A DNA stretch of 64,000 nucleotides from Roseimaritima sediminicola. Lineage in GTDB: Bacteria; Planctomycetota; Planctomycetia; Pirellulales; Pirellulaceae. The stretch is from positions 1-64,000 of the forward strand of contig NZ_WIAD01000030.1 of assembly GCF_009618275.1 (NCBI RefSeq), in the 5' to 3' direction. The translations under genes and the position numbers were made by a program. Shown here piece after piece: positions 1 to 64,000 of this stretch. The first letter of the stretch is position 1. The number at the start of each line of letters is the position of its first letter. The notes under the pieces were generated by a model that worked only from the letters and a program-made list of their open reading frames with translations, had not been told where the DNA came from and made no database searches.

Positions 1-56
1 TGCTGACTCCGGCGGAATCTGTGTACGGCTCGGAGCGATAAAAGACAACGTTTTCT

Positions 57-292
57 CCCCTCTCCCCCGCTGCGCCGCGAGCGTCAGCGAGTGAAGCAGT
101 GGTGGGAGAGGGGCCGGGGGTGAGGGGGCTCGGGTGCAACAGAATGACTGTTTGTGTACGCCTTTCCGATTCCCGCACCGCATCGAGATACGGAAATGGT
201 GCTGCTCTGCTGGTCCCCCTCACCCCCAACCCCTCTCCCCCGAATCCTGACTCGCTTAGGCTCGCCAGGCTTCGGGGGAGAGGGGAGTAAAC
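57..292. repeat. D-family MITE-like element, copy 1
   Basis: A roughly 236-bp element starts with CCCCTCTCCCCCG and ends with CGGGGGAGAGGGGAG, giving terminal inverted repeats. Just inside are a G-rich block (GGGGGTGAGGGGG) and its complement (CCCCCTCACCCCC) around a core of about 90 bp. The right end is itself a hairpin (CTGACTCGC / GCTCGCCAGG region). The same architecture recurs at 52791, 53121, 54600 and 61632. No ORF inside looks real. The rest of the 1-399 gap holds tandem AATCTCA-type repeats (about 328-362) and an A-family hairpin. Confidence 0.75.
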
Positions 293-370
293 GTCTTTTT
301 TTATGCATAGATTCCGCCGGAGCCAGCAAATCTCAAATCTCAAATCTCAAATCTCAAATCTCGACTCACC

Positions 371-394
371 CCAAACTCTGGCGCGTTCGGCTAC
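371..394 (-). repeat. A-family hairpin repeat, downstream of astA
   Basis: Reading on the minus strand the copy runs GTAGCCGAACGC-GCCA-GAGTTTGG. The stem has one mismatch (AACGC against GAGTT). It lies 6 bp beyond the astA stop codon, typical of this family at gene 3' ends. Confidence 0.75.
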
Positions 395-399
395 CGCAA

Positions 400-1440
400 C
401 TACCCATGGGGGCTCAGGCACCAGACGCTTTGGCCCTGCTCGATGCCCAGGGCGGCGGCCGTGGCGGGCGCGATCGCCAAATGCTCCGCCTCCTCCGGCT
501 CGGCGACCGGAGCCAAAACGGCCCGGAACCCGTCTTGCATGCTGCTGACGATGTGCTGCGGCGCCGACGGATCGACGGCCCCGTCCAGCACGGCGGTGCG
601 GCGGCGGCAGCGACGCACCGCGGCGATCTGGTCCACCGGACACTGCAGCACCGGGCCGGCGTCGAAGATGTCGATCAGATCGGTGGTCGCGAATCCTTCC
701 TGTTCGAGCAGCGCGACGGCCGGCCGCGTCTCCTCGTGCACCTGCCCCACGGTCTCTCGAGCCTCCGCGGGCAGCAGATCCAGATACAGCGGGTAACGCG
801 GCATCAGGTCTTCGATAAACGTCTTGGAAACGGTGCTGAGCGCGTCGGCTTGGGGAAAGTCGATGCCGAAGAAGGGACGCATCACGTGTTCCCAGAACGG
901 ACTGTAGCCGTGCACATCACAGCGGCCTCGCATTTCGGCGATGACGCGGTTGGAGAATCGATGGGGCCGCTGGGCCAATAGCGCGAAGCGCGACAGCGAT
1001 AGCAACCGCCCGCGGCCCCGGCCCCGGTACGCCCTCAGCAGAAACAGGCTGCCGATCTCGCTGGGCCCGTCGTAGATGCGTTCCAGGTGCAGGGCCGTGT
1101 GCTCGCGCACCGTGTGCTGGAGGCCCGGCCGCTGCAGGCCAGCCGTACTGTGGTAATCGGTTCGCAGCCGGTAAGCGTAAAACGGTTCGTAGCCGCCGGT
1201 CTTGGCGTACAGCGTGGCCGTGCCCACCAATTGCCCGCTCTCGCTGTCCTCCATCACCAACACGTACGGCTCCCCCGAGGGCGACTCGCTGCGGCGGGTA
1301 AACGCGAAATGCGAGCGTTCGATGCGCTCGAGCAACTGAGCCTTGTTCAGCTGCAAACTGGTCAATCCCAGCGTGGCTTGGCCGGTCAACGCCGACAGCG
1401 CCGGCAAGTCGCTCAACTGGACGGCGCGAACGATTTCCAT
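400..1440 (-). CDS. astA: Arginine N-succinyltransferase (AstA family)
   Basis: AstA transfers succinyl from succinyl-CoA to the alpha-amino group of arginine, the first step of the AST arginine catabolic pathway; it is cytosolic. The 346-residue product matches the family length (about 340) and carries its landmarks: GLTSL near residue 25, AEMRG at 168-172, HGYSPFW at 177-183, an LMPRYPLY block near 212, GQVHEET near 232 and IDIFDAGP near 256. The start is the ATG at 1440 because MEIVRAV begins the acyltransferase fold; an in-frame extension to 1518 has no family similarity. No astB or astD lies nearby, so the pathway context is unproven. The stop is followed by an A-family hairpin. Confidence 0.88.
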   Translation of the reverse strand: MEIVRAVQLSDLPALSALTGQATLGLTSLQLNKAQLLERIERSHFAFTRRSESPSGEPYVLVMEDSESGQLVGTATLYAKTGGYEPFYAYRLRTDYHSTAGLQRPGLQHTVREHTALHLERIYDGPSEIGSLFLLRAYRGRGRGRLLSLSRFALLAQRPHRFSNRVIAEMRGRCDVHGYSPFWEHVMRPFFGIDFPQADALSTVSKTFIEDLMPRYPLYLDLLPAEARETVGQVHEETRPAVALLEQEGFATTDLIDIFDAGPVLQCPVDQIAAVRRCRRRTAVLDGAVDPSAPQHIVSSMQDGFRAVLAPVAEPEEAEHLAIAPATAAALGIEQGQSVWCLSPHG

Positions 1441-1623
1441 AACCGTAGCTGCTGACAGAAAAGGATGGTCTGGGACGACAAACGAAGGCGACCGGGCGAG
1501 GCCGCCCTGGCGAGGCACAAAATGCCCGTTTTGGCTCTGTCTGAAAACGCGAGCCTAGCGATACTATAGAACAGTTCTGGCCGCCGCTGGCCGTCCCGCA
1601 GCTCCGCGTACCTCCGAACCGCT

Positions 1624-4209
1624 ATGTCGCCCGCTGAATCGCCCTCGCCTGAATCGCCCACGCCTGAATCGCCCACGGCCAAACTGCCCAGACCCGAGCT
1701 GCCCAGGCCCGAGCTGCTCGCCCCGGCAGGCCAGTGGGATTGTTTGACGGCGGCCATCGAGAACGGTGCCGACGCGGTGTACTTTGGGCTGGACTGCGGC
1801 TTCAACGCCCGGGCCCGCGCCAGCAACTTTCACGTCGACGAACTGGACCGCGTGGTCGAAACCCTGCATCGTCGCGGCGTGGCGGGCTATGTGACGGTCA
1901 ACACGCTGGTCTTTGCCGATGAACTGCCGCAGTTGGAAAAGGTCCTGCGGCGCATCGCTCGCTCGGGCGTCGACGCGATCCTGGTGCAGGATTTTGGTGT
2001 GGCTCGGCTGGCTCGCGAGGTGTGTCCGGATCTGGACATCCACGCATCGACTCAGATGACGCTGACCAGTGCGGAAACCATCGCCGTGGCCCAGCGGCTG
2101 GGAATCAAGCGTGTCGTGTTGGCTCGCGAAATGTCGCTCAAGGAAATTCGACAGGTCCGCGGGGCGACCGAGATGCCGCTGGAGGTCTTCATCCATGGTG
2201 CGTTGTGCGTGGCCTATTCCGGGCAGTGTCTGACCAGCGAATCGCTGGGCGGCCGCAGCGCCAATCGCGGCCAGTGCGCCCAGGCCTGCCGCTTGCCGTA
2301 CGAATTAATTTGTGACGGCGAGGATCGCGATTTGGGCGACGTCCGCTACCTGCTCAGCCCCCAAGACCTGGCCGGCTATGCGGCGATCCCCGACCTGATC
2401 GATGCCGGCGTATGCTCTCTGAAGATCGAAGGACGACTAAAAACACCGGAGTACGTTGCCAACATCACGTCGCACTATCGCGACGCCATCGACCAGGCCA
2501 TGCAGTCGCGTGCGGTCAACCTGTCGCCGCAGGCCGTGGACGAGATGGAGCTTTCCTTTTCCCGTGGTTTTTCACTCGGTTGGTTGAACGGTTGCGATCA
2601 CAAGATGCTGGTACCCGGCGAAGATTCGGCAAAACGCGGTATCCTTCTGGGCGTTGTCAAACGCGTTACCAATCGTTCGGTGGTGCTGGAGTTGTGGCGT
2701 CCGCTGTCGTTGGGGGACGGCTTGGGGTTCGAAGGCGGGCGCGAAGACGGCACGCAGCAAGGCGGTCGTGTGTTCGGTTTGCAGCGCGGTGGCAAAGCGG
2801 TCCAGCGGGCCGACGGTCAGGATCGCGAGGTCGAAGTGTTGTTCGGCAAGGGCGGCATCGATTTCAACCAGCTGTACGTCGGACAACGGGTGTGGAAGTC
2901 GGACGATCCGGATCTGAACCGGCGGCTGCGCAAGTCGTATCAGAATGAGGATCCGCAAACCCGCCGCCCGATCGATCTGGAAGTCCACGCGGTCGCCGGG
3001 GAACCGCTGCGAGTGACGGCCCGCGACGCTTTTGGACGCACCGCCACGGCGGTCGGTGACGCGGCTCTGGAGGTCGCGCGCAACCGAGCGGCCGACGAAG
3101 CCGCGCTGGAAGAAAAACTGGGGCGGCTGGGCGGCACGCCGTATCGTCTGGGCCGGCTGGCCGCTCGCATTCAGGGCGGTCCGATGGTTCCGGTCAGCCT
3201 GCTGAATCAACTTCGCCGCGCCCTGGTCGCCGATCTGCAGCAGCAAGCCGCGACGCCGCCCCCGCGGCAAGTCCGCGAGGGCGTGCTGGCAGACCTGCGG
3301 GCGACCGCCGAACCGACGCGGCAGGCAACGGATGCGTCGGCCGAGAGAGGGCCGCGGCTGGCGGTGATGTGCCGCAATCTGGAACAGTTGGCCGCGGTCG
3401 CCCAAGCGGGGATCGAAACCCTGTACGTCGACTTTCACGACGTCCGGCAGTACGGCGAAGCGGTCAGCATCGCGCACGCCAACAACGCTCGACTGGCCAT
3501 CGGTTCGGTGCGAATCCAGAAGCCCGGCGAGATGGGGCTGCTGAAAGTCCTGCGTCGTCACCAGCCCGATGGCATCCTGTGTCGCAATCTAGCAGCGATT
3601 CAATTTTGTCAGGATGAAGGCATCGAAGCGATCGCCGATTTTTCGATGAACATCGTCAATGATTTGTCGGCTCGTTGGATGCGGTCGTTGGGCGTCAGCC
3701 GGATCACGCCGTCCTACGATTTGAACCGCGAACAATTGATGGACTTGGTCGACGCCGTACCGGCGGAGTGGTTGGAGATCGTGATCCACCAGCACATGCC
3801 GATGTTTCATATGGAGCACTGCGTGTTTTGTTCGGTGATGTCGCCGGGAACCAACAAGACGAATTGCGGTCGTCCCTGTGACCGGCACGTGGTGCAGCTT
3901 CGCGATCGGATCGGCACCGAACATCCCCTGCATGCCGACGTGGCCTGCCGCAATACGCTGTACAACGCTGTGCCTCAGAGTGCGGCGGAAGCCACCGGCG
4001 AGTTGGTCGCCGGCGGCGTGCGGCAGTTCCGTATCGAGTTGCTGGAACAGTCACCGGCCGAAGCCGTTTCGATCGTCAATACCTATCGTCAGCTGTTGGC
4101 CGGCGAGAAGAGCGGATCGAATGTGTGGCAAGAATTAAAAGCGCTCAACCGAGTCGGCGTCACCCGCGGCACGCTGGAAGCCAAACGCAATCCCCTGGCG
4201 ATCATCTAA
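1624..4209 (+). CDS. Peptidase U32 family protein (RlhA/YhbU type, long form)
   Basis: This family includes RlhA, needed for hydroxylation of a 23S rRNA cytidine, and collagenase-like U32 proteins, so the exact reaction is not certain. The 861-residue protein begins with a low-complexity Ser/Pro/Glu stretch (residues 2-30, encoded by near-repeats of CCTGAATCGCCCACG), then the U32 barrel (LLAPAG at 31). The U32 signature EVFIHGALC...SGQC lies at 187-202, with further cysteines at 218 and 222, fitting a four-Cys metal or Fe-S site. A middle DUF3656-like region and a second U32-like half with a C-x2-C...C-x3-C cluster near residue 740 follow. It is divergent from astA across a 183-bp gap. It is longer than E. 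coli RlhA (about 650 residues). Confidence 0.85.
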   Translation: MSPAESPSPESPTPESPTAKLPRPELPRPELLAPAGQWDCLTAAIENGADAVYFGLDCGFNARARASNFHVDELDRVVETLHRRGVAGYVTVNTLVFADELPQLEKVLRRIARSGVDAILVQDFGVARLAREVCPDLDIHASTQMTLTSAETIAVAQRLGIKRVVLAREMSLKEIRQVRGATEMPLEVFIHGALCVAYSGQCLTSESLGGRSANRGQCAQACRLPYELICDGEDRDLGDVRYLLSPQDLAGYAAIPDLIDAGVCSLKIEGRLKTPEYVANITSHYRDAIDQAMQSRAVNLSPQAVDEMELSFSRGFSLGWLNGCDHKMLVPGEDSAKRGILLGVVKRVTNRSVVLELWRPLSLGDGLGFEGGREDGTQQGGRVFGLQRGGKAVQRADGQDREVEVLFGKGGIDFNQLYVGQRVWKSDDPDLNRRLRKSYQNEDPQTRRPIDLEVHAVAGEPLRVTARDAFGRTATAVGDAALEVARNRAADEAALEEKLGRLGGTPYRLGRLAARIQGGPMVPVSLLNQLRRALVADLQQQAATPPPRQVREGVLADLRATAEPTRQATDASAERGPRLAVMCRNLEQLAAVAQAGIETLYVDFHDVRQYGEAVSIAHANNARLAIGSVRIQKPGEMGLLKVLRRHQPDGILCRNLAAIQFCQDEGIEAIADFSMNIVNDLSARWMRSLGVSRITPSYDLNREQLMDLVDAVPAEWLEIVIHQHMPMFHMEHCVFCSVMSPGTNKTNCGRPCDRHVVQLRDRIGTEHPLHADVACRNTLYNAVPQSAAEATGELVAGGVRQFRIELLEQSPAEAVSIVNTYRQLLAGEKSGSNVWQELKALNRVGVTRGTLEAKRNPLAII

Positions 4210-4315
4210 GCACGTCGGAAAGATGGAACCGTGGGCTAGCGCCCTTCGGCTGATGGGAAAAACCGTGGACTGGTGCCCAGACACATAATGCGATCCTTTC
4301 GCTGATCGGCGAGTT

Positions 4316-4771
4316 CTACTGCGAGGGGGCGCTGGCGTGACCGCTTTCGAGTTTTTCCTTCAGGCTTCGCAGTTCCTTGGCAACAGCGTCACAGCCCTGT
4401 TTGTTCATGAGCCAGCCGAACAAAAAGAACACGATCCTGAGGAAGCCCTTGCCCGTGACGGTGGATTCCTGAGTCACTCGCGTGCGACCGTTTAAGTCGT
4501 CGAAGCGATACTCGGCCTCGATGTCGAAGCTCTTTCCGGTTAGGTGGATCGCGGATTTGGTGGGCGGTTCCCAAACCGTGATGACGCCGTCGAATTCCAT
4601 CCGGCGTCCTCTCTCTTCGGTGACGCAGCGAAACGTCGTGCCAACGCCATCGTGGTCCTCGAGCACTTCACTCTCGACGACCGTCAGGCTCCACTCCGCG
4701 ACCTTGTCGTTGGTGTAGGCGAAGACTTCATCGATGGGCCGATCGATCTCGATACTGGCTAGACTGTGCAT
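4316..4771 (-). CDS. SRPBCC family protein (polyketide cyclase/START-like)
   Basis: The 151-residue product starts MHSLASIEIDRPIDEVFAYTND, the classic first strand and helix of SRPBCC proteins, which form a hydrophobic ligand-binding cavity. A VTQESTVTGKG strand and a final amphipathic helix (VAKELRSLKEKLES) complete the fold. The start at 4771 is fixed by the fold; in-frame sequence upstream is the out-of-frame shadow of the methyltransferase gene. It lies 13 bp downstream of that gene, so the two are probably co-transcribed. Ligand and role cannot be read from the sequence. Confidence 0.8.
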   Translation of the reverse strand: MHSLASIEIDRPIDEVFAYTNDKVAEWSLTVVESEVLEDHDGVGTTFRCVTEERGRRMEFDGVITVWEPPTKSAIHLTGKSFDIEAEYRFDDLNGRTRVTQESTVTGKGFLRIVFFLFGWLMNKQGCDAVAKELRSLKEKLESGHASAPSQ

Positions 4772-4784
4772 GTGCCAATGGACC

Positions 4785-5405
4785 TTAGCGTTTTTGGTGG
4801 ACTTGGATGTCGTAGGGGCCGCGGAAGCTGACCAAGAGCGCTCCGGCGGCGGCGTGCCGCAGAAACACCTGTTCAAAAAAATCCGCTTCGCCGGGCCAAG
4901 GATACGCGAAGACGACGTCGAAGTCGTCCAGCGCCAGGTCCAAGCGATCGTAGAGGGACTCGGCGGCGTGCCCCAGCGAGGGCAGATAGGGATCGTCCGC
5001 CAGGCGTTCGGCGCGGCGGGGCAGAAAATTGCCGTGCTGCAGTTCGACCGGTTGTTGCCAGAGGGCGACGATCTGGCGGGCTTCTTCGAGCAGAGCCGCT
5101 TCGGCTTCCACGGCCACGACGTCCCAGCCCAAGCTGGCGGCCACGCAGGCGTTGACCGCCAAGCCGCAGCCCCACTCGATAAATCGGTTGCCCTGGGGCA
5201 AGCGAGCTTCGGCGATCCAGTGCAGCGTTTGATAGACCAGACGATGGTCGCTGGCAACAAACTGTTCGACCTTGGTCGAATCCAGCCGGTCGTGAAAGGC
5301 TTGGGTGACCGCAAACGACCGATCGAGCAATCGCCCGACTTCCGAAGAAATCGGGCGATCGGCCAGGTTCTCCGGCACTTCGATACGATGCAGTCGCGGC
5401 CTCAC
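4785..5405 (-). CDS. Class I SAM-dependent methyltransferase-like protein
   Basis: The product has a Rossmann motif I (FIEWGCGLAVNACVAASLGW) followed by an acidic strand end (VVAVEAE), and a motif resembling DFDVVFAYPWPGE where methyltransferases bind substrate or adenine. The GTG at 5405 is preferred: it gives 206 residues and starts 4 bp after the stop of the upstream large gene. An ATG at 5483 would add 26 Ser/Arg/Pro-rich residues inside that gene. It follows the P-loop/DUF4332 gene and precedes the SRPBCC gene on the same strand. Substrate unknown. Confidence 0.7.
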   Translation of the reverse strand: MRPRLHRIEVPENLADRPISSEVGRLLDRSFAVTQAFHDRLDSTKVEQFVASDHRLVYQTLHWIAEARLPQGNRFIEWGCGLAVNACVAASLGWDVVAVEAEAALLEEARQIVALWQQPVELQHGNFLPRRAERLADDPYLPSLGHAAESLYDRLDLALDDFDVVFAYPWPGEADFFEQVFLRHAAAGALLVSFRGPYDIQVHQKR

Positions 5406-5409
5406 CGAA

Positions 5410-8400
5410 TCAGGCGGCGCGCAGTTCGCGATGGTGGCCGGCGTACTCGATCCACGCGGTGATCTCCTCGAGGTCCGGGGCATCGGAGCCGCGGAGGATT
5501 CGTTTGCCGGCGGTGGTATCGACCACGGCGGTGATCTCCGAGAGCAGGGTCTGCGGATCGTAGCCGATCAATTGTTCCGGTTCGTAGATCCCGGCGGCGA
5601 CCAACAACTGGGCGTCGTGCCCACGCAGCATCGGGATCCGGCAAACCAGCGCGGACTGACGTTGCCACGAGCGGACTTCTTCGCCATCGATGCGACGATT
5701 GTTCAATTCCATCGCCACCTGTTCGGCGTCGGCTGTGAGCAGGTCGTCGACCGTGTACAGGCCGATCTTTTCCAGCTTGTTCGCCGTGCGTGGTCCGATC
5801 GTCGGAGCGTCGACGATGGGGCTTTTGCGTTCCAGATAGAAACGCCATTGCCGCTCGGTGCCCGACGTCGCCGAGGCGACCTCGGTTTCTTCCGTCGCCC
5901 GCGGCGACATGCTGACGACGTCCTGAGCGATCTCGTGGCGCTGGCCGGATTCGCTGCTGCGGCGTCGACGGCGTTGGCTGCGGAGACGTTCTTTGCGCGA
6001 ACGTGACGAGCCCGCAGGGCGGTCCTGCGTACCGTCGTAACCGCTGCGGTCAAAGCCTTCGGCGTCCCGCGCGGCCGGGGCGAAGCGGTCGGCTTCGGCG
6101 GCCGGACGCGGCGCTCCGCTCAGCGATGCCGACGCGCGGTTGTTGTTCGTGCTCGGCGAGTTCTGGTGCCGCGGGGCGCGGCGACCATGCCGACCTTCGC
6201 GAGCCACCGAACGGTTCGCTGCGGCGATCCAGCTGGTGATCCGCGACAGTTCGCTGCTGCTGCCGCTGCGGAGGATCTGACGACCTCGCTCGGTCGCGAA
6301 GAACGCTTCGACTTTCTCGAGCAGTTCGCCCGGATGCATGCCGGCCAGGCGTTTGGGATCGGTGATGCCGCAGCCGACCAGCACGCGAGCGTCGAAGGCG
6401 CGCAGCTGGGGCACGCGGCACATCAGTCGAGCTTCATTCTGCCAGCGCCGCACGGCGTGTTCGTCCACCTGTGGCATTCCCAGCGAGTCGGCCAAGCGAG
6501 CCGGATCGGCCGCCATCAGTTGGCCGATTCGCGACATACCGACGTCGCGCAGACGGGCCGCCGCGACGGCATCGACCGATGGGGCCTGATCGACGGGGCT
6601 GTCGGCAGTCAGGAAGAACGGACTGGGAGCCGCATCGCGGCGCGGCGACGTATCGGCGGGCCCGGCGGAAGCGGCCGGTTCGTAGCGGCGAGCCGAGAAG
6701 TTTTCGGGATTGGGATACGCCGAGTAGACTTCCAGCGGCGGTGTGGTCGTGCGAGGCGCCGGATCGGCGGCGAAGCCGATGTAGGCTTCGCGCCAAGCCA
6801 TGTCCAGATCGCGGTTGATGTCCAGCGGGGCGTACCGCGGCGCCGACGGCTGGATGACGGTGCGGTGTCCCTGCGAGCGCAGGTGGTGGATCGTGCCGCC
6901 GCGAAGCGACACGCGGTCGGCCACTTGGCGGCTCCGCGTCAGCAGGATCGTTTGATGCCCGGCATCGGCAAAGTCCAAGACGGTTTCCAACCAACGCGGC
7001 AACGCGGCACTGTACTCGTGCCGGTACTCGCCATAACCGTCGTCGTAACGGACGGTCGTCTGAGAAAGCGAATCGAGCAGGCTGGGCGTTTCGATCAACA
7101 GCGGTACGCCGTGGCCGCGGCGGGCCAGTTCGTCGACGGCGGCCAGCCGAATCGCCAAGGCGGCGATGTAACGATCGTCGTTGGGCAGGTAGTTGTCGCT
7201 GCGGCCGTCGATCGAGATGCCCTGGCCGATCGCCGGTTCGTAATGCGTCCCGGCGACCGTCGGTTCGGCGCCGCGCCAACGGATGTCCTGGTAACGACCG
7301 CCGGACAGTCGCTGCAGCCAATGGCTGGCACGCGGGGCGAGCGACGATTGATGCGTGGTGACCGGACGACGCAGGCGGGCGATCTGCTGCAAGCAGGTTT
7401 CCCGCTGACGCAGGTAGTCGCCGCGGCGGGTGTCGCGGGCCAGCAGGTCGCGGACGTGATCCAGTTCCCGCACGATCGCGGCACGCTCTCGCAGCTGCGG
7501 CCGCGGGGTTCGTTCCGGCAACCGGGCACGCTCCGAACGCAGCCGGCGCAGTTCGGTGAGGCTGGTTTCCAGGCGGTTGAGCGTACCGTCCAGCTCGCGG
7601 GCGGTCTCCGTGCGGTCGTTCTCCAGGCGTGCGATCCGCCGCTCGTGGGCGTCCCGATCACACCACTGCGCGGAGCAGCCTTCGCTGAGCAACCACTCGT
7701 ACAGGTGCGGATGGTCCTGGCACTGCCGCCAGTCGCCGAAGGTGGCCTCGATCTGCTCGTGCGAGACGTGGTGTTCGGTGGCGATCCGCTTGAGCATCTC
7801 GCTGCGATGGCGGACCAGGTGATCGATCTCCCGCTGGGTCGCTTCCAGTCTCGCTTCCAGGGCATGCAGCGATTCTTGTTCAGGCGTCGCGCCACAGCGG
7901 CAGCCCGATTCGTGCTGGAGGTCCGCGTCGAGGCGATCGCGGAGCTGGCGGATGTCCCGCAGGGTGCGTCCCCAGCGGAGCAGTTGACCGTCCAGGTCTT
8001 CCAGTTGCCGGCGATGGGTTTCGGCGATCGCCCGGCGGGTGGAATCGACGCGAGGGACGCCCGCGTCGGCCTTCAGTTCGGCGTCGATCTCGGCCAGAAC
8101 GCGTCGCAATTCGACCTCCTGCTCACGCAGCCGCCGGATATCGCTGTCGACATCGGCTTCGCACTCCAGCAGCCGCAGCCGCTGGGCGTCGTGTTCGGCG
8201 CACTGTTCCTGCTCGGCGGCCAAGCGATCGATCTGGGCCAGTTCGGCAATCAATTCCGTTCGGCGTCGCTCCAGGCCGGGAATCGGTTCGGCGTCCGGTT
8301 CCAGGTCGGCCAGCAGGCGATCGAGTTCGGCGATACGACGTTCGAGACGGGTGATTTCGCCGTAGTGCGTCGGCGCGGCCATCACGGTCGTGTCCAAGCC

Positions 8401-8808
8401 GGCTCGCTGGGCCGCGACGACGGCCGAGAGGATCGACTGATGGTTGCTGGTGGTGACGATTCCGTCGATGATCGCCGGCGACCAGGTTTCGAAACCGGTG
8501 TGGGAGGCCGGCTGGGACGAGAGCGAACGGCCGCCTCGCGGTTCCAGTTGGGTGCTGTAGCGTCCATCGGAATCGCGAACGCAGTGCCAGAGGCCATCGC
8601 GGGCGGCCCACACGACGCGTCCCCGCTGGGGGTCGGCCAGATTGCTCAACCGACGATCGCCCTGCATCATCTCGCGCAGGAAACGCAGGACCGTGGTTTT
8701 ACCCGAGCCGGAGGGGCCGAGAACGGCGTTCAGTTTGGGAGAGAAGGGTCCCAACTGCACTCGCTGCAGCGGTCCCTGTTGGTCGATATCGATCCGTTCC
8801 AAATACAT
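5410..8808 (-). CDS. SMC-like P-loop ATPase with coiled coils and two DUF4332-like domains
   Basis: A 1132-residue protein with an SMC/RecF-like head: MYLERIDIDQQGPL, then Walker A GPSGSGKT at 31-38. Long Arg/Glu/Leu-rich coiled coils follow (about 130-540), with a cysteine-rich turn in the middle (CRC near 300, CSAQWC near 373). The head closes with a Walker B-like LLIETPSLLDSL near 580. The C-terminal third holds two repeats of a helix-hairpin-helix type domain resembling DUF4332 (about 755-875 and 1000-1130, each with a GIxxPxxL motif), separated by an Arg/Ser-rich linker. This suggests DNA or nucleic-acid binding; the role is unknown. The start ATG 8808 has GGAGGAG nine bases upstream. 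It diverges from recG. Confidence 0.8.
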   Translation of the reverse strand: MYLERIDIDQQGPLQRVQLGPFSPKLNAVLGPSGSGKTTVLRFLREMMQGDRRLSNLADPQRGRVVWAARDGLWHCVRDSDGRYSTQLEPRGGRSLSSQPASHTGFETWSPAIIDGIVTTSNHQSILSAVVAAQRAGLDTTVMAAPTHYGEITRLERRIAELDRLLADLEPDAEPIPGLERRRTELIAELAQIDRLAAEQEQCAEHDAQRLRLLECEADVDSDIRRLREQEVELRRVLAEIDAELKADAGVPRVDSTRRAIAETHRRQLEDLDGQLLRWGRTLRDIRQLRDRLDADLQHESGCRCGATPEQESLHALEARLEATQREIDHLVRHRSEMLKRIATEHHVSHEQIEATFGDWRQCQDHPHLYEWLLSEGCSAQWCDRDAHERRIARLENDRTETARELDGTLNRLETSLTELRRLRSERARLPERTPRPQLRERAAIVRELDHVRDLLARDTRRGDYLRQRETCLQQIARLRRPVTTHQSSLAPRASHWLQRLSGGRYQDIRWRGAEPTVAGTHYEPAIGQGISIDGRSDNYLPNDDRYIAALAIRLAAVDELARRGHGVPLLIETPSLLDSLSQTTVRYDDGYGEYRHEYSAALPRWLETVLDFADAGHQTILLTRSRQVADRVSLRGGTIHHLRSQGHRTVIQPSAPRYAPLDINRDLDMAWREAYIGFAADPAPRTTTPPLEVYSAYPNPENFSARRYEPAASAGPADTSPRRDAAPSPFFLTADSPVDQAPSVDAVAAARLRDVGMSRIGQLMAADPARLADSLGMPQVDEHAVRRWQNEARLMCRVPQLRAFDARVLVGCGITDPKRLAGMHPGELLEKVEAFFATERGRQILRSGSSSELSRITSWIAAANRSVAREGRHGRRAPRHQNSPSTNNNRASASLSGAPRPAAEADRFAPAARDAEGFDRSGYDGTQDRPAGSSRSRKERLRSQRRRRRSSESGQRHEIAQDVVSMSPRATEETEVASATSGTERQWRFYLERKSPIVDAPTIGPRTANKLEKIGLYTVDDLLTADAEQVAMELNNRRIDGEEVRSWQRQSALVCRIPMLRGHDAQLLVAAGIYEPEQLIGYDPQTLLSEITAVVDTTAGKRILRGSDAPDLEEITAWIEYAGHHRELRAA

Positions 8809-9156
8809 GTGTCTGGCTCCTCCTTGGCCGACAAAGGACTGGGGTGCCACCCGAAACGTCGCAGCCAGCGGCGACCGGGGGGCGGTCGAGTCAGCTAGCA
8901 CGCGGGAAGGCGGCCTCATGCGGGTCTGGAACGGAACCGTTCGTTGGGTCGATGGCATCGGAATCCATTCCGTCGGGGTAGGCTAGCGAAAGCGCCAACG
9001 GCGGGGATAGAGCGATCCGGGAAAATTTTGTCATTTTGATTCAAGTCGTCCGAGCGGACTTGCGCCGTAGCTGAAGTCGCCAGACTTTGGATGGTTGCTG
9101 GTGTCTGGTTGCGGTATAAAACACCGATTCCCTTCGCCGCTCTTTCGTTGACTGCG
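8809..9156. other. Divergent intergenic region between the SMC-like gene and recG
   Basis: A 348-bp spacer between two divergently transcribed genes, so it must hold both promoters. The only structure I recognise is one A-family hairpin at 9067-9090, about 65 bp before the recG start. Short frames inside do not look coding. Confidence 0.6.
9067..9090 (+). repeat. A-family hairpin repeat upstream of recG
   Basis: Stem form CTGAAGTC-GCCA-GACTTTGG, where the inner pair is G-C instead of the C-G seen at 11429, a compensated change. This copy is unusual in lying at a gene 5' side. Confidence 0.8.
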
Positions 9157-11358
9157 ATGTCCGAACACTCCACTGCCCCGCCGGCTGACTCGTCCGATTC
9201 CGCGGCACCGCTGCAGCTGTCCAGCGACTTGCAGTACTTGCCGGGCGTTGGGCGCGATCGAGCTCGCTTGCTCGCCCGGCTCGGCTTGCGGGCCGCCGGC
9301 GATGCCCTGTTCTTTTTTCCTCGCGACTACGAGTTTCCCTCGGCCCTGACGCCCCTGAACCAGCTCCGCGAGGGCGTTCCGGCAGCGATCGTCGGGACGA
9401 TCGCCGAGATGGAAATGCGGACCGCGGCGGGCGGACGCACGACGCTGGGCATCCTGATCGAGAACGAACTGGGCGCGGTGCGAGTGATGTACTTCAACCA
9501 GCCCTATCGCCGCGAAAACCTCCAGCGCGGCATGCGCGTGTTGGTTTCCGGGACGCCAAAACTGTCGGGATTGCGGATGCAGTTCACGCATCCCCAGCTG
9601 ACGCCGCTGGCCCTGGACGAGCCGCCTCCGGCAGGCCAGATCCTGCCCCTGTACCCGTTGACCGAAGGCATCAAGCAGCCGCAGCTGCGACGCGTGATCG
9701 CCGCGGTGGCCGGCGAGCTGGCCGGTCAGGTCCCGGAGGTGCTGCCGGAGGAGCTACGCCGAGACGCGGGAGAACGGCTGGGAACGCCGCTGCCGGAGAT
9801 CGGCGAAGCCCTGCGCCAGATCCATGTGCCGGACAACCGCGAGCGTTTGACGGCCGCTCGCATGCGGCTGGTGTTCCAGGAATTGTTCGTGCTGCAGTTG
9901 GCGCTGGCGCTGCGCCGGCGGCGGCTGACCACCGACTTGGCCGCTCCGCCCCTGTCGCCCAGCCCCGCCATCGACACCCGCATCCGTAAACGCTTTCCCT
10001 TCGCCCTGACCGGCGACCAACAGCGGACGATCGACGAGGTGGGGCGCGACATGGCGCGGCAGTTCCCGATGAACCGCTTGGTGCAAGGCGACGTCGGCAG
10101 CGGCAAAACCGTGATCGCGCAGTACGCCATGCTGTTGGCCGTGGCCCACGGGCATCAAGCCGTCATGATGGCCCCGACCGAGATCCTGGCTCGCCAACAC
10201 TTCGCGACGCTACAGAGAGCGATGGCGGGCAGCCGCGTGCGGTTGGGTTTGTTGACCGGGACGCTGCGCTCCGCCGAGCGACAGCAGGTTTTGGACGCGA
10301 TCGCCGCCGGCGACGTCGATGTGGTCGTGGGCACCCAAGCCCTGCTGTACGGCGACCTGCAGGCGGCGAAGCTGGGGTTGGTGGTGATCGACGAACAGCA
10401 CAAGTTCGGTGTGGGCCAGCGGGCGGCGCTTCGCAGCGGTGGGCTCGACCCCCATTACCTGGTCCTGTCCGCCACGCCGATTCCCCGCACCATGGCGATG
10501 ACCCTGTTCGGCGACCTGGACGTCAGCACGCTCCGCGAAAAACCGCCGGGACGCAAAGCCGTCAACACCTACCTCGCCCGCGACGGTTGGCGCGACCGCT
10601 GGTGGCAGTTCGTGCGGCAGCGGCTGGACGAAGGCCGCCAGGTGTACGTCGTGACGCCACGGGTGCGCGACGGTGGCGATGAGCAGACGTCCGACGAAGA
10701 AACGCTCGGAGCGGATGACTTCGCCGGCGACAATGGTGCTGCGGATAACGTTTCGGCGGCCGAGGTGGTGTACGACCAGCTTCGCGAAGGACCGCTGGCC
10801 GATTACCGCGTGGGGCTGCTGCACGGGCGGATGAGCGCTGCCGAGAAGGAAGCCGCGATGCAGCGGTTTGCCGAGGGCCGGACCCAGGTATTGGTCAGCA
10901 CGACGGTGATCGAAGTGGGGATCGATATCGCCAATGCCACGGTGATGACGATTCTGGGCGCCGAACATTTTGGGCTGGCCCAGCTGCATCAGCTCCGCGG
11001 ACGCGTCTCGCGGGGGCCGGTGGCCGGGCACGTGTGCGTGTTCACCGACGCCGAAGGATCGCCCGAGGAGAACGAGCGGTTGCAGGTATTTGCCGACACG
11101 TCCGACGGATTCGATTTGGCCGAAGCCGATTTTCGGCTCCGCGGTCCCGGCGACTTGCTGGGCACGCGGCAAAGCGGGATGCCACCGATGCGAATCGCCG
11201 ATCTGCAGCGCGACCAGGCCATCCTGCAGGTGGCTCGGCAATTGGCTCAGGAGATCATCGACGCCGATGGCGACCTGTCCGACCCCGCCTATGCGGCGCT
11301 AAAGAAACAAGTCCTGCGCCGCTACGGCAAAGTGCTGGAACTGGGCGACGTGGCGTAG
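9157..11358 (+). CDS. recG: ATP-dependent DNA helicase RecG
   Basis: RecG remodels stalled replication forks and branched recombination intermediates. The 733-residue protein has an N-terminal wedge/OB region (HhH-like LPGVGRDRARLLARLGL near residue 28, OB fold about 60-160), Walker A GDVGSGKT near 310, DEQH box near 411, SATPIPRTMAMT near 437 and C-terminal helicase motifs (STTVIEVGIDI, QLRGRVSRG). An acidic insertion rich in Asp/Glu (about residues 507-530) sits between the helicase lobes. ATG 9157 gives a normal length; an in-frame upstream ATG at 9091 would only add sequence next to the A-family repeat. Confidence 0.95.
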   Translation: MSEHSTAPPADSSDSAAPLQLSSDLQYLPGVGRDRARLLARLGLRAAGDALFFFPRDYEFPSALTPLNQLREGVPAAIVGTIAEMEMRTAAGGRTTLGILIENELGAVRVMYFNQPYRRENLQRGMRVLVSGTPKLSGLRMQFTHPQLTPLALDEPPPAGQILPLYPLTEGIKQPQLRRVIAAVAGELAGQVPEVLPEELRRDAGERLGTPLPEIGEALRQIHVPDNRERLTAARMRLVFQELFVLQLALALRRRRLTTDLAAPPLSPSPAIDTRIRKRFPFALTGDQQRTIDEVGRDMARQFPMNRLVQGDVGSGKTVIAQYAMLLAVAHGHQAVMMAPTEILARQHFATLQRAMAGSRVRLGLLTGTLRSAERQQVLDAIAAGDVDVVVGTQALLYGDLQAAKLGLVVIDEQHKFGVGQRAALRSGGLDPHYLVLSATPIPRTMAMTLFGDLDVSTLREKPPGRKAVNTYLARDGWRDRWWQFVRQRLDEGRQVYVVTPRVRDGGDEQTSDEETLGADDFAGDNGAADNVSAAEVVYDQLREGPLADYRVGLLHGRMSAAEKEAAMQRFAEGRTQVLVSTTVIEVGIDIANATVMTILGAEHFGLAQLHQLRGRVSRGPVAGHVCVFTDAEGSPEENERLQVFADTSDGFDLAEADFRLRGPGDLLGTRQSGMPPMRIADLQRDQAILQVARQLAQEIIDADGDLSDPAYAALKKQVLRRYGKVLELGDVA

Positions 11359-11427
11359 GGTTGTTGGTTGTTGGTTGTTGGTTGTTGGTTGTTGGTTGTT
11401 GGTTGTTGGTTGTTGGTTGTTGGTTGC
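11359..11427 (+). repeat. Heptanucleotide tandem repeat (TTGTTGG)n
   Basis: About nine perfect copies of a 7-bp unit begin directly after the recG stop codon. Such simple repeats vary by slippage. No gene overlaps it. Confidence 0.9.
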
Positions 11428-11428
11428 C

Positions 11429-11452
11429 GTAGCTGAACTCGCCAGAGTTTGG
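11429..11452 (+). repeat. A-family hairpin repeat downstream of recG
   Basis: Stem form CTGAACTC-GCCA-GAGTTTGG, a fully paired 8-bp stem (with two G-T pairs) and a GCCA loop. It lies 70 bp after recG, in the same orientation. Confidence 0.85.
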
Positions 11453-11486
11453 AAGTTCGAGTTTGAGTGGCGAGTGGCGGTTTAAA

Positions 11487-11531
<45 letters not shown>

Positions 11532-11574
11532 ATTTGCGATTTGCGATTTGCGATTTGAGATTTCCTGGTTCTAA

Positions 11575-11664
11575 CGGAATCTATGTAAGGGGTGCGAAGC
11601 TCGGGCGCAGCAGCCACGCCAGTGGCGACATGTGGTAGCCCCAGACGCGAGCCTGGGGTGCCGC
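11575..11664 (+). repeat. E-family composite repeat, copy 1
   Basis: A module of about 90 bp running from GGAATCTATGTA through GCGAAGCTCGGGCGCAGCAG to a terminal hairpin GCCCCAGACGCGAGCCTGGGG. Related copies are at about 21230, 37858 and 53030, with partial or inverted forms at 34400-34670. The remaining 11665-11907 holds more degenerate fragments and an A-family copy, with no credible gene. Confidence 0.75.
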
Positions 11665-11887
11665 CCCCACACCCGCGCGCCAGTCCCAGAGGGACGACAC
11701 GAATTCCAGGGCCAGACTTCCTGTCGCCCTTCCAGGGCTTTTGTTCGTGGTGTTTACGTTTCCCCAGGCTCGCGCTTTGGGGCTACCACAATCAATCGCT
11801 CCGCGATTTAGGAACATTCGTTCCCATACATCGAATCAGCAAATTGACAATTGGCGGTTTGCAATCAGCGTTTGGGACGCTTGCTGT

Positions 11888-11911
11888 CCAAACTCGGGCG
11901 AGTTCGGCTAC
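11888..11911 (-). repeat. A-family hairpin repeat containing the coaC stop codon
   Basis: On the minus strand the copy reads GTAGCCGAACTC-GCCC-GAGTTTGG. The TAG in its first four bases is the stop codon of coaC (11908-11910). Confidence 0.85.
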
Positions 11912-12456
11912 GGCTCGCTGAGCAGGGCTTCGGCGGCGGCTTGGATCGCCTCGGGTTCGCTCATCCGGCCCGCGCCGCGCTCGCGGCAGCTCAGCCAGCC
12001 CTCGTCGGGACCGACGAAGTGGACGCCGTCGGCGCGGAGCTGGGCGACGTTGCGCTGGACGGCCGGCTTTTCCCACATCACGTTGCTCATCGCCGGCGCC
12101 AGCAGCGCCGGGCACGCGGCCTGCAGCCAAAGGGTGGACAGCAGGTTGTCGGCGATCCCGTGGGCGAATTTCGCCATCAGATCGGCCGTGGCCGGGGCGA
12201 CGATCAACAGGTCGGCGTCCTGGACGACTTCGATGTGGGCGCCCAGGGGATAGCGAGCCGGATCGAAGCTTTCGCCGGCCACCGCAGCGCCGCTGAGGGC
12301 CGAGAGCGTCGAGGCGCCGATGAAGTGCTGGGCCGCGGGCGTCATGACGACGCGAACCCGATGCCCGGACTGGACCAATTGGCTGACCAGCGTGGCCGTT
12401 TTAAACGCGGCAATCCCCGCGCCCACGCCCACGACCAGTTTGCCAACGCGGCTCAT
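11908..12456 (-). CDS. coaC: Phosphopantothenoylcysteine decarboxylase, stand-alone (CoaC)
   Basis: This FMN enzyme decarboxylates 4'-phosphopantothenoylcysteine in coenzyme A synthesis. The 182-residue product shows the flavoprotein fold: GVGAGIAAFKT near residue 10, the active-site histidine region (AHIEVVQDADLLIVAPATA near 72), the PAMSNVMWEKPA motif near 119 and the GWLSCRERGAGRM cysteine loop near 157. Unlike the usual bifunctional CoaBC there is no synthetase half; a separate coaB must lie elsewhere. Its ATG overlaps the rpoZ stop by four bases (ATGA), implying translational coupling. The stop codon lies in an A-family repeat. Confidence 0.88.
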   Translation of the reverse strand: MSRVGKLVVGVGAGIAAFKTATLVSQLVQSGHRVRVVMTPAAQHFIGASTLSALSGAAVAGESFDPARYPLGAHIEVVQDADLLIVAPATADLMAKFAHGIADNLLSTLWLQAACPALLAPAMSNVMWEKPAVQRNVAQLRADGVHFVGPDEGWLSCRERGAGRMSEPEAIQAAAEALLSEP

Positions 12457-12716
12457 AAGTCCATCGATTCCAGATCCGGACCTTCGCTGGCGGAAGCCAT
12501 CTCTTCCAGCGAAATCACTTGGTTGTCCATGTTCAGCATGATTTTGTCCTGCATGATTTCTTGCAGCACGATGGACATTTTGTCATGCGTGTCCACGTTG
12601 ACCAGGGCGCGGCTGCCCTGATTCAGCTGGACCATCCGCTTTTGGATCAGCGTGCTCAGCTTGAAGCGGCCGCCGACTTTCTTGACGATCTCTTCTTCTT
12701 TCAGTTCTTCCAGCAT
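12453..12716 (-). CDS. rpoZ: RNA polymerase omega subunit-like protein
   Basis: The 87-residue product resembles RpoZ: an early EEEIVKKVGGRFKLSTLIQKRMVQLNQG, the region that folds around the beta-prime subunit and matches the omega GRFxLxxLVxKRxxQL pattern. It helps assemble RNA polymerase. Position between gmk and coaC is the classical gmk-rpoZ-coaBC arrangement and supports the call. It starts 4 bp after gmk and overlaps coaC by 4 bp. The C-terminal half is acidic and poorly conserved. Confidence 0.83.
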   Translation of the reverse strand: MLEELKEEEIVKKVGGRFKLSTLIQKRMVQLNQGSRALVNVDTHDKMSIVLQEIMQDKIMLNMDNQVISLEEMASASEGPDLESMDL

Positions 12717-12720
12717 GGCG

Positions 12721-13338
12721 TCAGCCGTCCTGATATTGTTTGAGAATGGTGCAGATCTCGTCGACCGCCCGTTCGACTTGATCGTTGATGACGAGGTGTT
12801 GGTAGTACGGCAGGGCTTCGTATTCGGCGTCGGCGGTGGCCAGTCGAGCCGCGATCTGAGCGTCGGTTTCGGTCTTGCGAGTCCGCAGACGTCGCTCCAG
12901 TTCCTGGCGGTCGCCGGGGTGGATGAACAGCGTAATCGGATCCAAGTCGCAGCGCATCACCTCGAGAGCGCCTTCGACGTCAATCTCCAAAATTACCCAG
13001 TTGCCGGCTTTTAGGCCAGAGGCAACCGGCTGGCGGAGGGTTCCATACCAACGGCCGAGGCCGAAAACCTCCTTGCATTCCAGGAAGGCGCCCTCGCTGC
13101 GCAGCTGGGCAAAACGCTCGGGCGTCAGGAACTGGTACTCGCGTCCGTCGACTTCGCCGGGCCGCGGATGACGCGTGGTCGCCGAGACGCTCAACTCCAG
13201 CGGCAGCGGGCACTTCTGCAGCAAGCGCCGGACAACCGTCGATTTTCCAGCACCGCTGGGGCCGGATATGACAATTAAACGGCCCAGGGCGGTCTGCCGC
13301 ACCTGCTCGGGTTTACTCAATGTTTTGGGCCAATTCAC
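12721..13338 (-). CDS. gmk: Guanylate kinase
   Basis: Phosphorylates GMP to GDP using ATP. The 205-residue product has the P-loop GPSGAGKST at 26-34, the GMP-binding SVSATTRHPRPGEVDGREY segment (about 52-70) and the LEIDVEGA strand near 118. The 5' end is uncertain: the first start is GTG 13338, which overlaps yicC by 26 bp, and a TTG at 13320 would also keep the kinase complete. It belongs to the aroF-tpiA-secG-yicC-gmk-rpoZ-coaC run. Confidence 0.92.
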   Translation of the reverse strand: MNWPKTLSKPEQVRQTALGRLIVISGPSGAGKSTVVRRLLQKCPLPLELSVSATTRHPRPGEVDGREYQFLTPERFAQLRSEGAFLECKEVFGLGRWYGTLRQPVASGLKAGNWVILEIDVEGALEVMRCDLDPITLFIHPGDRQELERRLRTRKTETDAQIAARLATADAEYEALPYYQHLVINDQVERAVDEICTILKQYQDG

Positions 13339-14197
13339 GCATCCGCTCCAAAGCGCATTTCATTTCAACGACGTGTGCGGAAATTTCGCTGTCCGAGGCT
13401 TTGCTGCCGATCGTATTGGTTTCGCGAAACATTTCCTGAATAACAAAGTCTAGCTTACGGCCGTTGGCGCCCGGGGCCCCCAGATGAGCGGTGAAAGCGT
13501 CCAGGTGCGCCTCCAGACGAGTGGCTTCCTCGCTGATATCGCTGCGATCGACAAACAGCTGGACCTCGCGAAGAATATCCAGCTGGGCGACTTCCAGGCC
13601 CTTTTCGGCCAGGTAAGCGTCGACGCGGCTCTGCAAGCGATCGCGATAGGCGGCCACAACCTGGGGAGAGCGAGCGACGATGCCCTGGAGGTGTTGGGCG
13701 ATCGTGCGGCAATCGGCCTCCAGCGATCCCTGCATCGCCTGGCCTTCTTGGTCGCGCATCTCATTGAGGTTCTCGATCGCCGCTTCGAGCACCGTCTGCA
13801 GCTCCGACCACAGCGCCTGCTGGTCGTCCTCTTCCGCGTCCCGTTCGCGCACCGCCCCGGGCAGGAGCGCCAATTGGGTCAGGTCGATGGGCGCCGCGGC
13901 GTACAGTTCGCCGTGCAGCTTGTCCAGTTGCTGGTAGTAGCCTTTGACGACCGACGCATCGATCTCGTAGCGACTGGCCTGGTCGGTGCGCTCGCGTCCG
14001 GCTCGGCACTGCACCGACCCGCGGTGCAGACGCCGCCGCAGCAGCGCTTCAACGCGCGCCTCCAGCCCGCCGAGCGTCTCGTCGAGTCGCGTGGTCAGTT
14101 TCAAGCCGCGGTTATTGACCGTTCGCAATTCGACACTGATCAGGCCGAACTCGCCGCTTTGGCGGGCCTGACCCTGGCCGGTCATGCTGCGTGGCAT
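13313..14197 (-). CDS. yicC: YicC/YloC family endoribonuclease
   Basis: YicC proteins are endoribonucleases linked to RNA turnover and stress. The 294-residue product starts MPRSMTGQGQA, matching the MxxSMTGFG family start and so fixing ATG 14197. It ends with the conserved block KLDFVIQEMFRETNTIGSKASDSEIS and a VVEMKCALERMREL helix. The gene lies 47 bp after secG and overlaps gmk, the usual yicC-gmk neighbour. Confidence 0.92.
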   Translation of the reverse strand: MPRSMTGQGQARQSGEFGLISVELRTVNNRGLKLTTRLDETLGGLEARVEALLRRRLHRGSVQCRAGRERTDQASRYEIDASVVKGYYQQLDKLHGELYAAAPIDLTQLALLPGAVRERDAEEDDQQALWSELQTVLEAAIENLNEMRDQEGQAMQGSLEADCRTIAQHLQGIVARSPQVVAAYRDRLQSRVDAYLAEKGLEVAQLDILREVQLFVDRSDISEEATRLEAHLDAFTAHLGAPGANGRKLDFVIQEMFRETNTIGSKASDSEISAHVVEMKCALERMRELAQNIE

Positions 14198-14244
14198 CGC
14201 GTTGCCTCGTCGTCCGCTGGGGGGCTCGTTGCCTGGATCACGAC

Positions 14245-14769
14245 TCAGGGTTCGGAGGTTTCGCTTTCGGGGGCTTCGTCGGCCTCCGCGGCGTCGTCAC
14301 CCGCGGCGTCGTCACCCGCAGCATCGTCGCTAGCGGCGGGGGTCAGCGTGACGTCGTCGGCATCGCCCGCCGCGTCGGCGTCGTCCGTTTCGAGAGCGCC
14401 GAGGCCGGGTTCGCCGAGGTCGGTATCGGTGGGTGAGGGGAACGAGAGGGTCGTCGCGTCTTCGGGTTCACGGCTGATCAGCCCGGGAACGTCCTCATCG
14501 AGGTCGTCTTCGGTCAACTGCGGTTCGCCCAGCGAGGCGGTTGCCACGGCGCACAGTCCGATCCAGACCAGGGCCACGACGCTGGTGATCTTGGTGAACA
14601 TGTCGCCGGCTTTGCTGCCGAAGGCGCTCTGGCCGCCGGGGCCGCCGAGGGCGCCGGTCAGACCGCCCCCGCGTCCGCGTTGGACCAGGACCAATAGAAT
14701 CAGGAAAATCGACAACAGCGACATGGTCCATCCCAGGAACATGCCGACGAATCCGAAAACAGGCGTCAT
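14245..14769 (-). CDS. secG: Preprotein translocase subunit SecG
   Basis: SecG assists the SecYEG channel in the inner membrane. The 174-residue product has TM1 at about 4-29, the glycine-rich cytosolic loop [26 protein letters not shown] and TM2 at about 58-80, the SecG pattern. A long acidic tail (85-174, Asp/Ala/Glu with a DDAAG repeat) is extra; typical SecG has about 75-110 residues. The start is ATG 14769 (MTPVFGFVG). It lies between tpiA and yicC on the same strand. Confidence 0.88.
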
Positions 14770-14828
14770 GACGAAAGGGCTCCCCTGTGGCAGGGATCGA
14801 TGGGATGCGGGACGGTTTGGTTTAAACG

Positions 14829-15584
14829 TTAGGCTGCAGCAATGATTTGCAGGAAGTCTTCGGCTTTCAAGCTGGCGCCGCCGACCAGGGCACCGTCGAT
14901 GTTCTCTTGGCCGAGCAATTCCTTGGCGTTGGCCGGTTTGACGCTGCCGCCGTACTGTAACCGGATTTGGCCGGCCACGTCTTCGCCAAAATCTTCGGCC
15001 AGCAGTTTGCGGATGAAGGCGTGCACGGCTTCGGCCTGTTCGGGGGTGGCGGTCAGCCCCGTGCCGATGGCCCAGACCGGTTCGTAGGCGATCACGATGC
15101 CGGCGGCCCGAGCTTCGTCCAGTCCGGCCAGCGAGCCCTTGACCTGCTCGCGGACGACCTGTTCGGTTTCGCCCGTTTCGCGTTGCTGCTGGGTTTCGCC
15201 CACGCACACGATCGGAATCAGGTTGCCGGCCAGGGCGGCGTGCAGTTTCTTGCTGACGTCCGCATCGGTTTCGCCGAACAACTGACGGCGTTCGCTGTGG
15301 CCGAGGATCACATAGCCGCAGCCGATATCGGTCAGCATTGCCGCGTTGACTTCGCCGGTGAAGGCTCCGTCGCCTTCGGCGCACAGGTTCTGGCCGCCCA
15401 GGGCGACATGGGTGCCGACGACGCATTCTTCCACCGCGGCCAGGTACACCGACGGCGGGCAAAGGACGACTTCGACATCGGTCGAATCGCTCAATCCGTC
15501 GACGACGCCTTTCGCCAGGGCGGCGGCGGAGTCGCGGCGGGTGTTCATTTTCCAGTTTCCGGCGATCAGGGTGCGACGGGTCAC
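14829..15584 (-). CDS. tpiA: Triosephosphate isomerase
   Basis: Interconverts dihydroxyacetone phosphate and glyceraldehyde 3-phosphate. The 251-residue product has all catalytic residues: K12 in GNWKMN, H96 in GHSERR and E168 in [11 protein letters not shown], plus the phosphate-binding YGGSV near 211. The start codon is GTG at 15584, and GTGA overlaps the aroF stop, so the gene is translationally coupled to aroF. Confidence 0.96.
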
Positions 15585-16699
15585 GCGGCGGCCTCGGGGT
15601 TAGGTGGTGAGATGGTTTTGCCAAGCAGTTCGGCCATGCTGCGCATGCGCTGGGCCAGTTCGGCGTATTGATCCGGCAGCAGCGCCTGGGGGCCGTCACT
15701 CTTGGCGACTTCGGGTTGGTCGTGAACTTCGATATGAACCCCATCGGCACCGGCGGCCAATCCGGCCAGGGCACAGGGCGGAATCAGGTCCGGTCGCCCG
15801 GTGGCGTGGCTGGGGTCGACGATCACCGGCAGGTGGGTCAGCCCGGCCAGGACCGGAACGGCGGCCACATCGAATAGGTTGCGAGTGCAACTGTCAAAAC
15901 TCTTGATCCCCCGCTCGCAGAGGATCACGTTGGGATTGCCCTGGGAAAGCACGTATTCGGCGCTCATCAGCAGGTCTTGGATCGTGGCGCTCATGCCCCG
16001 CTTGAGCAGGACCGGCCGCGACGATTTGCCGACCTCGGTCAGGAGCACAAAATTCTGCATGTTTCGGGCTCCCACCTGCAACACGTCGGCGTACTCGCTG
16101 ACGACCTCGACGTTGCGGGGGTCGGTGACTTCGGTGACGACGGGCATGCCGTATTTCTGGCCGACGTCGCGAAGGATTTTCAGGCCCTCAACGCCCAGCC
16201 CCTGAAAGGCGTAAGGGCTGGTGCGGGGTTTGTAGGCGCCGCCGCGAAACAGATTCGCTCCGGCCGCGCGGGTGGCTTTGGCGATCCGGTCCATCCGCTC
16301 CGGTTCCTCGACCGAGCAGGGGCCGGCGATCATGCCCAAGTGACCACCGCCCACCTTCACGCCGCTGATGTCGATCACCGAGCGCTGCGGATGGGCTTCC
16401 AGGGAAGCCAATTTGTAGGGCGGCAGGACGGGAATCACCTGAGCGACCCCGGGGATCGAACGCAGGGAATCTTCGGAAATCTTGTCTTCGTCACCGATAA
16501 TGCCAACAATCGTGCGGTAGGTGCCACGGCTGAGGTGCGCCTGCAGCCCTAACGCTTCGACGCGTTCGACGACGTGGTCGACCTGTTCTGTAGAGGCACC
16601 GGTTTTGAGGATCAGGATCACGGCGTTTTTGGGCGGATTAGGGGAGTGTTTGCGATAATGCTCGGGCGGATATAATGACGCCTTGGCCATCGATGTCAT
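15581..16699 (-). CDS. aroF: 3-deoxy-7-phosphoheptulonate synthase (DAHP synthase, class I-beta)
   Basis: Condenses phosphoenolpyruvate with erythrose 4-phosphate, the first step of the shikimate pathway. The 372-residue product has an N-terminal ACT/ferredoxin-like regulatory domain ([24 protein letters not shown] at about 27-50), then the barrel with [13 protein letters not shown] near 125, [15 protein letters not shown] and a VDPSHATG motif near 305. Start 16699 is chosen; ATG 16690 is equally possible and a longer reading back to 16852 lacks similarity. First gene of the minus-strand run. Confidence 0.93.
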
Positions 16700-16866
16700 A
16701 GGTTCCCGCGGCACGGTGGGGAGCCTAGTGGGTCGTATAAACGGCGTAATGTAGCAGCGCAGCGGTAAATCCGTCGAGGCCGCCGCCGGCTGGCCGTCAC
16801 AACCGGCCGCAGACCACCTTTGTCCCGTGTCCGATTTTTTTCTTTCCGCCAACGAGGACCCCTCCC

Positions 16867-17286
16867 ATGCGTCTTGCCGCCTATATCGTGGCCATCCTGG
16901 TCGCCGCCGGACTGATCTATTACGTCAGCCAGAGGCCCCAAGGGCCACCGGTCGCCGAGAGTTCACCAGCCGAAGTGGCGGTCGACGCCGCGGATCAAGC
17001 CATGGTCGACCAAGTTGACGGCGAAGCCTCCGCCGCAGCCGGTCCGACCCAGTTGGTGACCCTCAGCGTGCCCAAGATGCACTGTGCCGTGGGTTGCTAC
17101 CCGACCGTCAAGGAAACGCTGGAAAACGAGGCCGGCGTGGTCGAAGTCGAATTGGCCGAGCAGAAGGAAGAAGGCGTGATCGACAATCGCCAGGTCAACG
17201 TCAAGGTCGCCGACGGGTTTGACCCCCAGTCCGCGATCGAGGCCCTGGCCGAAGCCGGCTTTGGCGACTCCAGCAAAGTTAATTAG
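16867..17286 (+). CDS. Membrane-anchored heavy-metal-associated (HMA-like) domain protein
   Basis: A 139-residue protein with an N-terminal membrane anchor (residues 3-20), a linker rich in Ala/Val/Asp, and a HMA-like domain from about 62: [29 protein letters not shown]. The usual MxCxxC copper loop is here M-H-C-A-V-G-C, with cysteines 73 and 77 spaced by three residues instead of two. This points to periplasmic or outer-face binding of a soft metal, but the altered spacing leaves the ligand open. It precedes a CbiX-type chelatase by 55 bp. Confidence 0.7.
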
Positions 17287-17341
17287 GTCCTGCCGAGTAG
17301 CTTTCGGCGGGCCGTCGACCCCCCAGTCGCAGACCTCTTCC

Positions 17342-18178
17342 ATGAACGCTCGCCACGCTGACTCGCCCGGCGGTCTGTTGATCGTCGGGCACGGAACCCG
17401 CTGTGAGCAGGGGGCCGCGCAGTTCGCTCAGCTGATCGAACGGCTGCGGGGGCGGCTGCGGCAGCGGATCGATGACCGCCCGGTCGAAGGCTGCTTTCTC
17501 GAGCTGCGGCCTCCCGATATCGCCGAGGCGTGGCAGCGGCTGGTCGCGCAGGGCGTCCGGCGCATCCACGCGGTGCCGCTGCTGTTGTTTTCCGCCGGGC
17601 ATGCCAAGCGAGATATCCCCGCGGAGCTGCATCGTTGTGCGTCCGCAACGCCCGGCGTCGCGTTGGACTTTGGCCGCGCCCTCTCGCGGCGTCCCCAGGT
17701 GATCCGCCGCAGTTGCCAGCGGGTGCTGCAGGCGGCTGAGAGATTCGCCGGCGCAGCGGGCTCGGGCCGCGAGGGCGAGTCCGGCAAGGCGGGGCGTTCG
17801 GTGCTGGTGATGGTCGGCCGCGGGACCCCGGATGTGTGTGCCCAGGCCGATATGCGACTGTTTTCGGAGTGCGTCTTTCGCACGCTCCGCGATCACCATG
17901 CCGCCGGCAATCGCGGCGGATTCGCGGCGGTTCGTACGGCGTTTTATGCGATGGCCCAGCCCGCCCTGCCGGGCGTGCTGGACGCGGTCTGCCGCCGGTA
18001 TCCGGACGCCTCGGTCGTGGTCCAGCCGCATCTGTTGTTCGCCGGTCAGCTCGAGCGAGCGATCGAAGGCCAGGTCGCCGAAGCGCGGCGGCGCCATCCC
18101 GGCTGTCGCCTGGTGGTCGGCCGTCCGCTGGGGCCGCACCGCCTGATCGTCGACGCGCTCAGCTCATGTGGTTGTTAG
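17342..18178 (+). CDS. Sirohydrochlorin chelatase (CbiX/SirB family)
   Basis: These chelatases insert Co or Fe into sirohydrochlorin for cobalamin or siroheme. The 278-residue product has two CbiX halves: the first with GLLIVGHGTR (active-site His 17) and VPLLLFSAGHAKRDIP (second His near 86); the second is degenerate (VMVGRGTPD where His is replaced by Arg). ATG 17342 fits the fold. The metal and product cannot be told apart by sequence, and no other cobalamin or siroheme gene is adjacent. Confidence 0.85.
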   Translation: MNARHADSPGGLLIVGHGTRCEQGAAQFAQLIERLRGRLRQRIDDRPVEGCFLELRPPDIAEAWQRLVAQGVRRIHAVPLLLFSAGHAKRDIPAELHRCASATPGVALDFGRALSRRPQVIRRSCQRVLQAAERFAGAAGSGREGESGKAGRSVLVMVGRGTPDVCAQADMRLFSECVFRTLRDHHAAGNRGGFAAVRTAFYAMAQPALPGVLDAVCRRYPDASVVVQPHLLFAGQLERAIEGQVAEARRRHPGCRLVVGRPLGPHRLIVDALSSCGC

Positions 18179-18204
18179 TTGTCGGTTTTTGGTTGATGAT
18201 CGTC

Positions 18205-18228
18205 GTAGCTGAACTCGCCAGAGTTTGG
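18205..18228 (+). repeat. A-family hairpin repeat after the chelatase gene
   Basis: Stem form CTGAACTC-GCCA-GAGTTTGG, perfectly paired as at 11429. It lies 27 bp after the chelatase stop. Confidence 0.85.
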
Positions 18229-18295
18229 GGATAGGTTTTAGTGGCGAGTGGCGAGTAGATTTGAGACCCAGCAACCAGCTTGAGGCTAGAGAACA

Positions 18296-18874
18296 TTGAG
18301 CCCTTCCAAACCCAAAGTCTTGATCATCATCGGCGATGCGGCCGAGACGCTGGACACGATGTACCCGTTTTACCGTTTGCAAGAAGCCGGGTTTCAGCCG
18401 GTCGTGGCCGCGCCGCAGCGGCGGCGGTATCAGATGGTCATGCACGAGGTCAAACCGGGCTGGACGATCACCAAGGAGTGGGAGGGCTACACGATCGAAG
18501 CCGATATCGCCTTCGCCGACGTGGATCCCGAACAGTACGCCGGAATCCTGTTCTCCGGCGGTCGCGCTCCGGAGTACATCCGTTACGACGAGGATCTGGT
18601 GCGGATCACCAAACATTTCTTTGCCGCGGACAAACCCATCGCCAGCGTGTGTCACGGCGTCGAGATCCCAGCCTATGCCGATTGTGTGCGCGGCCGGCGG
18701 ATGGCGACGGTCGCCAAGTGCCGGTTCGACTTGGAGGTCTGCGGCGGCGTGTTCGTCGACGAGCCCTGCGTGGTCGACGGCAACCTGGTCTCCGGGCGAA
18801 CATTCCACGACAACGGACACTACGTCGGGCCCTGGATCAAGTTGTTGGAGAAAGCCTGTCAGCCAGTGGCATAG
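18296..18874 (+). CDS. DJ-1/PfpI family protein
   Basis: A 192-residue class I amidotransferase-like fold used by glyoxalases, deglycases and PfpI-type proteins. The nucleophile C119 lies in the elbow ASVCHGVEIP, with H120 next to it. A glutamate in GDAAETLD near residue 17 matches the DJ-1 acid. The start is the TTG at 18296, since no ATG or GTG precedes the first strand KVLIIIGD. The C-terminal VA and the stop codon lie inside a B-family repeat (GTGGCATAGGCTTCCAGCC), so insertion of that repeat may have reset the C terminus. Confidence 0.82.
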   Translation: MSPSKPKVLIIIGDAAETLDTMYPFYRLQEAGFQPVVAAPQRRRYQMVMHEVKPGWTITKEWEGYTIEADIAFADVDPEQYAGILFSGGRAPEYIRYDEDLVRITKHFFAADKPIASVCHGVEIPAYADCVRGRRMATVAKCRFDLEVCGGVFVDEPCVVDGNLVSGRTFHDNGHYVGPWIKLLEKACQPVA

Positions 18875-19010
18875 GCTTCCAGCCTGTGAAAGTAGCACGG
18901 CTGTCTCAGCCGTAAAAAAACCGCTTCTCGGCTGGGACAGCCGAGCTACTCTGTGGCATAGGCTTCCAGCCTGTGAAGAAACCAGTGGCATAGGCTACCG
19001 TCCTTGAAAG
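18868..19010. repeat. Mixed B- and C-family hairpin repeats
   Basis: Two B units with core AGGCTTCCAGCCT (18872-18890 and about 18955-18980, a 5-bp stem with three-base loop) flank one C unit (CTCGGCTGGGACAGCCGAG, 18927-18949) and a degenerate C-like hairpin near 18897. The first B unit contains the DJ-1 stop codon. Confidence 0.8.
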
Positions 19011-19074
19011 GCGCCCCCGGGGCGGTCAGAATGCAGCGGCTGGGCCAATCAACCTTTCAATGGAGTTTCACGCC

Positions 19075-20076
19075 ATGCCACGTCCGGTCACCTTGTTCAC
19101 TGGTCAATGGGCCGATCTGCCGTTCAGCGAGATGGCTCAGATGACCAAGGATTTCGGCTACGACGGAATTGAGTTAGCCTGCTGGGGCGACCACTTCGAA
19201 GTCCAGCGAGCCAACGAAGAGGACGGGTACTGCCAACAGAAACGCGAAGCCCTGGACCAACTGGGACTGCAGTGCCACGCGATCAGTGCTCACTTGGTCG
19301 GCCAGGCGGTGCTGGACAATATCGACCAGCGGCACAAGGCCATCCTGCCGGATTACGTCTGGGGCGACGGCGACCCGGCGGGCGTCAACGAGCGGGCGAT
19401 CGAGGAGCTGAAGGCGACCGCTCGGGCGGCTCAGAAGTTCAACGTCGACGTCGTCAACGGCTTTACCGGCAGCAGCATCTGGCACCTGCTGTACTCCTTC
19501 CCGCCGGTGCCCGAGTCGATGCTCGAGGCCGGTTTCGAGCTGTTGGCCGAGCGTTTCAATCCGATCCTGGATGTGTTCGGTGAGTGCGGGGTGAAGTTCG
19601 CTCTGGAGGTGCATCCCACCGAGATCGCCTTCGACATCCACACCGCGCGGCGAGCTCTCGAGGCGCTGGACAATCGTCCGGAGTTCGGCTTTAACTTCGA
19701 CCCCAGTCACCTGATCTGGCAGGGTGTCGACCCGGTGCAATTCATCCGCGAATTCCCCGACCGGATCTATCACGTGCACATCAAAGACGCCAGCGTGACC
19801 CTGGACGGCCGCAGCGGCATCCTGGCCAGCCACTTGAATTTCGGGGATCCTCGGCGCGGTTGGGATTTCCGATCGCCCGGTCGTGGCGACGTGAACTTCG
19901 AAGAGATCATCCGCGCCTTGAACGTGATCGACTACCAGGGGCCGCTGTCGATCGAATGGGAAGACAGTGGCATGGAGCGAACCTTTGGGGCCCGGGAGGC
20001 TTGCGAGTTCACCAAGAAACTGGACTTTGCTCCCAGCGGTCGCGCTTTCGATTCCGCTTTTGACGACGGTACTTGA
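19075..20076 (+). CDS. Sugar phosphate isomerase/epimerase (AP endonuclease 2-like TIM barrel)
   Basis: A 333-residue xylose-isomerase-like barrel. It opens [38 protein letters not shown], a common family start, and has the metal-ligand glutamates and histidines ([10 protein letters not shown] near 178, [11 protein letters not shown] near 214, HVHIKDAS near 238, [10 protein letters not shown] near 292). ATG 19075 is preferred because GGAG lies nine bases upstream; ATG 19060 is the alternative. Likely acts on a carbohydrate; substrate unknown. Confidence 0.85.
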
Positions 20077-20103
20077 GCCCTTCGTACTGAATGGGACAGC
20101 GTA

Positions 20104-20304
20104 ATGAATGTGACAGTAAACGGCGTGGCGGCCGAGTATCCCGACGGCGTGACCATCGAGCGACTGGTCCAGTTGGCCGATGTGCCGCCGAATTACTTGG
20201 CTGTGGAAGTCAACAAGGACGTGGTGCCGCGTGAGCAGCACGGCACGCATAGGCTGCGCGACGGAGACACCGTGGAAGTCGTGACCCTGGTGGGCGGGGG
20301 CTGA
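20104..20304 (+). CDS. thiS: Thiamine biosynthesis sulfur carrier ThiS
   Basis: A 66-residue ubiquitin-like protein ending in Gly-Gly-Gly, the tail that becomes a thiocarboxylate and delivers sulfur to thiazole synthase. It has the MNVTVNG opening and a [10 protein letters not shown] end. It is followed by thiG with 2 bp between stop and start. No ThiF or ThiH is in the window. Confidence 0.93.
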
Positions 20305-20306
20305 TT

Positions 20307-21215
20307 TTGAATTCGCACCCCCCCCGGCCGGACTCTTCAGCCTGCGACGCGGCGACGCCCGGCGAAAGCGGCAGCGGCGACGACGGTTTCGAAGTCGCCG
20401 GCCGGCGGCTCGACAGCCGACTGATCGTGGGCACCGGCCGCTACGACACGATGCCCGCCATGCGGGATTCGCTGGCGGCCTCCGGCGCCCACTGTGTGAC
20501 GGTCGCCGTGCGACGGGAAAAATTGTACGACCGCAGCGGTCAGAACATCTTGGACTTCCTGGATCTGGATCGCTACATCCTGCTGCCCAACACGGCCGGC
20601 TGTTACAGCGCGACCGATGCTGTCCGGGCCGCTCGCCTGGGCCGCGAGATCCTGCGGACGCTGGAAAACCCCGGCCAGGACTGGGTCAAGCTGGAGGTGC
20701 TGGGCGACAGTAAAACGCTGCTGCCCGATCCGGTGGAAACGCTGCGAGCCTGCGAGCAACTGGCCGCCGATGGCTTTGATGTGCTGTGCTATACCAGCGA
20801 CGACCCGGTCACCGCGCGGCGATTAAAAGCCGCCGGTGCGGCCAGCGTGATGCCGGCGGGCAGCCCCATCGGTTCCGGCCAGGGGCTGCTGAACCCGAAC
20901 AACCTGCGGATCATCCTGGAGTATTTGAAGGACGACGATCCGGATTACCCGGTGATCGTCGACGCCGGGGTGGGAACGGCCAGCGACGTGGCCGAAGCGT
21001 TCGAGTTGGGCGCCGACGCGGTGCTCCTCAATACGGCCATCGCGCACGCTCGCGATCCGGTGCGGATGGCCCGGGCGATGGGTGCGGCCGCGGCGGCCGG
21101 CCGCGACGCGTATCTCGCCGGCCGGATCCCCAAGCGGTTGTACGCCACGGCCAGCAGCCCCGAAGAGGGCGTCATCAGCAGTCGGCCCTACGGCAGCCAG
21201 CCCGTGGGCGAATGA
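20307..21215 (+). CDS. thiG: Thiazole synthase ThiG
   Basis: Forms the thiamine thiazole ring from 1-deoxyxylulose 5-phosphate, ThiS thiocarboxylate and dehydroglycine. The 302-residue product has [10 protein letters not shown] near 39, TVAVRREKL near 65, the Schiff-base lysine K128 in VKLEVLGD, and [12 protein letters not shown] near 189. The start is a TTG at 20307 right after thiS; a 25-residue Ser/Gly/Asp-rich leader precedes the conserved core. The true start may be internal, but no ATG lies before the core. Confidence 0.9.
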
Positions 21216-21229
21216 GATTTGAGATTTGC

Positions 21230-21328
21230 TGACTGCGGCGGATTCTATGTAGGGCGTGCGAAGCTCGGGGCGCAGCAGCCACGGCAGCGGCGACATGCGG
21301 GAGCCCCAGGCGCGAGCCTGGGGTGTCG
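21230..21328 (+). repeat. E-family composite repeat, copy 2
   Basis: Shares with 11575-11664 the GATTCTATGTA start, a GCGAAGCTCGGGG block, GCAGCAGCCACGGCAG and the hairpin CCCCAGGCGCGAGCCTGGGG. It fills the gap between the convergent ends of thiG and the regulator gene. Confidence 0.8.
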
Positions 21329-21329
21329 C

Positions 21330-22229
21330 TCACTCCTCTTCTTGTTCGCCGCTGTGGCGGTGTTTGATCATCGTGATCTCGTTGCCCCGCTCGTTGTGGT
21401 GGACTTCGTCCATGAAGCTGTAGATCAGCATTAGGCCGCGACCGTTTTCCCGCATCAAGTTCTCGGGATCGGTCGGGTCGGGGATGATCGAAGGGTCGAA
21501 GCCGCGACCTTCATCGGCGACGATCATCTTGATCTGATCGGTGGTCAGCTCCACGGTCAGCGTCACGCGGCGGTCGCGGTAGGGCGGCGTTTCGCAGCGC
21601 TCCTGACGCAGTTTCATGTACGCCTCGTGATCGGTGCGAAGGTCCGAGGACAGTTCCAGGTTGCCGTGGTCCATGGCGTTGAGCACCGCTTCGGTCAGCC
21701 CCATCGAGATCTGAAACAGGCCGGTTTCGTCGCCATAGTCGAACGTCCGCAGGTCGGTCTCGAGGTGCTGGACGAGGATCGGGACCAGGTCCTGGTTGTT
21801 GCCCAGCACGAATTTCGAGCGCGACTCGACCAGCGTGTTAAGGATCTGCTGGCGGGACTTTTGGGCTTCGAGCAATTCGACGATGCCCTGCAGGGTCGAC
21901 AGCAGGGCGGTTTCCATAAAGCGTTTGGGGATGTAGCTCGCCGCGCCTTTCTGTAAGGCTTCGGCCGCGATCGTCTCGGTCCCGTCGTGGGTGATCAGGA
22001 TGACCGGGATCGATTCGTACCGGCGACGCATTTCCTCGACCAACTGCAGCCCGTTCATGTTGGGCATATGCAGGTCGGTCAGGACGACGTCGCATCGCTG
22101 TCGCTCGAGCGCCTCGAGGGCGAGCAGCCCATCGGCAGCCGTGACCGCTTCGTAGCCCGCGTCCTCCAGCATGATGCGGATTTGCGTGGCTTGGGTGGGG
22201 CTGTCCTCGGCGATCAGGATTGAAGTCAT
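21330..22229 (-). CDS. Response regulator fused to HATPase (anti-sigma/GHKL-type) domain
   Basis: A 299-residue protein with an N-terminal receiver domain (phosphoacceptor D52 in VLTDLHMPN, Thr/Ser and Lys in LITHDG and IPKRF) and a C-terminal ATP-binding domain resembling RsbW-type kinases (ISMGLTEAVLNAMDHGNLELSS, VADEGRGFDP, ENGRGLMLIYSFMDEV with N, G1 and G2 boxes). Such fusions control partner-switching systems in response to phosphorylation. The start ATG 22229 gives MTSILIAEDS; a longer reading starts at 22292. No sensor kinase or partner is adjacent. Confidence 0.83.
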   Translation of the reverse strand: MTSILIAEDSPTQATQIRIMLEDAGYEAVTAADGLLALEALERQRCDVVLTDLHMPNMNGLQLVEEMRRRYESIPVILITHDGTETIAAEALQKGAASYIPKRFMETALLSTLQGIVELLEAQKSRQQILNTLVESRSKFVLGNNQDLVPILVQHLETDLRTFDYGDETGLFQISMGLTEAVLNAMDHGNLELSSDLRTDHEAYMKLRQERCETPPYRDRRVTLTVELTTDQIKMIVADEGRGFDPSIIPDPTDPENLMRENGRGLMLIYSFMDEVHHNERGNEITMIKHRHSGEQEEE

Positions 22230-22316
22230 GGGGATCCGTCGCGGTGAAGCAGAAACAATCAACCGTGCGCGGCGTTGGCCGGCCGCAAACACGATTCTAA
22301 TTCATGCGTCGAGCTG

Positions 22317-23273
22317 TTACTTGCCTTGTTTCTTGCGAGCGGCATTTTCTCGTGGTCGTTTGTCGTTGGCTTCGGCGTCTTCGACGCGGATCGTAGCCTG
22401 GAAGGATTCTTGTTCCAGTCGTTCCAGATCGCGCTGACGCTTTCGCAATTCCTCGGCCAGCTCCCGCGCGCGGTTGTTCGCTTCGTTTTCCATCGCTCGT
22501 TCGCGGTCACGAAATTCCTTTTCCATCGCTCGTTCGCGGTCACGGAATTCCCTTTCCATGGCTTCGAGGCGGTTGCGTAGTTCCTCGCTTTGCGTTTCGG
22601 CTTGCCGCCGCGCCTGCTGGGCGGCTTCTTGCTGCTCGCGGAGCTTTTCAAGGAAAGCGCGCTGGTGTTCGCCAATCTCGGCGTGCATCCTGCGTTCGTG
22701 TTCTTCCCGCTCGCGCTGGATGCGCGTCTGGCGTTCCTGCTGGGGGCCCGGGGGGCGATGCGAGCCGCGGACCTGGTCGAGCAGTTGTTCGGTGCGTTGT
22801 TGCAACGAGCGCTGGACCATGTGCAGTTGCTTGTGAACTTCGCGCAGCCGTTGCTCGGTCGCCTCAAGCTGCTCTTGCAACCGGGCTTCGCGTTGCTCTG
22901 CGACTTCCAAACGCAAGTCGCAGATCTCTTCCTGCTTTTCCACGGTGGCTTGCAGATGGGCGTTCTCGCGGATCAGTTCGACCATCCGCTGCCAGTGTTC
23001 GCTGCCCGGTTGCAGCCATCCGCTGGGATCACCATCGTCGTCGGTGGCGTTGGCGGGCGCCACCGGCCGGAGAGCCTGCTGGATGGGCGCCGCCGCGACG
23101 AAGGGCACGCCCGGCGCGGGCACTGCAAGGGCGTGCGAAGGTGCGCGGGACAGCGGCGGAGCGGAATAGTTTTGCGCGGTCGCGGTGGACAAACCCGGCC
23201 CGTCCGGCGGCAACCCGACCAGCAGCGCCCAGCTCACCAGTGCCCAGCCAACATTGCGAAGCAGATTCGTCAT
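22317..23273 (-). CDS. Secreted coiled-coil protein
   Basis: A 318-residue product with a signal-like start (MTNLLRNVGWALVSWALLVGLPP...ATAQ, about 1-34), a Pro/Ala-rich stretch, then a highly charged coiled coil (about 95-300). A direct repeat REFRDRERAM(E/K) occurs at about 232-255 and is encoded by two 30-bp near-identical units at about 22494-22560. A role in envelope structure is possible but not shown. ATG 23282 is an alternative start. Confidence 0.62.
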   Translation of the reverse strand: MTNLLRNVGWALVSWALLVGLPPDGPGLSTATAQNYSAPPLSRAPSHALAVPAPGVPFVAAAPIQQALRPVAPANATDDDGDPSGWLQPGSEHWQRMVELIRENAHLQATVEKQEEICDLRLEVAEQREARLQEQLEATEQRLREVHKQLHMVQRSLQQRTEQLLDQVRGSHRPPGPQQERQTRIQREREEHERRMHAEIGEHQRAFLEKLREQQEAAQQARRQAETQSEELRNRLEAMEREFRDRERAMEKEFRDRERAMENEANNRARELAEELRKRQRDLERLEQESFQATIRVEDAEANDKRPRENAARKKQGK

Positions 23274-23569
23274 CGGACCCATCCAGTACGAAAGAGGGAA
23301 AGCACAGCGGTGGTACGAAACATGCAGCCCGCTACGGCCGCTATTGTGGCGCTTCCGGCGGAGGGAAGCAAACACGGGAGCGGATACGGCGAATTTGCGA
23401 AATGCGGCGATTTTTGGAAAAAAAGAGAATCCCTGCTGGTCCGGCGAAACTCCGGCCGTCGGATCTGGTTCAATAATCAGTCGTGCCCAGCAAATTCCCG
23501 TTGGTTATCGGGGGTGCTGGGACCGCACGCTGTCTTCTAGTCTGACTGTTCTTGTTGGGAATGAATGTA

Positions 23570-24367
23570 ATGAAACGAATGATTCTTGCTGCTGCGGTGG
23601 TGTGCTTGGCGGTCCTGGCGACGACTCCGGTATTGGCCCAACGCGGCGGGCGCGGCGGTGGCGGCCGCGGGATGCAGCCCAACGCCGACATGATCATGTT
23701 CGGCCTGCTGCGCAGCGAGGCCGTTCAAGAAGAGGTCGAGATCATGCCCGACCAGTTCGAGGCGCTGCAAAAGATCGGCGAGAACATGCGGGGCGAGCGG
23801 CCGGACATGAGCCGGATTCGCGAAGCCAGCGAAGAGGAACGCGAAGAGATGTTTGCCGAGATGCGCGCCAAGGTGGAAGAGCGCATGAAGCAAGCTCGCG
23901 AGGACGTCCAACAAGTCCTCCTGCCCGAACAGCTCGAGCGGCTGAATGAAATCGCCCTGCAGCTGATGGGCCCGGCCGCTCTGGCCGACCCCAAGGTCGC
24001 CCAGGAACTGAAGATCACCGACGAACAGAAAGAAGAGATGGAGGCGATCCGGGAAGCGACGCGGGATTCGTTCCGTGAACTGTTCCGCAGTGGCGATCGC
24101 GATCAGATCCGCGAAAAGATGACCGAAGCGCGCGAGCAGGAACAGGAAAAGATCCTGGCCGTGCTCTCCTCCGAACAGAAAGAGAAATTCGAAGCGATGA
24201 AGGGCAAACCGTCCGAAGCCGTGACGCAGATGCGCGAGCAACGCGGCCGCGGTGGTTTTGGCGGACGCGGCGGTGATGGAGAGCGCGGCGGTCGAGGCGG
24301 TCGCGGTGGCCGCGGTGGACGAGGCGGCGATGGCGGTGGCGAACGCTCGCGTCCCGAAGCCGAATAG
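23570..24367 (+). CDS. Secreted helical protein with Gly/Arg-rich tail (Spy/CpxP-like features)
   Basis: A 265-residue product with a signal peptide (MKRMILAAAVVCLAVLATTPVLAQ), a short RGGRGGGGRG block, a helical, Met/Glu-rich middle (about 34-210) with two similar halves (VLLPEQLERLNEIALQLMG and VLSSEQKEKFEAMK resembling LTxxQ motifs of Spy/CpxP), and a Gly/Arg repeat tail (GGRGG units, about 218-255). ATG 23570 is preferred because GGGA lies nine bases upstream; ATG 23561 is possible. Function unknown; such proteins are frequent in planctomycetes. Confidence 0.75.
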   Translation: MKRMILAAAVVCLAVLATTPVLAQRGGRGGGGRGMQPNADMIMFGLLRSEAVQEEVEIMPDQFEALQKIGENMRGERPDMSRIREASEEEREEMFAEMRAKVEERMKQAREDVQQVLLPEQLERLNEIALQLMGPAALADPKVAQELKITDEQKEEMEAIREATRDSFRELFRSGDRDQIREKMTEAREQEQEKILAVLSSEQKEKFEAMKGKPSEAVTQMREQRGRGGFGGRGGDGERGGRGGRGGRGGRGGDGGGERSRPEAE

Positions 24368-24471
24368 CACGCGCGGCGTGCGGCCTGTCGATTCAATGAG
24401 CCGTTTGGAACGCTGGTCTTTGGTTTGGTCAGCAGAGAACCGAGCCTAGCGCCTAAACGGCTCCATTTCTT

Positions 24472-24599
24472 TTCACAGGCTGGAAGCCTATGCCACTGGT
24501 TCTTTCACAGGCTGGAAGCCTATGCCACAGGTTCTTTCACAGGCTGGAAGCCTATGCCACAGGTTCTTTCACAGGCTGGAAGCCTATGCCACTGGTTTA
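24472..24599 (+). repeat. B-family 32-bp tandem repeat, four units
   Basis: Four units with a 32-bp period start at 24472, 24504, 24536 and 24568. Each holds CACAGGCTGGAAGCCTATG with a 5-bp stem (AGGCT/AGCCT) and a three-base loop. There are no unique spacers. The array abuts the stop codon of the ExeA-like gene. Confidence 0.9.
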
Positions 24600-25367
24600 G
24601 GCGGCGCGGACGAATTCTTCTTGGACCGCTTCGATCAGCTGGGCGCCGATTTCGCGGACGCCGTGCGATGCGGCGGCCGACATCGCCAACTCGGCCAAGT
24701 GGCTGATCACGCCCACGCTGCCGTCGCCCAGCTCATGCAGACGCACCAGGGCGCTGTCGCTGAAGATCGGCTCGCGAGCTTGAGCTTCGTTCAAGCGGTG
24801 CCGAATGAACTGCATCGTATCGCTGAGGGCAAACGGAGGCAGGTCGATCCGCAGCGGGCACAGCCCTAGTTCCGCCGCGACGCTGCGAGCTCGCTCGGGT
24901 TCGGTGGCCGCGATCACGGTCATCCAGCGACAATCCGAGACCAGCGACGCGGCCAGGCGAGCGACTTCGGTCGTGGCGTCGTCGATCAACCACAGCGTGC
25001 GCACTTTCTGCCGCGCCGAAGCCAGGACGCGTTCGCTGATCGCACGCCATAGATCGCCCGCCGGACTGGCGCCCAACTGGGTGGCCAAGGATCGCAGAAC
25101 CGGTTCGCTGCCGCGTTGGCCACAGCCGGTCAGCGCCACCTCCACGGCCGTGTCGCCGAACCCGCGGCTGGAGGCGACCTGTTTGAGCAGCACGGTCCGG
25201 CCGCTGCCCATCGCGCCGAACAACAGTCCCGCCGCGTGCCCGTTTTCGACCACATAGTGCAGCCGCGCAAAGGCCTCTCGTTGTGGACGCGCCGCAAAGA
25301 ACTGTTGCCCCAGTTCGCTGGCGCCAAACGGGACGCTGCGAAGCGACCAGAAGGAGTGATACGACAT
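24597..25367 (-). CDS. ExeA/GspA-like AAA ATPase with Arg-substituted Walker A
   Basis: A 256-residue protein resembling the ATPase half of ExeA (GspA): MSYHSFWSLRSVPFG start, FFAARPQREAFARLHYVVENG, Walker A GAMGSGRT near 50-57, Walker B LWLIDDA near 124, sensor-like TVIAATEPERA, and a C-terminal lid. In this Walker A the invariant lysine is arginine (codon CGG), so ATP hydrolysis may be lost. No peptidoglycan-binding half is present. The ATG 25367 is used; an extension to 25400 is possible. It is divergent from rsmE. Confidence 0.75.
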   Translation of the reverse strand: MSYHSFWSLRSVPFGASELGQQFFAARPQREAFARLHYVVENGHAAGLLFGAMGSGRTVLLKQVASSRGFGDTAVEVALTGCGQRGSEPVLRSLATQLGASPAGDLWRAISERVLASARQKVRTLWLIDDATTEVARLAASLVSDCRWMTVIAATEPERARSVAAELGLCPLRIDLPPFALSDTMQFIRHRLNEAQAREPIFSDSALVRLHELGDGSVGVISHLAELAMSAAASHGVREIGAQLIEAVQEEFVRAA

Positions 25368-25466
25368 AGCACCTGTCACCGCGTTGGTTTTGCTGTACAA
25401 ACTGCCGAAAAATCAGCTTATCCCTTACTATCGTCTCCTCCATCACGACTCTTCAGCGAATCCTCC

Positions 25467-26201
25467 ATGACCCAACGTTACTATGTCCCCGACTTGCCGG
25501 CCGCCGGAGGCGTCTTGGAATTGCCCGAAGCCGAAGGCCATCATGCGCGCACCGTGATGCGACTTCGCGTGGGCGACGCGGTGGAACTATTCGATGGACG
25601 CGGCACCGTCGCCACGGCCGAGATCACCGCGGTGAGCAAACGCCAGGTGACCTGCGAAGCCCAGCCCTGCCGGAGACGGGGCGAAACGCCGCGCCGCAGC
25701 GTTACGGTGGCGGTGGGAATGCCCAAGGGTGACCGAGCGAAATTCCTGATCGAGAAACTGACCGAGCTGGGTGTCACGCGCTGTGTGCCCCTGCGCTGCC
25801 AGCGTTCGCAGTGGACCGTCTCCAGCGGCGCTCTGCAGAAATGGCAACGGGCGATGATCGAAGCCTGCAAACAGTCCGGCCGCAACGACCTGATGGAGAT
25901 CGCGGCGCCGGTCGCGGCCGAGACGTGGTTGGCGGCCGCTGGCGAAGCTGCCGCGTGGCGATTGTTGGCGCATCCGGCCGCGGCCGAAGGCGGTCAGTTG
26001 GCCGTGGGATTCACCCAGGCGGGTCAGCCGTCCTCGCCGGAGCAAGGTGTCGCAATCGCCGTGGGGCCCGAAGGTGGGTTTGTCGAAGAAGAAGTTCGGC
26101 TAGCGACGCAGGCCGGTTGGCAAGCGGTCAGTCTGGGCGAGTTGGTGTACCGCATCGAAACGGCGGCGATCGTCCTGGCCGCTCTGGCGATGCACCGCTG
26201 A
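25467..26201 (+). CDS. rsmE: 16S rRNA (uracil1498-N3)-methyltransferase
   Basis: RsmE methylates U1498 of 16S rRNA. The 244-residue product has the N-terminal PUA-like domain (HHARTVMRLRVGDAVELFDGRG), the SPOUT region (MPKGDRAKFLIEKLTELGV) and the knot motifs IAVGPEGGF near 196 and SLGELVYRIETAA near 220. ATG 25467 gives normal length. It is divergent from the ExeA-like gene across 99 bp. Confidence 0.92.
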   Translation: MTQRYYVPDLPAAGGVLELPEAEGHHARTVMRLRVGDAVELFDGRGTVATAEITAVSKRQVTCEAQPCRRRGETPRRSVTVAVGMPKGDRAKFLIEKLTELGVTRCVPLRCQRSQWTVSSGALQKWQRAMIEACKQSGRNDLMEIAAPVAAETWLAAAGEAAAWRLLAHPAAAEGGQLAVGFTQAGQPSSPEQGVAIAVGPEGGFVEEEVRLATQAGWQAVSLGELVYRIETAAIVLAALAMHR

Positions 26202-26340
26202 GGCGCCGGGCTAGTGGATTCGTCTAGGTTCATTTTAGGGGCAGCTGATCTCGCCAGAGATGGGACTGAAGCGGCGCGACGGTCCAATCTCTGGCGACTT
26301 CAGCTACGGCCAGACCCTAAGATCAAATCATGACGCAGCT
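26202..26340. repeat. Inverted pair of A-family hairpins with shared flank
   Basis: A plus copy (26241-26264, ATCTC-GCCA-GAGAT stem) and a minus copy (26284-26307) face each other 19 bp apart, followed by a flank CAGACCCTAAGATCAAAT. The same arrangement and a near-identical flank (CAGACCCTGAGCTCAAAT) occur at 39801-39893. Confidence 0.8.
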
Positions 26341-26430
26341 CTAGCGGTCGGCGACCAGAATTTGTCCCACAAGAACCCAGATGCTCATGAAGGCGAGGCC
26401 CAGAGCGGCGTGGATGACGTCGACAGACAT
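26341..26430 (-). CDS. Possible 29-residue membrane microprotein
   Basis: The frame reads MSVDVIHAALGLAFMSIWV followed by LVGQILVADR, a hydrophobic stretch of about 18 residues suited to one membrane span. There are no internal rare features and the stop is TAG at 26341. An upstream GGATACC is a weak ribosome site. It sits between an A-family inverted pair and the EVE gene, with no obvious partner. Low GC bias cannot decide in so short a frame. Confidence 0.42.
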   Translation of the reverse strand: MSVDVIHAALGLAFMSIWVLVGQILVADR

Positions 26431-26617
26431 AGCAGGTATCCAGAAAAGGGATGGCGTCCACATGCGTTGGCCGACATCCCTGGCCCGAATTGCTAGGAAT
26501 TAAGACCGCCGTTGCGGACGTAATCCCTCCCTGCTTCGTCCCTTATCGGCTGGACCTTCCGCTCTGCTGCAGCTAAAACGCGAACTTTTTCGCATCCTTT
26601 TTAGAGAACCAACGAAC

Positions 26618-27097
26618 ATGGCTGTGCGCTACTGGTTGATGAAGACCGAACCGGGGACCTACTCGATCGACGACCTGGTCGCCGAACGCGACCAGACCAC
26701 GTGCTGGGAGGGCGTTCGCAACTACCAGGCTCGCAATCTGCTGCGCGACGAGATCCACGAGGGCGACCGTGTCCTGTTCTACCACAGCGCTTGTGCCCAG
26801 CCCGCGGTGGTGGGCACGGCGACGGTCGTCCGCGGCGGCTACCCCGATCACTTCTCCTGGGATCGCCGCAGCAAGTACTTTGACGAGAAAAGCACGCCGG
26901 AGAATCCGCGCTGGTTCATGGTCGACATCCGCCTGGACAAGGTGTTCGACGCGCCGGTCACGCTGGCCGAGCTGCGCGGCCGCGCCGACCTCGAAGGCAT
27001 GGAACTGCTCCGCAAGGGCAGCCGCTTGAGCGTCCAGCCGGTGCGAAAAAAGGAGTTCGATACGGTGCTGAAGATGGCCGCCGCCGCCGAAGCGTAG
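26618..27097 (+). CDS. EVE domain-containing protein
   Basis: A 159-residue protein matching the EVE/thymocyte nuclear protein 1 fold (PUA-like), which binds modified bases in RNA or DNA. It opens RYWLMKTEPGTYSIDDL, continues TCWEGVRNYQARNLLRDEIHEGDRVLFYHS and ends GMELLRKGSRLSVQPV, all family motifs. It is a stand-alone domain with no restriction nuclease fused. The following gene starts 103 bp downstream. Confidence 0.9.
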   Translation: MAVRYWLMKTEPGTYSIDDLVAERDQTTCWEGVRNYQARNLLRDEIHEGDRVLFYHSACAQPAVVGTATVVRGGYPDHFSWDRRSKYFDEKSTPENPRWFMVDIRLDKVFDAPVTLAELRGRADLEGMELLRKGSRLSVQPVRKKEFDTVLKMAAAAEA

Positions 27098-27200
27098 CCG
27101 GTTTGCGCTCAAGTGCTGGTCCGGCCGTGCCGATTGTTCCGATTACAGGGGGGCTCGAATGCGTCGAGCCGAAAGTCCTTTCAGCACGGGTCAATCGAAG

Positions 27201-28205
27201 ATGAAGCGGTTTGCGGTTCTCGCCGGTACGGCGTTGCTAACGATTACCATCTCCTCGGCACAAAACGCGGCCGAGGCCCAGCGTCCGGTGGTTCCCGGAA
27301 CCGGGACGTTGCTCTCGGGCGTCGGAGACGACTTCGAGGACCCGAACTGGAACTACGTTCCACGGAATCCCAAAAGCACCGAAGACATCGACGAGAACCA
27401 GCGGGGGCCGATGGGCCGGACCACCAATGGCCGCTGGTACGAAGGTGTCAAACGAGGCCATCCGGACATCGTCGAACGCGTTCCGGTGCCCGCCGGTGCC
27501 CTGCCCGGCAGCACCCACGGAATGCTGCTGCGATCAAAGTTCACCGGCATTCCAGGCCGGCCCAGCGGCAAAATGCACCAGGACGATTTCGTCGCCAACG
27601 TCCAGTACCGCCTGAAGCGGCGCTTGAGCGTCGACGAGGTGCCCAGCGTGGTGACCCGCGTGTTCCTGCCGCCGGTCGACGAGTGGGAGAACCGCAGCGG
27701 ACCGCATTTCGGCTTCCGCCTGGCCCTGGAAACCACCGCCATGGTCGAGAAGGAGATGCTGTTCGGGCTGAAGAAAGAAGAGATGGGCAACGAGATCTAC
27801 TGGCCCGGCCTGTTCGTGGAATTTGAAAGCAAACACGCCAGCGGCAAGGAACACGATTACGCCTACTGGCGGATCCGCAGCAACCGCCGGGGCGGCGATT
27901 TTCGCGGGCCGCAAATTACCACGACCGGTTGGTGGACACTTGGGATGTCGGTCACGCCCGACGGCATGGTGCACTACTACGCGCGTCCCGGTGTGGAAGA
28001 TTTGACCGAGGAGGACTACATCTCCAGCCAGCTGCCCTACGGGTACCGCGCCGAACGGTTCCGCACGTTCTTCTTCAACGTCTGCAGCGCCGACGACGGC
28101 CGCCGCTGGAGCACCAGCTTCATCGTGGACGATTCGCACGTCTACGCGGCTCGTCCCCGCGGTAGTCTGGCCCGGCAAAACGGCCAGAACACGCGGCGAC
28201 GATAG
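27201..28205 (+). CDS. Conserved secreted protein of unknown function
   Basis: A 334-residue product with a signal peptide (MKRFAVLAGTALLTITISSAQNAAEAQ) and an otherwise soluble mixed alpha/beta body. It contains GDDFEDPNWNYVPRNPKS, GMLLRSKFTGIPGRPSG, a GHDYAYWRIRSNRRGGDFRGPQI stretch and a Trp/Tyr-rich middle that suggests a beta-sandwich, possibly carbohydrate-related. No catalytic motif can be named. The Arg-rich end is RQNGQNTRRR. ATG 27201 fits the signal peptide. Confidence 0.7.
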   Translation: MKRFAVLAGTALLTITISSAQNAAEAQRPVVPGTGTLLSGVGDDFEDPNWNYVPRNPKSTEDIDENQRGPMGRTTNGRWYEGVKRGHPDIVERVPVPAGALPGSTHGMLLRSKFTGIPGRPSGKMHQDDFVANVQYRLKRRLSVDEVPSVVTRVFLPPVDEWENRSGPHFGFRLALETTAMVEKEMLFGLKKEEMGNEIYWPGLFVEFESKHASGKEHDYAYWRIRSNRRGGDFRGPQITTTGWWTLGMSVTPDGMVHYYARPGVEDLTEEDYISSQLPYGYRAERFRTFFFNVCSADDGRRWSTSFIVDDSHVYAARPRGSLARQNGQNTRRR

Positions 28206-28226
28206 CGGTCGTTGGCAGACAGATTC

Positions 28227-28437
28227 GTAGCCGAAGTCGCCGAAATTTGGGACTCCAGCGCGGGGGCGCTGGAGTGTAGCCTTTAGGCGATTCGGGGACT
28301 CGCGAAAACGCAAATTGCAAATTGCAAATTTTCAATTTCAAGTTTGCATTGTTCATTTTGCAATTTTCACCACCGCCAAGCGGTTAGGCTCGCGACGGCT
28401 CGCGTCGAGGCCACCAAACTCTGGCGACTTCCGCTAC
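28227..28437. repeat. A-family copies flanking a repeat gap before rpoD
   Basis: A plus copy at 28227-28250 (degenerate, GCCG loop) and a minus copy at 28414-28437 lie in the 28206-28451 gap between convergent genes, with runs of AATTGCAAATT between them. The minus copy lies 14 bp beyond the rpoD stop. No gene seen. Confidence 0.75.
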
Positions 28438-28451
28438 TTTGGGCCGCACCC

Positions 28452-30068
<1,617 letters not shown>

Positions 30069-30217
30069 GACAAACCTCCTTTTTGTCACAGGCATCGATG
30101 AACCGTCTCGACCGGTTCTGGGAAAATCGATACCGTGCGTCCTTGCACTGGTTCCATGGCCACTGTGCATGCGGGAAAAAGCAAGCGGCCATACGACTTC
30201 AATTCAATTGCGTTTGG

Positions 30218-32419
30218 TTAAGCGGACTCCGACGAGGTCGGCGCTTGGTCACCGGCATCTAGCATGCTGGGGGGCGGATCCGAAGACTCCGCAGGTGGAC
30301 GATTGAGCAATCCTTTGCGTTCTTTCTCACCTTCGAATAAGTTTCGCAACAACTCGGTTGCTTCGTCGTCGGACACTCCGGCCGCATCCAATGTGGCCAA
30401 GTGCCGTTGACGCTGGACATTCCATTGTCGTTGTTGAAAGCGGTCGTGGACGTCGCGGTATCGCTGTTCGGGCGAAGCGGTCAATTGACCGGCCCGCCGC
30501 TGCACACGTTCGTCCATCGTGACGATCATGTTTCGCAGGGCGTCTTCCTCCACTGTCAACAGCAAAGATTGTACGTCTAGCGCCCGGCCCGCCAAGTCCA
30601 ATTCTTGATACGCTTCCAAGATTTTTCGGGCAGAATCCGTTTCTAAGCTATCAATGTCGAAGGTCTCGATCGCCATCGGCGCCAGGTCCGGCTGCTCGAT
30701 CAGGATCTCAAACAGCTCGCGGTCGATGCCTTCGATCGGTGCCCAACGCGGGCCCGCCGGCGCCGCCGGCACGTCGACCGCTCCGCTGGCCGCGCCGGCC
30801 GACGGCGGCAAACCAAAATCGTCGTAGGCTTCGGCCGATTCGGCAAACGCGGCGTTGGGGTCCCCGCCCGGACTGGGCCCACCCCGATTCGGCCCACCTC
30901 GATTCGGCCCGCCTCGATTCGGCCCACCCCGATTCGGCCCGCCCTGCGAACCGGTGCGGGCCGGCGAACCCGCTGGGCCGCCGCCGCCGGGGCCGCGCCG
31001 AACGGCGCCTCGGGCTGCGGAGCCGCCGGGGATCGAAGCCGTCGCGGGAGGACGAGAGCGTTTGGGACGGCGCCGCGATTGTTCGATGCGGATCTGTTTC
31101 AGCCGCGCCGCCAGCGAGTCCTTGGCCGTGCCAAAAACGCGGGACAAGCGCAGCAGGATCTGGTCGATCCGCAGGTCGCCCGCCCCCTGCGGCGCTTTGG
31201 CAATGATCGACAGCATCGTTTCGATCGCCGACGCCGCCCGGTGCGTGTCGGTGTGCAGGTCGACGCCGTCGAGCAGTCCGGCCAGTTTGTGTTCGATCGC
31301 ATCGGGCGCCTCGCCGGCCAGCGTCTCGAAGCTTTCGCGGCCGTGGGCGTTCAGGTAATCCGCCGGGTCCATGCCATCGGGCAAGGTCAGCACGCGGAGG
31401 TCGAGATCGGCGCGAATAAATAATTCCAGGACTTCGTCGGCTCGCGTCCTGCCCGCTTGATCGCCGTCCAGGACCAGGATCACGCGTTCGGCAAAGCGTT
31501 TGATCAAGCGCAGGTGGCCTTCGCCCAGGGCCGTGCCGAGCACGGCCACGACCGGTTCGATGCCGTGCTGGCGGGCGGCCACGACGTCGGTATAGCCTTC
31601 CATGACCATCACCTGACGCGATTTGACGACCGCCTCGCGGGCCAGGTTCAATCCGTACAGCTGGTGCGATTTCGAATACAGCAGCGTGTCGGGGCCGTTG
31701 AAATACTTGGCCCCGGCGTACTGGTCGGCGATCGCCGGCAGCAACCGGCCGCCGGCGGAAATGGGCCGGCCCTGCAGGTCGAAGATGGGAAACATGATCC
31801 GCCCGCGGAAGAAGTCGTAGGGCGGCCGCTGGGGCTCCTTGCGACGCGCCAGCCCCGCCGCTTCGATCACCTCGGGTTTGAAACCCGCCGCGGCCGCTTT
31901 ATTCAGCAACCACTTGAAATCATTGGGGGCATAGCCGATGCGAAACCGCTGGCGGCTCTCGTCGTCGATCTGACGCTCGGCCAGGTAGCGCCGAGCCGTT
32001 TCGGCTTCCTCGCCCCGGCCACTCTCCAAGAATTCATAGAACGCATCGGCGGCGAATTTCATCGCGGCAAACAGCGTCGCGCGGTCGTCGGGCGAGCCCG
32101 GTTCGGTTCGCTTGCCTCCGCGCTCGGGCATCTCGATGCCGGCTCGCTCGGCCAAGATCCGGACCGCTTCGGGAAACGAGACGCCGTCGCGCTGCTGGAC
32201 AAAGGAGAACACGTCGCCGCCCTTGTCGCAGGGCCAACATTTCCAGGTCTGACGCTCGGGGTTGACCTCAAAGGACGGCCGTTTGTCGGCGTGAAAGGGA
32301 CACAGGGCCACGAACTTGCGACCCTTGGGCCGCAGCTCCAGCGACTGGCCGATCACATCCACGATGTCGACGGCCGCACGCACCTGCTCTTTGACATCAA
32401 AATCCCCGGGCAACGACAA
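30218..32419 (-). CDS. dnaG: DNA primase DnaG
   Basis: Synthesises RNA primers for replication. The 733-residue protein has a CHC2 zinc finger (C40, H43, C61, C64), the catalytic core, a TOPRIM domain (VMEGYTDVVAARQHG near 270, LVLDGDQAGRTRA near 318) and a C-terminal DnaB-interacting region. A low-complexity insertion RGGPN repeated about five times lies near 490-510, encoded by 15-bp units at 30880-30950. The start is TTG 32419 with GGAG eight bases upstream; no ATG lies nearby in frame. Forms an operon with rpoD. Confidence 0.93.
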   Translation of the reverse strand: MSLPGDFDVKEQVRAAVDIVDVIGQSLELRPKGRKFVALCPFHADKRPSFEVNPERQTWKCWPCDKGGDVFSFVQQRDGVSFPEAVRILAERAGIEMPERGGKRTEPGSPDDRATLFAAMKFAADAFYEFLESGRGEEAETARRYLAERQIDDESRQRFRIGYAPNDFKWLLNKAAAAGFKPEVIEAAGLARRKEPQRPPYDFFRGRIMFPIFDLQGRPISAGGRLLPAIADQYAGAKYFNGPDTLLYSKSHQLYGLNLAREAVVKSRQVMVMEGYTDVVAARQHGIEPVVAVLGTALGEGHLRLIKRFAERVILVLDGDQAGRTRADEVLELFIRADLDLRVLTLPDGMDPADYLNAHGRESFETLAGEAPDAIEHKLAGLLDGVDLHTDTHRAASAIETMLSIIAKAPQGAGDLRIDQILLRLSRVFGTAKDSLAARLKQIRIEQSRRRPKRSRPPATASIPGGSAARGAVRRGPGGGGPAGSPARTGSQGGPNRGGPNRGGPNRGGPNRGGPSPGGDPNAAFAESAEAYDDFGLPPSAGAASGAVDVPAAPAGPRWAPIEGIDRELFEILIEQPDLAPMAIETFDIDSLETDSARKILEAYQELDLAGRALDVQSLLLTVEEDALRNMIVTMDERVQRRAGQLTASPEQRYRDVHDRFQQRQWNVQRQRHLATLDAAGVSDDEATELLRNLFEGEKERKGLLNRPPAESSDPPPSMLDAGDQAPTSSESA

Positions 32420-32730
32420 TGCTATGGCTCCATTTCGAAATAACCGCGGGCGGTTTCGCCCTCGGGCTGATCCTACCGCCGAACCCCCAAGCTAGCAAAT
32501 ATGCATTGGGGAAACGGGTTGATTCTAGGGGGAATAGGTTGTTTGTGATGCGGGGTGGTCGAGAGGATCAAGCGGGTTCTAACGATTCGCTGGTCCGCGG
32601 CGGGACCGCCCGCCGATGCTCAGTTGCGAAGAGCCCCGGAGGGTGTGCATGCACAAGCATCAGGGGCGTCACATGGACGCAAACTTCAACCATTGTCTGC
32701 GGCGTACCAGACCGCTGAAGGGTAACCTCG
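32420..32730. other. Divergent intergenic region, dnaG and lipoprotein gene
   Basis: A 311-bp spacer between divergent genes. I see no copy of the main repeat families, no tRNA and no convincing short gene. It must contain promoters for dnaG and for the lipoprotein gene. Confidence 0.55.
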
Positions 32731-33156
32731 ATGAAACCTATTATGACGATCGCCCTGTTCGCGGGGCTGCTTGCTTTCACCGGTTGCGCGACGCATCGAG
32801 CCGGCGGCAACTGTAACCAATGCCACGCTCACCACGGCCACGCGGCTTGCCAGGACGACTGCCACGGCCATCGCGGGGGTTTGCTCTCGCGCTTGAAAGG
32901 CCCCGGCGCGGTCTGTGAAAGTTGCCAGGGCGGCGTCCCGGTGGGCTGCCGTCCCGGGCCCCTGCACTGGCAACAGGGCGGGTTGGATTACAGCGCCGGA
33001 CTGGCGACCGGTTTGGCCGGACACCGTGCGGGCCGGGTGATGGCGGCCCAGCCGGTCGCTCCGGGACCGCCCTCGGGCACCGTCGGCTATCCCTATTATA
33101 CGACTCGCGGCCCCCGGGACTTCCTGCTGGACAATCCGCCGTCGATCGGACGCTAG
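32731..33156 (+). CDS. Cys/His-rich lipoprotein
   Basis: A 141-residue protein with a lipoprotein signal (MKPIMTIALFAGLLAFTGC; lipobox FTGC, Cys19). The region after it is rich in Cys and His (CNQCHAHHGHAACQDDCHGH, near 28-46), suggesting metal binding. A second Cys group (CESCQGG) is near 62. The end reads YPYYTTRGPRDFLLDNPPSIGR, a planctomycete-like ending. Function unknown. Confidence 0.75.
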   Translation: MKPIMTIALFAGLLAFTGCATHRAGGNCNQCHAHHGHAACQDDCHGHRGGLLSRLKGPGAVCESCQGGVPVGCRPGPLHWQQGGLDYSAGLATGLAGHRAGRVMAAQPVAPGPPSGTVGYPYYTTRGPRDFLLDNPPSIGR

Positions 33157-33333
33157 ATCGGAAGTGTTCGGGGCAACTGAACCACTTCACCCGCGCTGCG
33201 GACGGTTTGGGGGGGACTCGCCCGACCGGCCGCTGCGTTGTTCGACGAGGACCGTCTGCGTAGGATACGTTGCGCAGACTCGCTGGTTTGGGCCTATCGG
33301 CCTTTCGTTCACTCGTTCCCAGGATCCGCTTCG

Positions 33334-34308
33334 ATGGCCTCCGATTTCAGGCTGAAGCAACAGCTGCCGGAATTGACCGAGCAGATCGTCGCTACCTACA
33401 CCCCCGACGACGTGATCAACCACCTGGGCCACTGTCCGCTGCCCAGCTACGACGCGGTCATCAACATCCTGGCCGACCTGAAGGACGTGTTGTATCCGGG
33501 CTACCGCCGCAAGGTGGGACTGCATTCGGGGAACATCCGTTATCACGTCGGGGGAACGATCGACCAGTTGCACGATTCGCTGACCACGCAGATCGGTCGG
33601 GCCCTCGAGCACGAGGACCGCGTGCGCAACAATCACAACGATTGTGAAAGCCAGATCGATTTCGAAGCCAAGGGGCAAGCCATGGCGATCGAACTGCTGC
33701 GGCGGATTCCGCAGCTCCGCGAGGTGCTGTCGACCGACGTCAAAGCGGCGTTCGAGGGAGACCCGGCCTGCCAGACGACCGACGAGATCGTGTTCTGCTA
33801 TCCCGGTTTCGAAGCGATCACGGTGTACCGCATCGCCCACGAGCTTTTGCATCTGGGCGTGCCGTTCATCCCCCGGATGATGACCGAATGGGCGCATCAG
33901 ACCACCGGGATCGACATCCACCCCGGCGCCACGGTCGGGAACCACTTCTTCATCGACCACGGCACCGGCGTGGTGATCGGCGAAACCTGCCAGATCGGCA
34001 ACCACGTCAAGCTGTACCAAGGCGTGACGCTCGGTGCGCTCAGCTTTCCCACCGATGCCGACGGGCAATTGATCCGCGGCCGCAAACGTCATCCGACGAT
34101 CGAAGACAACGTGGTGGTCTATGCCAATGCGACGATCCTGGGCGGTAAGACGACCGTCGGTCACGACAGCGTGATCGGGTCGAGCGTCTGGATCACGCGG
34201 TCGGTTTCGCCGTTCACGACCGTGACGCTGGAAAAGCCCCAGTTGCGGGTTCGCGGATCGGCCGTGGCCAATAGCCAGCAGGACCACGAGCTGAATTTTC
34301 AGATCTAA
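33334..34308 (+). CDS. cysE: Serine O-acetyltransferase (CysE/EpsC type)
   Basis: Acetylates serine for cysteine synthesis. The 324-residue product has an N-terminal helical part and a left-handed beta-helix of hexapeptide repeats ([46 protein letters not shown] at about 191-236) with the catalytic His in IDHGTG. The long N-terminal part is typical of EpsC forms. ATG 33334 is used since upstream codons to 33238 lack similarity. Confidence 0.9.
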
Positions 34309-34762
34309 GCTGCGCTCCCCCGTAGCTGAAGTCGCCAGACGTTGGGGGGAATCGGGTAGCTGAAGTCGCCAGACTTTGGGGGGGAATTTGCAATTTGCTG
34401 ACTTTAACGGATTCTATGTACAGAGACGAACGTCCTCGAATCGCGGAGCGATGGCATGTGGTAGCCCCAGGCGCGAGCCTGGGGACACGGAATACATACA
34501 AGCGAAAGCCCTGGAAGGGCGACATGAAGTCTGGCACCGGATTTCGTGTCGTCCCTCTGGGACTGGCGCGCGGGTGTGGGGCGGCACCCCAGGCTCGCGC
34601 CTGGGGCTACCACATGTCGCCACTCCGTGGCTGCTGCAAACGAATATCACAAGCCGTACATAGATTCCGTTAGAGTCAGCAAATTGCAATCGAATCTTCC
34701 GCGGATCGCCGCCCCGCCAACCACACTCTGGCGAATTCGGCTACGGCGAGTTCGGCTACGGC
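34309..34762. repeat. Repeat mosaic between cysE and sucA (A, E and related modules)
   Basis: This 454-bp gap between convergent genes holds two tandem A-family plus copies (34322-34345 and 34356-34379), inverted E-type modules (about 34400-34480 and 34590-34670, each with GCCCCAGGCGCGAGCCTGGGG), and a minus A copy at 34721-34744 plus a half copy at 34746-34759 next to the sucA stop. The two E modules form a large inverted repeat. No gene seen. Confidence 0.78.
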
Positions 34763-37603
34763 TTAGCTATCCAGATCTTCGAAGGCTGCGGTCAGCAGGT
34801 CTTCCTGTTCCAGTTTGTGGGCGCTATGGCTGCCGGTGCTGGGGCTGGCCGATTCGGCTCGCGTCACGGCGCTCAACTGGAACCGTTCGATCAGGGCGTC
34901 GACGAACTTCATCTTCAGGTAGGGCCACACGCCCATGTTCATCGGTTCTTCCTGGATCCAAATCAGCTCGGTGCCCGAGGCGTACTGCTCGAGCGCCGCC
35001 ATCAACTCTTCGACGCTCAGTGGATACAGTTGCTCGATGCGGACGATGGCGACGTTGTTCAGTTCGAGGTGCTGGCGTTTTTCCAGCAGGTCGTAGTAGA
35101 CCTTGCCGGTGCACAGCAGGATCCGGGTGGTGTCCTCGGGCCGCACGTCTTGGTCGGGAAGGATTTTGACGAAGCCGCCCTGGGTAAAGGCTTCCAGCGG
35201 GCTGGTCACCAGCGGATGCCGCAGCAGGCTCTTCGGGGTCAGCGTCACCAGGGGTTTTCGCCAGCGTCGCTTGACCTGTCGCCGCAGCAGGTGGAAGAAC
35301 TGGGCCGGGGTGGAGGGCTGGCAGACCTGGATATTGTGTTCGGCCGCCATGGCCAGAAAGCGTTCGACGCGGGCGCTGCAGTGTTCGGGCCCCTGGCCTT
35401 CGAAGCCGTGGGGCAGCAACATCACCAGGCCGCTGAGCCGTTTCCATTTGTCTTCGGCGCTGGCGATGAACTGGTCGACGATCACTTGCGCGACGTTCCA
35501 GAAATCCCCGAACTGCGCCTCCCAGACGATCAGGCCTTCGGGACAATCCAGTGAGTAGCCGTATTCAAAACCCAACACGCCGGCTTCGCTGAGCGGGCTG
35601 TTGTAGATTTCGACCAGGGTATCGGTATCGGGCAGGTGTTTCAGCGGCGTGTAGGTTTCGCCGGTCTTGGAATCATGCAGGACAGCATGCCGATGGCTGA
35701 ACGTGCCGCGTTCGCAGTCCTGGCCGGACATTCGCAGCGGGTGGCCTTCGTGGAGCAGCGTTGCGAACGCGGCGGCTTCGGCGGCGGCCCAGTCCAGGGG
35801 ACGTTTGCCGGCGGCCATCTCGCGGCGGAACTTCATCGGCCGCTTGAGTTTCTTGTGGGCCGCAAAGCCTTCGGGCAACCGGGTCAGGCTGTCCAGCAGC
35901 GTGCTGAGCGTTTCGCCGTCGACCCCCGTTTCGGCTCGGCCCGCATCGGGTTCGGGGCCCCCGAAGTAGTCCGACCAGGTGCCCTCGAGGGTTTGCACAT
36001 CGGGAACGAACTGTTCGGTGTGGCTGGCTTCGAATTCCCGCTCCAATTTCTCGGTCCGCACGGTCTGGATGTCCTGAGCTTCTTCGACCGTCATCTGCCC
36101 CAGCTTCAGCAGCCGTTTCAGGTAATTGTCGCGGACGCTCTGGCGGCGATCGATTTCGGCGTACAGGCGGGGTTGGGTGAACCGCGGTTCGTCGCCCTCG
36201 TTGTGGCCCCAGCGGCGGTAGGCGTACAGGTCCACGACCACGTCGCGGCGGAATTCTTTGCGGAAGTCCATGGCCAGCGAAACGACTTGGGCCACCGCCT
36301 CGGGGTCTTCGCCGTTGACGTGGAAGATCGGAACCTGCAGCATTTTGGCGATGTCGGTGGCGTAGGTCGTGCTGCGGCCGTCCTCCGGTTCGGTGGTGAA
36401 CCCGACCTGGTTGTTCAGGACGATGTGCAGCGTGCCGCCGGTCTTGTAGCCTTCCAGTTGGCTGAGGTTCAAGGTTTCCTGCACGATGCCTTCGCCGGCG
36501 AACGCGGCGTCGCCGTGGATCAGGATCGTCATCACTTCCTTGCGCTGGCCATCGCCGCGACGATCCTGTTTGCTGCGGCAGCGTCCCAGGGCCACGGTAT
36601 TGACGAATTCCAGGTGGCTGGGGTTGAAGCACAGGGAGATATGCAGGTGTTCGCCCGAAGCGGTTTTCCAGTCGCTGCTGTAGCCCAGGTGGTAGCGGAC
36701 GTCGCCGCGGCCACGGTTCAGTTCGGGATTGGGGTCGTCGAAGGACCAGAAGATGTTCATGGCCCGTTTCTTCATGATGTTCGCCAAGACGTTCAACCGG
36801 CCGCGGTGAGCCATCGCCAGGACGACCTCGCGAACCTTGTGCTGGCAGGCTTTCTCAAGCGCCAAGTCCAACATCGGGATCAGGCTCTCGGCCCCCTCGA
36901 GCGAGAAGGTTTTCGCGCCGACGAACTTGCGCCGCACGAACTCTTCGAAGATTGACGCGTCGGCCAACCGCGTGTAGATCCGCCGCTGGACCTCGTGGGC
37001 CAATTCCAGACGGTTCTCGGTCATCTCCATCCGCCGCTGCAACCAGTCGCGGATGTTGCGGTTGTCGATGTGCATGAACTGGGCCCCGATGCTGCGGCAA
37101 TAGGTATTGCGCAGCCGGCGGAGCACGTCGCCGATGGTTCGGTTGGTCGCCTCGGGGACGTTGGTGGCGGTGTAGGGCCGCGTCAGGTCGCTGTCGGTGA
37201 CGCCGTAGATCTCCGGGTTCAGTTCCGGACAGGCCGGGCGAGCCAAACCCAGCGGGTCCAGTTGGGCGATCAAGTGCCCTCGGACGCGGTATTCGCGAAC
37301 CAGTTGGTCGACCCGCGCCTGGACGTTGGCCACGTGTCGCAGTTGATCCGGGTCGCCGATCGTGACCGGAGGTCCGGCGGCGGTGTGCGGCCGCCCGTTG
37401 TCGCCGTCCTGATCCTCCTGGCCGCCGGTCGCCCCCTGCCCGCCGGTCGCCGCTCCGTCGCCCTGCGGACCCAATTCCAAGGCGGCGTCGGTAGAGACGA
37501 GAAACTGTTCGAAGTAACGCCGCCAGGTTTCCGACACGCTGTTCGGTTCCTTGACGTATTGCGCGTAGAGGTCGTCGATGTAATCGAGGCTGTAGGTATT
37601 CAT
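34763..37603 (-). CDS. sucA: 2-oxoglutarate dehydrogenase E1 component
   Basis: Thiamine-dependent E1 of the oxoglutarate dehydrogenase complex (TCA cycle). The 946-residue protein begins NTYSLDYIDDLYAQYVKEPNSV, the E1 peripheral-binding start. It has HRGRLNVLANI near 245, the TPP motif GDAAFAGEG, NNQVGFTTEPEDGRST, and the ending typical of E1 (TKVYYD-like KVYYDLLEKR). No E2 gene (sucB) is adjacent; the cdd gene lies upstream on the same strand across a repeat gap. Confidence 0.95.
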   Translation of the reverse strand: MNTYSLDYIDDLYAQYVKEPNSVSETWRRYFEQFLVSTDAALELGPQGDGAATGGQGATGGQEDQDGDNGRPHTAAGPPVTIGDPDQLRHVANVQARVDQLVREYRVRGHLIAQLDPLGLARPACPELNPEIYGVTDSDLTRPYTATNVPEATNRTIGDVLRRLRNTYCRSIGAQFMHIDNRNIRDWLQRRMEMTENRLELAHEVQRRIYTRLADASIFEEFVRRKFVGAKTFSLEGAESLIPMLDLALEKACQHKVREVVLAMAHRGRLNVLANIMKKRAMNIFWSFDDPNPELNRGRGDVRYHLGYSSDWKTASGEHLHISLCFNPSHLEFVNTVALGRCRSKQDRRGDGQRKEVMTILIHGDAAFAGEGIVQETLNLSQLEGYKTGGTLHIVLNNQVGFTTEPEDGRSTTYATDIAKMLQVPIFHVNGEDPEAVAQVVSLAMDFRKEFRRDVVVDLYAYRRWGHNEGDEPRFTQPRLYAEIDRRQSVRDNYLKRLLKLGQMTVEEAQDIQTVRTEKLEREFEASHTEQFVPDVQTLEGTWSDYFGGPEPDAGRAETGVDGETLSTLLDSLTRLPEGFAAHKKLKRPMKFRREMAAGKRPLDWAAAEAAAFATLLHEGHPLRMSGQDCERGTFSHRHAVLHDSKTGETYTPLKHLPDTDTLVEIYNSPLSEAGVLGFEYGYSLDCPEGLIVWEAQFGDFWNVAQVIVDQFIASAEDKWKRLSGLVMLLPHGFEGQGPEHCSARVERFLAMAAEHNIQVCQPSTPAQFFHLLRRQVKRRWRKPLVTLTPKSLLRHPLVTSPLEAFTQGGFVKILPDQDVRPEDTTRILLCTGKVYYDLLEKRQHLELNNVAIVRIEQLYPLSVEELMAALEQYASGTELIWIQEEPMNMGVWPYLKMKFVDALIERFQLSAVTRAESASPSTGSHSAHKLEQEDLLTAAFEDLDS

Positions 37604-37949
37604 TACGTGCTTTAAGGGCGACAGCGCTAGGTGCCGAGAGAGCAGGAGAATCGGCGGGTCGGGGTCGACGTCGAGTCCAGCCGATAAGGCGTGTCTTCAA
37701 TTCTATCGCGTCTGGAAACCCTGCATACATCCAGGTGCGACTTTTCCCGACAGCTTTTGAGCGGGCGTCCTCGCCCGTCGCTCTGCTCGTCACCGTTCGG
37801 TGGGCGAGTGGGCGAGTGGCGAGTGGCGAGTGGCGAATTTGAGATTTGCTGACTCCGGCGGATTCTATGGTTGGCGTGCGAAGTTCCGGGCGCAGCAGCC
37901 ACGCCAGTGGCGACATGCGGTAGCCCCAGCCGCGAGCCTGGGGTGCCGC
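37604..37949. repeat. Repeat mosaic between sucA and cdd, with E-family copy 3
   Basis: Contains a GCGAGTG array (about 37802-37835), a GAGATTTGCTGACTCCGG module and an E-family copy (37858-37946) ending just before the cdd stop. The sequence from 37604 to about 37800 holds no recognisable repeat or gene. Confidence 0.7.
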
Positions 37950-38381
37950 CTACGGGGTGGGCGGCTTCGGCGGGCCAGCTTGCAGGTCTCGACCGGAGAA
38001 GCCGTGCGGGTACAGCTGCTGCAGCTGGTAGCGATGGGGCGGGGCCGTGGGGCGATCGGTGTCGATCGCCAGGATCAGCAGGTCCTCGGCAAACTCGCTC
38101 AGGAATTGGCGACAGATCCCGCAGGGGGTGCCGCCACCGGGAAGCGCGATCGCCAGGGCCTGCCAACGCCGGTGGCCGGCGGCCACCGCCGCGGCGGCGG
38201 CTACGCGTTCGGCACAGAGGCAGCCGCCGTAGGAGGCGTTCTCTACGTTGCAGCCGGTGAACAGCTGGCCGTCGGCGGTGGCGACAGCCGCGCCGACCGC
38301 AAAGCCGCTGTAGGGGGCGTAGGCCATCCGCCGGGCCGCCACGGCGGCGTCGGCCAGGTGAATTAATTTTTCGGGACGCAT
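37950..38381 (-). CDS. cdd: Cytidine deaminase
   Basis: Deaminates cytidine and deoxycytidine to uridine forms. The 143-residue product has the zinc motif CAER in NASYGGCLCAERVA (about 50-63) and PCGICRQ near 88, and the YAPYSGFAVGAAV strand at 21-33. The start ATG 38381 gives MRPEKLIHL; longer readings run into the divergent HtrA region. Confidence 0.9.
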   Translation of the reverse strand: MRPEKLIHLADAAVAARRMAYAPYSGFAVGAAVATADGQLFTGCNVENASYGGCLCAERVAAAAAVAAGHRRWQALAIALPGGGTPCGICRQFLSEFAEDLLILAIDTDRPTAPPHRYQLQQLYPHGFSGRDLQAGPPKPPTP

Positions 38382-38523
38382 CGCCTGTCTCCTTCGCTGG
38401 GCATGTCTCCTCCACTGGGCATGTCTCTTCTTCGCTTGGCAGGGCCCTCTATAATGCACCATTGCCCGTGCTGTGTCCGCTAGGCCAGCCCCCTTGTGAT
38501 CGCCCGAACCAGCAGGAAACACC

Positions 38524-39804
38524 ATGATCCTCCGCACCCTCTGTTGTCTCACTGTGGCCTTCGTTTCTTTTGCGGCCATCCCGCCGGCGGTTCTGGCCGA
38601 CGAGGCGTTGACCGGCCCCAAGGCGCTCTCGCGAGCGTTTCGTGATGCTGCCCGGCAAGCGACTCCCTCGGTCGTCACGGTGGTCGCGTACGGTCAGGTG
38701 GACGATCCCGACGAGACGCCGCGGCTGCTGGCGCCCTCGCCGGCCGAGCCGATGCCGCGCACGCGCCCCGACGGCGATGGCGAATCGCTCCGCGCCACCG
38801 GCCTGGGCTCCGGCGTGGTGCTGTCGGCCGACGGGACGGTCGTGACCAACAACCATGTGATCGCCGGGGCGGACAAGGTGATCGTGCGGCTGCAGGACGG
38901 TCGCGAGCTGACCGCCGGCGAAGTGCATGGCGACTCCGACAACGATATCGCTACGTTGCGGCTGGAGGTGGGGGACGTGGAACTGCAAGCGATCGAGCTG
39001 GGCGATAGCGACGCCCTGGAGATCGGCGATTGGGTCCTGGCCATCGGCAGCCCGTTTCGTTTGGAGGCGACCGTCAGCGCAGGGATCATCAGCGCCAAGG
39101 GGCGGACCCTGGACCGGATCCGTCGCGGCAGCCTGCTGCAGACCGATGCGGCAATCAATCCCGGCAACTCCGGCGGCGCCCTGATCGATCTGGATGGCCG
39201 CCTGGTGGGGATCAACACGGCGATCGCCACCCGCAACGGCAGCTACCAAGGCATCGGCTTTGCCATCCCCATCGCCCAGGCGCGGTGGGTCGCCGACGAA
39301 TTGCTCCATCACGGGCGGGTCCGCCGGGCCGCCTTGGGGATTCGCCTGGCGGAGCTGAACGCGTCGGTCGCCGCCCGTTTGGACTTGCCCGTCGGGCTGG
39401 GCGTGTTGGTTTATCAGGTCATCAAGGATTCGGCTGCCGAAAAAGGCGGCATCCAGCCGCTGGATGTGATCCTGGAGTTCGCCGGAACCCGGGTGCGGGA
39501 ACCGATCGAGCTGCAGAATGCCGTCGAACGCATGCCCATCGGTTCCACGCAACAGGTCAAGGTGTACCGCAAGGGCGAAGAGGTCGAACTGGAGATCGTC
39601 CTGGCGCCGCTGGATGACCCGACCCAGGTTCCCGCCGAAGAGCAGGAAGCCGAAGACGGTGGGGACGCCGAAGCGGGTGAAGAAGCCGAAGCGGGCGAAG
39701 AAGCCGAAGCGGGTGAAGAAGCCGAAGCGGGCGAAGAGGCCGAAGCGGGCGAGGACGAGGGCGCCGCGGACCAGGGTCAAGCAAGCGGCGACGGTCGTTC
39801 GTAG
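38524..39804 (+). CDS. HtrA/DegP-type trypsin-like serine protease with PDZ domain
   Basis: A periplasmic quality-control protease. Signal peptide about 1-25 (AVLADE). The catalytic triad is H111 (TNNHVIAGADK), D141 (DSDNDIATL) and S216 (NPGNSGGAL). One PDZ domain follows (about 290-370). The C-terminal tail is a repeat of (E)EAEAGE units (about 383-415), encoded by 18-bp near-repeats at 39667-39760. Only one PDZ is present. The TAG stop codon sits in an A-family repeat. It is divergent from cdd. Confidence 0.9.
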   Translation: MILRTLCCLTVAFVSFAAIPPAVLADEALTGPKALSRAFRDAARQATPSVVTVVAYGQVDDPDETPRLLAPSPAEPMPRTRPDGDGESLRATGLGSGVVLSADGTVVTNNHVIAGADKVIVRLQDGRELTAGEVHGDSDNDIATLRLEVGDVELQAIELGDSDALEIGDWVLAIGSPFRLEATVSAGIISAKGRTLDRIRRGSLLQTDAAINPGNSGGALIDLDGRLVGINTAIATRNGSYQGIGFAIPIAQARWVADELLHHGRVRRAALGIRLAELNASVAARLDLPVGLGVLVYQVIKDSAAEKGGIQPLDVILEFAGTRVREPIELQNAVERMPIGSTQQVKVYRKGEEVELEIVLAPLDDPTQVPAEEQEAEDGGDAEAGEEAEAGEEAEAGEEAEAGEEAEAGEDEGAADQGQASGDGRS

Positions 39805-39893
39805 CCGAGCTCGCCGGAGATTGGATCGAGGCGGCGAAGAGGTCCCAAGTCTGGCGACTTCAGCTACGGCCAGACCCTGAGCTCAAATGTTGG
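39801..39893. repeat. Inverted pair of A-family hairpins after the HtrA gene
   Basis: A plus copy (39801-39824) that contains the HtrA stop codon, and a minus copy (39844-39867), face each other, followed by CAGACCCTGAGCTCAAAT. It matches 26241-26332 in layout. The opposite PIN/TRAM gene stops 8 bp further on. Confidence 0.82.
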
Positions 39894-39900
39894 CCCAGCA

Positions 39901-40905
39901 CTAGTCTTCGGTCTTGGCAAAGATCATCCGGCCGGCGTTGGTTTGCAGCGTGCTGGTGACCACGACGCTCTTGTGTTTGCCGATCGCGTGGCGGCCGCCT
40001 TCGATCACGACCATCGTGCCGTCGTCCAGGTAACCGACGCCCTGGTCGGCCCCTTCGCCGGGTTTGATGACCTGCACCTGGAAGGTCTCGCCGGGCAGGT
40101 ACAGCGGTTTCAGGGCGTTGGAGATCTCGTTGAGGTTGATCACCGGGACGTTGTGCAGCTTGGCGACTTTGTTCAGGTTGAAGTCGCCCGTGACGACCTT
40201 GCCTTCGAGGTGCTTGGCCAACAGCACCAGTTTCAGGTCCACCGTCTGCCCGGTCATTTCGGGCAGTTCGCGGTCGTAGATCTGCAGGTCCACACCGTCG
40301 TTGCCGCGGAGCCGGTTCAGGACATCCAGGCCGCGACGACCGCGGGCTCGGCGGAGTTTGTCGTTGCTGTCGGCAATCGCTTGCAATTCGGTCAGGGCGA
40401 ACCGCGGGATGATCAGTTGGTTGTCAAAGATGCCCGTGTTGACCAGGTCCTCGATGCGGCCATCGATCACGACGCTGGTGTCCAGTACCAGTGGTTTAAA
40501 CCCTTTCACCTCGCGGACAAATTCCACGTAGGGAATCAGAAAGCGAAAGTCGTCTTTGGTTTGCAGCAGAAAACTGGTGCAGATATAGCACAGCACCATC
40601 GCCCCGACCAATTGCCACCAGATCGCGTCGGCGCTGCGCATCAGGGGCGCCGCGGCGATCGACAGGATATAGGTCAGCAGCAACCCGATCAGCAACCCAA
40701 AGTACACCGACGAGATCGTGCTGAGGTCTTTCTTGGCGATAAAGATGTCGCCCAACAGCACGGCGACCGAGATGCCCAGGGTGGACAGAAAAACCCCCCA
40801 AGGAACCCAGGTGTCGACCTTGTCAGCCGTCAGATTGTGGTTAATTAATTGGCTGATTCCCAGCGCACAGGCCAGAAACAAACACCGTAGAATGATCAGT
40901 GCCAT
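39901..40905 (-). CDS. PIN/TRAM domain membrane protein (YacL-like)
   Basis: A 334-residue protein with four N-terminal membrane spans (about 2-22, 33-55, 67-88, 98-115), then a PIN nuclease domain (PLVLDTSVVIDGRIEDL with D142 and D148; D-rich VVTGDFNLNKVA near 238) and a C-terminal TRAM domain (FQVQVIKPGEGADQGVGYLDDGTMVVIEGG). Bacillus YacL has this order. Probably an RNase acting at the membrane. ATG 40905 is supported by the first TM segment. Confidence 0.9.
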   Translation of the reverse strand: MALIILRCLFLACALGISQLINHNLTADKVDTWVPWGVFLSTLGISVAVLLGDIFIAKKDLSTISSVYFGLLIGLLLTYILSIAAAPLMRSADAIWWQLVGAMVLCYICTSFLLQTKDDFRFLIPYVEFVREVKGFKPLVLDTSVVIDGRIEDLVNTGIFDNQLIIPRFALTELQAIADSNDKLRRARGRRGLDVLNRLRGNDGVDLQIYDRELPEMTGQTVDLKLVLLAKHLEGKVVTGDFNLNKVAKLHNVPVINLNEISNALKPLYLPGETFQVQVIKPGEGADQGVGYLDDGTMVVIEGGRHAIGKHKSVVVTSTLQTNAGRMIFAKTED

Positions 40906-41022
40906 ATTTGCTGCAGTAAAAACAGAATCGGTAGGGCGATCCTAAACATGGTAGTCTAGACAACGCCGCTGCAGCTCCCCAGGGGGCGGGGACGGTTTTC
41001 GCTGCGGACTCTGCACCGGTTT

Positions 41023-42192
41023 CTACTGTTCGGCCGGTTCGGGCTGCTGGCGGGGCCGCAGGACGTTGCCCGACTGGACGATGTTGACGCATTCGCCCTG
41101 TTGCCGGACCGCTTCGGTCGAGAGCCGTGAGAAGACGTTGCCGGTGATCGCGACGCTCTCGCACCGCTCCAACAGGATCCCGGCGGCTTCGTTGGGGTTC
41201 TCTTCGATCCGGCTGGGCTCGTTGCCGCGCCGCTGTTGGGGCTGGCCGTCCGCATCGTCGCCGATCCAGGTGTCGCTGAAATTGTTTCCGGTCAGGGTGA
41301 TACTGCCCGAGTCGGGCCGTACGGCCACCGCGATGTTCTTGACGATCGTGAACGTATTGGCCGAAACAGCACAGCCGTGGGCGTCGCGCAAATCGATCCC
41401 GCCGGCGAAATCGTGGGCGATCACGTTGGCCGAAATCGTGATCCCATAGCAGTCGCGATCCAGCACCACGCCCCAGCCCTGGCACTCCTCGATCATGTTC
41501 CCGGCCAACACGCTGCCGTAGGTGTTTTCGATGACCACGCCATCGCCCAGATGGTCGTCCAGGTTGTTGCCGTTCATGGTCAGGTTGTAGGCGTCGATGC
41601 AGCGAAGCCCGTCCTGGTTTTCTTCGAAATGGTTGGCCGCGACGATGATGTCGTGACAGCCGTAGATATGGACGCCGGAGGCCTTGTTGTAGGTGAACAG
41701 GTTGTCACAGATTCGCGGGTCTTCGTTGCAGTAGACCAGATGCAGCCCGTCGCCGCCGTGGTAGCTGCTCGAAACGCCGTCGATCATGATTTCCTGGATG
41801 TAGCGAGCGTCGATGCCGGAGCCGCTTTGCTCGTTGCCCGTAACCCGCAGGTCGGCCAGACAGATTCGCCACAGCCGCTCCTCGCGCGGTGGGGCTTGGT
41901 CGTGGTAGTCCGCGTGCTCGATCAGGATGGCGGGTTGGCCATCGGTGTTCTTGTTCACCAGGTGGGACGCGGTGCCGGCGCCGACGATTCGCGTGTCGCC
42001 GGTATGGATCCGCAGCGGTTCGGTCAATTCGTAGGTTCCCGGTGGGATCCGCAGTTCGCCGCCGGAGGCCGGGATGGCGTCGGCCGCGGCTTGCAGGTTG
42101 GGGTAGTCGCCGGCGTCGATGATCGCGTCCTGGGCGTGGGCGGCGACCGCAAGCAGGCTGGTGAGGCTGAGGGCGCAGAGCAGGCGTTTCAT
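41023..42192 (-). CDS. Secreted right-handed beta-helix repeat protein
   Basis: A 389-residue protein with a signal peptide (MKRLLCALSLTSLLAVAAHAQ) and parallel beta-helix repeats (NLFTYNKASGVHIYGCHDIIVAANHFEENQ, then NNLDDHLGDGVVIENTYG and similar turns), a fold common to pectate lyase-like and NosD-type carbohydrate proteins. A C-terminal QQQPEPAEQ tail follows. No catalytic residues can be assigned. It is likely exported and may bind or cleave polysaccharide. Confidence 0.82.
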   Translation of the reverse strand: MKRLLCALSLTSLLAVAAHAQDAIIDAGDYPNLQAAADAIPASGGELRIPPGTYELTEPLRIHTGDTRIVGAGTASHLVNKNTDGQPAILIEHADYHDQAPPREERLWRICLADLRVTGNEQSGSGIDARYIQEIMIDGVSSSYHGGDGLHLVYCNEDPRICDNLFTYNKASGVHIYGCHDIIVAANHFEENQDGLRCIDAYNLTMNGNNLDDHLGDGVVIENTYGSVLAGNMIEECQGWGVVLDRDCYGITISANVIAHDFAGGIDLRDAHGCAVSANTFTIVKNIAVAVRPDSGSITLTGNNFSDTWIGDDADGQPQQRRGNEPSRIEENPNEAAGILLERCESVAITGNVFSRLSTEAVRQQGECVNIVQSGNVLRPRQQPEPAEQ

Positions 42193-42286
42193 GCTGGGAG
42201 GGCTCGCGGGTTTGGTGGGAGAGAAACAGGGGGAGGGGGAAACCGAGGCAGACCAACTTAGCAGCGCCGCCGCAGCGAGGCGGAAA

Positions 42287-43555
<1,269 letters not shown>

Positions 43556-43564
43556 CACGCGTTC

Positions 43565-44587
43565 CTAGATCGGCTGAAGGGCATCGTAGTACGGCTGGTA
43601 GACGCGCATCAACATGTTGATGATCATCCCCACGAACACCACGATGATGACCAACCAGATCAGCACCGAGAGGATCCCGCTGAGCGTCTTGACGGCCAGC
43701 TTGGCTTGCTGCTCGTACTCTAACGCCAGCGCCTGCAGCGATTCGGCATCGGTCCCCGACAACTCGGCGACTTCCATCTGGACCAGGAAATCATCGGGCA
43801 GCACCTCGGTCGCGCGCAGCGATTCGGTCAGGCTCTGTCCCTGCTCGATCGCGGCGGTCGCCGGCCGGATTCCGCCGCGATAGTAATCGCTGCCGGTGCT
43901 GTCCAGGGCCAGCGTCACGGCGCGAATCGCATCCAGGCCGGTGTCCAAGGTCAACGCCAGGACCCAGGTAAAGCGGGCCAGGGTGATCGTGCGAATCGCC
44001 GGCCCCAGTTTGGGAAGCATGTAGAACAGCGGGATCAGGTTGTGGCATCCCAGCACGTTCCGGCGGAGGCCCACGACCACACCCGCGAGCGCCGCAAAGC
44101 ACAGTCCGACCAGCAACAGAAAGATCAACGCCCCGCTCGGGCCTCGCAGGCCGAAACCGGTGATGTCCATCATCTCCTGGCCACCGGGTTTCAGCAGCCC
44201 CAGGATCAGGATCAGCAGGGCGATCACGAGAATGCCGGCGACCAACTGCAGCAGCGGCCAGGCGATGCTGATCCAGAACGCCCGCCGCACCGAAACGCGA
44301 TGGTCGTAGTGATCGGCCAACAGATACATCGTGCGCTCAAAACGCCCGGTGGTCTCGCCCACGCGGGTCATGCCGACCAACAGCGGCGGAAAGTAATCCC
44401 CGTACTGCTGCATCGACTTCGATAACGGGACGCCCTGTTTGACCCCGTCGATCAAAGCCTCGATGGCTTCGCGATGACGGATCGATCCGCTCTTGACCTC
44501 GGCGCCGAGCAGCATCAACAGGTCCGCTCCGGCGTTGTGCCCAGTCGCCAGTCGGCGCGTCAATCCGGCGGCGGTGCCGATGTCCAT
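43565..44587 (-). CDS. Type II secretion/pilus inner-membrane F protein
   Basis: A 340-residue PilC/GspF-type platform protein. It has the T2SSF pattern (LTRRLATGHNAGADL, then ALIDGVKQGVPLSKSM) and two halves each with a hydrophobic hairpin (about 100-165 and 300-330) and EQGQSLTESLRA near 250. It would sit in the inner membrane and interact with the pilus/secretion motor. ATG 44587 is taken because a further ATG at 44632 lies within a C-family repeat. Confidence 0.85.
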   Translation of the reverse strand: MDIGTAAGLTRRLATGHNAGADLLMLLGAEVKSGSIRHREAIEALIDGVKQGVPLSKSMQQYGDYFPPLLVGMTRVGETTGRFERTMYLLADHYDHRVSVRRAFWISIAWPLLQLVAGILVIALLILILGLLKPGGQEMMDITGFGLRGPSGALIFLLLVGLCFAALAGVVVGLRRNVLGCHNLIPLFYMLPKLGPAIRTITLARFTWVLALTLDTGLDAIRAVTLALDSTGSDYYRGGIRPATAAIEQGQSLTESLRATEVLPDDFLVQMEVAELSGTDAESLQALALEYEQQAKLAVKTLSGILSVLIWLVIIVVFVGMIINMLMRVYQPYYDALQPI

Positions 44588-44633
44588 CTGTCGTGCCACA
44601 GCAAGTCCACCCGGAAAAACGCAGGAAATCATA

Positions 44634-44693
44634 GTAGCTCGGCTGTCCCAGCCGAGTCGCATTCCACATCGTAGCTCGGCTGTCCCAGCCGAG
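44634..44693 (+). repeat. C-family hairpins, two direct copies
   Basis: Two copies of GTAGCTCGGCTGTCCCAGCC plus GAG (44634-44656 and 44671-44693), each able to pair CTCGGCTG with CAGCCGAG around a short TCC loop. Others are at 18927-18949 and 58511-58532. They fill the 44588-44759 gap between two minus-strand genes. Confidence 0.85.
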
Positions 44694-44759
44694 GCGAACT
44701 CTGCAGTATCACCCTTCGCTTCCAGCCGAGCGAAAGCCAGCCCGGGCCAGCGGCCGCTA

Positions 44760-46169
44760 TTACTCTTTTTCCGCGGCTTCCTCTGCCGGCTTCTCCTCTG
44801 CCGGCTTCTCTTCCTCCGCGGCTTTCTCCTCCTCTGTCTCTGGCTCGGGGGCCAGCCGCTGGCCTTTGACCAGGGCGGTCAATTCCTCGGTCAGGGTTTT
44901 CTCCATTTCCTCGGCGCCGCCGAAGCCGACGTGGACGACTTCCACGCGTCCGTCCTTGCCGATCAGGACGGTCTGGGGGATGGCGTTTGCGCCATAGGCC
45001 GAGGCGATCTGGCCTTCGGGGTCCAGCAACACCGGCAGGTCCAGTTCCTGTTGCTTCAAAAACTCTTGAATCCGCGCCTTCTCTTCGCCCACGTTGACGG
45101 CATAGAACACGACGCCTTGGTCAGCGAACTGGGCGGCGGTCTTGGAGATCAGCGGCAAAGCTTCGATGCAGGGTCCGCACCAGGTGGCCCAGAAATCCAG
45201 CACGACCACGTGCTTGCCGCGATGCTTTTCGAGGGCCACGTCGCTGCCGTCCAGCTGTTTGGTTTCCAGCGGCGGTGCACTCTGGCCCACCAGCGGATGC
45301 GGCCCCTCGCTTTCGTCGGCCAGCGAATCGATGAACGCGTCCAGCGAAGTAAATTTCTCCGCGTCGGCTTTGGGTTCGTAATGAAAGACCTCTTCGTCGA
45401 TTTCCGTGTTGGTTTCCCAGTTCTTGAAATCCAGCTCCATCACATAGGTGAAACCTTCGGGCAGTTGCACCTGGTTCATGCGGACCAGCATGCCGGTCAG
45501 GTCGACGGCCAGCCGCACCGGAGCCGGGCTGTCGCCGCCGCGGACCCACAGATCCCAGACCACCCCGTCACCGCGGCGAACGTGAATCCGCGTCGTGCCG
45601 GGCAGCTCCTCTCGCTCGCCATCGCTGACGCCCATTCCGGTTGCGGTGCGAAAGTAAGCCGGGTACGCGTCGACGCCGGCCAGGGACAGCGAAAGGATGT
45701 ATTCGGGAAACGGACCGAAGGGCGTCTCCAGGTCTCCGGACAGGGCTTCCAGTCGCTGTGGGGCGGGCAGCTCGATATAGGTGCCCGGGATCAGCGAGTA
45801 GAATAAATGTTCGCCGTCGGAGACCATCTGGGATTCCTGGTCGGCACCTTTCAATAGCGCCGAGACGCGGTTCGGGGTGGCGGAAACCACGCGGTACGTC
45901 CCGGTCTGCTCCTGCATCGTTTCGCCCTGGACCGCGGCGGTCAGCCGCATTTCGGCGGTCACGCGCAGGCTGTCGGCCTGGTGGATCGCCTTGAACAGCG
46001 GCGCGACGGCGGACTTGACCTCGTCGGTCATCGCGATCGCGTCCCCGCCCGGAGCCAAAACGCCAACCGGCGGGTCCGCCGCCGACAGCCGGCCGGTGGA
46101 CAGGGGCGTTACCAACAACAGGGCCAATGCCCAGTGGCAAACGGAAACGGCAGGGAAGGTGCGAAGCAC
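44760..46169 (-). CDS. Secreted TlpA/ResA-like thioredoxin with DUF2092-like N-terminal domain
   Basis: A 469-residue exported protein. The GTG at 46169 gives a signal peptide (VLRTFPAVSVCHWALALLLV) and has AGGAG eight bases upstream, so it is preferred over ATG 46217. The first half (about 45-290) resembles a lipid-chaperone-like DUF2092 domain (LRVTAEMRLTAAVQG, MVSDGEHLFYSL). The second half is a TlpA-type thioredoxin with active site WATWCGPC near 363 and the cis-Pro IPQT near 427. The C-terminal tail is Glu/Ala/Lys-rich. Confidence 0.83.
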   Translation of the reverse strand: MLRTFPAVSVCHWALALLLVTPLSTGRLSAADPPVGVLAPGGDAIAMTDEVKSAVAPLFKAIHQADSLRVTAEMRLTAAVQGETMQEQTGTYRVVSATPNRVSALLKGADQESQMVSDGEHLFYSLIPGTYIELPAPQRLEALSGDLETPFGPFPEYILSLSLAGVDAYPAYFRTATGMGVSDGEREELPGTTRIHVRRGDGVVWDLWVRGGDSPAPVRLAVDLTGMLVRMNQVQLPEGFTYVMELDFKNWETNTEIDEEVFHYEPKADAEKFTSLDAFIDSLADESEGPHPLVGQSAPPLETKQLDGSDVALEKHRGKHVVVLDFWATWCGPCIEALPLISKTAAQFADQGVVFYAVNVGEEKARIQEFLKQQELDLPVLLDPEGQIASAYGANAIPQTVLIGKDGRVEVVHVGFGGAEEMEKTLTEELTALVKGQRLAPEPETEEEKAAEEEKPAEEKPAEEAAEKE

Positions 46170-46429
46170 AGAAAGATCTCCTGGAAGGTGAGCGGGAGGC
46201 AGACAGCGTTTTATCATAGGTCGCGGGCCCGCACGGGTCGACAAGGCTGATCTTGACCGCTCGCTCGCTTCCGACCTACTCTCCCCACGCCCAATGTCAC
46301 CTCGCGCCCGATGTCGCTCGACGACCGGTGTCGCGTTCCCGGAAAGCCGACTTTTCGGGGAACATTTGAGCACAACTCAAACCCACCAATTCGTTCGCTA
46401 CGTCGTTAGCGGTAAAGGAATCGACAGTT

Positions 46430-47584
46430 ATGAGCGATGGATCGTCTTCGGTGCCGTTGTTGGATGTCGCGCGCGGAAATGACCCCCTGCGCGACGCCTT
46501 TATGGAAGCTCTCGAGCAGGTGGTCGACAGCGGCCGCTTTCTGTTCGGCCCCGATGTAGCTCACCTGGAACAAGAAGTCGCCGCCTTCTCGCAGGTCGAC
46601 AATGCCGTGGGCTGTGCCAGCGGCAGCGATGCCCTGCTGTTGGCCCTGATGGCGCTGGACATCGGGCCGGGCGACGAAGTGATCGTGCCCAGCTTTACGT
46701 TCTTCGCCTCGGTCAGCTGCATCACCCGCGTCGGCGCCACGCCCGTGTTCGTCGACATCTGTCCCGACACGTTCAATGTCGATCCCGCGGCCATCGAAGC
46801 GGCCATCACCGACAACACCAAAGCGATCATTCCGGTACATCTGTTCGGCCAGTGCGCGGCGATGGATCGGATCTGCCGCATCGCAGCCCAGCGGGATATC
46901 CCGGTCATCGAAGACGCCTGCCAATCGATCGGCGCGGCCTACCACAGCCGTCCGGCCGGCAGCTGGGGCCAAGTCGGTTGCTTCAGTTTCTATCCCACCA
47001 AGAACCTTGGCGGGATGGGCGACGGTGGGATGATGGCCGTCCGCGACGCCGGCCTGGCCGATCGCCTGCGTCTGTTTGCCGGCCACGGCATGCGACCCCG
47101 CTACTATCACCAAGTCGTGGGCATCAACAGCCGCTTGGATTCGTTCCAAGCCGCGGTGCTGCGAGTCAAGTTCCAGCGGCTGCCCGAAGCGATCGCCGGA
47201 CGTCAAGAGAACGCCGCTCGCTACGACCGGCTGTTGGCCGACGTCGCCGACGATGGCCGCATCGCCTTGCCGCAAGCCGATCCCGACGCGTACCACGTCT
47301 GGAATCAGTACAGCATCCGCGTTCGCGACGGCCAGCGTGATGAACTGCGCGCCTTCCTCGGCGAGCATGGCGTGGGCACGGAAATCTATTATCCGATTCC
47401 GGTCCACAAACAGCAGTGTTATCGCGACGAGCCGTTTGCGAGAGTATCGCTGCCCGAAACCGACGCCGCCTGTGCCGAAATCCTGAACCTGCCGATGTTC
47501 CCGGAACTGACCGAACAGGAACAGGAAACCGTGGCAGAGAAGCTCCAGCAGTTCTACGCCCAGTCCTCACGCTCGGCCGCGTAG
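46430..47584 (+). CDS. DegT/DnrJ/EryC1/StrS-family aminotransferase
   Basis: A 384-residue PLP-dependent sugar aminotransferase. The PLP lysine is K191 in FSFYPTKNLGGMGDGG and the Asp is D162 in EDACQS. The N-terminal CASGSDALLLAL phosphate loop is at 62-73. Such enzymes aminate nucleotide keto-sugars for polysaccharide or glycan synthesis. ATG 46430 has AAGGA ten bases upstream. It is divergent from the TlpA gene, and a WecG/TagA gene follows about 350 bp on. Confidence 0.92.
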   Translation: MSDGSSSVPLLDVARGNDPLRDAFMEALEQVVDSGRFLFGPDVAHLEQEVAAFSQVDNAVGCASGSDALLLALMALDIGPGDEVIVPSFTFFASVSCITRVGATPVFVDICPDTFNVDPAAIEAAITDNTKAIIPVHLFGQCAAMDRICRIAAQRDIPVIEDACQSIGAAYHSRPAGSWGQVGCFSFYPTKNLGGMGDGGMMAVRDAGLADRLRLFAGHGMRPRYYHQVVGINSRLDSFQAAVLRVKFQRLPEAIAGRQENAARYDRLLADVADDGRIALPQADPDAYHVWNQYSIRVRDGQRDELRAFLGEHGVGTEIYYPIPVHKQQCYRDEPFARVSLPETDAACAEILNLPMFPELTEQEQETVAEKLQQFYAQSSRSAA

Positions 47585-47931
47585 CCGGGGTTGGTTGCCG
47601 TAGCTGAACTCGCCTTCGTAGCTCGCGTCTTAGTCCCGAAGGGACGGCAGGATGTAGCCACGGGCGTCAGCCCGTGGTGGCGTTTCCGTACCATGGGCTT
47701 GAGTCTGCGTGCGAGGACTCGCACGCGAGTAGGCCCAAGGGGCCGGCCCTAGGTCAGCCCAGGGCAACGCCCTGGGATAGGTCTCCAGGCTCGCCTTTTG
47801 CGTTACAACATGCCATCTCGCCGCGATTCGGGAACGTCCGTTCCCGTACATAGAATCCGTTAGAGTCCAGCGAATCTCAAATCTCGCTACTCGCTACTCG
47901 CCACTCGCTACTCGCTACTCGCCACTCGCCA
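47585..47931. repeat. Repeat mosaic between the aminotransferase and glycosyltransferase genes
   Basis: Contains a half A-family copy (47600-47614), a CCACGGGC/GCCCGTGG hairpin near 47660, an E-like AGGCTCGCC block, and a (CTACTCGC)n array at about 47885-47930. No gene seen. Confidence 0.7.
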
Positions 47932-48822
47932 CTAACCACGACCCACCAACTCCCGCATCAGCGTTCGCCCTAGAAAGGCGGCGTTGCCGGCGTAGCGGGG
48001 CAGCAGTCGCCGGGGGTCGTGGGCCATGCGGTACGCCCATTCCATACCGGTTCGCTGGATCAGCCGCGGGGCGCGCCGAGCGGCTCCGGCGACGAAATCA
48101 AAGGACGCGCCCAACTGGATGCTGACCGGCACGCCCAACTGGCGGTAGTGTCGGTGGATCCAGCGTTCGCCTTTGGGTTGACCAAACGCGACCAACAAAA
48201 TGTCCGGCGCCGCGTCGCGGATCCGCTGGTGCAGCCCAGCCTCTTCCTCGCTCGACAACGCCCGGAACGGCGGCGATTCGACGCCGGCGATCTGACAGCC
48301 CGGGTACAGCTGGCTCAGCCGTTTCGCGCAGCGCTGGGCCACGCCGGGAGCGGCGCCAAGAAAAAAGATCCGCCAGCCTCGCTGGGCCGACCGCTCGGCC
48401 AGACGATAAATCATCTCACTGCCGGCGACGCGCTCGGGCAGCCGCTCGGCGTGCAGCTGCGAGCGCCACACGATCGGCTGGCCATCGGCCAGGATCAGAG
48501 CGGCATCGCGATTAATCGCAGCCATTTCTTCGGCTCCGTGCGACAGCATCACGTAGTTCAAGTTCGCGGTGATCACATACCGCGGCTGGCCGTCGCGAAT
48601 CATCGCATCGATCGCGTCGAGCGAACCGTCGAGGGTCAGCTGGGAAAACGGCAGCCCCCAAACCGGGACCGTGGCCGGCGGCCGGAAGCGGGCGGGTTGC
48701 TGGGCGGGTGCCGAGGCGCCGGTTGCGGAAGCCTCGGCCGCGCCGGACCCCGGCACCGTGGGCGACGGATCGGCCAGCGAAGAAAGCGGCGATGCGGGCG
48801 GCGTGGAGGAAGCAAACGACAT
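47932..48822 (-). CDS. WecG/TagA/CpsF-family glycosyltransferase
   Basis: A 296-residue GT26-type glycosyltransferase used for teichoic or enterobacterial-type antigens and other surface glycans. It has the ITANLNYVMLSH motif near 90, the catalytic-type Asp in LILADGQPIVWRS near 115, and the GQPKGERWIHRHYRQLG and DFVAGAARRAPRLIQRTGMEWAYRM blocks. A 45-residue Pro/Ala/Ser-rich N-terminal extension is unusual. ATG 48822 is used; a TTG at 48864 would extend it. Confidence 0.88.
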   Translation of the reverse strand: MSFASSTPPASPLSSLADPSPTVPGSGAAEASATGASAPAQQPARFRPPATVPVWGLPFSQLTLDGSLDAIDAMIRDGQPRYVITANLNYVMLSHGAEEMAAINRDAALILADGQPIVWRSQLHAERLPERVAGSEMIYRLAERSAQRGWRIFFLGAAPGVAQRCAKRLSQLYPGCQIAGVESPPFRALSSEEEAGLHQRIRDAAPDILLVAFGQPKGERWIHRHYRQLGVPVSIQLGASFDFVAGAARRAPRLIQRTGMEWAYRMAHDPRRLLPRYAGNAAFLGRTLMRELVGRG

Positions 48823-48978
48823 GGTGGGCAACTCGGTACGCAGTGTCGGTACGCAGGGGGGCAAGACGGCTCACCGCAACCCTATCTCTCCGTTAAACTT
48901 GCGGGCGGAAGGTCGACGCGGGTTCGGCCGGCAAACAGACTCGCCACGCATCGGTCGTAGCGGATAGCACGGAAAATC

Positions 48979-50205
48979 ATGCAACCTCGCTCTGTCGTTC
49001 TCTCTCTGGAAGGCTTCGCCACCGCCGCCCTCGGGCCCTACGGATGTTCCTGGAATCAAACGCCGATGTTGGACATGCTCTCCGCCACCGGAACGACCTT
49101 CGATCGCTGCATCGTCCCCAGCGATGATCCGGCCGTGGTGCTCGAGCGTTGCCTGGGTGCCCTGCCGGCCGCCCGACCGCTGTACTGGCTCAGCGACAGT
49201 CGGCCGGCGATCGACGTGGCCGCCGCGCATCGGCCGCGCCATCTCCAGCACCTGGACTTCGGCGGCTCCGGCGAGGTGGCCGCCGACGTGGTCGACACCG
49301 CGCTGGCCCAAGCGGTCGCCGCCCTGCTGGATGTCCTGCAGGACGAATCGACGACCGCCGACGACGCCGCCAACGAATCAACCTCCGCCGCCGCCCCGCT
49401 GTTCTGGCTGCACAGCGACGTCTTGCTGCGCCGCTGGGACGCCCCCCGTGATCTGGTGCCCGAGGAAGCTTGGGAGGAGGAGCCGTGGGAGGAGGAACCC
49501 GAAGCGGAAGAAGCGTGGAGCGAAGCGCCGTGGCAGGAGGATTCCTGGGAGCCCGAAGCGGAGGACGGCCCGGCTTGGCAGGAAAGCGACTCGACCCCTG
49601 AGGCTCAAACCGCCGGATCCGACTCGACCGCTTCCACTGGCGTCCAGCCGCCGGCCATTGAATTGCCTCCGGACCACGACCCCGACGTCACGCTGGCTTG
49701 GATGCAGGCCTACGCCGCTCAGGTGCTGTTGGTCGACCAGTTGGTGGCCGTGCTGCGCGACGCCACGGCCGACCGGCCCACGCGGATCATCGTGCTGGGC
49801 ACCAGCGGTCTGGCGCTGGGCGAACGGCGTCACATCGGCGCGGTGGGGCCGCTGTACAGCCCCCGCATTCAGGTGCCGTTGATGGCCGGCGGGCCCGGCC
49901 TGCCGATCACTCGCTGTGCCCTGCCCTCGACGCCCGAAGCGGCCCTGGCGGCCGTCCTCCAGCCAACCCCCGCAGCCGCTGGGCTGCTCTCGCCTGCCCA
50001 GTGGGCCGCCGACGCCCAGCCGTTCGAATCGGCCGTTCGCACCGAGGGCCGCGATGGCTCCCTGGGACTTACCACGCCCCACTGGTATTACCACCGCCGC
50101 GGCGAGGCGGAACAGTTGTTTGTTAAACCGGACGATCGTAACGACATTAACGATGTTTCCAGCCGCGTCCCCGAAGTGCAGCAGAGCATGCGGGCAAAGC
50201 TATGA
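48979..50205 (+). CDS. Degenerate sulfatase-like (alkaline phosphatase fold) protein
   Basis: A 408-residue protein whose start (VVLSLEGFATAALGPYGCSW...TPMLDMLSATGTTFDRCIV) aligns in pattern with sulfatase/phosphatase N-termini (IVLI-x-DDxRxD-x-GCYG...TPNLDRLA), but the metal-binding Asp pair and the Cys/Ser-x-Pro-x-Arg motif are absent. A Trp/Glu-rich insertion (about 163-196, EEAWEEEPWEEE and similar) interrupts the middle. The end (HWYYHRRGEAEQLFVKPDD) resembles the closing strand of sulfatases. Probably non-catalytic; role unknown. Confidence 0.62.
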   Translation: MQPRSVVLSLEGFATAALGPYGCSWNQTPMLDMLSATGTTFDRCIVPSDDPAVVLERCLGALPAARPLYWLSDSRPAIDVAAAHRPRHLQHLDFGGSGEVAADVVDTALAQAVAALLDVLQDESTTADDAANESTSAAAPLFWLHSDVLLRRWDAPRDLVPEEAWEEEPWEEEPEAEEAWSEAPWQEDSWEPEAEDGPAWQESDSTPEAQTAGSDSTASTGVQPPAIELPPDHDPDVTLAWMQAYAAQVLLVDQLVAVLRDATADRPTRIIVLGTSGLALGERRHIGAVGPLYSPRIQVPLMAGGPGLPITRCALPSTPEAALAAVLQPTPAAAGLLSPAQWAADAQPFESAVRTEGRDGSLGLTTPHWYYHRRGEAEQLFVKPDDRNDINDVSSRVPEVQQSMRAKL

Positions 50206-50242
50206 CCCCTGTCGAACTTGGCCGAAGGAAAAAGGAAAGGGA

Positions 50243-50341
50243 ATGGCCACGCAAAAAACAAAAGCCAATCGCGACCTTTTTTTCGTTAAACTCGCCCGTC
50301 GTCTGGGCTCGGTAGAAGCCTGGGAGGATGAAACACTGTGA
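50243..50341 (+). CDS. Possible 32-residue ORF translationally coupled to the Aas-like gene
   Basis: The frame reads MATQKTKANRDLFFVKLARR then LGSVEAWEDETL. A purine-rich AAGGAAAGGGA immediately precedes its ATG, the best ribosome site nearby. Its TGA (50339-50341) overlaps the ATG of the next gene as TGATG, the classic coupling signal. It may be a real small protein or a leader that controls translation of the next gene. Confidence 0.5.
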   Translation: MATQKTKANRDLFFVKLARRLGSVEAWEDETL

Positions 50342-52641
50342 TGTTGTTTGCGCTCAGTTCCGTGACGTGGACCATCCTGGCTGTCGCCGCGGCAGTCGTG
50401 TTGGGGCTGTTGATTCTGGCGGTGGTCAGCCCGCGGCGATTCGTCCGCGGCATCGTGCGACCGGTTCTAGAGGTCCTGTATCGCAAACGCGTCATCGGGG
50501 GTGAAAACCTGCCCGAGCAGGGTGCGGCGGTGCTGGTCTGCAACCACGCTTCCTGGCTGGACGGCATTCTGATTCTGTGGATGCTGCCGCGCAACGCCCG
50601 GTTCATCGTCGACGGCGGTAACTTCGATACCCGCTTTACCCGTTACCTGGCCGGCGCCTTCGACACGATCCTGATGTCGCCCAATCCCAAGAGCATCGCG
50701 CGGGCGCTGAAGAGCGGCCGCCAGGGGTTGAAGAGCGGCGACCTGATCGCGATCTTTCCCGAGGGCACGATCTCGCGCAACGGACAACTGCAAGCGTTTC
50801 GGCCGGGCGTGACGAAAGTCTTAAAAGGTACCGACGCCCCGGTCATCCCGATGTGGCTCGACGGCATGTGGGGCAGCATCTTCAGTTTCTCCAAAGGGCG
50901 TTTCTTCTGGAAATGGCCCTCGCTGCGACGCCGGCAATTGACCCTGTACATCGGCAAACCGCTGTCCCACGACGTGCCCCTGGAGCGGATGCGCAGCGAG
51001 GTTCAACGGTTGGGCGCTCGGGCGATGATCGAAAGCCGCCAGCAGATGCCCGTGTTGCCGCGCCGCATCATCCGCGTGTGGAAGCGTCGCGGCGGGCGGC
51101 TCAAGTGCGCCGACTCCAGCGGCGCCGAGGTCGGTGGCCGGCAGATGTTGATGCGCACGGTGATCCTGCGGCGGCTGTTGCTGCGCGAGGTCTTGGGCGA
51201 TCGAGCCGGCGAATCCACGGTCGGGATCCTGCTGCCGCCCAGCGTCGCGGCGGTGGCGACCAATGTCGCCCTGGCCTTCGACCGCCGTACCTCGGCCAAT
51301 CTGAACTACACCGTCAGCAGCCCGGTCCTGAACCAGTGCATCCAGGCCGCGGGCATCCGCCACGTACTGACCAGCGAAAAGTTCATGGACAAAATGGACT
51401 TCCAGCTCGACGCCGACGTGGTGCTGTTGGAACACTTAAGGGACAAGGTCCGGCTGGCGGACAAGATCATCGGCGTCGTGGCGGCTTACCTCACCCCGGC
51501 TTGGCTGCTCGACCGCCTGATGGGGCTGCACAAGATCTCCTGCGACGACCTGCTGACGGTGATCTTCACCAGCGGTTCGACGGGCACCCCCAAAGGCGTG
51601 ATGCTGACCCACGCCAATATCAGCCACAACGTGGAATCGATCGACAAGGCGGTCCGCCTGAATCGCGACGACGTCGTGCTGGGCGTGCTGCCGTTCTTCC
51701 ATTCTTTTGGTTATTCGGTGACCTTGTGGGCGGTGCAAACCCTGGGACCGGCCGGCGTCTATCACTTCAATCCGCTGGACGCCCGGCAAGTGGGCAAACT
51801 GGCCGAGAAGTACGGGGCGACGGTGTTGTTGGGGACGCCCACGTTCTTGCGCGGGTACCTGCGACGGATCGAACCGCATCAGTTCGCCAAACTGGACGTG
51901 GTGGTTGCGGGCGCGGAAAAGATGCCGGCCGACCTGTTCGACGCCTTTGAAAACCGCTTTGGCGTGCGGCCCGTCGAAGGCTATGGGACGACGGAGCTGA
52001 GTCCGTTGGTGTCGGTGAACATCCCGCCGACCCGCTCGGCCGCCAAATTCCAACGCGACCGCTTCGAGGGTTCCGTCGGACGTCCCTTTCCCGGCATCAG
52101 CGCCAAGGTGGTCTCGCCCGACGACGGAACGGAGCTGGCCGCGGGCGAAGACGGGATGCTGTTGATCACCGGTCCCAACGTGATGAAGGGCTACATGGGA
52201 CGCGAGGATCTGACGGCCGAAGCGGTCAAGGAAGGCTGGTACATCACCGGCGATATCGCGCATGTCGACAAAGAAGGTTTCCTGCACATCACCGGTCGGC
52301 TCAGCCGGTTCTCGAAAATCGGCGGCGAGATGGTCCCGCACATCCGCATCGAAGAAGAACTGGCGCGGATGCTGCAGAGCGATGAAGACGACGACGTGTT
52401 GCGGGTCTGTGTGACGGCCGTGCCGGACGCCAAGAAAGGCGAACGCTTGATCGTGCTGCATCTGCCCACCGATCGCGATCCCGACCAGCTGCGTCAGGGC
52501 CTGGTCGAAGCCGGTTTGCCCAACCTGTTCATTCCGGCAAGCAGCTCGTTCATCGAAGTCGAAGAGATCCCGCTGCTGGGCACCGGGAAACTGGACCTGA
52601 AAGGCGTAAGGGACCTGGCGGCGGAGAAGGTTGCTCTTTGA
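50341..52641 (+). CDS. Fused acyltransferase (PlsC) and acyl-CoA/ACP synthetase (Aas-like)
   Basis: A 766-residue membrane-associated protein with an N-terminal anchor (10-30), a PlsC acyltransferase domain (NHASWLD with His69 and Asp74; FPEGTISRNG near 141) and a C-terminal AMP-binding domain (TSGSTGTPKGV near 416, YGTTE near 549, TGD near 638, K in GTGKLDLKG near 750). The order is that of E. coli Aas, which reacylates lysophospholipids. ATG 50341 lies in TGATG with the upstream small ORF; the GTG at 50338 is the alternative. Confidence 0.9.
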   Translation: MLFALSSVTWTILAVAAAVVLGLLILAVVSPRRFVRGIVRPVLEVLYRKRVIGGENLPEQGAAVLVCNHASWLDGILILWMLPRNARFIVDGGNFDTRFTRYLAGAFDTILMSPNPKSIARALKSGRQGLKSGDLIAIFPEGTISRNGQLQAFRPGVTKVLKGTDAPVIPMWLDGMWGSIFSFSKGRFFWKWPSLRRRQLTLYIGKPLSHDVPLERMRSEVQRLGARAMIESRQQMPVLPRRIIRVWKRRGGRLKCADSSGAEVGGRQMLMRTVILRRLLLREVLGDRAGESTVGILLPPSVAAVATNVALAFDRRTSANLNYTVSSPVLNQCIQAAGIRHVLTSEKFMDKMDFQLDADVVLLEHLRDKVRLADKIIGVVAAYLTPAWLLDRLMGLHKISCDDLLTVIFTSGSTGTPKGVMLTHANISHNVESIDKAVRLNRDDVVLGVLPFFHSFGYSVTLWAVQTLGPAGVYHFNPLDARQVGKLAEKYGATVLLGTPTFLRGYLRRIEPHQFAKLDVVVAGAEKMPADLFDAFENRFGVRPVEGYGTTELSPLVSVNIPPTRSAAKFQRDRFEGSVGRPFPGISAKVVSPDDGTELAAGEDGMLLITGPNVMKGYMGREDLTAEAVKEGWYITGDIAHVDKEGFLHITGRLSRFSKIGGEMVPHIRIEEELARMLQSDEDDDVLRVCVTAVPDAKKGERLIVLHLPTDRDPDQLRQGLVEAGLPNLFIPASSSFIEVEEIPLLGTGKLDLKGVRDLAAEKVAL

Positions 52642-52649
52642 GGGCTGCC

Positions 52650-52673
52650 GTAGCTGAACTCGCCAGAGTTTGG
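52650..52673 (+). repeat. A-family hairpin repeat after the Aas-like gene
   Basis: Stem form CTGAACTC-GCCA-GAGTTTGG, perfect pairing. It starts 8 bp after the stop codon and is followed by GCGAGTG and GTGCTC arrays. Confidence 0.85.
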
Positions 52674-52790
52674 TTCGAGTGGCGAGTGGCGAGTTTATGG
52701 TGCTCGTGCTCGTGCTCGTGCTCGATTGAAGATCTGCTGGCCGTAACGGAATCTATGCGCGGCTCGGAGCAATAGAAAGCAATGTTTTCT

Positions 52791-53040
52791 CCCCTCTCCC
52801 CCGCGGCGCCGCGAGCGTCAGCGAGTGAAGCAGTGGTGGGAGAGGGGCCGGGGGTGAGGGGGCTCCGGTGCAACGGAATGACTCATAACGGACGATCCCC
52901 AGGGCCGTGCACCGCATCAAGATACGGCCATGGTGCTGCTGCTCTGCTGGTCCCCCTCACCCCCCACCCCCTCTCCCCCGAAGCCTGGCTCGCTTAGGCT
53001 CGCCAGGCTTCGGGGGAGAGGGGAGTGAACGATTCTATGT
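52791..53040. repeat. D-family MITE-like element, copy 2
   Basis: Same architecture as 57-292, with the right hairpin CCTGGCTCGC/GCTCGCCAGG. This copy and the next are nearly identical over 250 bp with a spacing of exactly 330 bp, indicating recent duplication. The flanks share the GATTCTATGT motif. Confidence 0.85.
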
Positions 53041-53120
53041 ATGGCGTGCGAGGCTCAGAACGCAGCAGCCGCGGCAGTGGCGACATGTGGTAGCCCCAGA
53101 CGCAAGCCTGGGGTGCCGCT
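53030..53120. repeat. E-family repeat between the two D copies
   Basis: Begins GATTCTATGTATGGCGTGCG and ends with the CCCCAGACGCAAGCCTGGGG hairpin, matching 11575-11664 and 21230-21328. It is sandwiched between the two D elements, and the D/E/D block fills most of 52642-53431. No gene seen. Confidence 0.75.
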
Positions 53121-53370
53121 CCCCTCTCCCCCGCGGCGCCGCGAGCGTCAGCGAGTGAAGCAGTGGTGGGAGAGGGGCCGGGGGGTGAGGGGGCTCCGGT
53201 GCAACGAAATGACTCATAACGGACGATCCCCAGGGCCGTGCACCGCATCAAGACACGGCCATGCTGCTGCTGCTCTGCTGGTCCCCCTCACCCCCACCCC
53301 CTCTCCCCCGAAGCCTGGCTCGCTTAGGCTCGCCAGGCTTCGGGGGAGAGGGGAGTAAACGATTCTATGT
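53121..53370. repeat. D-family MITE-like element, copy 3 (duplicate)
   Basis: Direct repeat of 52791-53040 with only a few substitutions and two compensating one-base indels in the G- and C-runs. The remaining 53371-53431 holds a CGTCCGTTCCCG-type fragment and AATCTCA repeats. Confidence 0.85.
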
Positions 53371-53431
53371 GCGGAAACGTCCGTTCCCGTACATAGAATC
53401 CGCCGGAGTCAGCAATCTCAAATCTCAAATC

Positions 53432-54586
53432 TCAGATCTCAGATCTCCGCTCCGCTCGCAGCCACCATCCGGCGGCCAGGACGACAAAGGCGGCCGTGAG
53501 GATCACCCAGGGGGCGGCGTGCGTTCCAGGCCAGTACGTCTGGGCGTCGAGCACGCGCCACAGCAACAGCTGGATCGTCAGCGCGACCGGCATCGCCACC
53601 GCTAACGCCCCCAGGGCGTCGCCCGTGGGCAACCGCCGCCGCAGTCCGATGGCCAACGCGCAGGCCAGCACCAGGACGCTCAGTAACGCCTGCCAGCCGA
53701 CGACGATGCCCGCCAGGGCCGTGATCGCGATCAAGTCCATCAGCCGTCCGGTGTCTTTGCCCAGCGGATCCAGTTTGATGTTCGCCGTGGGGAACAGCGA
53801 AACGGCCAGGGCACGCGCCAACACGCCGGCGGCCGCGGCGCCGGTCACCACGCGCAGCACGGCCGAGAGATGGCTACGGGGCTGCCAATCCGCGGCCGCT
53901 CGCACCTCCCACGGCACGACCTGCAGCGGTGGCCACAGCAGCATCGGCACGATCACCAGGCCCAAACACCACCACACCAACCGCCGCGGAAGACGCACGC
54001 CATCGACGCGGACCAGACCCAGCGCCCAGCTGCACGCCAGCGCGATCACGTGGTAAATCCCGATCGCAAACCCAGCCGTCCAGATATGCGGCATGTGCAG
54101 GGCGCCCCAGGTGATCGGCCGAGAAGCCACGTAGGGCAGATTCACCCCGGCCAAATACAACTCCGCCACGCCGACCAGCGTCAGCGACAACCCCACGGCC
54201 AGCTCCACCAGGGGATAGCGGGGCGAGATCGGCAGCCGGCACCTCCGGCAGCGACCTCGCAGCGCCAACCAGCCGAACACCGGAACATTGTCCCGCCCCG
54301 CGATCGGCGTCGCACAAAATGGGCAGGCCGAGAAACCACCCACGCCCCGGCCCAGCGGCAAACGGTAGGCGACCACGTTCAAAAAGCTGCCGATCGCCGA
54401 TCCGACCCAGAACAACCATGCCACCACGATCAGGTCGACCAGACGCGGGACGAGCAGATCCGTAAACGGCATCGCGTACCGCTGCGACAGCCACAGACTC
54501 GTGCCCACGGCATACAGGGCGGCAACCGCCGCGATGGCAAACAGTGCCGTCCACAGCGGCCGATTCCAACGACGTCGCTTGGTCAT
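53432..54586 (-). CDS. Prepilin peptidase (A24 family, PilD/GspO-like)
   Basis: A 384-residue polytopic membrane protein. The cytosolic Cys pairs are present: CPFC near 88 and CRRC near 112, as in PilD with its zinc-binding loop. A signature GSAIGSFLNVVAYRLPLGRG follows the first TM segment. The aspartates usually needed for peptidase activity (D...LPD and GGGD) are only partly recognisable (VDGVRLP and GRLMDLI), so activity should be checked. Cleaves the leader of pilin-like proteins. Longer than average because of extra TM sequence. Upstream is a D-family element. Confidence 0.78.
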   Translation of the reverse strand: MTKRRRWNRPLWTALFAIAAVAALYAVGTSLWLSQRYAMPFTDLLVPRLVDLIVVAWLFWVGSAIGSFLNVVAYRLPLGRGVGGFSACPFCATPIAGRDNVPVFGWLALRGRCRRCRLPISPRYPLVELAVGLSLTLVGVAELYLAGVNLPYVASRPITWGALHMPHIWTAGFAIGIYHVIALACSWALGLVRVDGVRLPRRLVWWCLGLVIVPMLLWPPLQVVPWEVRAAADWQPRSHLSAVLRVVTGAAAAGVLARALAVSLFPTANIKLDPLGKDTGRLMDLIAITALAGIVVGWQALLSVLVLACALAIGLRRRLPTGDALGALAVAMPVALTIQLLLWRVLDAQTYWPGTHAAPWVILTAAFVVLAAGWWLRAERRSEI

Positions 54587-54599
54587 AAAAGGACTCGTC

Positions 54600-54855
54600 T
54601 ACTCCCCTCTCCCTGCCGCTCCTGGGCAAGTGGAGCTTGCCCAGGACGGCGGGGAGAGGGGTTGGGGGTGAGGGGCCTCCGGCGCAATGACCTGATTCCT
54701 TGCATCGGATTCAACTGCCGCGTCCAGCATCAAAGTGAGGAAAGATGATAGGGGCGTTGCTGCTCTGCTGGGCCCCCTCACCCCCAACCCCTCTCCCCCG
54801 AAGCCTGACTCGCTTAGGCTCGCCAGGCTTCGGGGGAGAGGGGAGAAAACGTCTT
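54600..54855. repeat. D-family MITE-like element, copy 4
   Basis: Left hairpin CCTGGGCAAG/CTTGCCCAGG, then GGGGGTGAGGGG, an about 110-bp core, CCCCCTCACCCCC and the right hairpin CCTGACTCGC/GCTCGCCAGG. Left and right hairpin modules differ from those of copies 1-3, showing that modules swap. A half A-family copy (54910-54921) precedes the ispG stop. Confidence 0.8.
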
Positions 54856-54941
54856 TGTCGAACCATCGATTCCGCCGGAGTCAGCAAATCGCAAATCTCA
54901 ATCTTTCCCGACTTCGGCTACGGTTTTGGGCGACGCTCTCG

Positions 54942-56075
54942 CTAACGGGCGGCGATCAATTGATCCAGTTCCTGCTTCAGCCGCGGCAGGATCTGGTCGT
55001 AGGGAAAGGCGCCCACGGTTTCTTCGCCGCGCTTCAGGTTCACGACTTTCGGGCCGCACCACAGTCCCAGGTCGGCGTCGTCGGTTTCGCCCGGGCCGTT
55101 CACGCGGCAGCCCATCACGGCGATCGTGATCGCGTGTTGTTGGGCGTAGCGGGTCAGTTCCTTGACGTCGGCGGCCAGTTCCACAAAGGCTTCGTTCTCC
55201 ACCCGGCTGCAGCTCGGGCAACTGATGATGTTCAGCTGGTCGCGGTTGAGCCGCACGACGCTGCGGACGCGGCCCGCGGCGATGTCTTCGATGATCTGGC
55301 GACCGGCGGCGATCTCTTCGGGTTTGCGGTCATTGGGCACGGTCAACGACACGCGGACCGTGTCGCCGATGCCTTCGCCGATCAACTGCTCGAAGGCGAT
55401 CCGGGTCTTGATGATCCCGTCGGGCGGCATCCCGGCTTCGGTTACGCCCAGGTGCAGCGGCACGTCGGGTCGCTGGGCCGCGAACCGCCGGTTGACCTCG
55501 ATCACCTTGTCGGGGTCGCTGTCTTTGAGGGAAACGACGTAGCGATCGAAGCCCAGCGAATCGACGAACTCACAGTGCTCCAGAGCGCTTTCCAGCATCG
55601 GCGTGATCGAATCCGCCGCGTCGTATTTCTCCTTCTTGGCCGGGTCGACGCTGCCGCAGTTCACGCCGATGCGGAGGGCGCAGTCGTGCCGGACCGCCTG
55701 ATCGACGATGAAGCGGACCTTGTCCTGCCAGGGTCGATCCTTCTGGTGGTGGTACAGGTGCCCGGGGTTGTAGCGGATCTTGTTGACGTGCGGAGCGACC
55801 CGCTCGGCCAGACGAAAGTTTTCCTGCAGGTCCACCGCCAGATTGGCCGGCGTATGGCGGCGCAGCTCCGCCAGCGCTTCGGCGTCTTTGACGCTGTCCA
55901 CGGCCACGCGGACGACCCCCGCACCGGCCTGGTGCAGGGCGTTGGCCTGAGCGGCGGTGGCGGCCACGTCCTGGGTCTTGGTGGCCGTCATGCTCTGCAC
56001 GGCGATCGGATGCCCGTGGCCCACCTGGATCGTCCCGATAGCGACGCTGCGAGTCGGATTACGCTGTATGGTCAT
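54942..56075 (-). CDS. ispG: 4-hydroxy-3-methylbut-2-enyl-diphosphate synthase (IspG/GcpE)
   Basis: An Fe-S enzyme in the non-mevalonate isoprenoid pathway. The 377-residue product has the barrel start ([15 protein letters not shown]), [10 protein letters not shown] near 135, and the C-terminal Fe-S ligands: two cysteines in ISCPSCSR near 273 and a third in GCRVNGPGE near 315. ATG 56075 begins [14 protein letters not shown]. It follows the membrane protein gene by 43 bp. Confidence 0.95.
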
Positions 56076-56118
56076 TGTGGCGGTGGGGTTGCTGTTTTTA
56101 TAAGTGTTCTGATGGGGT

Positions 56119-57285
56119 CTAGTGCGTTTTCGTGCTTTGCGTCTCGGGGCGATCGCGAAGCCGGTCGCTGACGCGTTTCAGGACAGCTTTATCGGCGGCC
56201 GACAGCGAGTCTAGTCCATGCTCGTGGAGCCGCGTCAAGATAGCGTCCAGCTGTCCCTCATCGGCTGCTTCGCGAAGCTCTCGCTGCCGCACCGCTCGCA
56301 GCCGTCGGCGGCGGCGCCAAGCCTGCCACGATTGGAGCGGAGAAACCGGCCGAGCGAAAGGCGGCTTGCCGGGAAAGTCCGCGGCGGCAGGTCGATCCGC
56401 GGCGGCAGGTCGATCCGCGGCGGCAGGTAAATCCGAGGGGCTGTATCCATCCGGCGGCGCGGCCGCCAACGGGACCGCTTCGGCTTCGCTGCGCCGCGAC
56501 AGCCAACAGGCCACGCCCACCAGGAACATCAGCGGCCACCAGGGGTCGAAGGCCGGGGCGTGCAGAGCCAACCCGATCAGGGCCGCCATCATCCAGCCCA
56601 CCGCGATTCCGCCCAGGGTCCAGCGTACCGCTTGGGCGCGTCCCCGCCGCCCCTGTCCTTCGCACCACCAGTCGACCACGGCCACGATGGCTTCGCGCCC
56701 GTGGCATCCGGGCAGCGGCAGGGTTTGCACGGCCGCTTGCAGGGTCAGGATCCAGGCACAGGCAACCAGGACCGACACTCCGGTCAACTGGCCGGTCAGT
56801 TCCGGCGGCAACAGCGAAAGTCCTCGCCAGCCCTGGCCGTGGGGCGGCATCGCGGCCAGCGCGGCCGCCAGCGCCAGGCAGAGCAGCGGCACCGAGACCC
56901 CCAGCGTGAACCGCTGGGCGCTGGACCCCCGGCAGCGTCCCCAGCTGCCGAAGGCGCGCATCGTGATCTCCTCGCACTGGCCCCCCGCACCCTGGCCACC
57001 GGCCAAGCGTCCGATCCACAGCCGCAGGATCACTTGGTACATCGCACCCCCGACCAGCGAGACGCCCAGGATGCCCGCCAGCACCGGCAGGTCGGCGTTT
57101 CCGGGCCGCGTCTGCCAGAACCAGCCGGCGGCCAGCAGCACCGCGACGGCCACCGGCAGGCTGTAACCGATGCGGATCCGGGACCCGCCCCAGTAGCCCA
57201 CCGACAAGGGGTGCATCAGCGCGGCCAGGCGCACCGGCAGCGGGGAATCGGAAAAGGAATCGTCGCGATTGCTGACACGAGCCAT
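56119..57285 (-). CDS. Multi-pass membrane protein with DUF6576-like C-terminus
   Basis: A 388-residue protein with about seven hydrophobic segments (about 35-60, 65-90, 125-150, 160-190, 220-250 and others). [16 protein letters not shown] stretch near 195 resembles the NPDG-type motif of M50 site-2 proteases without a clear HExxH. The cytosolic C-terminus has [31 protein letters not shown], similar to the DUF6576 tail of rhomboid-like proteins, and an AAADRP repeat. Probably not an active protease; function unknown. Start ATG 57285. Confidence 0.6.
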
Positions 57286-57391
57286 ACAAGTGGGCGGCCC
57301 GGCAAGACTCGGGCATCGCCTGAGTCGAAGCCGACAGAGGAAAACGGGTGAAGGCACGGTCCATTGTACGCAGCCTGCCACCGTTGGTCCG

Positions 57392-58468
57392 TCAATCCTC
57401 GCGGTGCCGGCGCAGTTGGCCGCAGGCCGCATTGATCTCGCTGCCCTTTCGCTGGCGAAATTGCACGTTCACCCCGGCCGACTCCAGCGTCTGCCGAAAC
57501 GTTTTTATTTGGGCGTCCGAAGGCGTTTGGTAGGGCAGACCGGCCACGGGGTTGTAGGGAATCACGTTCAACAGCACCGGCCGCCCACGCAGCAGCGCCG
57601 CCAACTGCGCGGCGCAGGTCTTGCTATCGTTCACGCCGCCCAGCAGAACGTACTCGAAGGTCAGCCGCCGGCCGCTGGACTGGAAGTAGCGATCGGCCGC
57701 GTCCAGCACGGGTTGCAGCCCGATCTTGCGGTTGACCGGAACCAGCCGGCTCCGCAGTTCGTTGTTCGGCGCATGCAGGCTGACCGCCAGGTTGTAGGGC
57801 ACCGCGTGACGGCTCAAGCGGTCGATCGCCACCGGCAGGCCGACCGTACTGATCGTGATCCGCCGGGCGCTGATCCCCAGCCCGTCGGGACTGCGGGCCA
57901 CGTCCAACGACTGCAGGACGTTTTCCAGGTTCGCCAGCGGCTCGCCCATGCCCATCATCACGATATGGCTCAGCCGCTGCTCGGCCGGCAGCCGCCGCTG
58001 CAGCCTCAGCATCTGTTCCAGAATCTCGCCGCGGCGGAGGTTGCGGTCGACGCCGTCGAGCCCGCTGGCGCAGAACACGCACCCCATCGCACAGCCCACC
58101 TGGCTGCTGACACAGATGCTGCGGCGATCGCCGTCGCGGAGCAGCACGCATTCGATCTCGCCGCCATCGGCCAGCCGAATCAGCAGCTTTTCCGTTCCGT
58201 CGGGCGAGGTCTCTTCTTTGGCGATCGAGCTGCGAAAGATCACGAATCGCTCGGCGAGCGCTCGTCGCAGGCTCGCCGGCAGGTCCGTCATCTCGCCGAA
58301 CTCCACCGCCCGCTGGCGGTAGATCCACTGCCAGATCTGCTTGCCGCGAAACGCCCGCTCGCCGCAGTCCGACAGCCACGTCGTCAATTGCTGAGGCGTC
58401 CAGTCCAGCAGGTGGTCCCGGGCGTCGTCAGGGGGCGATTGGTCGGCGAGCGGAAGCGAATGGATCAT
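57392..58468 (-). CDS. rlmN: Dual-specificity RNA methyltransferase RlmN
   Basis: A radical SAM enzyme that methylates A2503 of 23S rRNA and A37 of tRNAs. The product (358 residues from ATG 58468) has the radical SAM motif C-x3-C-x2-C (CAMGCVFCAS), GMGEPLAN, ISTVGLP, LAVSLHAPN and a conserved C-terminal Cys in INAACGQLR. GTG 58477, 13 bp after AGGAG, is an alternative start adding three residues. Confidence 0.93.
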   Translation of the reverse strand: MIHSLPLADQSPPDDARDHLLDWTPQQLTTWLSDCGERAFRGKQIWQWIYRQRAVEFGEMTDLPASLRRALAERFVIFRSSIAKEETSPDGTEKLLIRLADGGEIECVLLRDGDRRSICVSSQVGCAMGCVFCASGLDGVDRNLRRGEILEQMLRLQRRLPAEQRLSHIVMMGMGEPLANLENVLQSLDVARSPDGLGISARRITISTVGLPVAIDRLSRHAVPYNLAVSLHAPNNELRSRLVPVNRKIGLQPVLDAADRYFQSSGRRLTFEYVLLGGVNDSKTCAAQLAALLRGRPVLLNVIPYNPVAGLPYQTPSDAQIKTFRQTLESAGVNVQFRQRKGSEINAACGQLRRHRED

Positions 58469-58510
58469 CGGCAGCACGAAAAAGAGGAATCTCCTAAACT
58501 GTAACCATAG

Positions 58511-58600
58511 TTGCTCGGCTGTCCCAGCCGAGAGCCCCGTGTGGCATAGGCTTCTCAGCCTGTGAAGATTCGATCACAGGCTGGAAGCCTATGCCACTGC
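58511..58600. repeat. C- and B-family hairpins before the M20 peptidase gene
   Basis: One C copy (58511-58532), then two B copies in opposite orientations (58541-58566 and 58572-58600), so the B pair forms an inverted repeat. It fills most of the 58469-58631 gap, leaving little room for a promoter. Confidence 0.8.
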
Positions 58601-58631
58601 CACAACACCCATCTACTTTGTTGGTTTTTCC

Positions 58632-59837
58632 ATGACGGATACGGCGGTTTCGATCGACTCTGACGCGGCTCTAGACCGCTTTTTAAAACTGACGGCCATC
58701 CCCGGCATCAGCGGCCAAGAGAACGCCGTGGCCCTGGAAATCGTTCGCCAGCTGCAGGCGGCGGGCTTGCCGAAAACCGCGATCGAGTTCGACGACGCCA
58801 ACGAGCGGACGCCGGGCGGGGGCGAAGTCGGTAACCTGATCGTCCACCTGCCCGGCAGCGGCGAGGGGCCCACCACGCTGTTGACCGCTCACCTCGACAC
58901 CGTCCCGGTGTGCGTCGGCAGCCAGCCGGCGGTCGAGGACGACGAGGTCTTCAGCACGGCGCAGGGCACCGGTCTGGGGGCGGACAATCGGGCCGGATGC
59001 GCGGCCTTGCTGACCGCAGCCTGCGAGCTGCTCCGCGGCGACGCTCCGCACCCGCCTCTGATATTATGCTGGTTTGTCCAGGAAGAGATCGGCTTGCAGG
59101 GCTCGCGAGCCATGGATGCCTCGCGCATCGGAGCTCACGACCGGGCGATTAATTTCGACGGAGGCACGGTCGAAAAACTGACCATCGGCGCGATCGGCGG
59201 CGAACGCATGACGATCGACGTCCACGGCCTGGCCTCCCATGCCGGGGTCGCTCCGGAGCTGGGTGCGAGCGCCATCGTGATGGCTTCGCGGGCGATCGAT
59301 GCCCTCTACCGCGACGGCTGGCTGGGCGACGTCCGGCGGCCTGAGGGAGTCGAGGGGCGGTCCAATGTCGGCGTCTTTCAAGGCGGCGACGCCACCAACG
59401 TGGTCACGCCCCACGTGCATGTCCGCGCCGAAGCTCGCAGCCACGACCCCGAGGCTCGCACGGCCATCGTCCGGGCGATCCGCGAGGCGTTCGAGCGAGC
59501 GGCCGCGGAGGTGACCAACGTCGATGGCCAGGCCGGACGCGTCGAGTTCGAATCACGCGTGGACTACGAAGCCTTTCGCTTGGAAGCATCCCACCCCAGC
59601 GTGCAGGCGGCCGAAGCGGCCGTGCGCGCCGTCGGCCGACAGCCCCAGCAGACGATCAGCAACGGCGGAGTAGACGCGAACTGGATGTTCCGTCACGGGA
59701 TCGCCGCGGTCACGATCGGCTGTGGCCAACGCAACGTGCACACGGCCAGTGAGCGGTTGTTTATCCCGGATTACCTGGACGCCTGTCGCATCGCAACCTC
59801 GCTGGCCCGAGGAGAATTCGCGGCGGCCAGTTCGTAA
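58632..59837 (+). CDS. M20/M25/M40-family metallopeptidase (tripeptidase-like)
   Basis: A 401-residue zinc peptidase of the PepT-like M20 group. Metal residues: H in LTAHLDTVPV near 92, D in GLGADNRAG near 118, EE in FVQEEIGLQGS near 150, and an H in SHAGVAPELGAS near 201. A dimerisation/lid domain with a GGDATNVVTPHVHVRAEARS stretch follows. Probably a cytosolic tripeptidase or a related hydrolase. ATG 58632 is used. BFD gene follows 33 bp on. Confidence 0.85.
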   Translation: MTDTAVSIDSDAALDRFLKLTAIPGISGQENAVALEIVRQLQAAGLPKTAIEFDDANERTPGGGEVGNLIVHLPGSGEGPTTLLTAHLDTVPVCVGSQPAVEDDEVFSTAQGTGLGADNRAGCAALLTAACELLRGDAPHPPLILCWFVQEEIGLQGSRAMDASRIGAHDRAINFDGGTVEKLTIGAIGGERMTIDVHGLASHAGVAPELGASAIVMASRAIDALYRDGWLGDVRRPEGVEGRSNVGVFQGGDATNVVTPHVHVRAEARSHDPEARTAIVRAIREAFERAAAEVTNVDGQAGRVEFESRVDYEAFRLEASHPSVQAAEAAVRAVGRQPQQTISNGGVDANWMFRHGIAAVTIGCGQRNVHTASERLFIPDYLDACRIATSLARGEFAAASS

Positions 59838-59870
59838 ATCCAGTGACCTTGTAGCGCGGGGACTGCGCGG

Positions 59871-60125
59871 ATGATGAACGACGACGACGAACTGTGCCTG
59901 TGTTTTCACGTCAGCAAACGCAAGGTGATCAATTACATTCGCATCCACCGCCCGCGGGTGCCGAGTCAGTTGAGCGAGTGTTACGGAGCCGGCACGGGCT
60001 GCGGTTGGTGCCGGCCGTTTCTCCGGCGGTTGCTCGAAGAAGCCCAGCCCGAGCAGGCCGAGTTGCCCAGCCCCGAAGCGTACGCCCAGCAACGCCAACA
60101 GTACCGCGACAAGAGAAAGACGTAG
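59871..60125 (+). CDS. BFD-type [2Fe-2S] protein
   Basis: An 84-residue protein with the bacterioferritin-associated ferredoxin pattern: C9-x-C11 and C44-x2-C47, in LCLCFHVSKRKVINYIRI and GTGCGWCRPFLRRLL. C37 is an extra cysteine. Such proteins donate electrons to bacterioferritin or work in iron and NO metabolism. The C-terminus is Gln/Arg-rich. The TAG stop lies in an A-family half copy (60122-60136). Confidence 0.85.
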   Translation: MMNDDDELCLCFHVSKRKVINYIRIHRPRVPSQLSECYGAGTGCGWCRPFLRRLLEEAQPEQAELPSPEAYAQQRQQYRDKRKT

Positions 60126-60498
60126 CCGAACTCGCCCCTTCCGTAGCCCAACTCGCCAGAGTTTGGAGGAAAGAGTGGCGAGTGGCGAGTGGCGAGTGGC
60201 GAGTTTGGATCGTGCTCGATTTGAGATTTGCTGACTCCGGCGGAATCGATGGTTCGGCAAAAACGTTTACTCCCCTCTCCCCCGAATCCTGGCGAGCCTA
60301 AGCGAGCCAGGATTCGGGGGAGAGGGGAGTAAACGCTACATTTTATCGCTCCGAACCGTACACAGAATCCGTTTAGAATCAGGAGATTTGAGATTTGGGG
60401 TGCCATCAACCAACCACCACCGGTCCAATGCTCGCGGCGATGCGTTTAGAATACGTCCTTCGTTTCGACTCGGCACCGTTTTTTGAGGACGTCTTGGC
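60122..60498. repeat. Repeat mosaic with A hairpins and a solo D hairpin
   Basis: Contains a half A copy (60122-60136) with the BFD stop, a full A copy (60143-60166), a GCGAGTG array (60176-60205), and a 62-bp near-perfect palindrome (60269-60330) with 25-bp arms and a 12-base loop, a D-family hairpin without core. 60331-60498 holds a CGGTTCTGTG-type fragment and no gene. Confidence 0.8.
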
Positions 60499-61578
60499 AT
60501 GGCTCGCGTACGCATTGCTGCGATCAGTTTCGAACACTTTCACATGGGTGATCTGTTGCGGATGGCGGCCGAACATCCCGATGCCGAGGTGGTCGGGATC
60601 TGCGACCCGCAGCCCGAGCGGATGCAGGAAGCGATCGCCAACTTCGGCTTCACCGACGACCAGGTCTTCACCGATTACCGCCAGTGCTTCGAAACCACCA
60701 AGCCCGACGTGGTGATGATGTGCCCGGCGGCCGCCGATCACGGGCTGTGGACCGAGCGGGCGATGGAGTACGGCGTGGACGCGATGGTGGAAAAGCCCAT
60801 GGCCGCCTCGCTGGCCGAAGCCGACCAGATGATCGCCGCGGCCGAGAAAGCCGGTCGCCGGCTGATGATCAATTGGCCGCTGGCCTGGAGCCTGCCGCAT
60901 CAGACCGCCTACCGCTTGATCGGGCAGGGCCGCATCGGCCAGGTGATCGAAGTGCATTACTACGGCGGCAACCGCGGGCCGCTGTACCACGGGGCGGACA
61001 AACGCGAAACGACGCCCGAGGAAATCGCTCGCGAGAAACCGACCAGCTGGTTCTATAAGAAAGCTTCCGGCGGTGGTTCGGCTCTGGACTACATGGGTTA
61101 CGGGACCACGCTGGGTACCTGGTACTTCGGCGGCCAGAAACCCATCGAGGTCACCGCTACGGTGGACGAGCCCGAGGGGCTGGAGGTCGACGAGCACTGC
61201 ATCGCCGTGGCTCGCTACGCCAGTGGGCTGAGCAAATTCGAGACGCGCTGGGGAACGTTTACCGATCCCTGGACGCACCAGCCCCAGCCCCAGTGCGGGT
61301 TCGTGATCGTCGGCACCGAAGGCACGATCGCCTGCTACGACTACACCTCCAGCATCACCGTACAGACGCGCGAGCAACCCGAAGTGACGCCCGTGCCCTG
61401 CGAGGGGCTGGGCGAAGTCTGGCAGGATCCGATCCGGTATTTCCTGGACTGCCGCCGCCGCGACGCGGCCCTCGAGGGGCCCTCGTGTCCCAAGATCTCC
61501 CGCATCGGCCAGCAGATCGTCGACACCGCCATGCAGAGCGCCCAGCAGAAACGAACGGTGCGGTTGCTGGGGGAGTGA
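60499..61578 (+). CDS. Gfo/Idh/MocA-family oxidoreductase
   Basis: A 359-residue NAD(P)-dependent sugar-type oxidoreductase. The EKP motif (VEKPMAASLAEA, E98-P100) and DPQPERMQEA fit the family. The usual glycine-rich GxGxxG at the N-terminal strand is replaced by AAISFEHFHMGDLLRMA (7-23), so cofactor binding may differ. C-terminal half has GSALDYMGYGTTL and VDEHCIAVARY. ATG 60499, with GAGGA ten bases upstream, fixes the start. Confidence 0.85.
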   Translation: MARVRIAAISFEHFHMGDLLRMAAEHPDAEVVGICDPQPERMQEAIANFGFTDDQVFTDYRQCFETTKPDVVMMCPAAADHGLWTERAMEYGVDAMVEKPMAASLAEADQMIAAAEKAGRRLMINWPLAWSLPHQTAYRLIGQGRIGQVIEVHYYGGNRGPLYHGADKRETTPEEIAREKPTSWFYKKASGGGSALDYMGYGTTLGTWYFGGQKPIEVTATVDEPEGLEVDEHCIAVARYASGLSKFETRWGTFTDPWTHQPQPQCGFVIVGTEGTIACYDYTSSITVQTREQPEVTPVPCEGLGEVWQDPIRYFLDCRRRDAALEGPSCPKISRIGQQIVDTAMQSAQQKRTVRLLGE

Positions 61579-61631
61579 CCGGGGGGCTGAGATTTGAGAT
61601 TTGAGATTTGAGATTTGAGATTTGAGAATCG
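61579..61631 (+). repeat. GAGATTT tandem repeat after the oxidoreductase gene
   Basis: Five copies of the 7-bp GAGATTT unit (about 61590-61626) lie just upstream of D copy 5. Similar arrays occur near 328, 11531, 53400 and 54890. Confidence 0.75.
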
Positions 61632-61880
61632 TTTACCCCCCTCTCCCCCGATAGCCTGGCGAGCCTAAGCGAGTCAGGCTATCGGGGGAGAGGGGCTGGG
61701 GGTGAGGGGGATTGCAGAGCAGGACCGCACACCGTCCAGCGTCGCGTTTCGAGGATCTTTACCCACACACGTCTCGTCGTTCTGCGTATCGATCCCGGAG
61801 GCCCCTCACCCCCGACCCCTCTCCCCGCCGGCCCCGGGCAAGCTCCACTTGCCCAGGGCCGGCGGGGAGAGGGGGGTAAA
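61632..61880. repeat. D-family MITE-like element, copy 5
   Basis: Left hairpin GATAGCCTGGC...GTCAGGCTATC, then GGGGGTGAGGGGG, a core of about 100 bp, CCCCTCACCCCC and a right hairpin CCGGCCCCGGGCAAG/CTTGCCCAGGGCCGG. The remaining 61881-62175 contains a (CCGCTCTA)-type array (about 61900-61950) and the promoter/ribosome site of the secretin-like gene. Confidence 0.82.
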
Positions 61881-62162
61881 CGTCAAGATATATAAAATCT
61901 ACCGCTCTACCGCTCTACCGCTCCACCGCTCCACCGCTCCACCGCCTTACTGCTCCACCGCCTCGCCGCTCGCCTCCGCGGAAGATTCTTGCGTTTTTCC
62001 GAAACCGGGCTTGACGAGCTGGTTTCTTCCTTGGTACTCCCCGCCCACCGACTCGTATTTCCGGTCAGGGACGATCGGACAGTGTAAACGGACGAGAAAG
62101 GGCATCTTTGCTGCATCGCGATTGTCGTGAGCGCAGTGAAATGCACCACCACAATCGCGAAG

Positions 62163-62175
62163 AAGGAGAGTCGCG
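62163..62175 (+). promoter_or_regulatory. Strong ribosome binding site deciding a TTG start
   Basis: AAGGAGAG at 62163-62170 sits six bases before the TTG at 62176. No other start in this frame has a comparable site, so the TTG is chosen. Confidence 0.7.
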
Positions 62176-64000
62176 TTGACAAGGACCACAGAGAAGAAAC
62201 TTTGGTTGGTGGCGGCCGCCTGGGTGGCGTCGCTCGCCTTCCACTGCCCGCCATCGCAGGCAGAAGAGCCGCGAGGTTCGGCGCTGTCGATGCCATCCTC
62301 GTCCGACAACGAGTCGCTGGCTCGCGGAGAGCAGTTGCTCAGCACCGCGCAGGCCGCCCTCAAGAAACGCGATCTGGCGACCGCCGTCGGCAGCTATCGC
62401 GAAATCGCCTCGTTGGCGGCCAAACAGCCCGGCCTGCAAGCCGGCGCCGGTCAGCTCCGCGAGGCGCTGATCAAACATGGCATCGAAGCCCAATTGCTGC
62501 CGGCCGTGGCGACCGCCCCCCAGCGGCTGCCCTCCGGCTCCGGTGCCCAACAGGTCAAACAGCTGTTGGCGCAGGCTCAGGTCGCACTGGACAAGGATGA
62601 CGTCCAGGCCGCCGTGAACCTGACGCGTCAAGCTCAAGCCGTGCCGCTGGGCGACGACGATCGCCCAGCCGTGCAAACCCAGCTGTGGCAGATGACGCTG
62701 CAGCTCGATTCGTTGGCTCGCCGCCGCGGACTGCCCGGCGTCAGCCAGCCAGGCGCCAGCCAGCCAGGCGCCAGCCAACCGGCCGGCGCCTACCCGGTCG
62801 CTCAAGCCGCTGCGGTCATGCCCGCCGGCGGATCGAGCAAGACGGCCAGCGTGGGCGACATCCGCCGGGCCGACTACGCCAGTGCCGGCGGCGGCCCCGC
62901 CGCGGTCACCCCAGCCCAGGCAACCGCCGCGGCTGCCGGAGCCACCGGCGATGGCGAAGGCGATCGCCTGTTCCGCGAGGGCTTGGAAGCCCTCTCGGCC
63001 GGCCACTCCGCACAGGCCCGCGAGCTGTTCGTGGCCGCTTGGCGGTACGAAGCCGAACTGGATTCGGAAACTCGGCGCCAGCTGCAAGCCAAACTGCAAC
63101 TGATGCAGCCCACCGTGGCTCCGGCCCCGGCCGGCGAACTGTCCGCGCTGGCACAGGTCGATCAGGAAACCCTTCGCAATCGCCAACGCTTGTATCGCGA
63201 AGTCACGGCCGAACTGGGCGTGGCCTACAACGACCGCATCACCAAACCCATGGACGCCCTGGACCGCATCAACAAACTGCGCGTTACGGTGCTGGATTCG
63301 GACGTCGATGAATCGGCCAAAAAAGCCCTCTTGGCGATGGTCGATCGCGCGGTCAGCGAACAACAAAAGTACGTCGACGAGAATCGCGCCGACATCGAGC
63401 TGGACATCCGCAACGACCAGATCCGCCTGGATCTGGAAAACGAACGCAAGATGCAGCTCGAAACCGACAACATGATCGCCGAAAAGGTCGAACTGTTCGA
63501 CCAATTGATGCAGGAGCGTCGCTATGCCGAAGCGCTGGTCGTGGCCAAGCAGGTCCAGACGCTGGCCCCTAACAAAGCCATCGGCACGCAGATGATGCTG
63601 ACCAGCCGCACCGCCGTGCGTCGACATATCGCCGAAGAGGTCATCGCCGAAAACGAAGACAGCTACATTCGCTACCTGCAGGACGCTCAGCGCCTGGACA
63701 TGGTCGATCCGACTCAGACGGTCGAGTTTCCGGACGCCGAATCCTGGCGCGACCTGACCGACGTCCGGGCCGGTCTGAATCAGCCCAACGATTCGCTCAG
63801 CGCCGCCGAGCGTGAAATCAAACGCCTGCTGGAAACCCCGGTCGACGTCAAGTTCCGCAACCAGCCTTTGGGTGAAGTTCTGAAGACGCTGGAAATGGTC
63901 ACCGGCGTGCCTCTGTTCATCGACCAGAAGGCCCTGGCCGACGCCCGTATCGACAGCAGCACCCCGGTCACGCTGGACCTGACCAGCCAGATCTCGCTGA
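62176..64000 (+). CDS. Secretin-like exported protein (GspD/PilQ type), 3' end outside window
   Basis: The open frame runs to the window edge (608 codons visible, no stop). TTG 62176 gives a signal peptide (LTRTTEKKLWLVAAAWVASL...SQA). After Gln/Ala-rich sequence with a GASQP repeat (62746-62790) and a long helical, charged stretch (about 240-540), the segment VKFRNQPLGEVLKTLEMVTG (559-578) followed by VPLFIDQKALAD matches the secretin/STN N-domain that precedes the pore. Probably an outer-membrane or cell-wall secretion channel subunit; the pore domain would lie beyond 64000. Confidence 0.75.
   Translation, partial: MTRTTEKKLWLVAAAWVASLAFHCPPSQAEEPRGSALSMPSSSDNESLARGEQLLSTAQAALKKRDLATAVGSYREIASLAAKQPGLQAGAGQLREALIKHGIEAQLLPAVATAPQRLPSGSGAQQVKQLLAQAQVALDKDDVQAAVNLTRQAQAVPLGDDDRPAVQTQLWQMTLQLDSLARRRGLPGVSQPGASQPGASQPAGAYPVAQAAAVMPAGGSSKTASVGDIRRADYASAGGGPAAVTPAQATAAAAGATGDGEGDRLFREGLEALSAGHSAQARELFVAAWRYEAELDSETRRQLQAKLQLMQPTVAPAPAGELSALAQVDQETLRNRQRLYREVTAELGVAYNDRITKPMDALDRINKLRVTVLDSDVDESAKKALLAMVDRAVSEQQKYVDENRADIELDIRNDQIRLDLENERKMQLETDNMIAEKVELFDQLMQERRYAEALVVAKQVQTLAPNKAIGTQMMLTSRTAVRRHIAEEVIAENEDSYIRYLQDAQRLDMVDPTQTVEFPDAESWRDLTDVRAGLNQPNDSLSAAEREIKRLLETPVDVKFRNQPLGEVLKTLEMVTGVPLFIDQKALADARIDSSTPVTLDLTSQISL

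Follow-up and report, generated by a model that had tools for sequence, protein, structure and literature searches.

The usual view of SMC and Rad50 proteins is that they work as ATP-driven machines, and Mre11-Rad50 pairs are generally regarded as nucleases. Among the described systems that resemble the locus studied here is YhaN (AAA_27, PF13514), the SbcC/Rad50-like partner of YhaO; these names, as well as the signature and Walker B assignments used below, are ones we take from general knowledge of the SbcCD/Mre11-Rad50 family. DUF4332 (PF14229) is met as a stand-alone protein, and its mention in the searched literature was confined to a figure legend of one paper; nothing relevant was found there on planctomycete SbcC/SMC or YhaN proteins. 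A further point of comparison is provided by the ASRP/coalescin group, archaeal SMC-related proteins that have Walker A as well as Walker B and, in most cases, a zinc hook (PMC9389158). Here we describe a gene within a 64,000-nucleotide stretch of Roseimaritima sediminicola DNA (the window) whose product carries two full DUF4332 matches within an SMC-like body, and we compare it with its relatives.

Layout of the protein

The gene is a minus-strand open reading frame with an ATG start that runs from 8808 to 5410, at the position given by an earlier, sequence-only reading of the window, and it encodes 1132 amino acids (5410..8808 includes the stop codon; all features below lie on the same strand). 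A Shine-Dalgarno-like AAGGAGG (8819..8825) is found 10 nt before the ATG. In the alignment the window protein and its relatives have the N-terminus MxLERIDID in common, and residues 31-38 (8695..8718) form an intact Walker A motif, GPSGSGKT; the Pfam AAA and SMC matches at this P-loop were all sub-threshold. The coiled-coil arms, at residues about 150-480 (7369..8361), appear as helices in a low-confidence full-length model and in the alignments. A head split by an antiparallel coiled coil is suggested by alignment and predicted helices, the full-length model (pLDDT 50, built from two sequences) being unusable for the head. The C-terminal part consists of a first DUF4332 domain, D1 (residues 735-868, 6205..6606), a disordered Arg-rich linker (residues 869-984, 5857..6204) that includes RKERLRSQRRRR and contains 20% lysine plus arginine versus 14% in the whole protein, and a second DUF4332 domain, D2 (residues 985-1132, 5413..5856), which ends in LRAA. 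Pfam placed DUF4332 on two stretches of the window protein (1.4e-33; 116.1 bits versus a gathering score of 23.2), with HHH_5/Cdd1 similarity at the second. The open reading frame, Pfam, the alignments and the composition thus confirmed what the sequence-only reading had claimed, namely that one protein combines an SMC/Rad50-type architecture with a pair of DUF4332 domains separated by an Arg-rich linker, and chance is excluded since the protein is conserved in dozens of genomes. The 3' end of the gene is overlapped by a methyltransferase-like open reading frame on the same strand (4785-5483), which is placed likewise in three congeners.

The window protein resembles ASRP/coalescin in its short SMC-like layout with Walker A and Walker B positions at opposite ends, and the group gave the best NCBIfam match (2.4e-13); it differs by having neither a Walker B motif nor a CxxC hook. 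Identity with ASRP/coalescin (NF045487) was rejected, as the score reached 49.6 bits versus a cut-off of 300 and the best stretch, residues 191-485, is coiled coil. The sequence of the window protein contains no Rad50-type CxxC zinc hook. Near the coiled-coil tip it has a Cys-Arg-Cys (residues 303-305, 7894..7902); in relatives this region contains a single CxC motif or two of them, the second often CxCxxH, bordering a helical hairpin at the tip of the arm. Such motifs were noted in the window protein and eight other loci; many members have them and many have lost them, and they are a possible metal site unlike the Rad50 hook.

A predicted helix-hairpin-helix tail

The sequence-only reading had proposed that the C-terminal repeats are of helix-hairpin-helix (HhH) type and form a DNA- or RNA-binding tail. 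When modelled with AlphaFold2 on a four-row alignment, with two rows each from the window and Rubripirellula, D2 reached a pLDDT of 90 and folded as two tandem HhH units, so the proposal withstood the test that its authors had set, a structure prediction giving no such fold. In structural alignments, residues 11-73 of the model resembled the RAD51/RadA N-terminal HhH domain over about 60 residues (rmsd 1.3-1.8, with a Z of about 8-9, which is modest for small helical domains) and residues 64-148 resembled NusA AR and polymerase-theta HhH domains. The RAD51/RadA N-terminal and NusA AR domains have a small HhH fold in common with D2 (rmsd 1.3-2.4 for some 60 residues); they belong to different proteins, and sequence identity is about 20%. 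A Foldseek search with the D2 model returned nothing below an E-value of 0.001, and given this result and the modest Z the sequence evidence matters: besides the HHH_5 similarity, the tail profile found the HhH domains of DinB and RAD51D in the PDB. A viral fold library gave no significant match. Nucleic acid binding is the natural reading of the predicted HhH fold, and the proposal of a DNA- or RNA-binding tail is supported to that extent.

D1 and D2 are homologues (hhalign probability 100, E 3.6e-46), and the hairpin APSIGP+TA is kept in D2 of nearly all members. In the window protein the D2 hairpin, APTIGPRTANKL (the TIGPRTA version), is intact, and D1 has lost the GxG hairpin (APSVDAVAAAR), as in the window's clade. 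In the second half of D2 the hairpin, RGHDAQ, is conserved and departs from the canonical form. With this hairpin non-canonical and the GxG hairpin missing from D1, some of the tail may bind protein. The linker is enriched in arginine and lysine in most members. Compared with three congeners, D1 is 82-87% and D2 66-79% identical, with 42-66% for the two head lobes; within the genus no other part of the protein is as well conserved as the tail. An Ala-Ala C-terminus, usually LxAA, occurs in 62 of 72 family members versus 12% of other long open reading frames (5413-5424 in the window, minus strand); it could be a packing element or could resemble a ClpXP degron.

DUF4332 is not confined to this gene in the window's genome. 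A Zn-dependent phospholipase-C-like protein (PF00882), of a family structurally related to S1/P1 nucleases, carries one DUF4332 (G000:C118:665-2284). This fusion was also seen at seven other loci, in relatives with or without the SMC fusion, and its DUF4332 often ends in LxAA, as does the SMC-fused tail. The genome also has a third DUF4332-like protein, some 240 aa long, which adjoins a CutA-like open reading frame (G000:C97:268404-268820).

Distribution, motif decay and probable YhaO-YhaN ancestry

In the survey that the sequence-only reading had called for, searches at order, family and phylum level and the reading of 74 genes showed that three families, all of one planctomycete class, conserve the fusion. 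In whole-genome searches it was present in many genomes, though not in all, of the window's family (Pirellulaceae), in many of a second family from the same order (f7), and in a third family (f21) that belongs to the same class. Among 149 sampled genomes of the phylum from outside this class, the only matches were short, weak ones of DUF4332 type. The neighbourhood of recG, to which the earlier reading had drawn attention, is real here and in congeners, recG being divergent and upstream in the window, and is not kept beyond the genus. Linkage to recG was rejected as a functional clue, as it is seen in the same genus only and no recurring neighbour was found across Pirellulaceae genera. In f7 the locus is common to several genera, with a GGDEF protein and polysaccharide genes as neighbours, which we judged incidental rather than functional partners. 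The gene looks vertically inherited and dispensable, not like a mobile defence gene.

The head of the window protein retains Walker A; at the signature position it reads LPNDDRY (residues 541-547, 7168..7188), with LPNDD in place of the LSRGT of intact relatives, and at the Walker B position PLLIETP (residues 569-575, 7084..7104), with IET in place of LDD, intact relatives having PLVLDDV or PLILDEP. According to the alignment, the window protein lacks the serine and glycine of the signature, the aspartate of Walker B and the catalytic acid. Thus the term ATPase used in the earlier reading fits the SMC/Rad50 layout and Walker A and is doubtful as to activity, since signature and Walker B are lost; the window protein probably hydrolyses ATP poorly or not at all. 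Throughout the window's clade the Walker A lysine is present in 11/11 and the Walker B aspartate in 0/11. Among 57 aligned members Walker A is kept in 35, the Walker B acid pair in 23 and both in 19, while in f21 Walker A is present in 23/23 and signature and Walker B in nearly all. Walker A was lost in 22/51 genes of the window's order. On a tree of the tail, built without head columns and with deep branches partly poorly resolved (15/54 open), Walker A changed state at least 8 times, or was lost 10 times if loss is irreversible, and Walker B changed at least 9 times. Members lacking the P-loop are not pseudogenes, since their heads are of full length and their tails well preserved.

Motif-complete members point to the origin of the head. 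Four of them match AAA_27, the family of YhaN, and they share with it the motifs GPNGSGKT, LTxG, LSRGTRDQ and LDDV. A further likeness is the operon with a YhaO-like gene in f21, where such a gene lies directly upstream of the SMC-DUF4332 gene in 19/23 loci. The family differs from YhaN by one or two added DUF4332 domains and by a YhaO partner that is predicted to be catalytically dead or is absent; the window member also differs in lacking the signature, Walker B and an AAA_27 match, none being listed for PF13514 at E up to 1. When aligned to canonical YhaO, the metal-ligand set (DxH, GD, GNHD, H, GHxH) was complete in 0/19 of the f21 YhaO-like genes, single residues surviving in a few; for the weakest of them, homology depends on a few-member profile together with gene position, and the E-values from our scripts refer to databases of only some thousand open reading frames. 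In f21 the Rad50-like ATPase would accordingly be read as having a dead-nuclease partner. No YhaO-like gene was found beside the members in Pirellulaceae and f7, and the window gene has no YhaO/SbcD-type nuclease in an operon with it, the degenerate YhaO occurring only beside f21 relatives. Loss of Walker A is confined to members without the partner (0/23 versus 22/51, Fisher p 6e-5), which is one contrast and not independent evidence, because the two groups are different clades.

Furthermore, the window's genome holds two separate YhaO-YhaN-like pairs, and no YhaO-like gene was found elsewhere in it. The first pair is canonical, with Metallophos and AAA_27 at 234 bits. In the second (G000:C97:280856-286226) YhaO keeps DxH and GD but no longer has the GNHD and GHxH ligands; the ATPase of this pair bears a long Pro/Glu-rich tail. 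The N-lobes of 14 other members, all those tried except the window's, scored 1.3 to 8 times higher against the second YhaN-like protein of the genome than against the first. The window N-lobe ties at 12.5 bits to either paralog and is too diverged to be placed directly, so the ancestry of the window protein rests on the family alignments. Complete genomes of Pirellulaceae and f21 usually hold a tail-less second YhaN together with the tailed one, and one f21 genus yielded the tailed form alone. Two f21 members with a single DUF4332 (L117/L118) could be an independent fusion. Descent of the family from a YhaO-YhaN-type nuclease operon, with the nuclease subunit predicted dead or else absent, is fairly well supported by these comparisons.

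Possible roles and proposed history

On this background we give about equal weight to the statement, and to its denial, that the window protein is an orphan descendant of a YhaO-YhaN (SbcD-SbcC/Mre11-Rad50-like) ATPase subunit which now acts as a DNA-binding or DNA-bridging scaffold. The strongest rival concerns the tail, which might instead be a protein-protein module that docks the SMC-like body and, separately, the phospholipase-C-like protein onto a common partner in the transcription or repair machinery. NusA AR domains and RAD51 N-terminal domains can act as such modules, and among the structural matches are NusA AR1/AR2 and the N-domains of RAD51 paralogs; D1 is without a DNA hairpin, RGHDAQ and the terminal AA are conserved beyond what plain backbone binding needs, and DUF4332, often with the same LxAA, also ends the phospholipase-C-like protein in many genomes. 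We nevertheless regard this reading as unlikely, given the canonical hairpin in D2 of nearly all members and the Arg/Lys-rich linker of most, as expected for DNA or RNA contact.

A working ATP-driven machine of SMC/Rad50 type for DNA repair or chromosome handling, with the window member hydrolysing through substituted motifs, would agree with the Walker A kept in this member and its whole clade and with the complete motifs of 19/57 relatives and nearly all f21 members. It is harder to reconcile with the absent catalytic residues of the window protein and with the P-loop-less relatives that keep the same tail, and we hold it to be distinctly improbable. The suggestion of the earlier reading that the protein is a defence ATPase fared worst. 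Patchy presence, a fast-evolving head and weak similarity to Lamassu LmuB and GajA-type ATPases would fit an anti-phage role, but the PADLOC matches were partial, weak and confined to the P-loop or the coiled coil, the neighbours are housekeeping genes with no effector gene or recurring effector-like neighbour among them, and the gene sits in one class only, at a locus common to several f7 genera and at recG within the genus; we consider such a role very improbable indeed.

For the descent from YhaO-YhaN to a scaffold, we infer an order of events from the AAA_27 matches, the N-lobe scores, the state of the f21 YhaO and the genome contents. A second YhaO-YhaN pair would have arisen in planctomycetes and been duplicated, after which one ATPase copy would have gained C-terminal HhH domains (DUF4332). 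The nuclease partner would then have lost its metal site and vanished from the locus in two families of the window's order, and the ATPase motifs would have eroded many times, the HhH tail staying in place. The window protein may still bind ATP at Walker A, with little or no hydrolysis; Walker A in 11/11 of its clade would be odd if the nucleotide were irrelevant. The D2 hairpin and the Arg-rich linker would hold DNA non-specifically and the proteins would pair through the head and/or the arms, so that DNA would be tethered or bridged, not cut or pumped.

More broadly, and tentatively, a Mre11-Rad50-like complex may have turned stepwise into a non-catalytic DNA-architecture protein, in which the nuclease first died and was next lost, the ATPase motifs were afterwards lost many times independently and the newly gained four-HhH tail became the functional core. 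If true, an SMC-type protein would here do its work without hydrolysing ATP, and a widespread family with its nuclease dead or gone and its ATPase repeatedly decayed, yet kept for its tail, would reveal which elements of such machines remain functional in the absence of catalysis. DUF4332 gains a predicted fold and a testable role. Planctomycetes are known for unusually condensed nucleoids, and the protein would be a candidate nucleoid protein for these bacteria.
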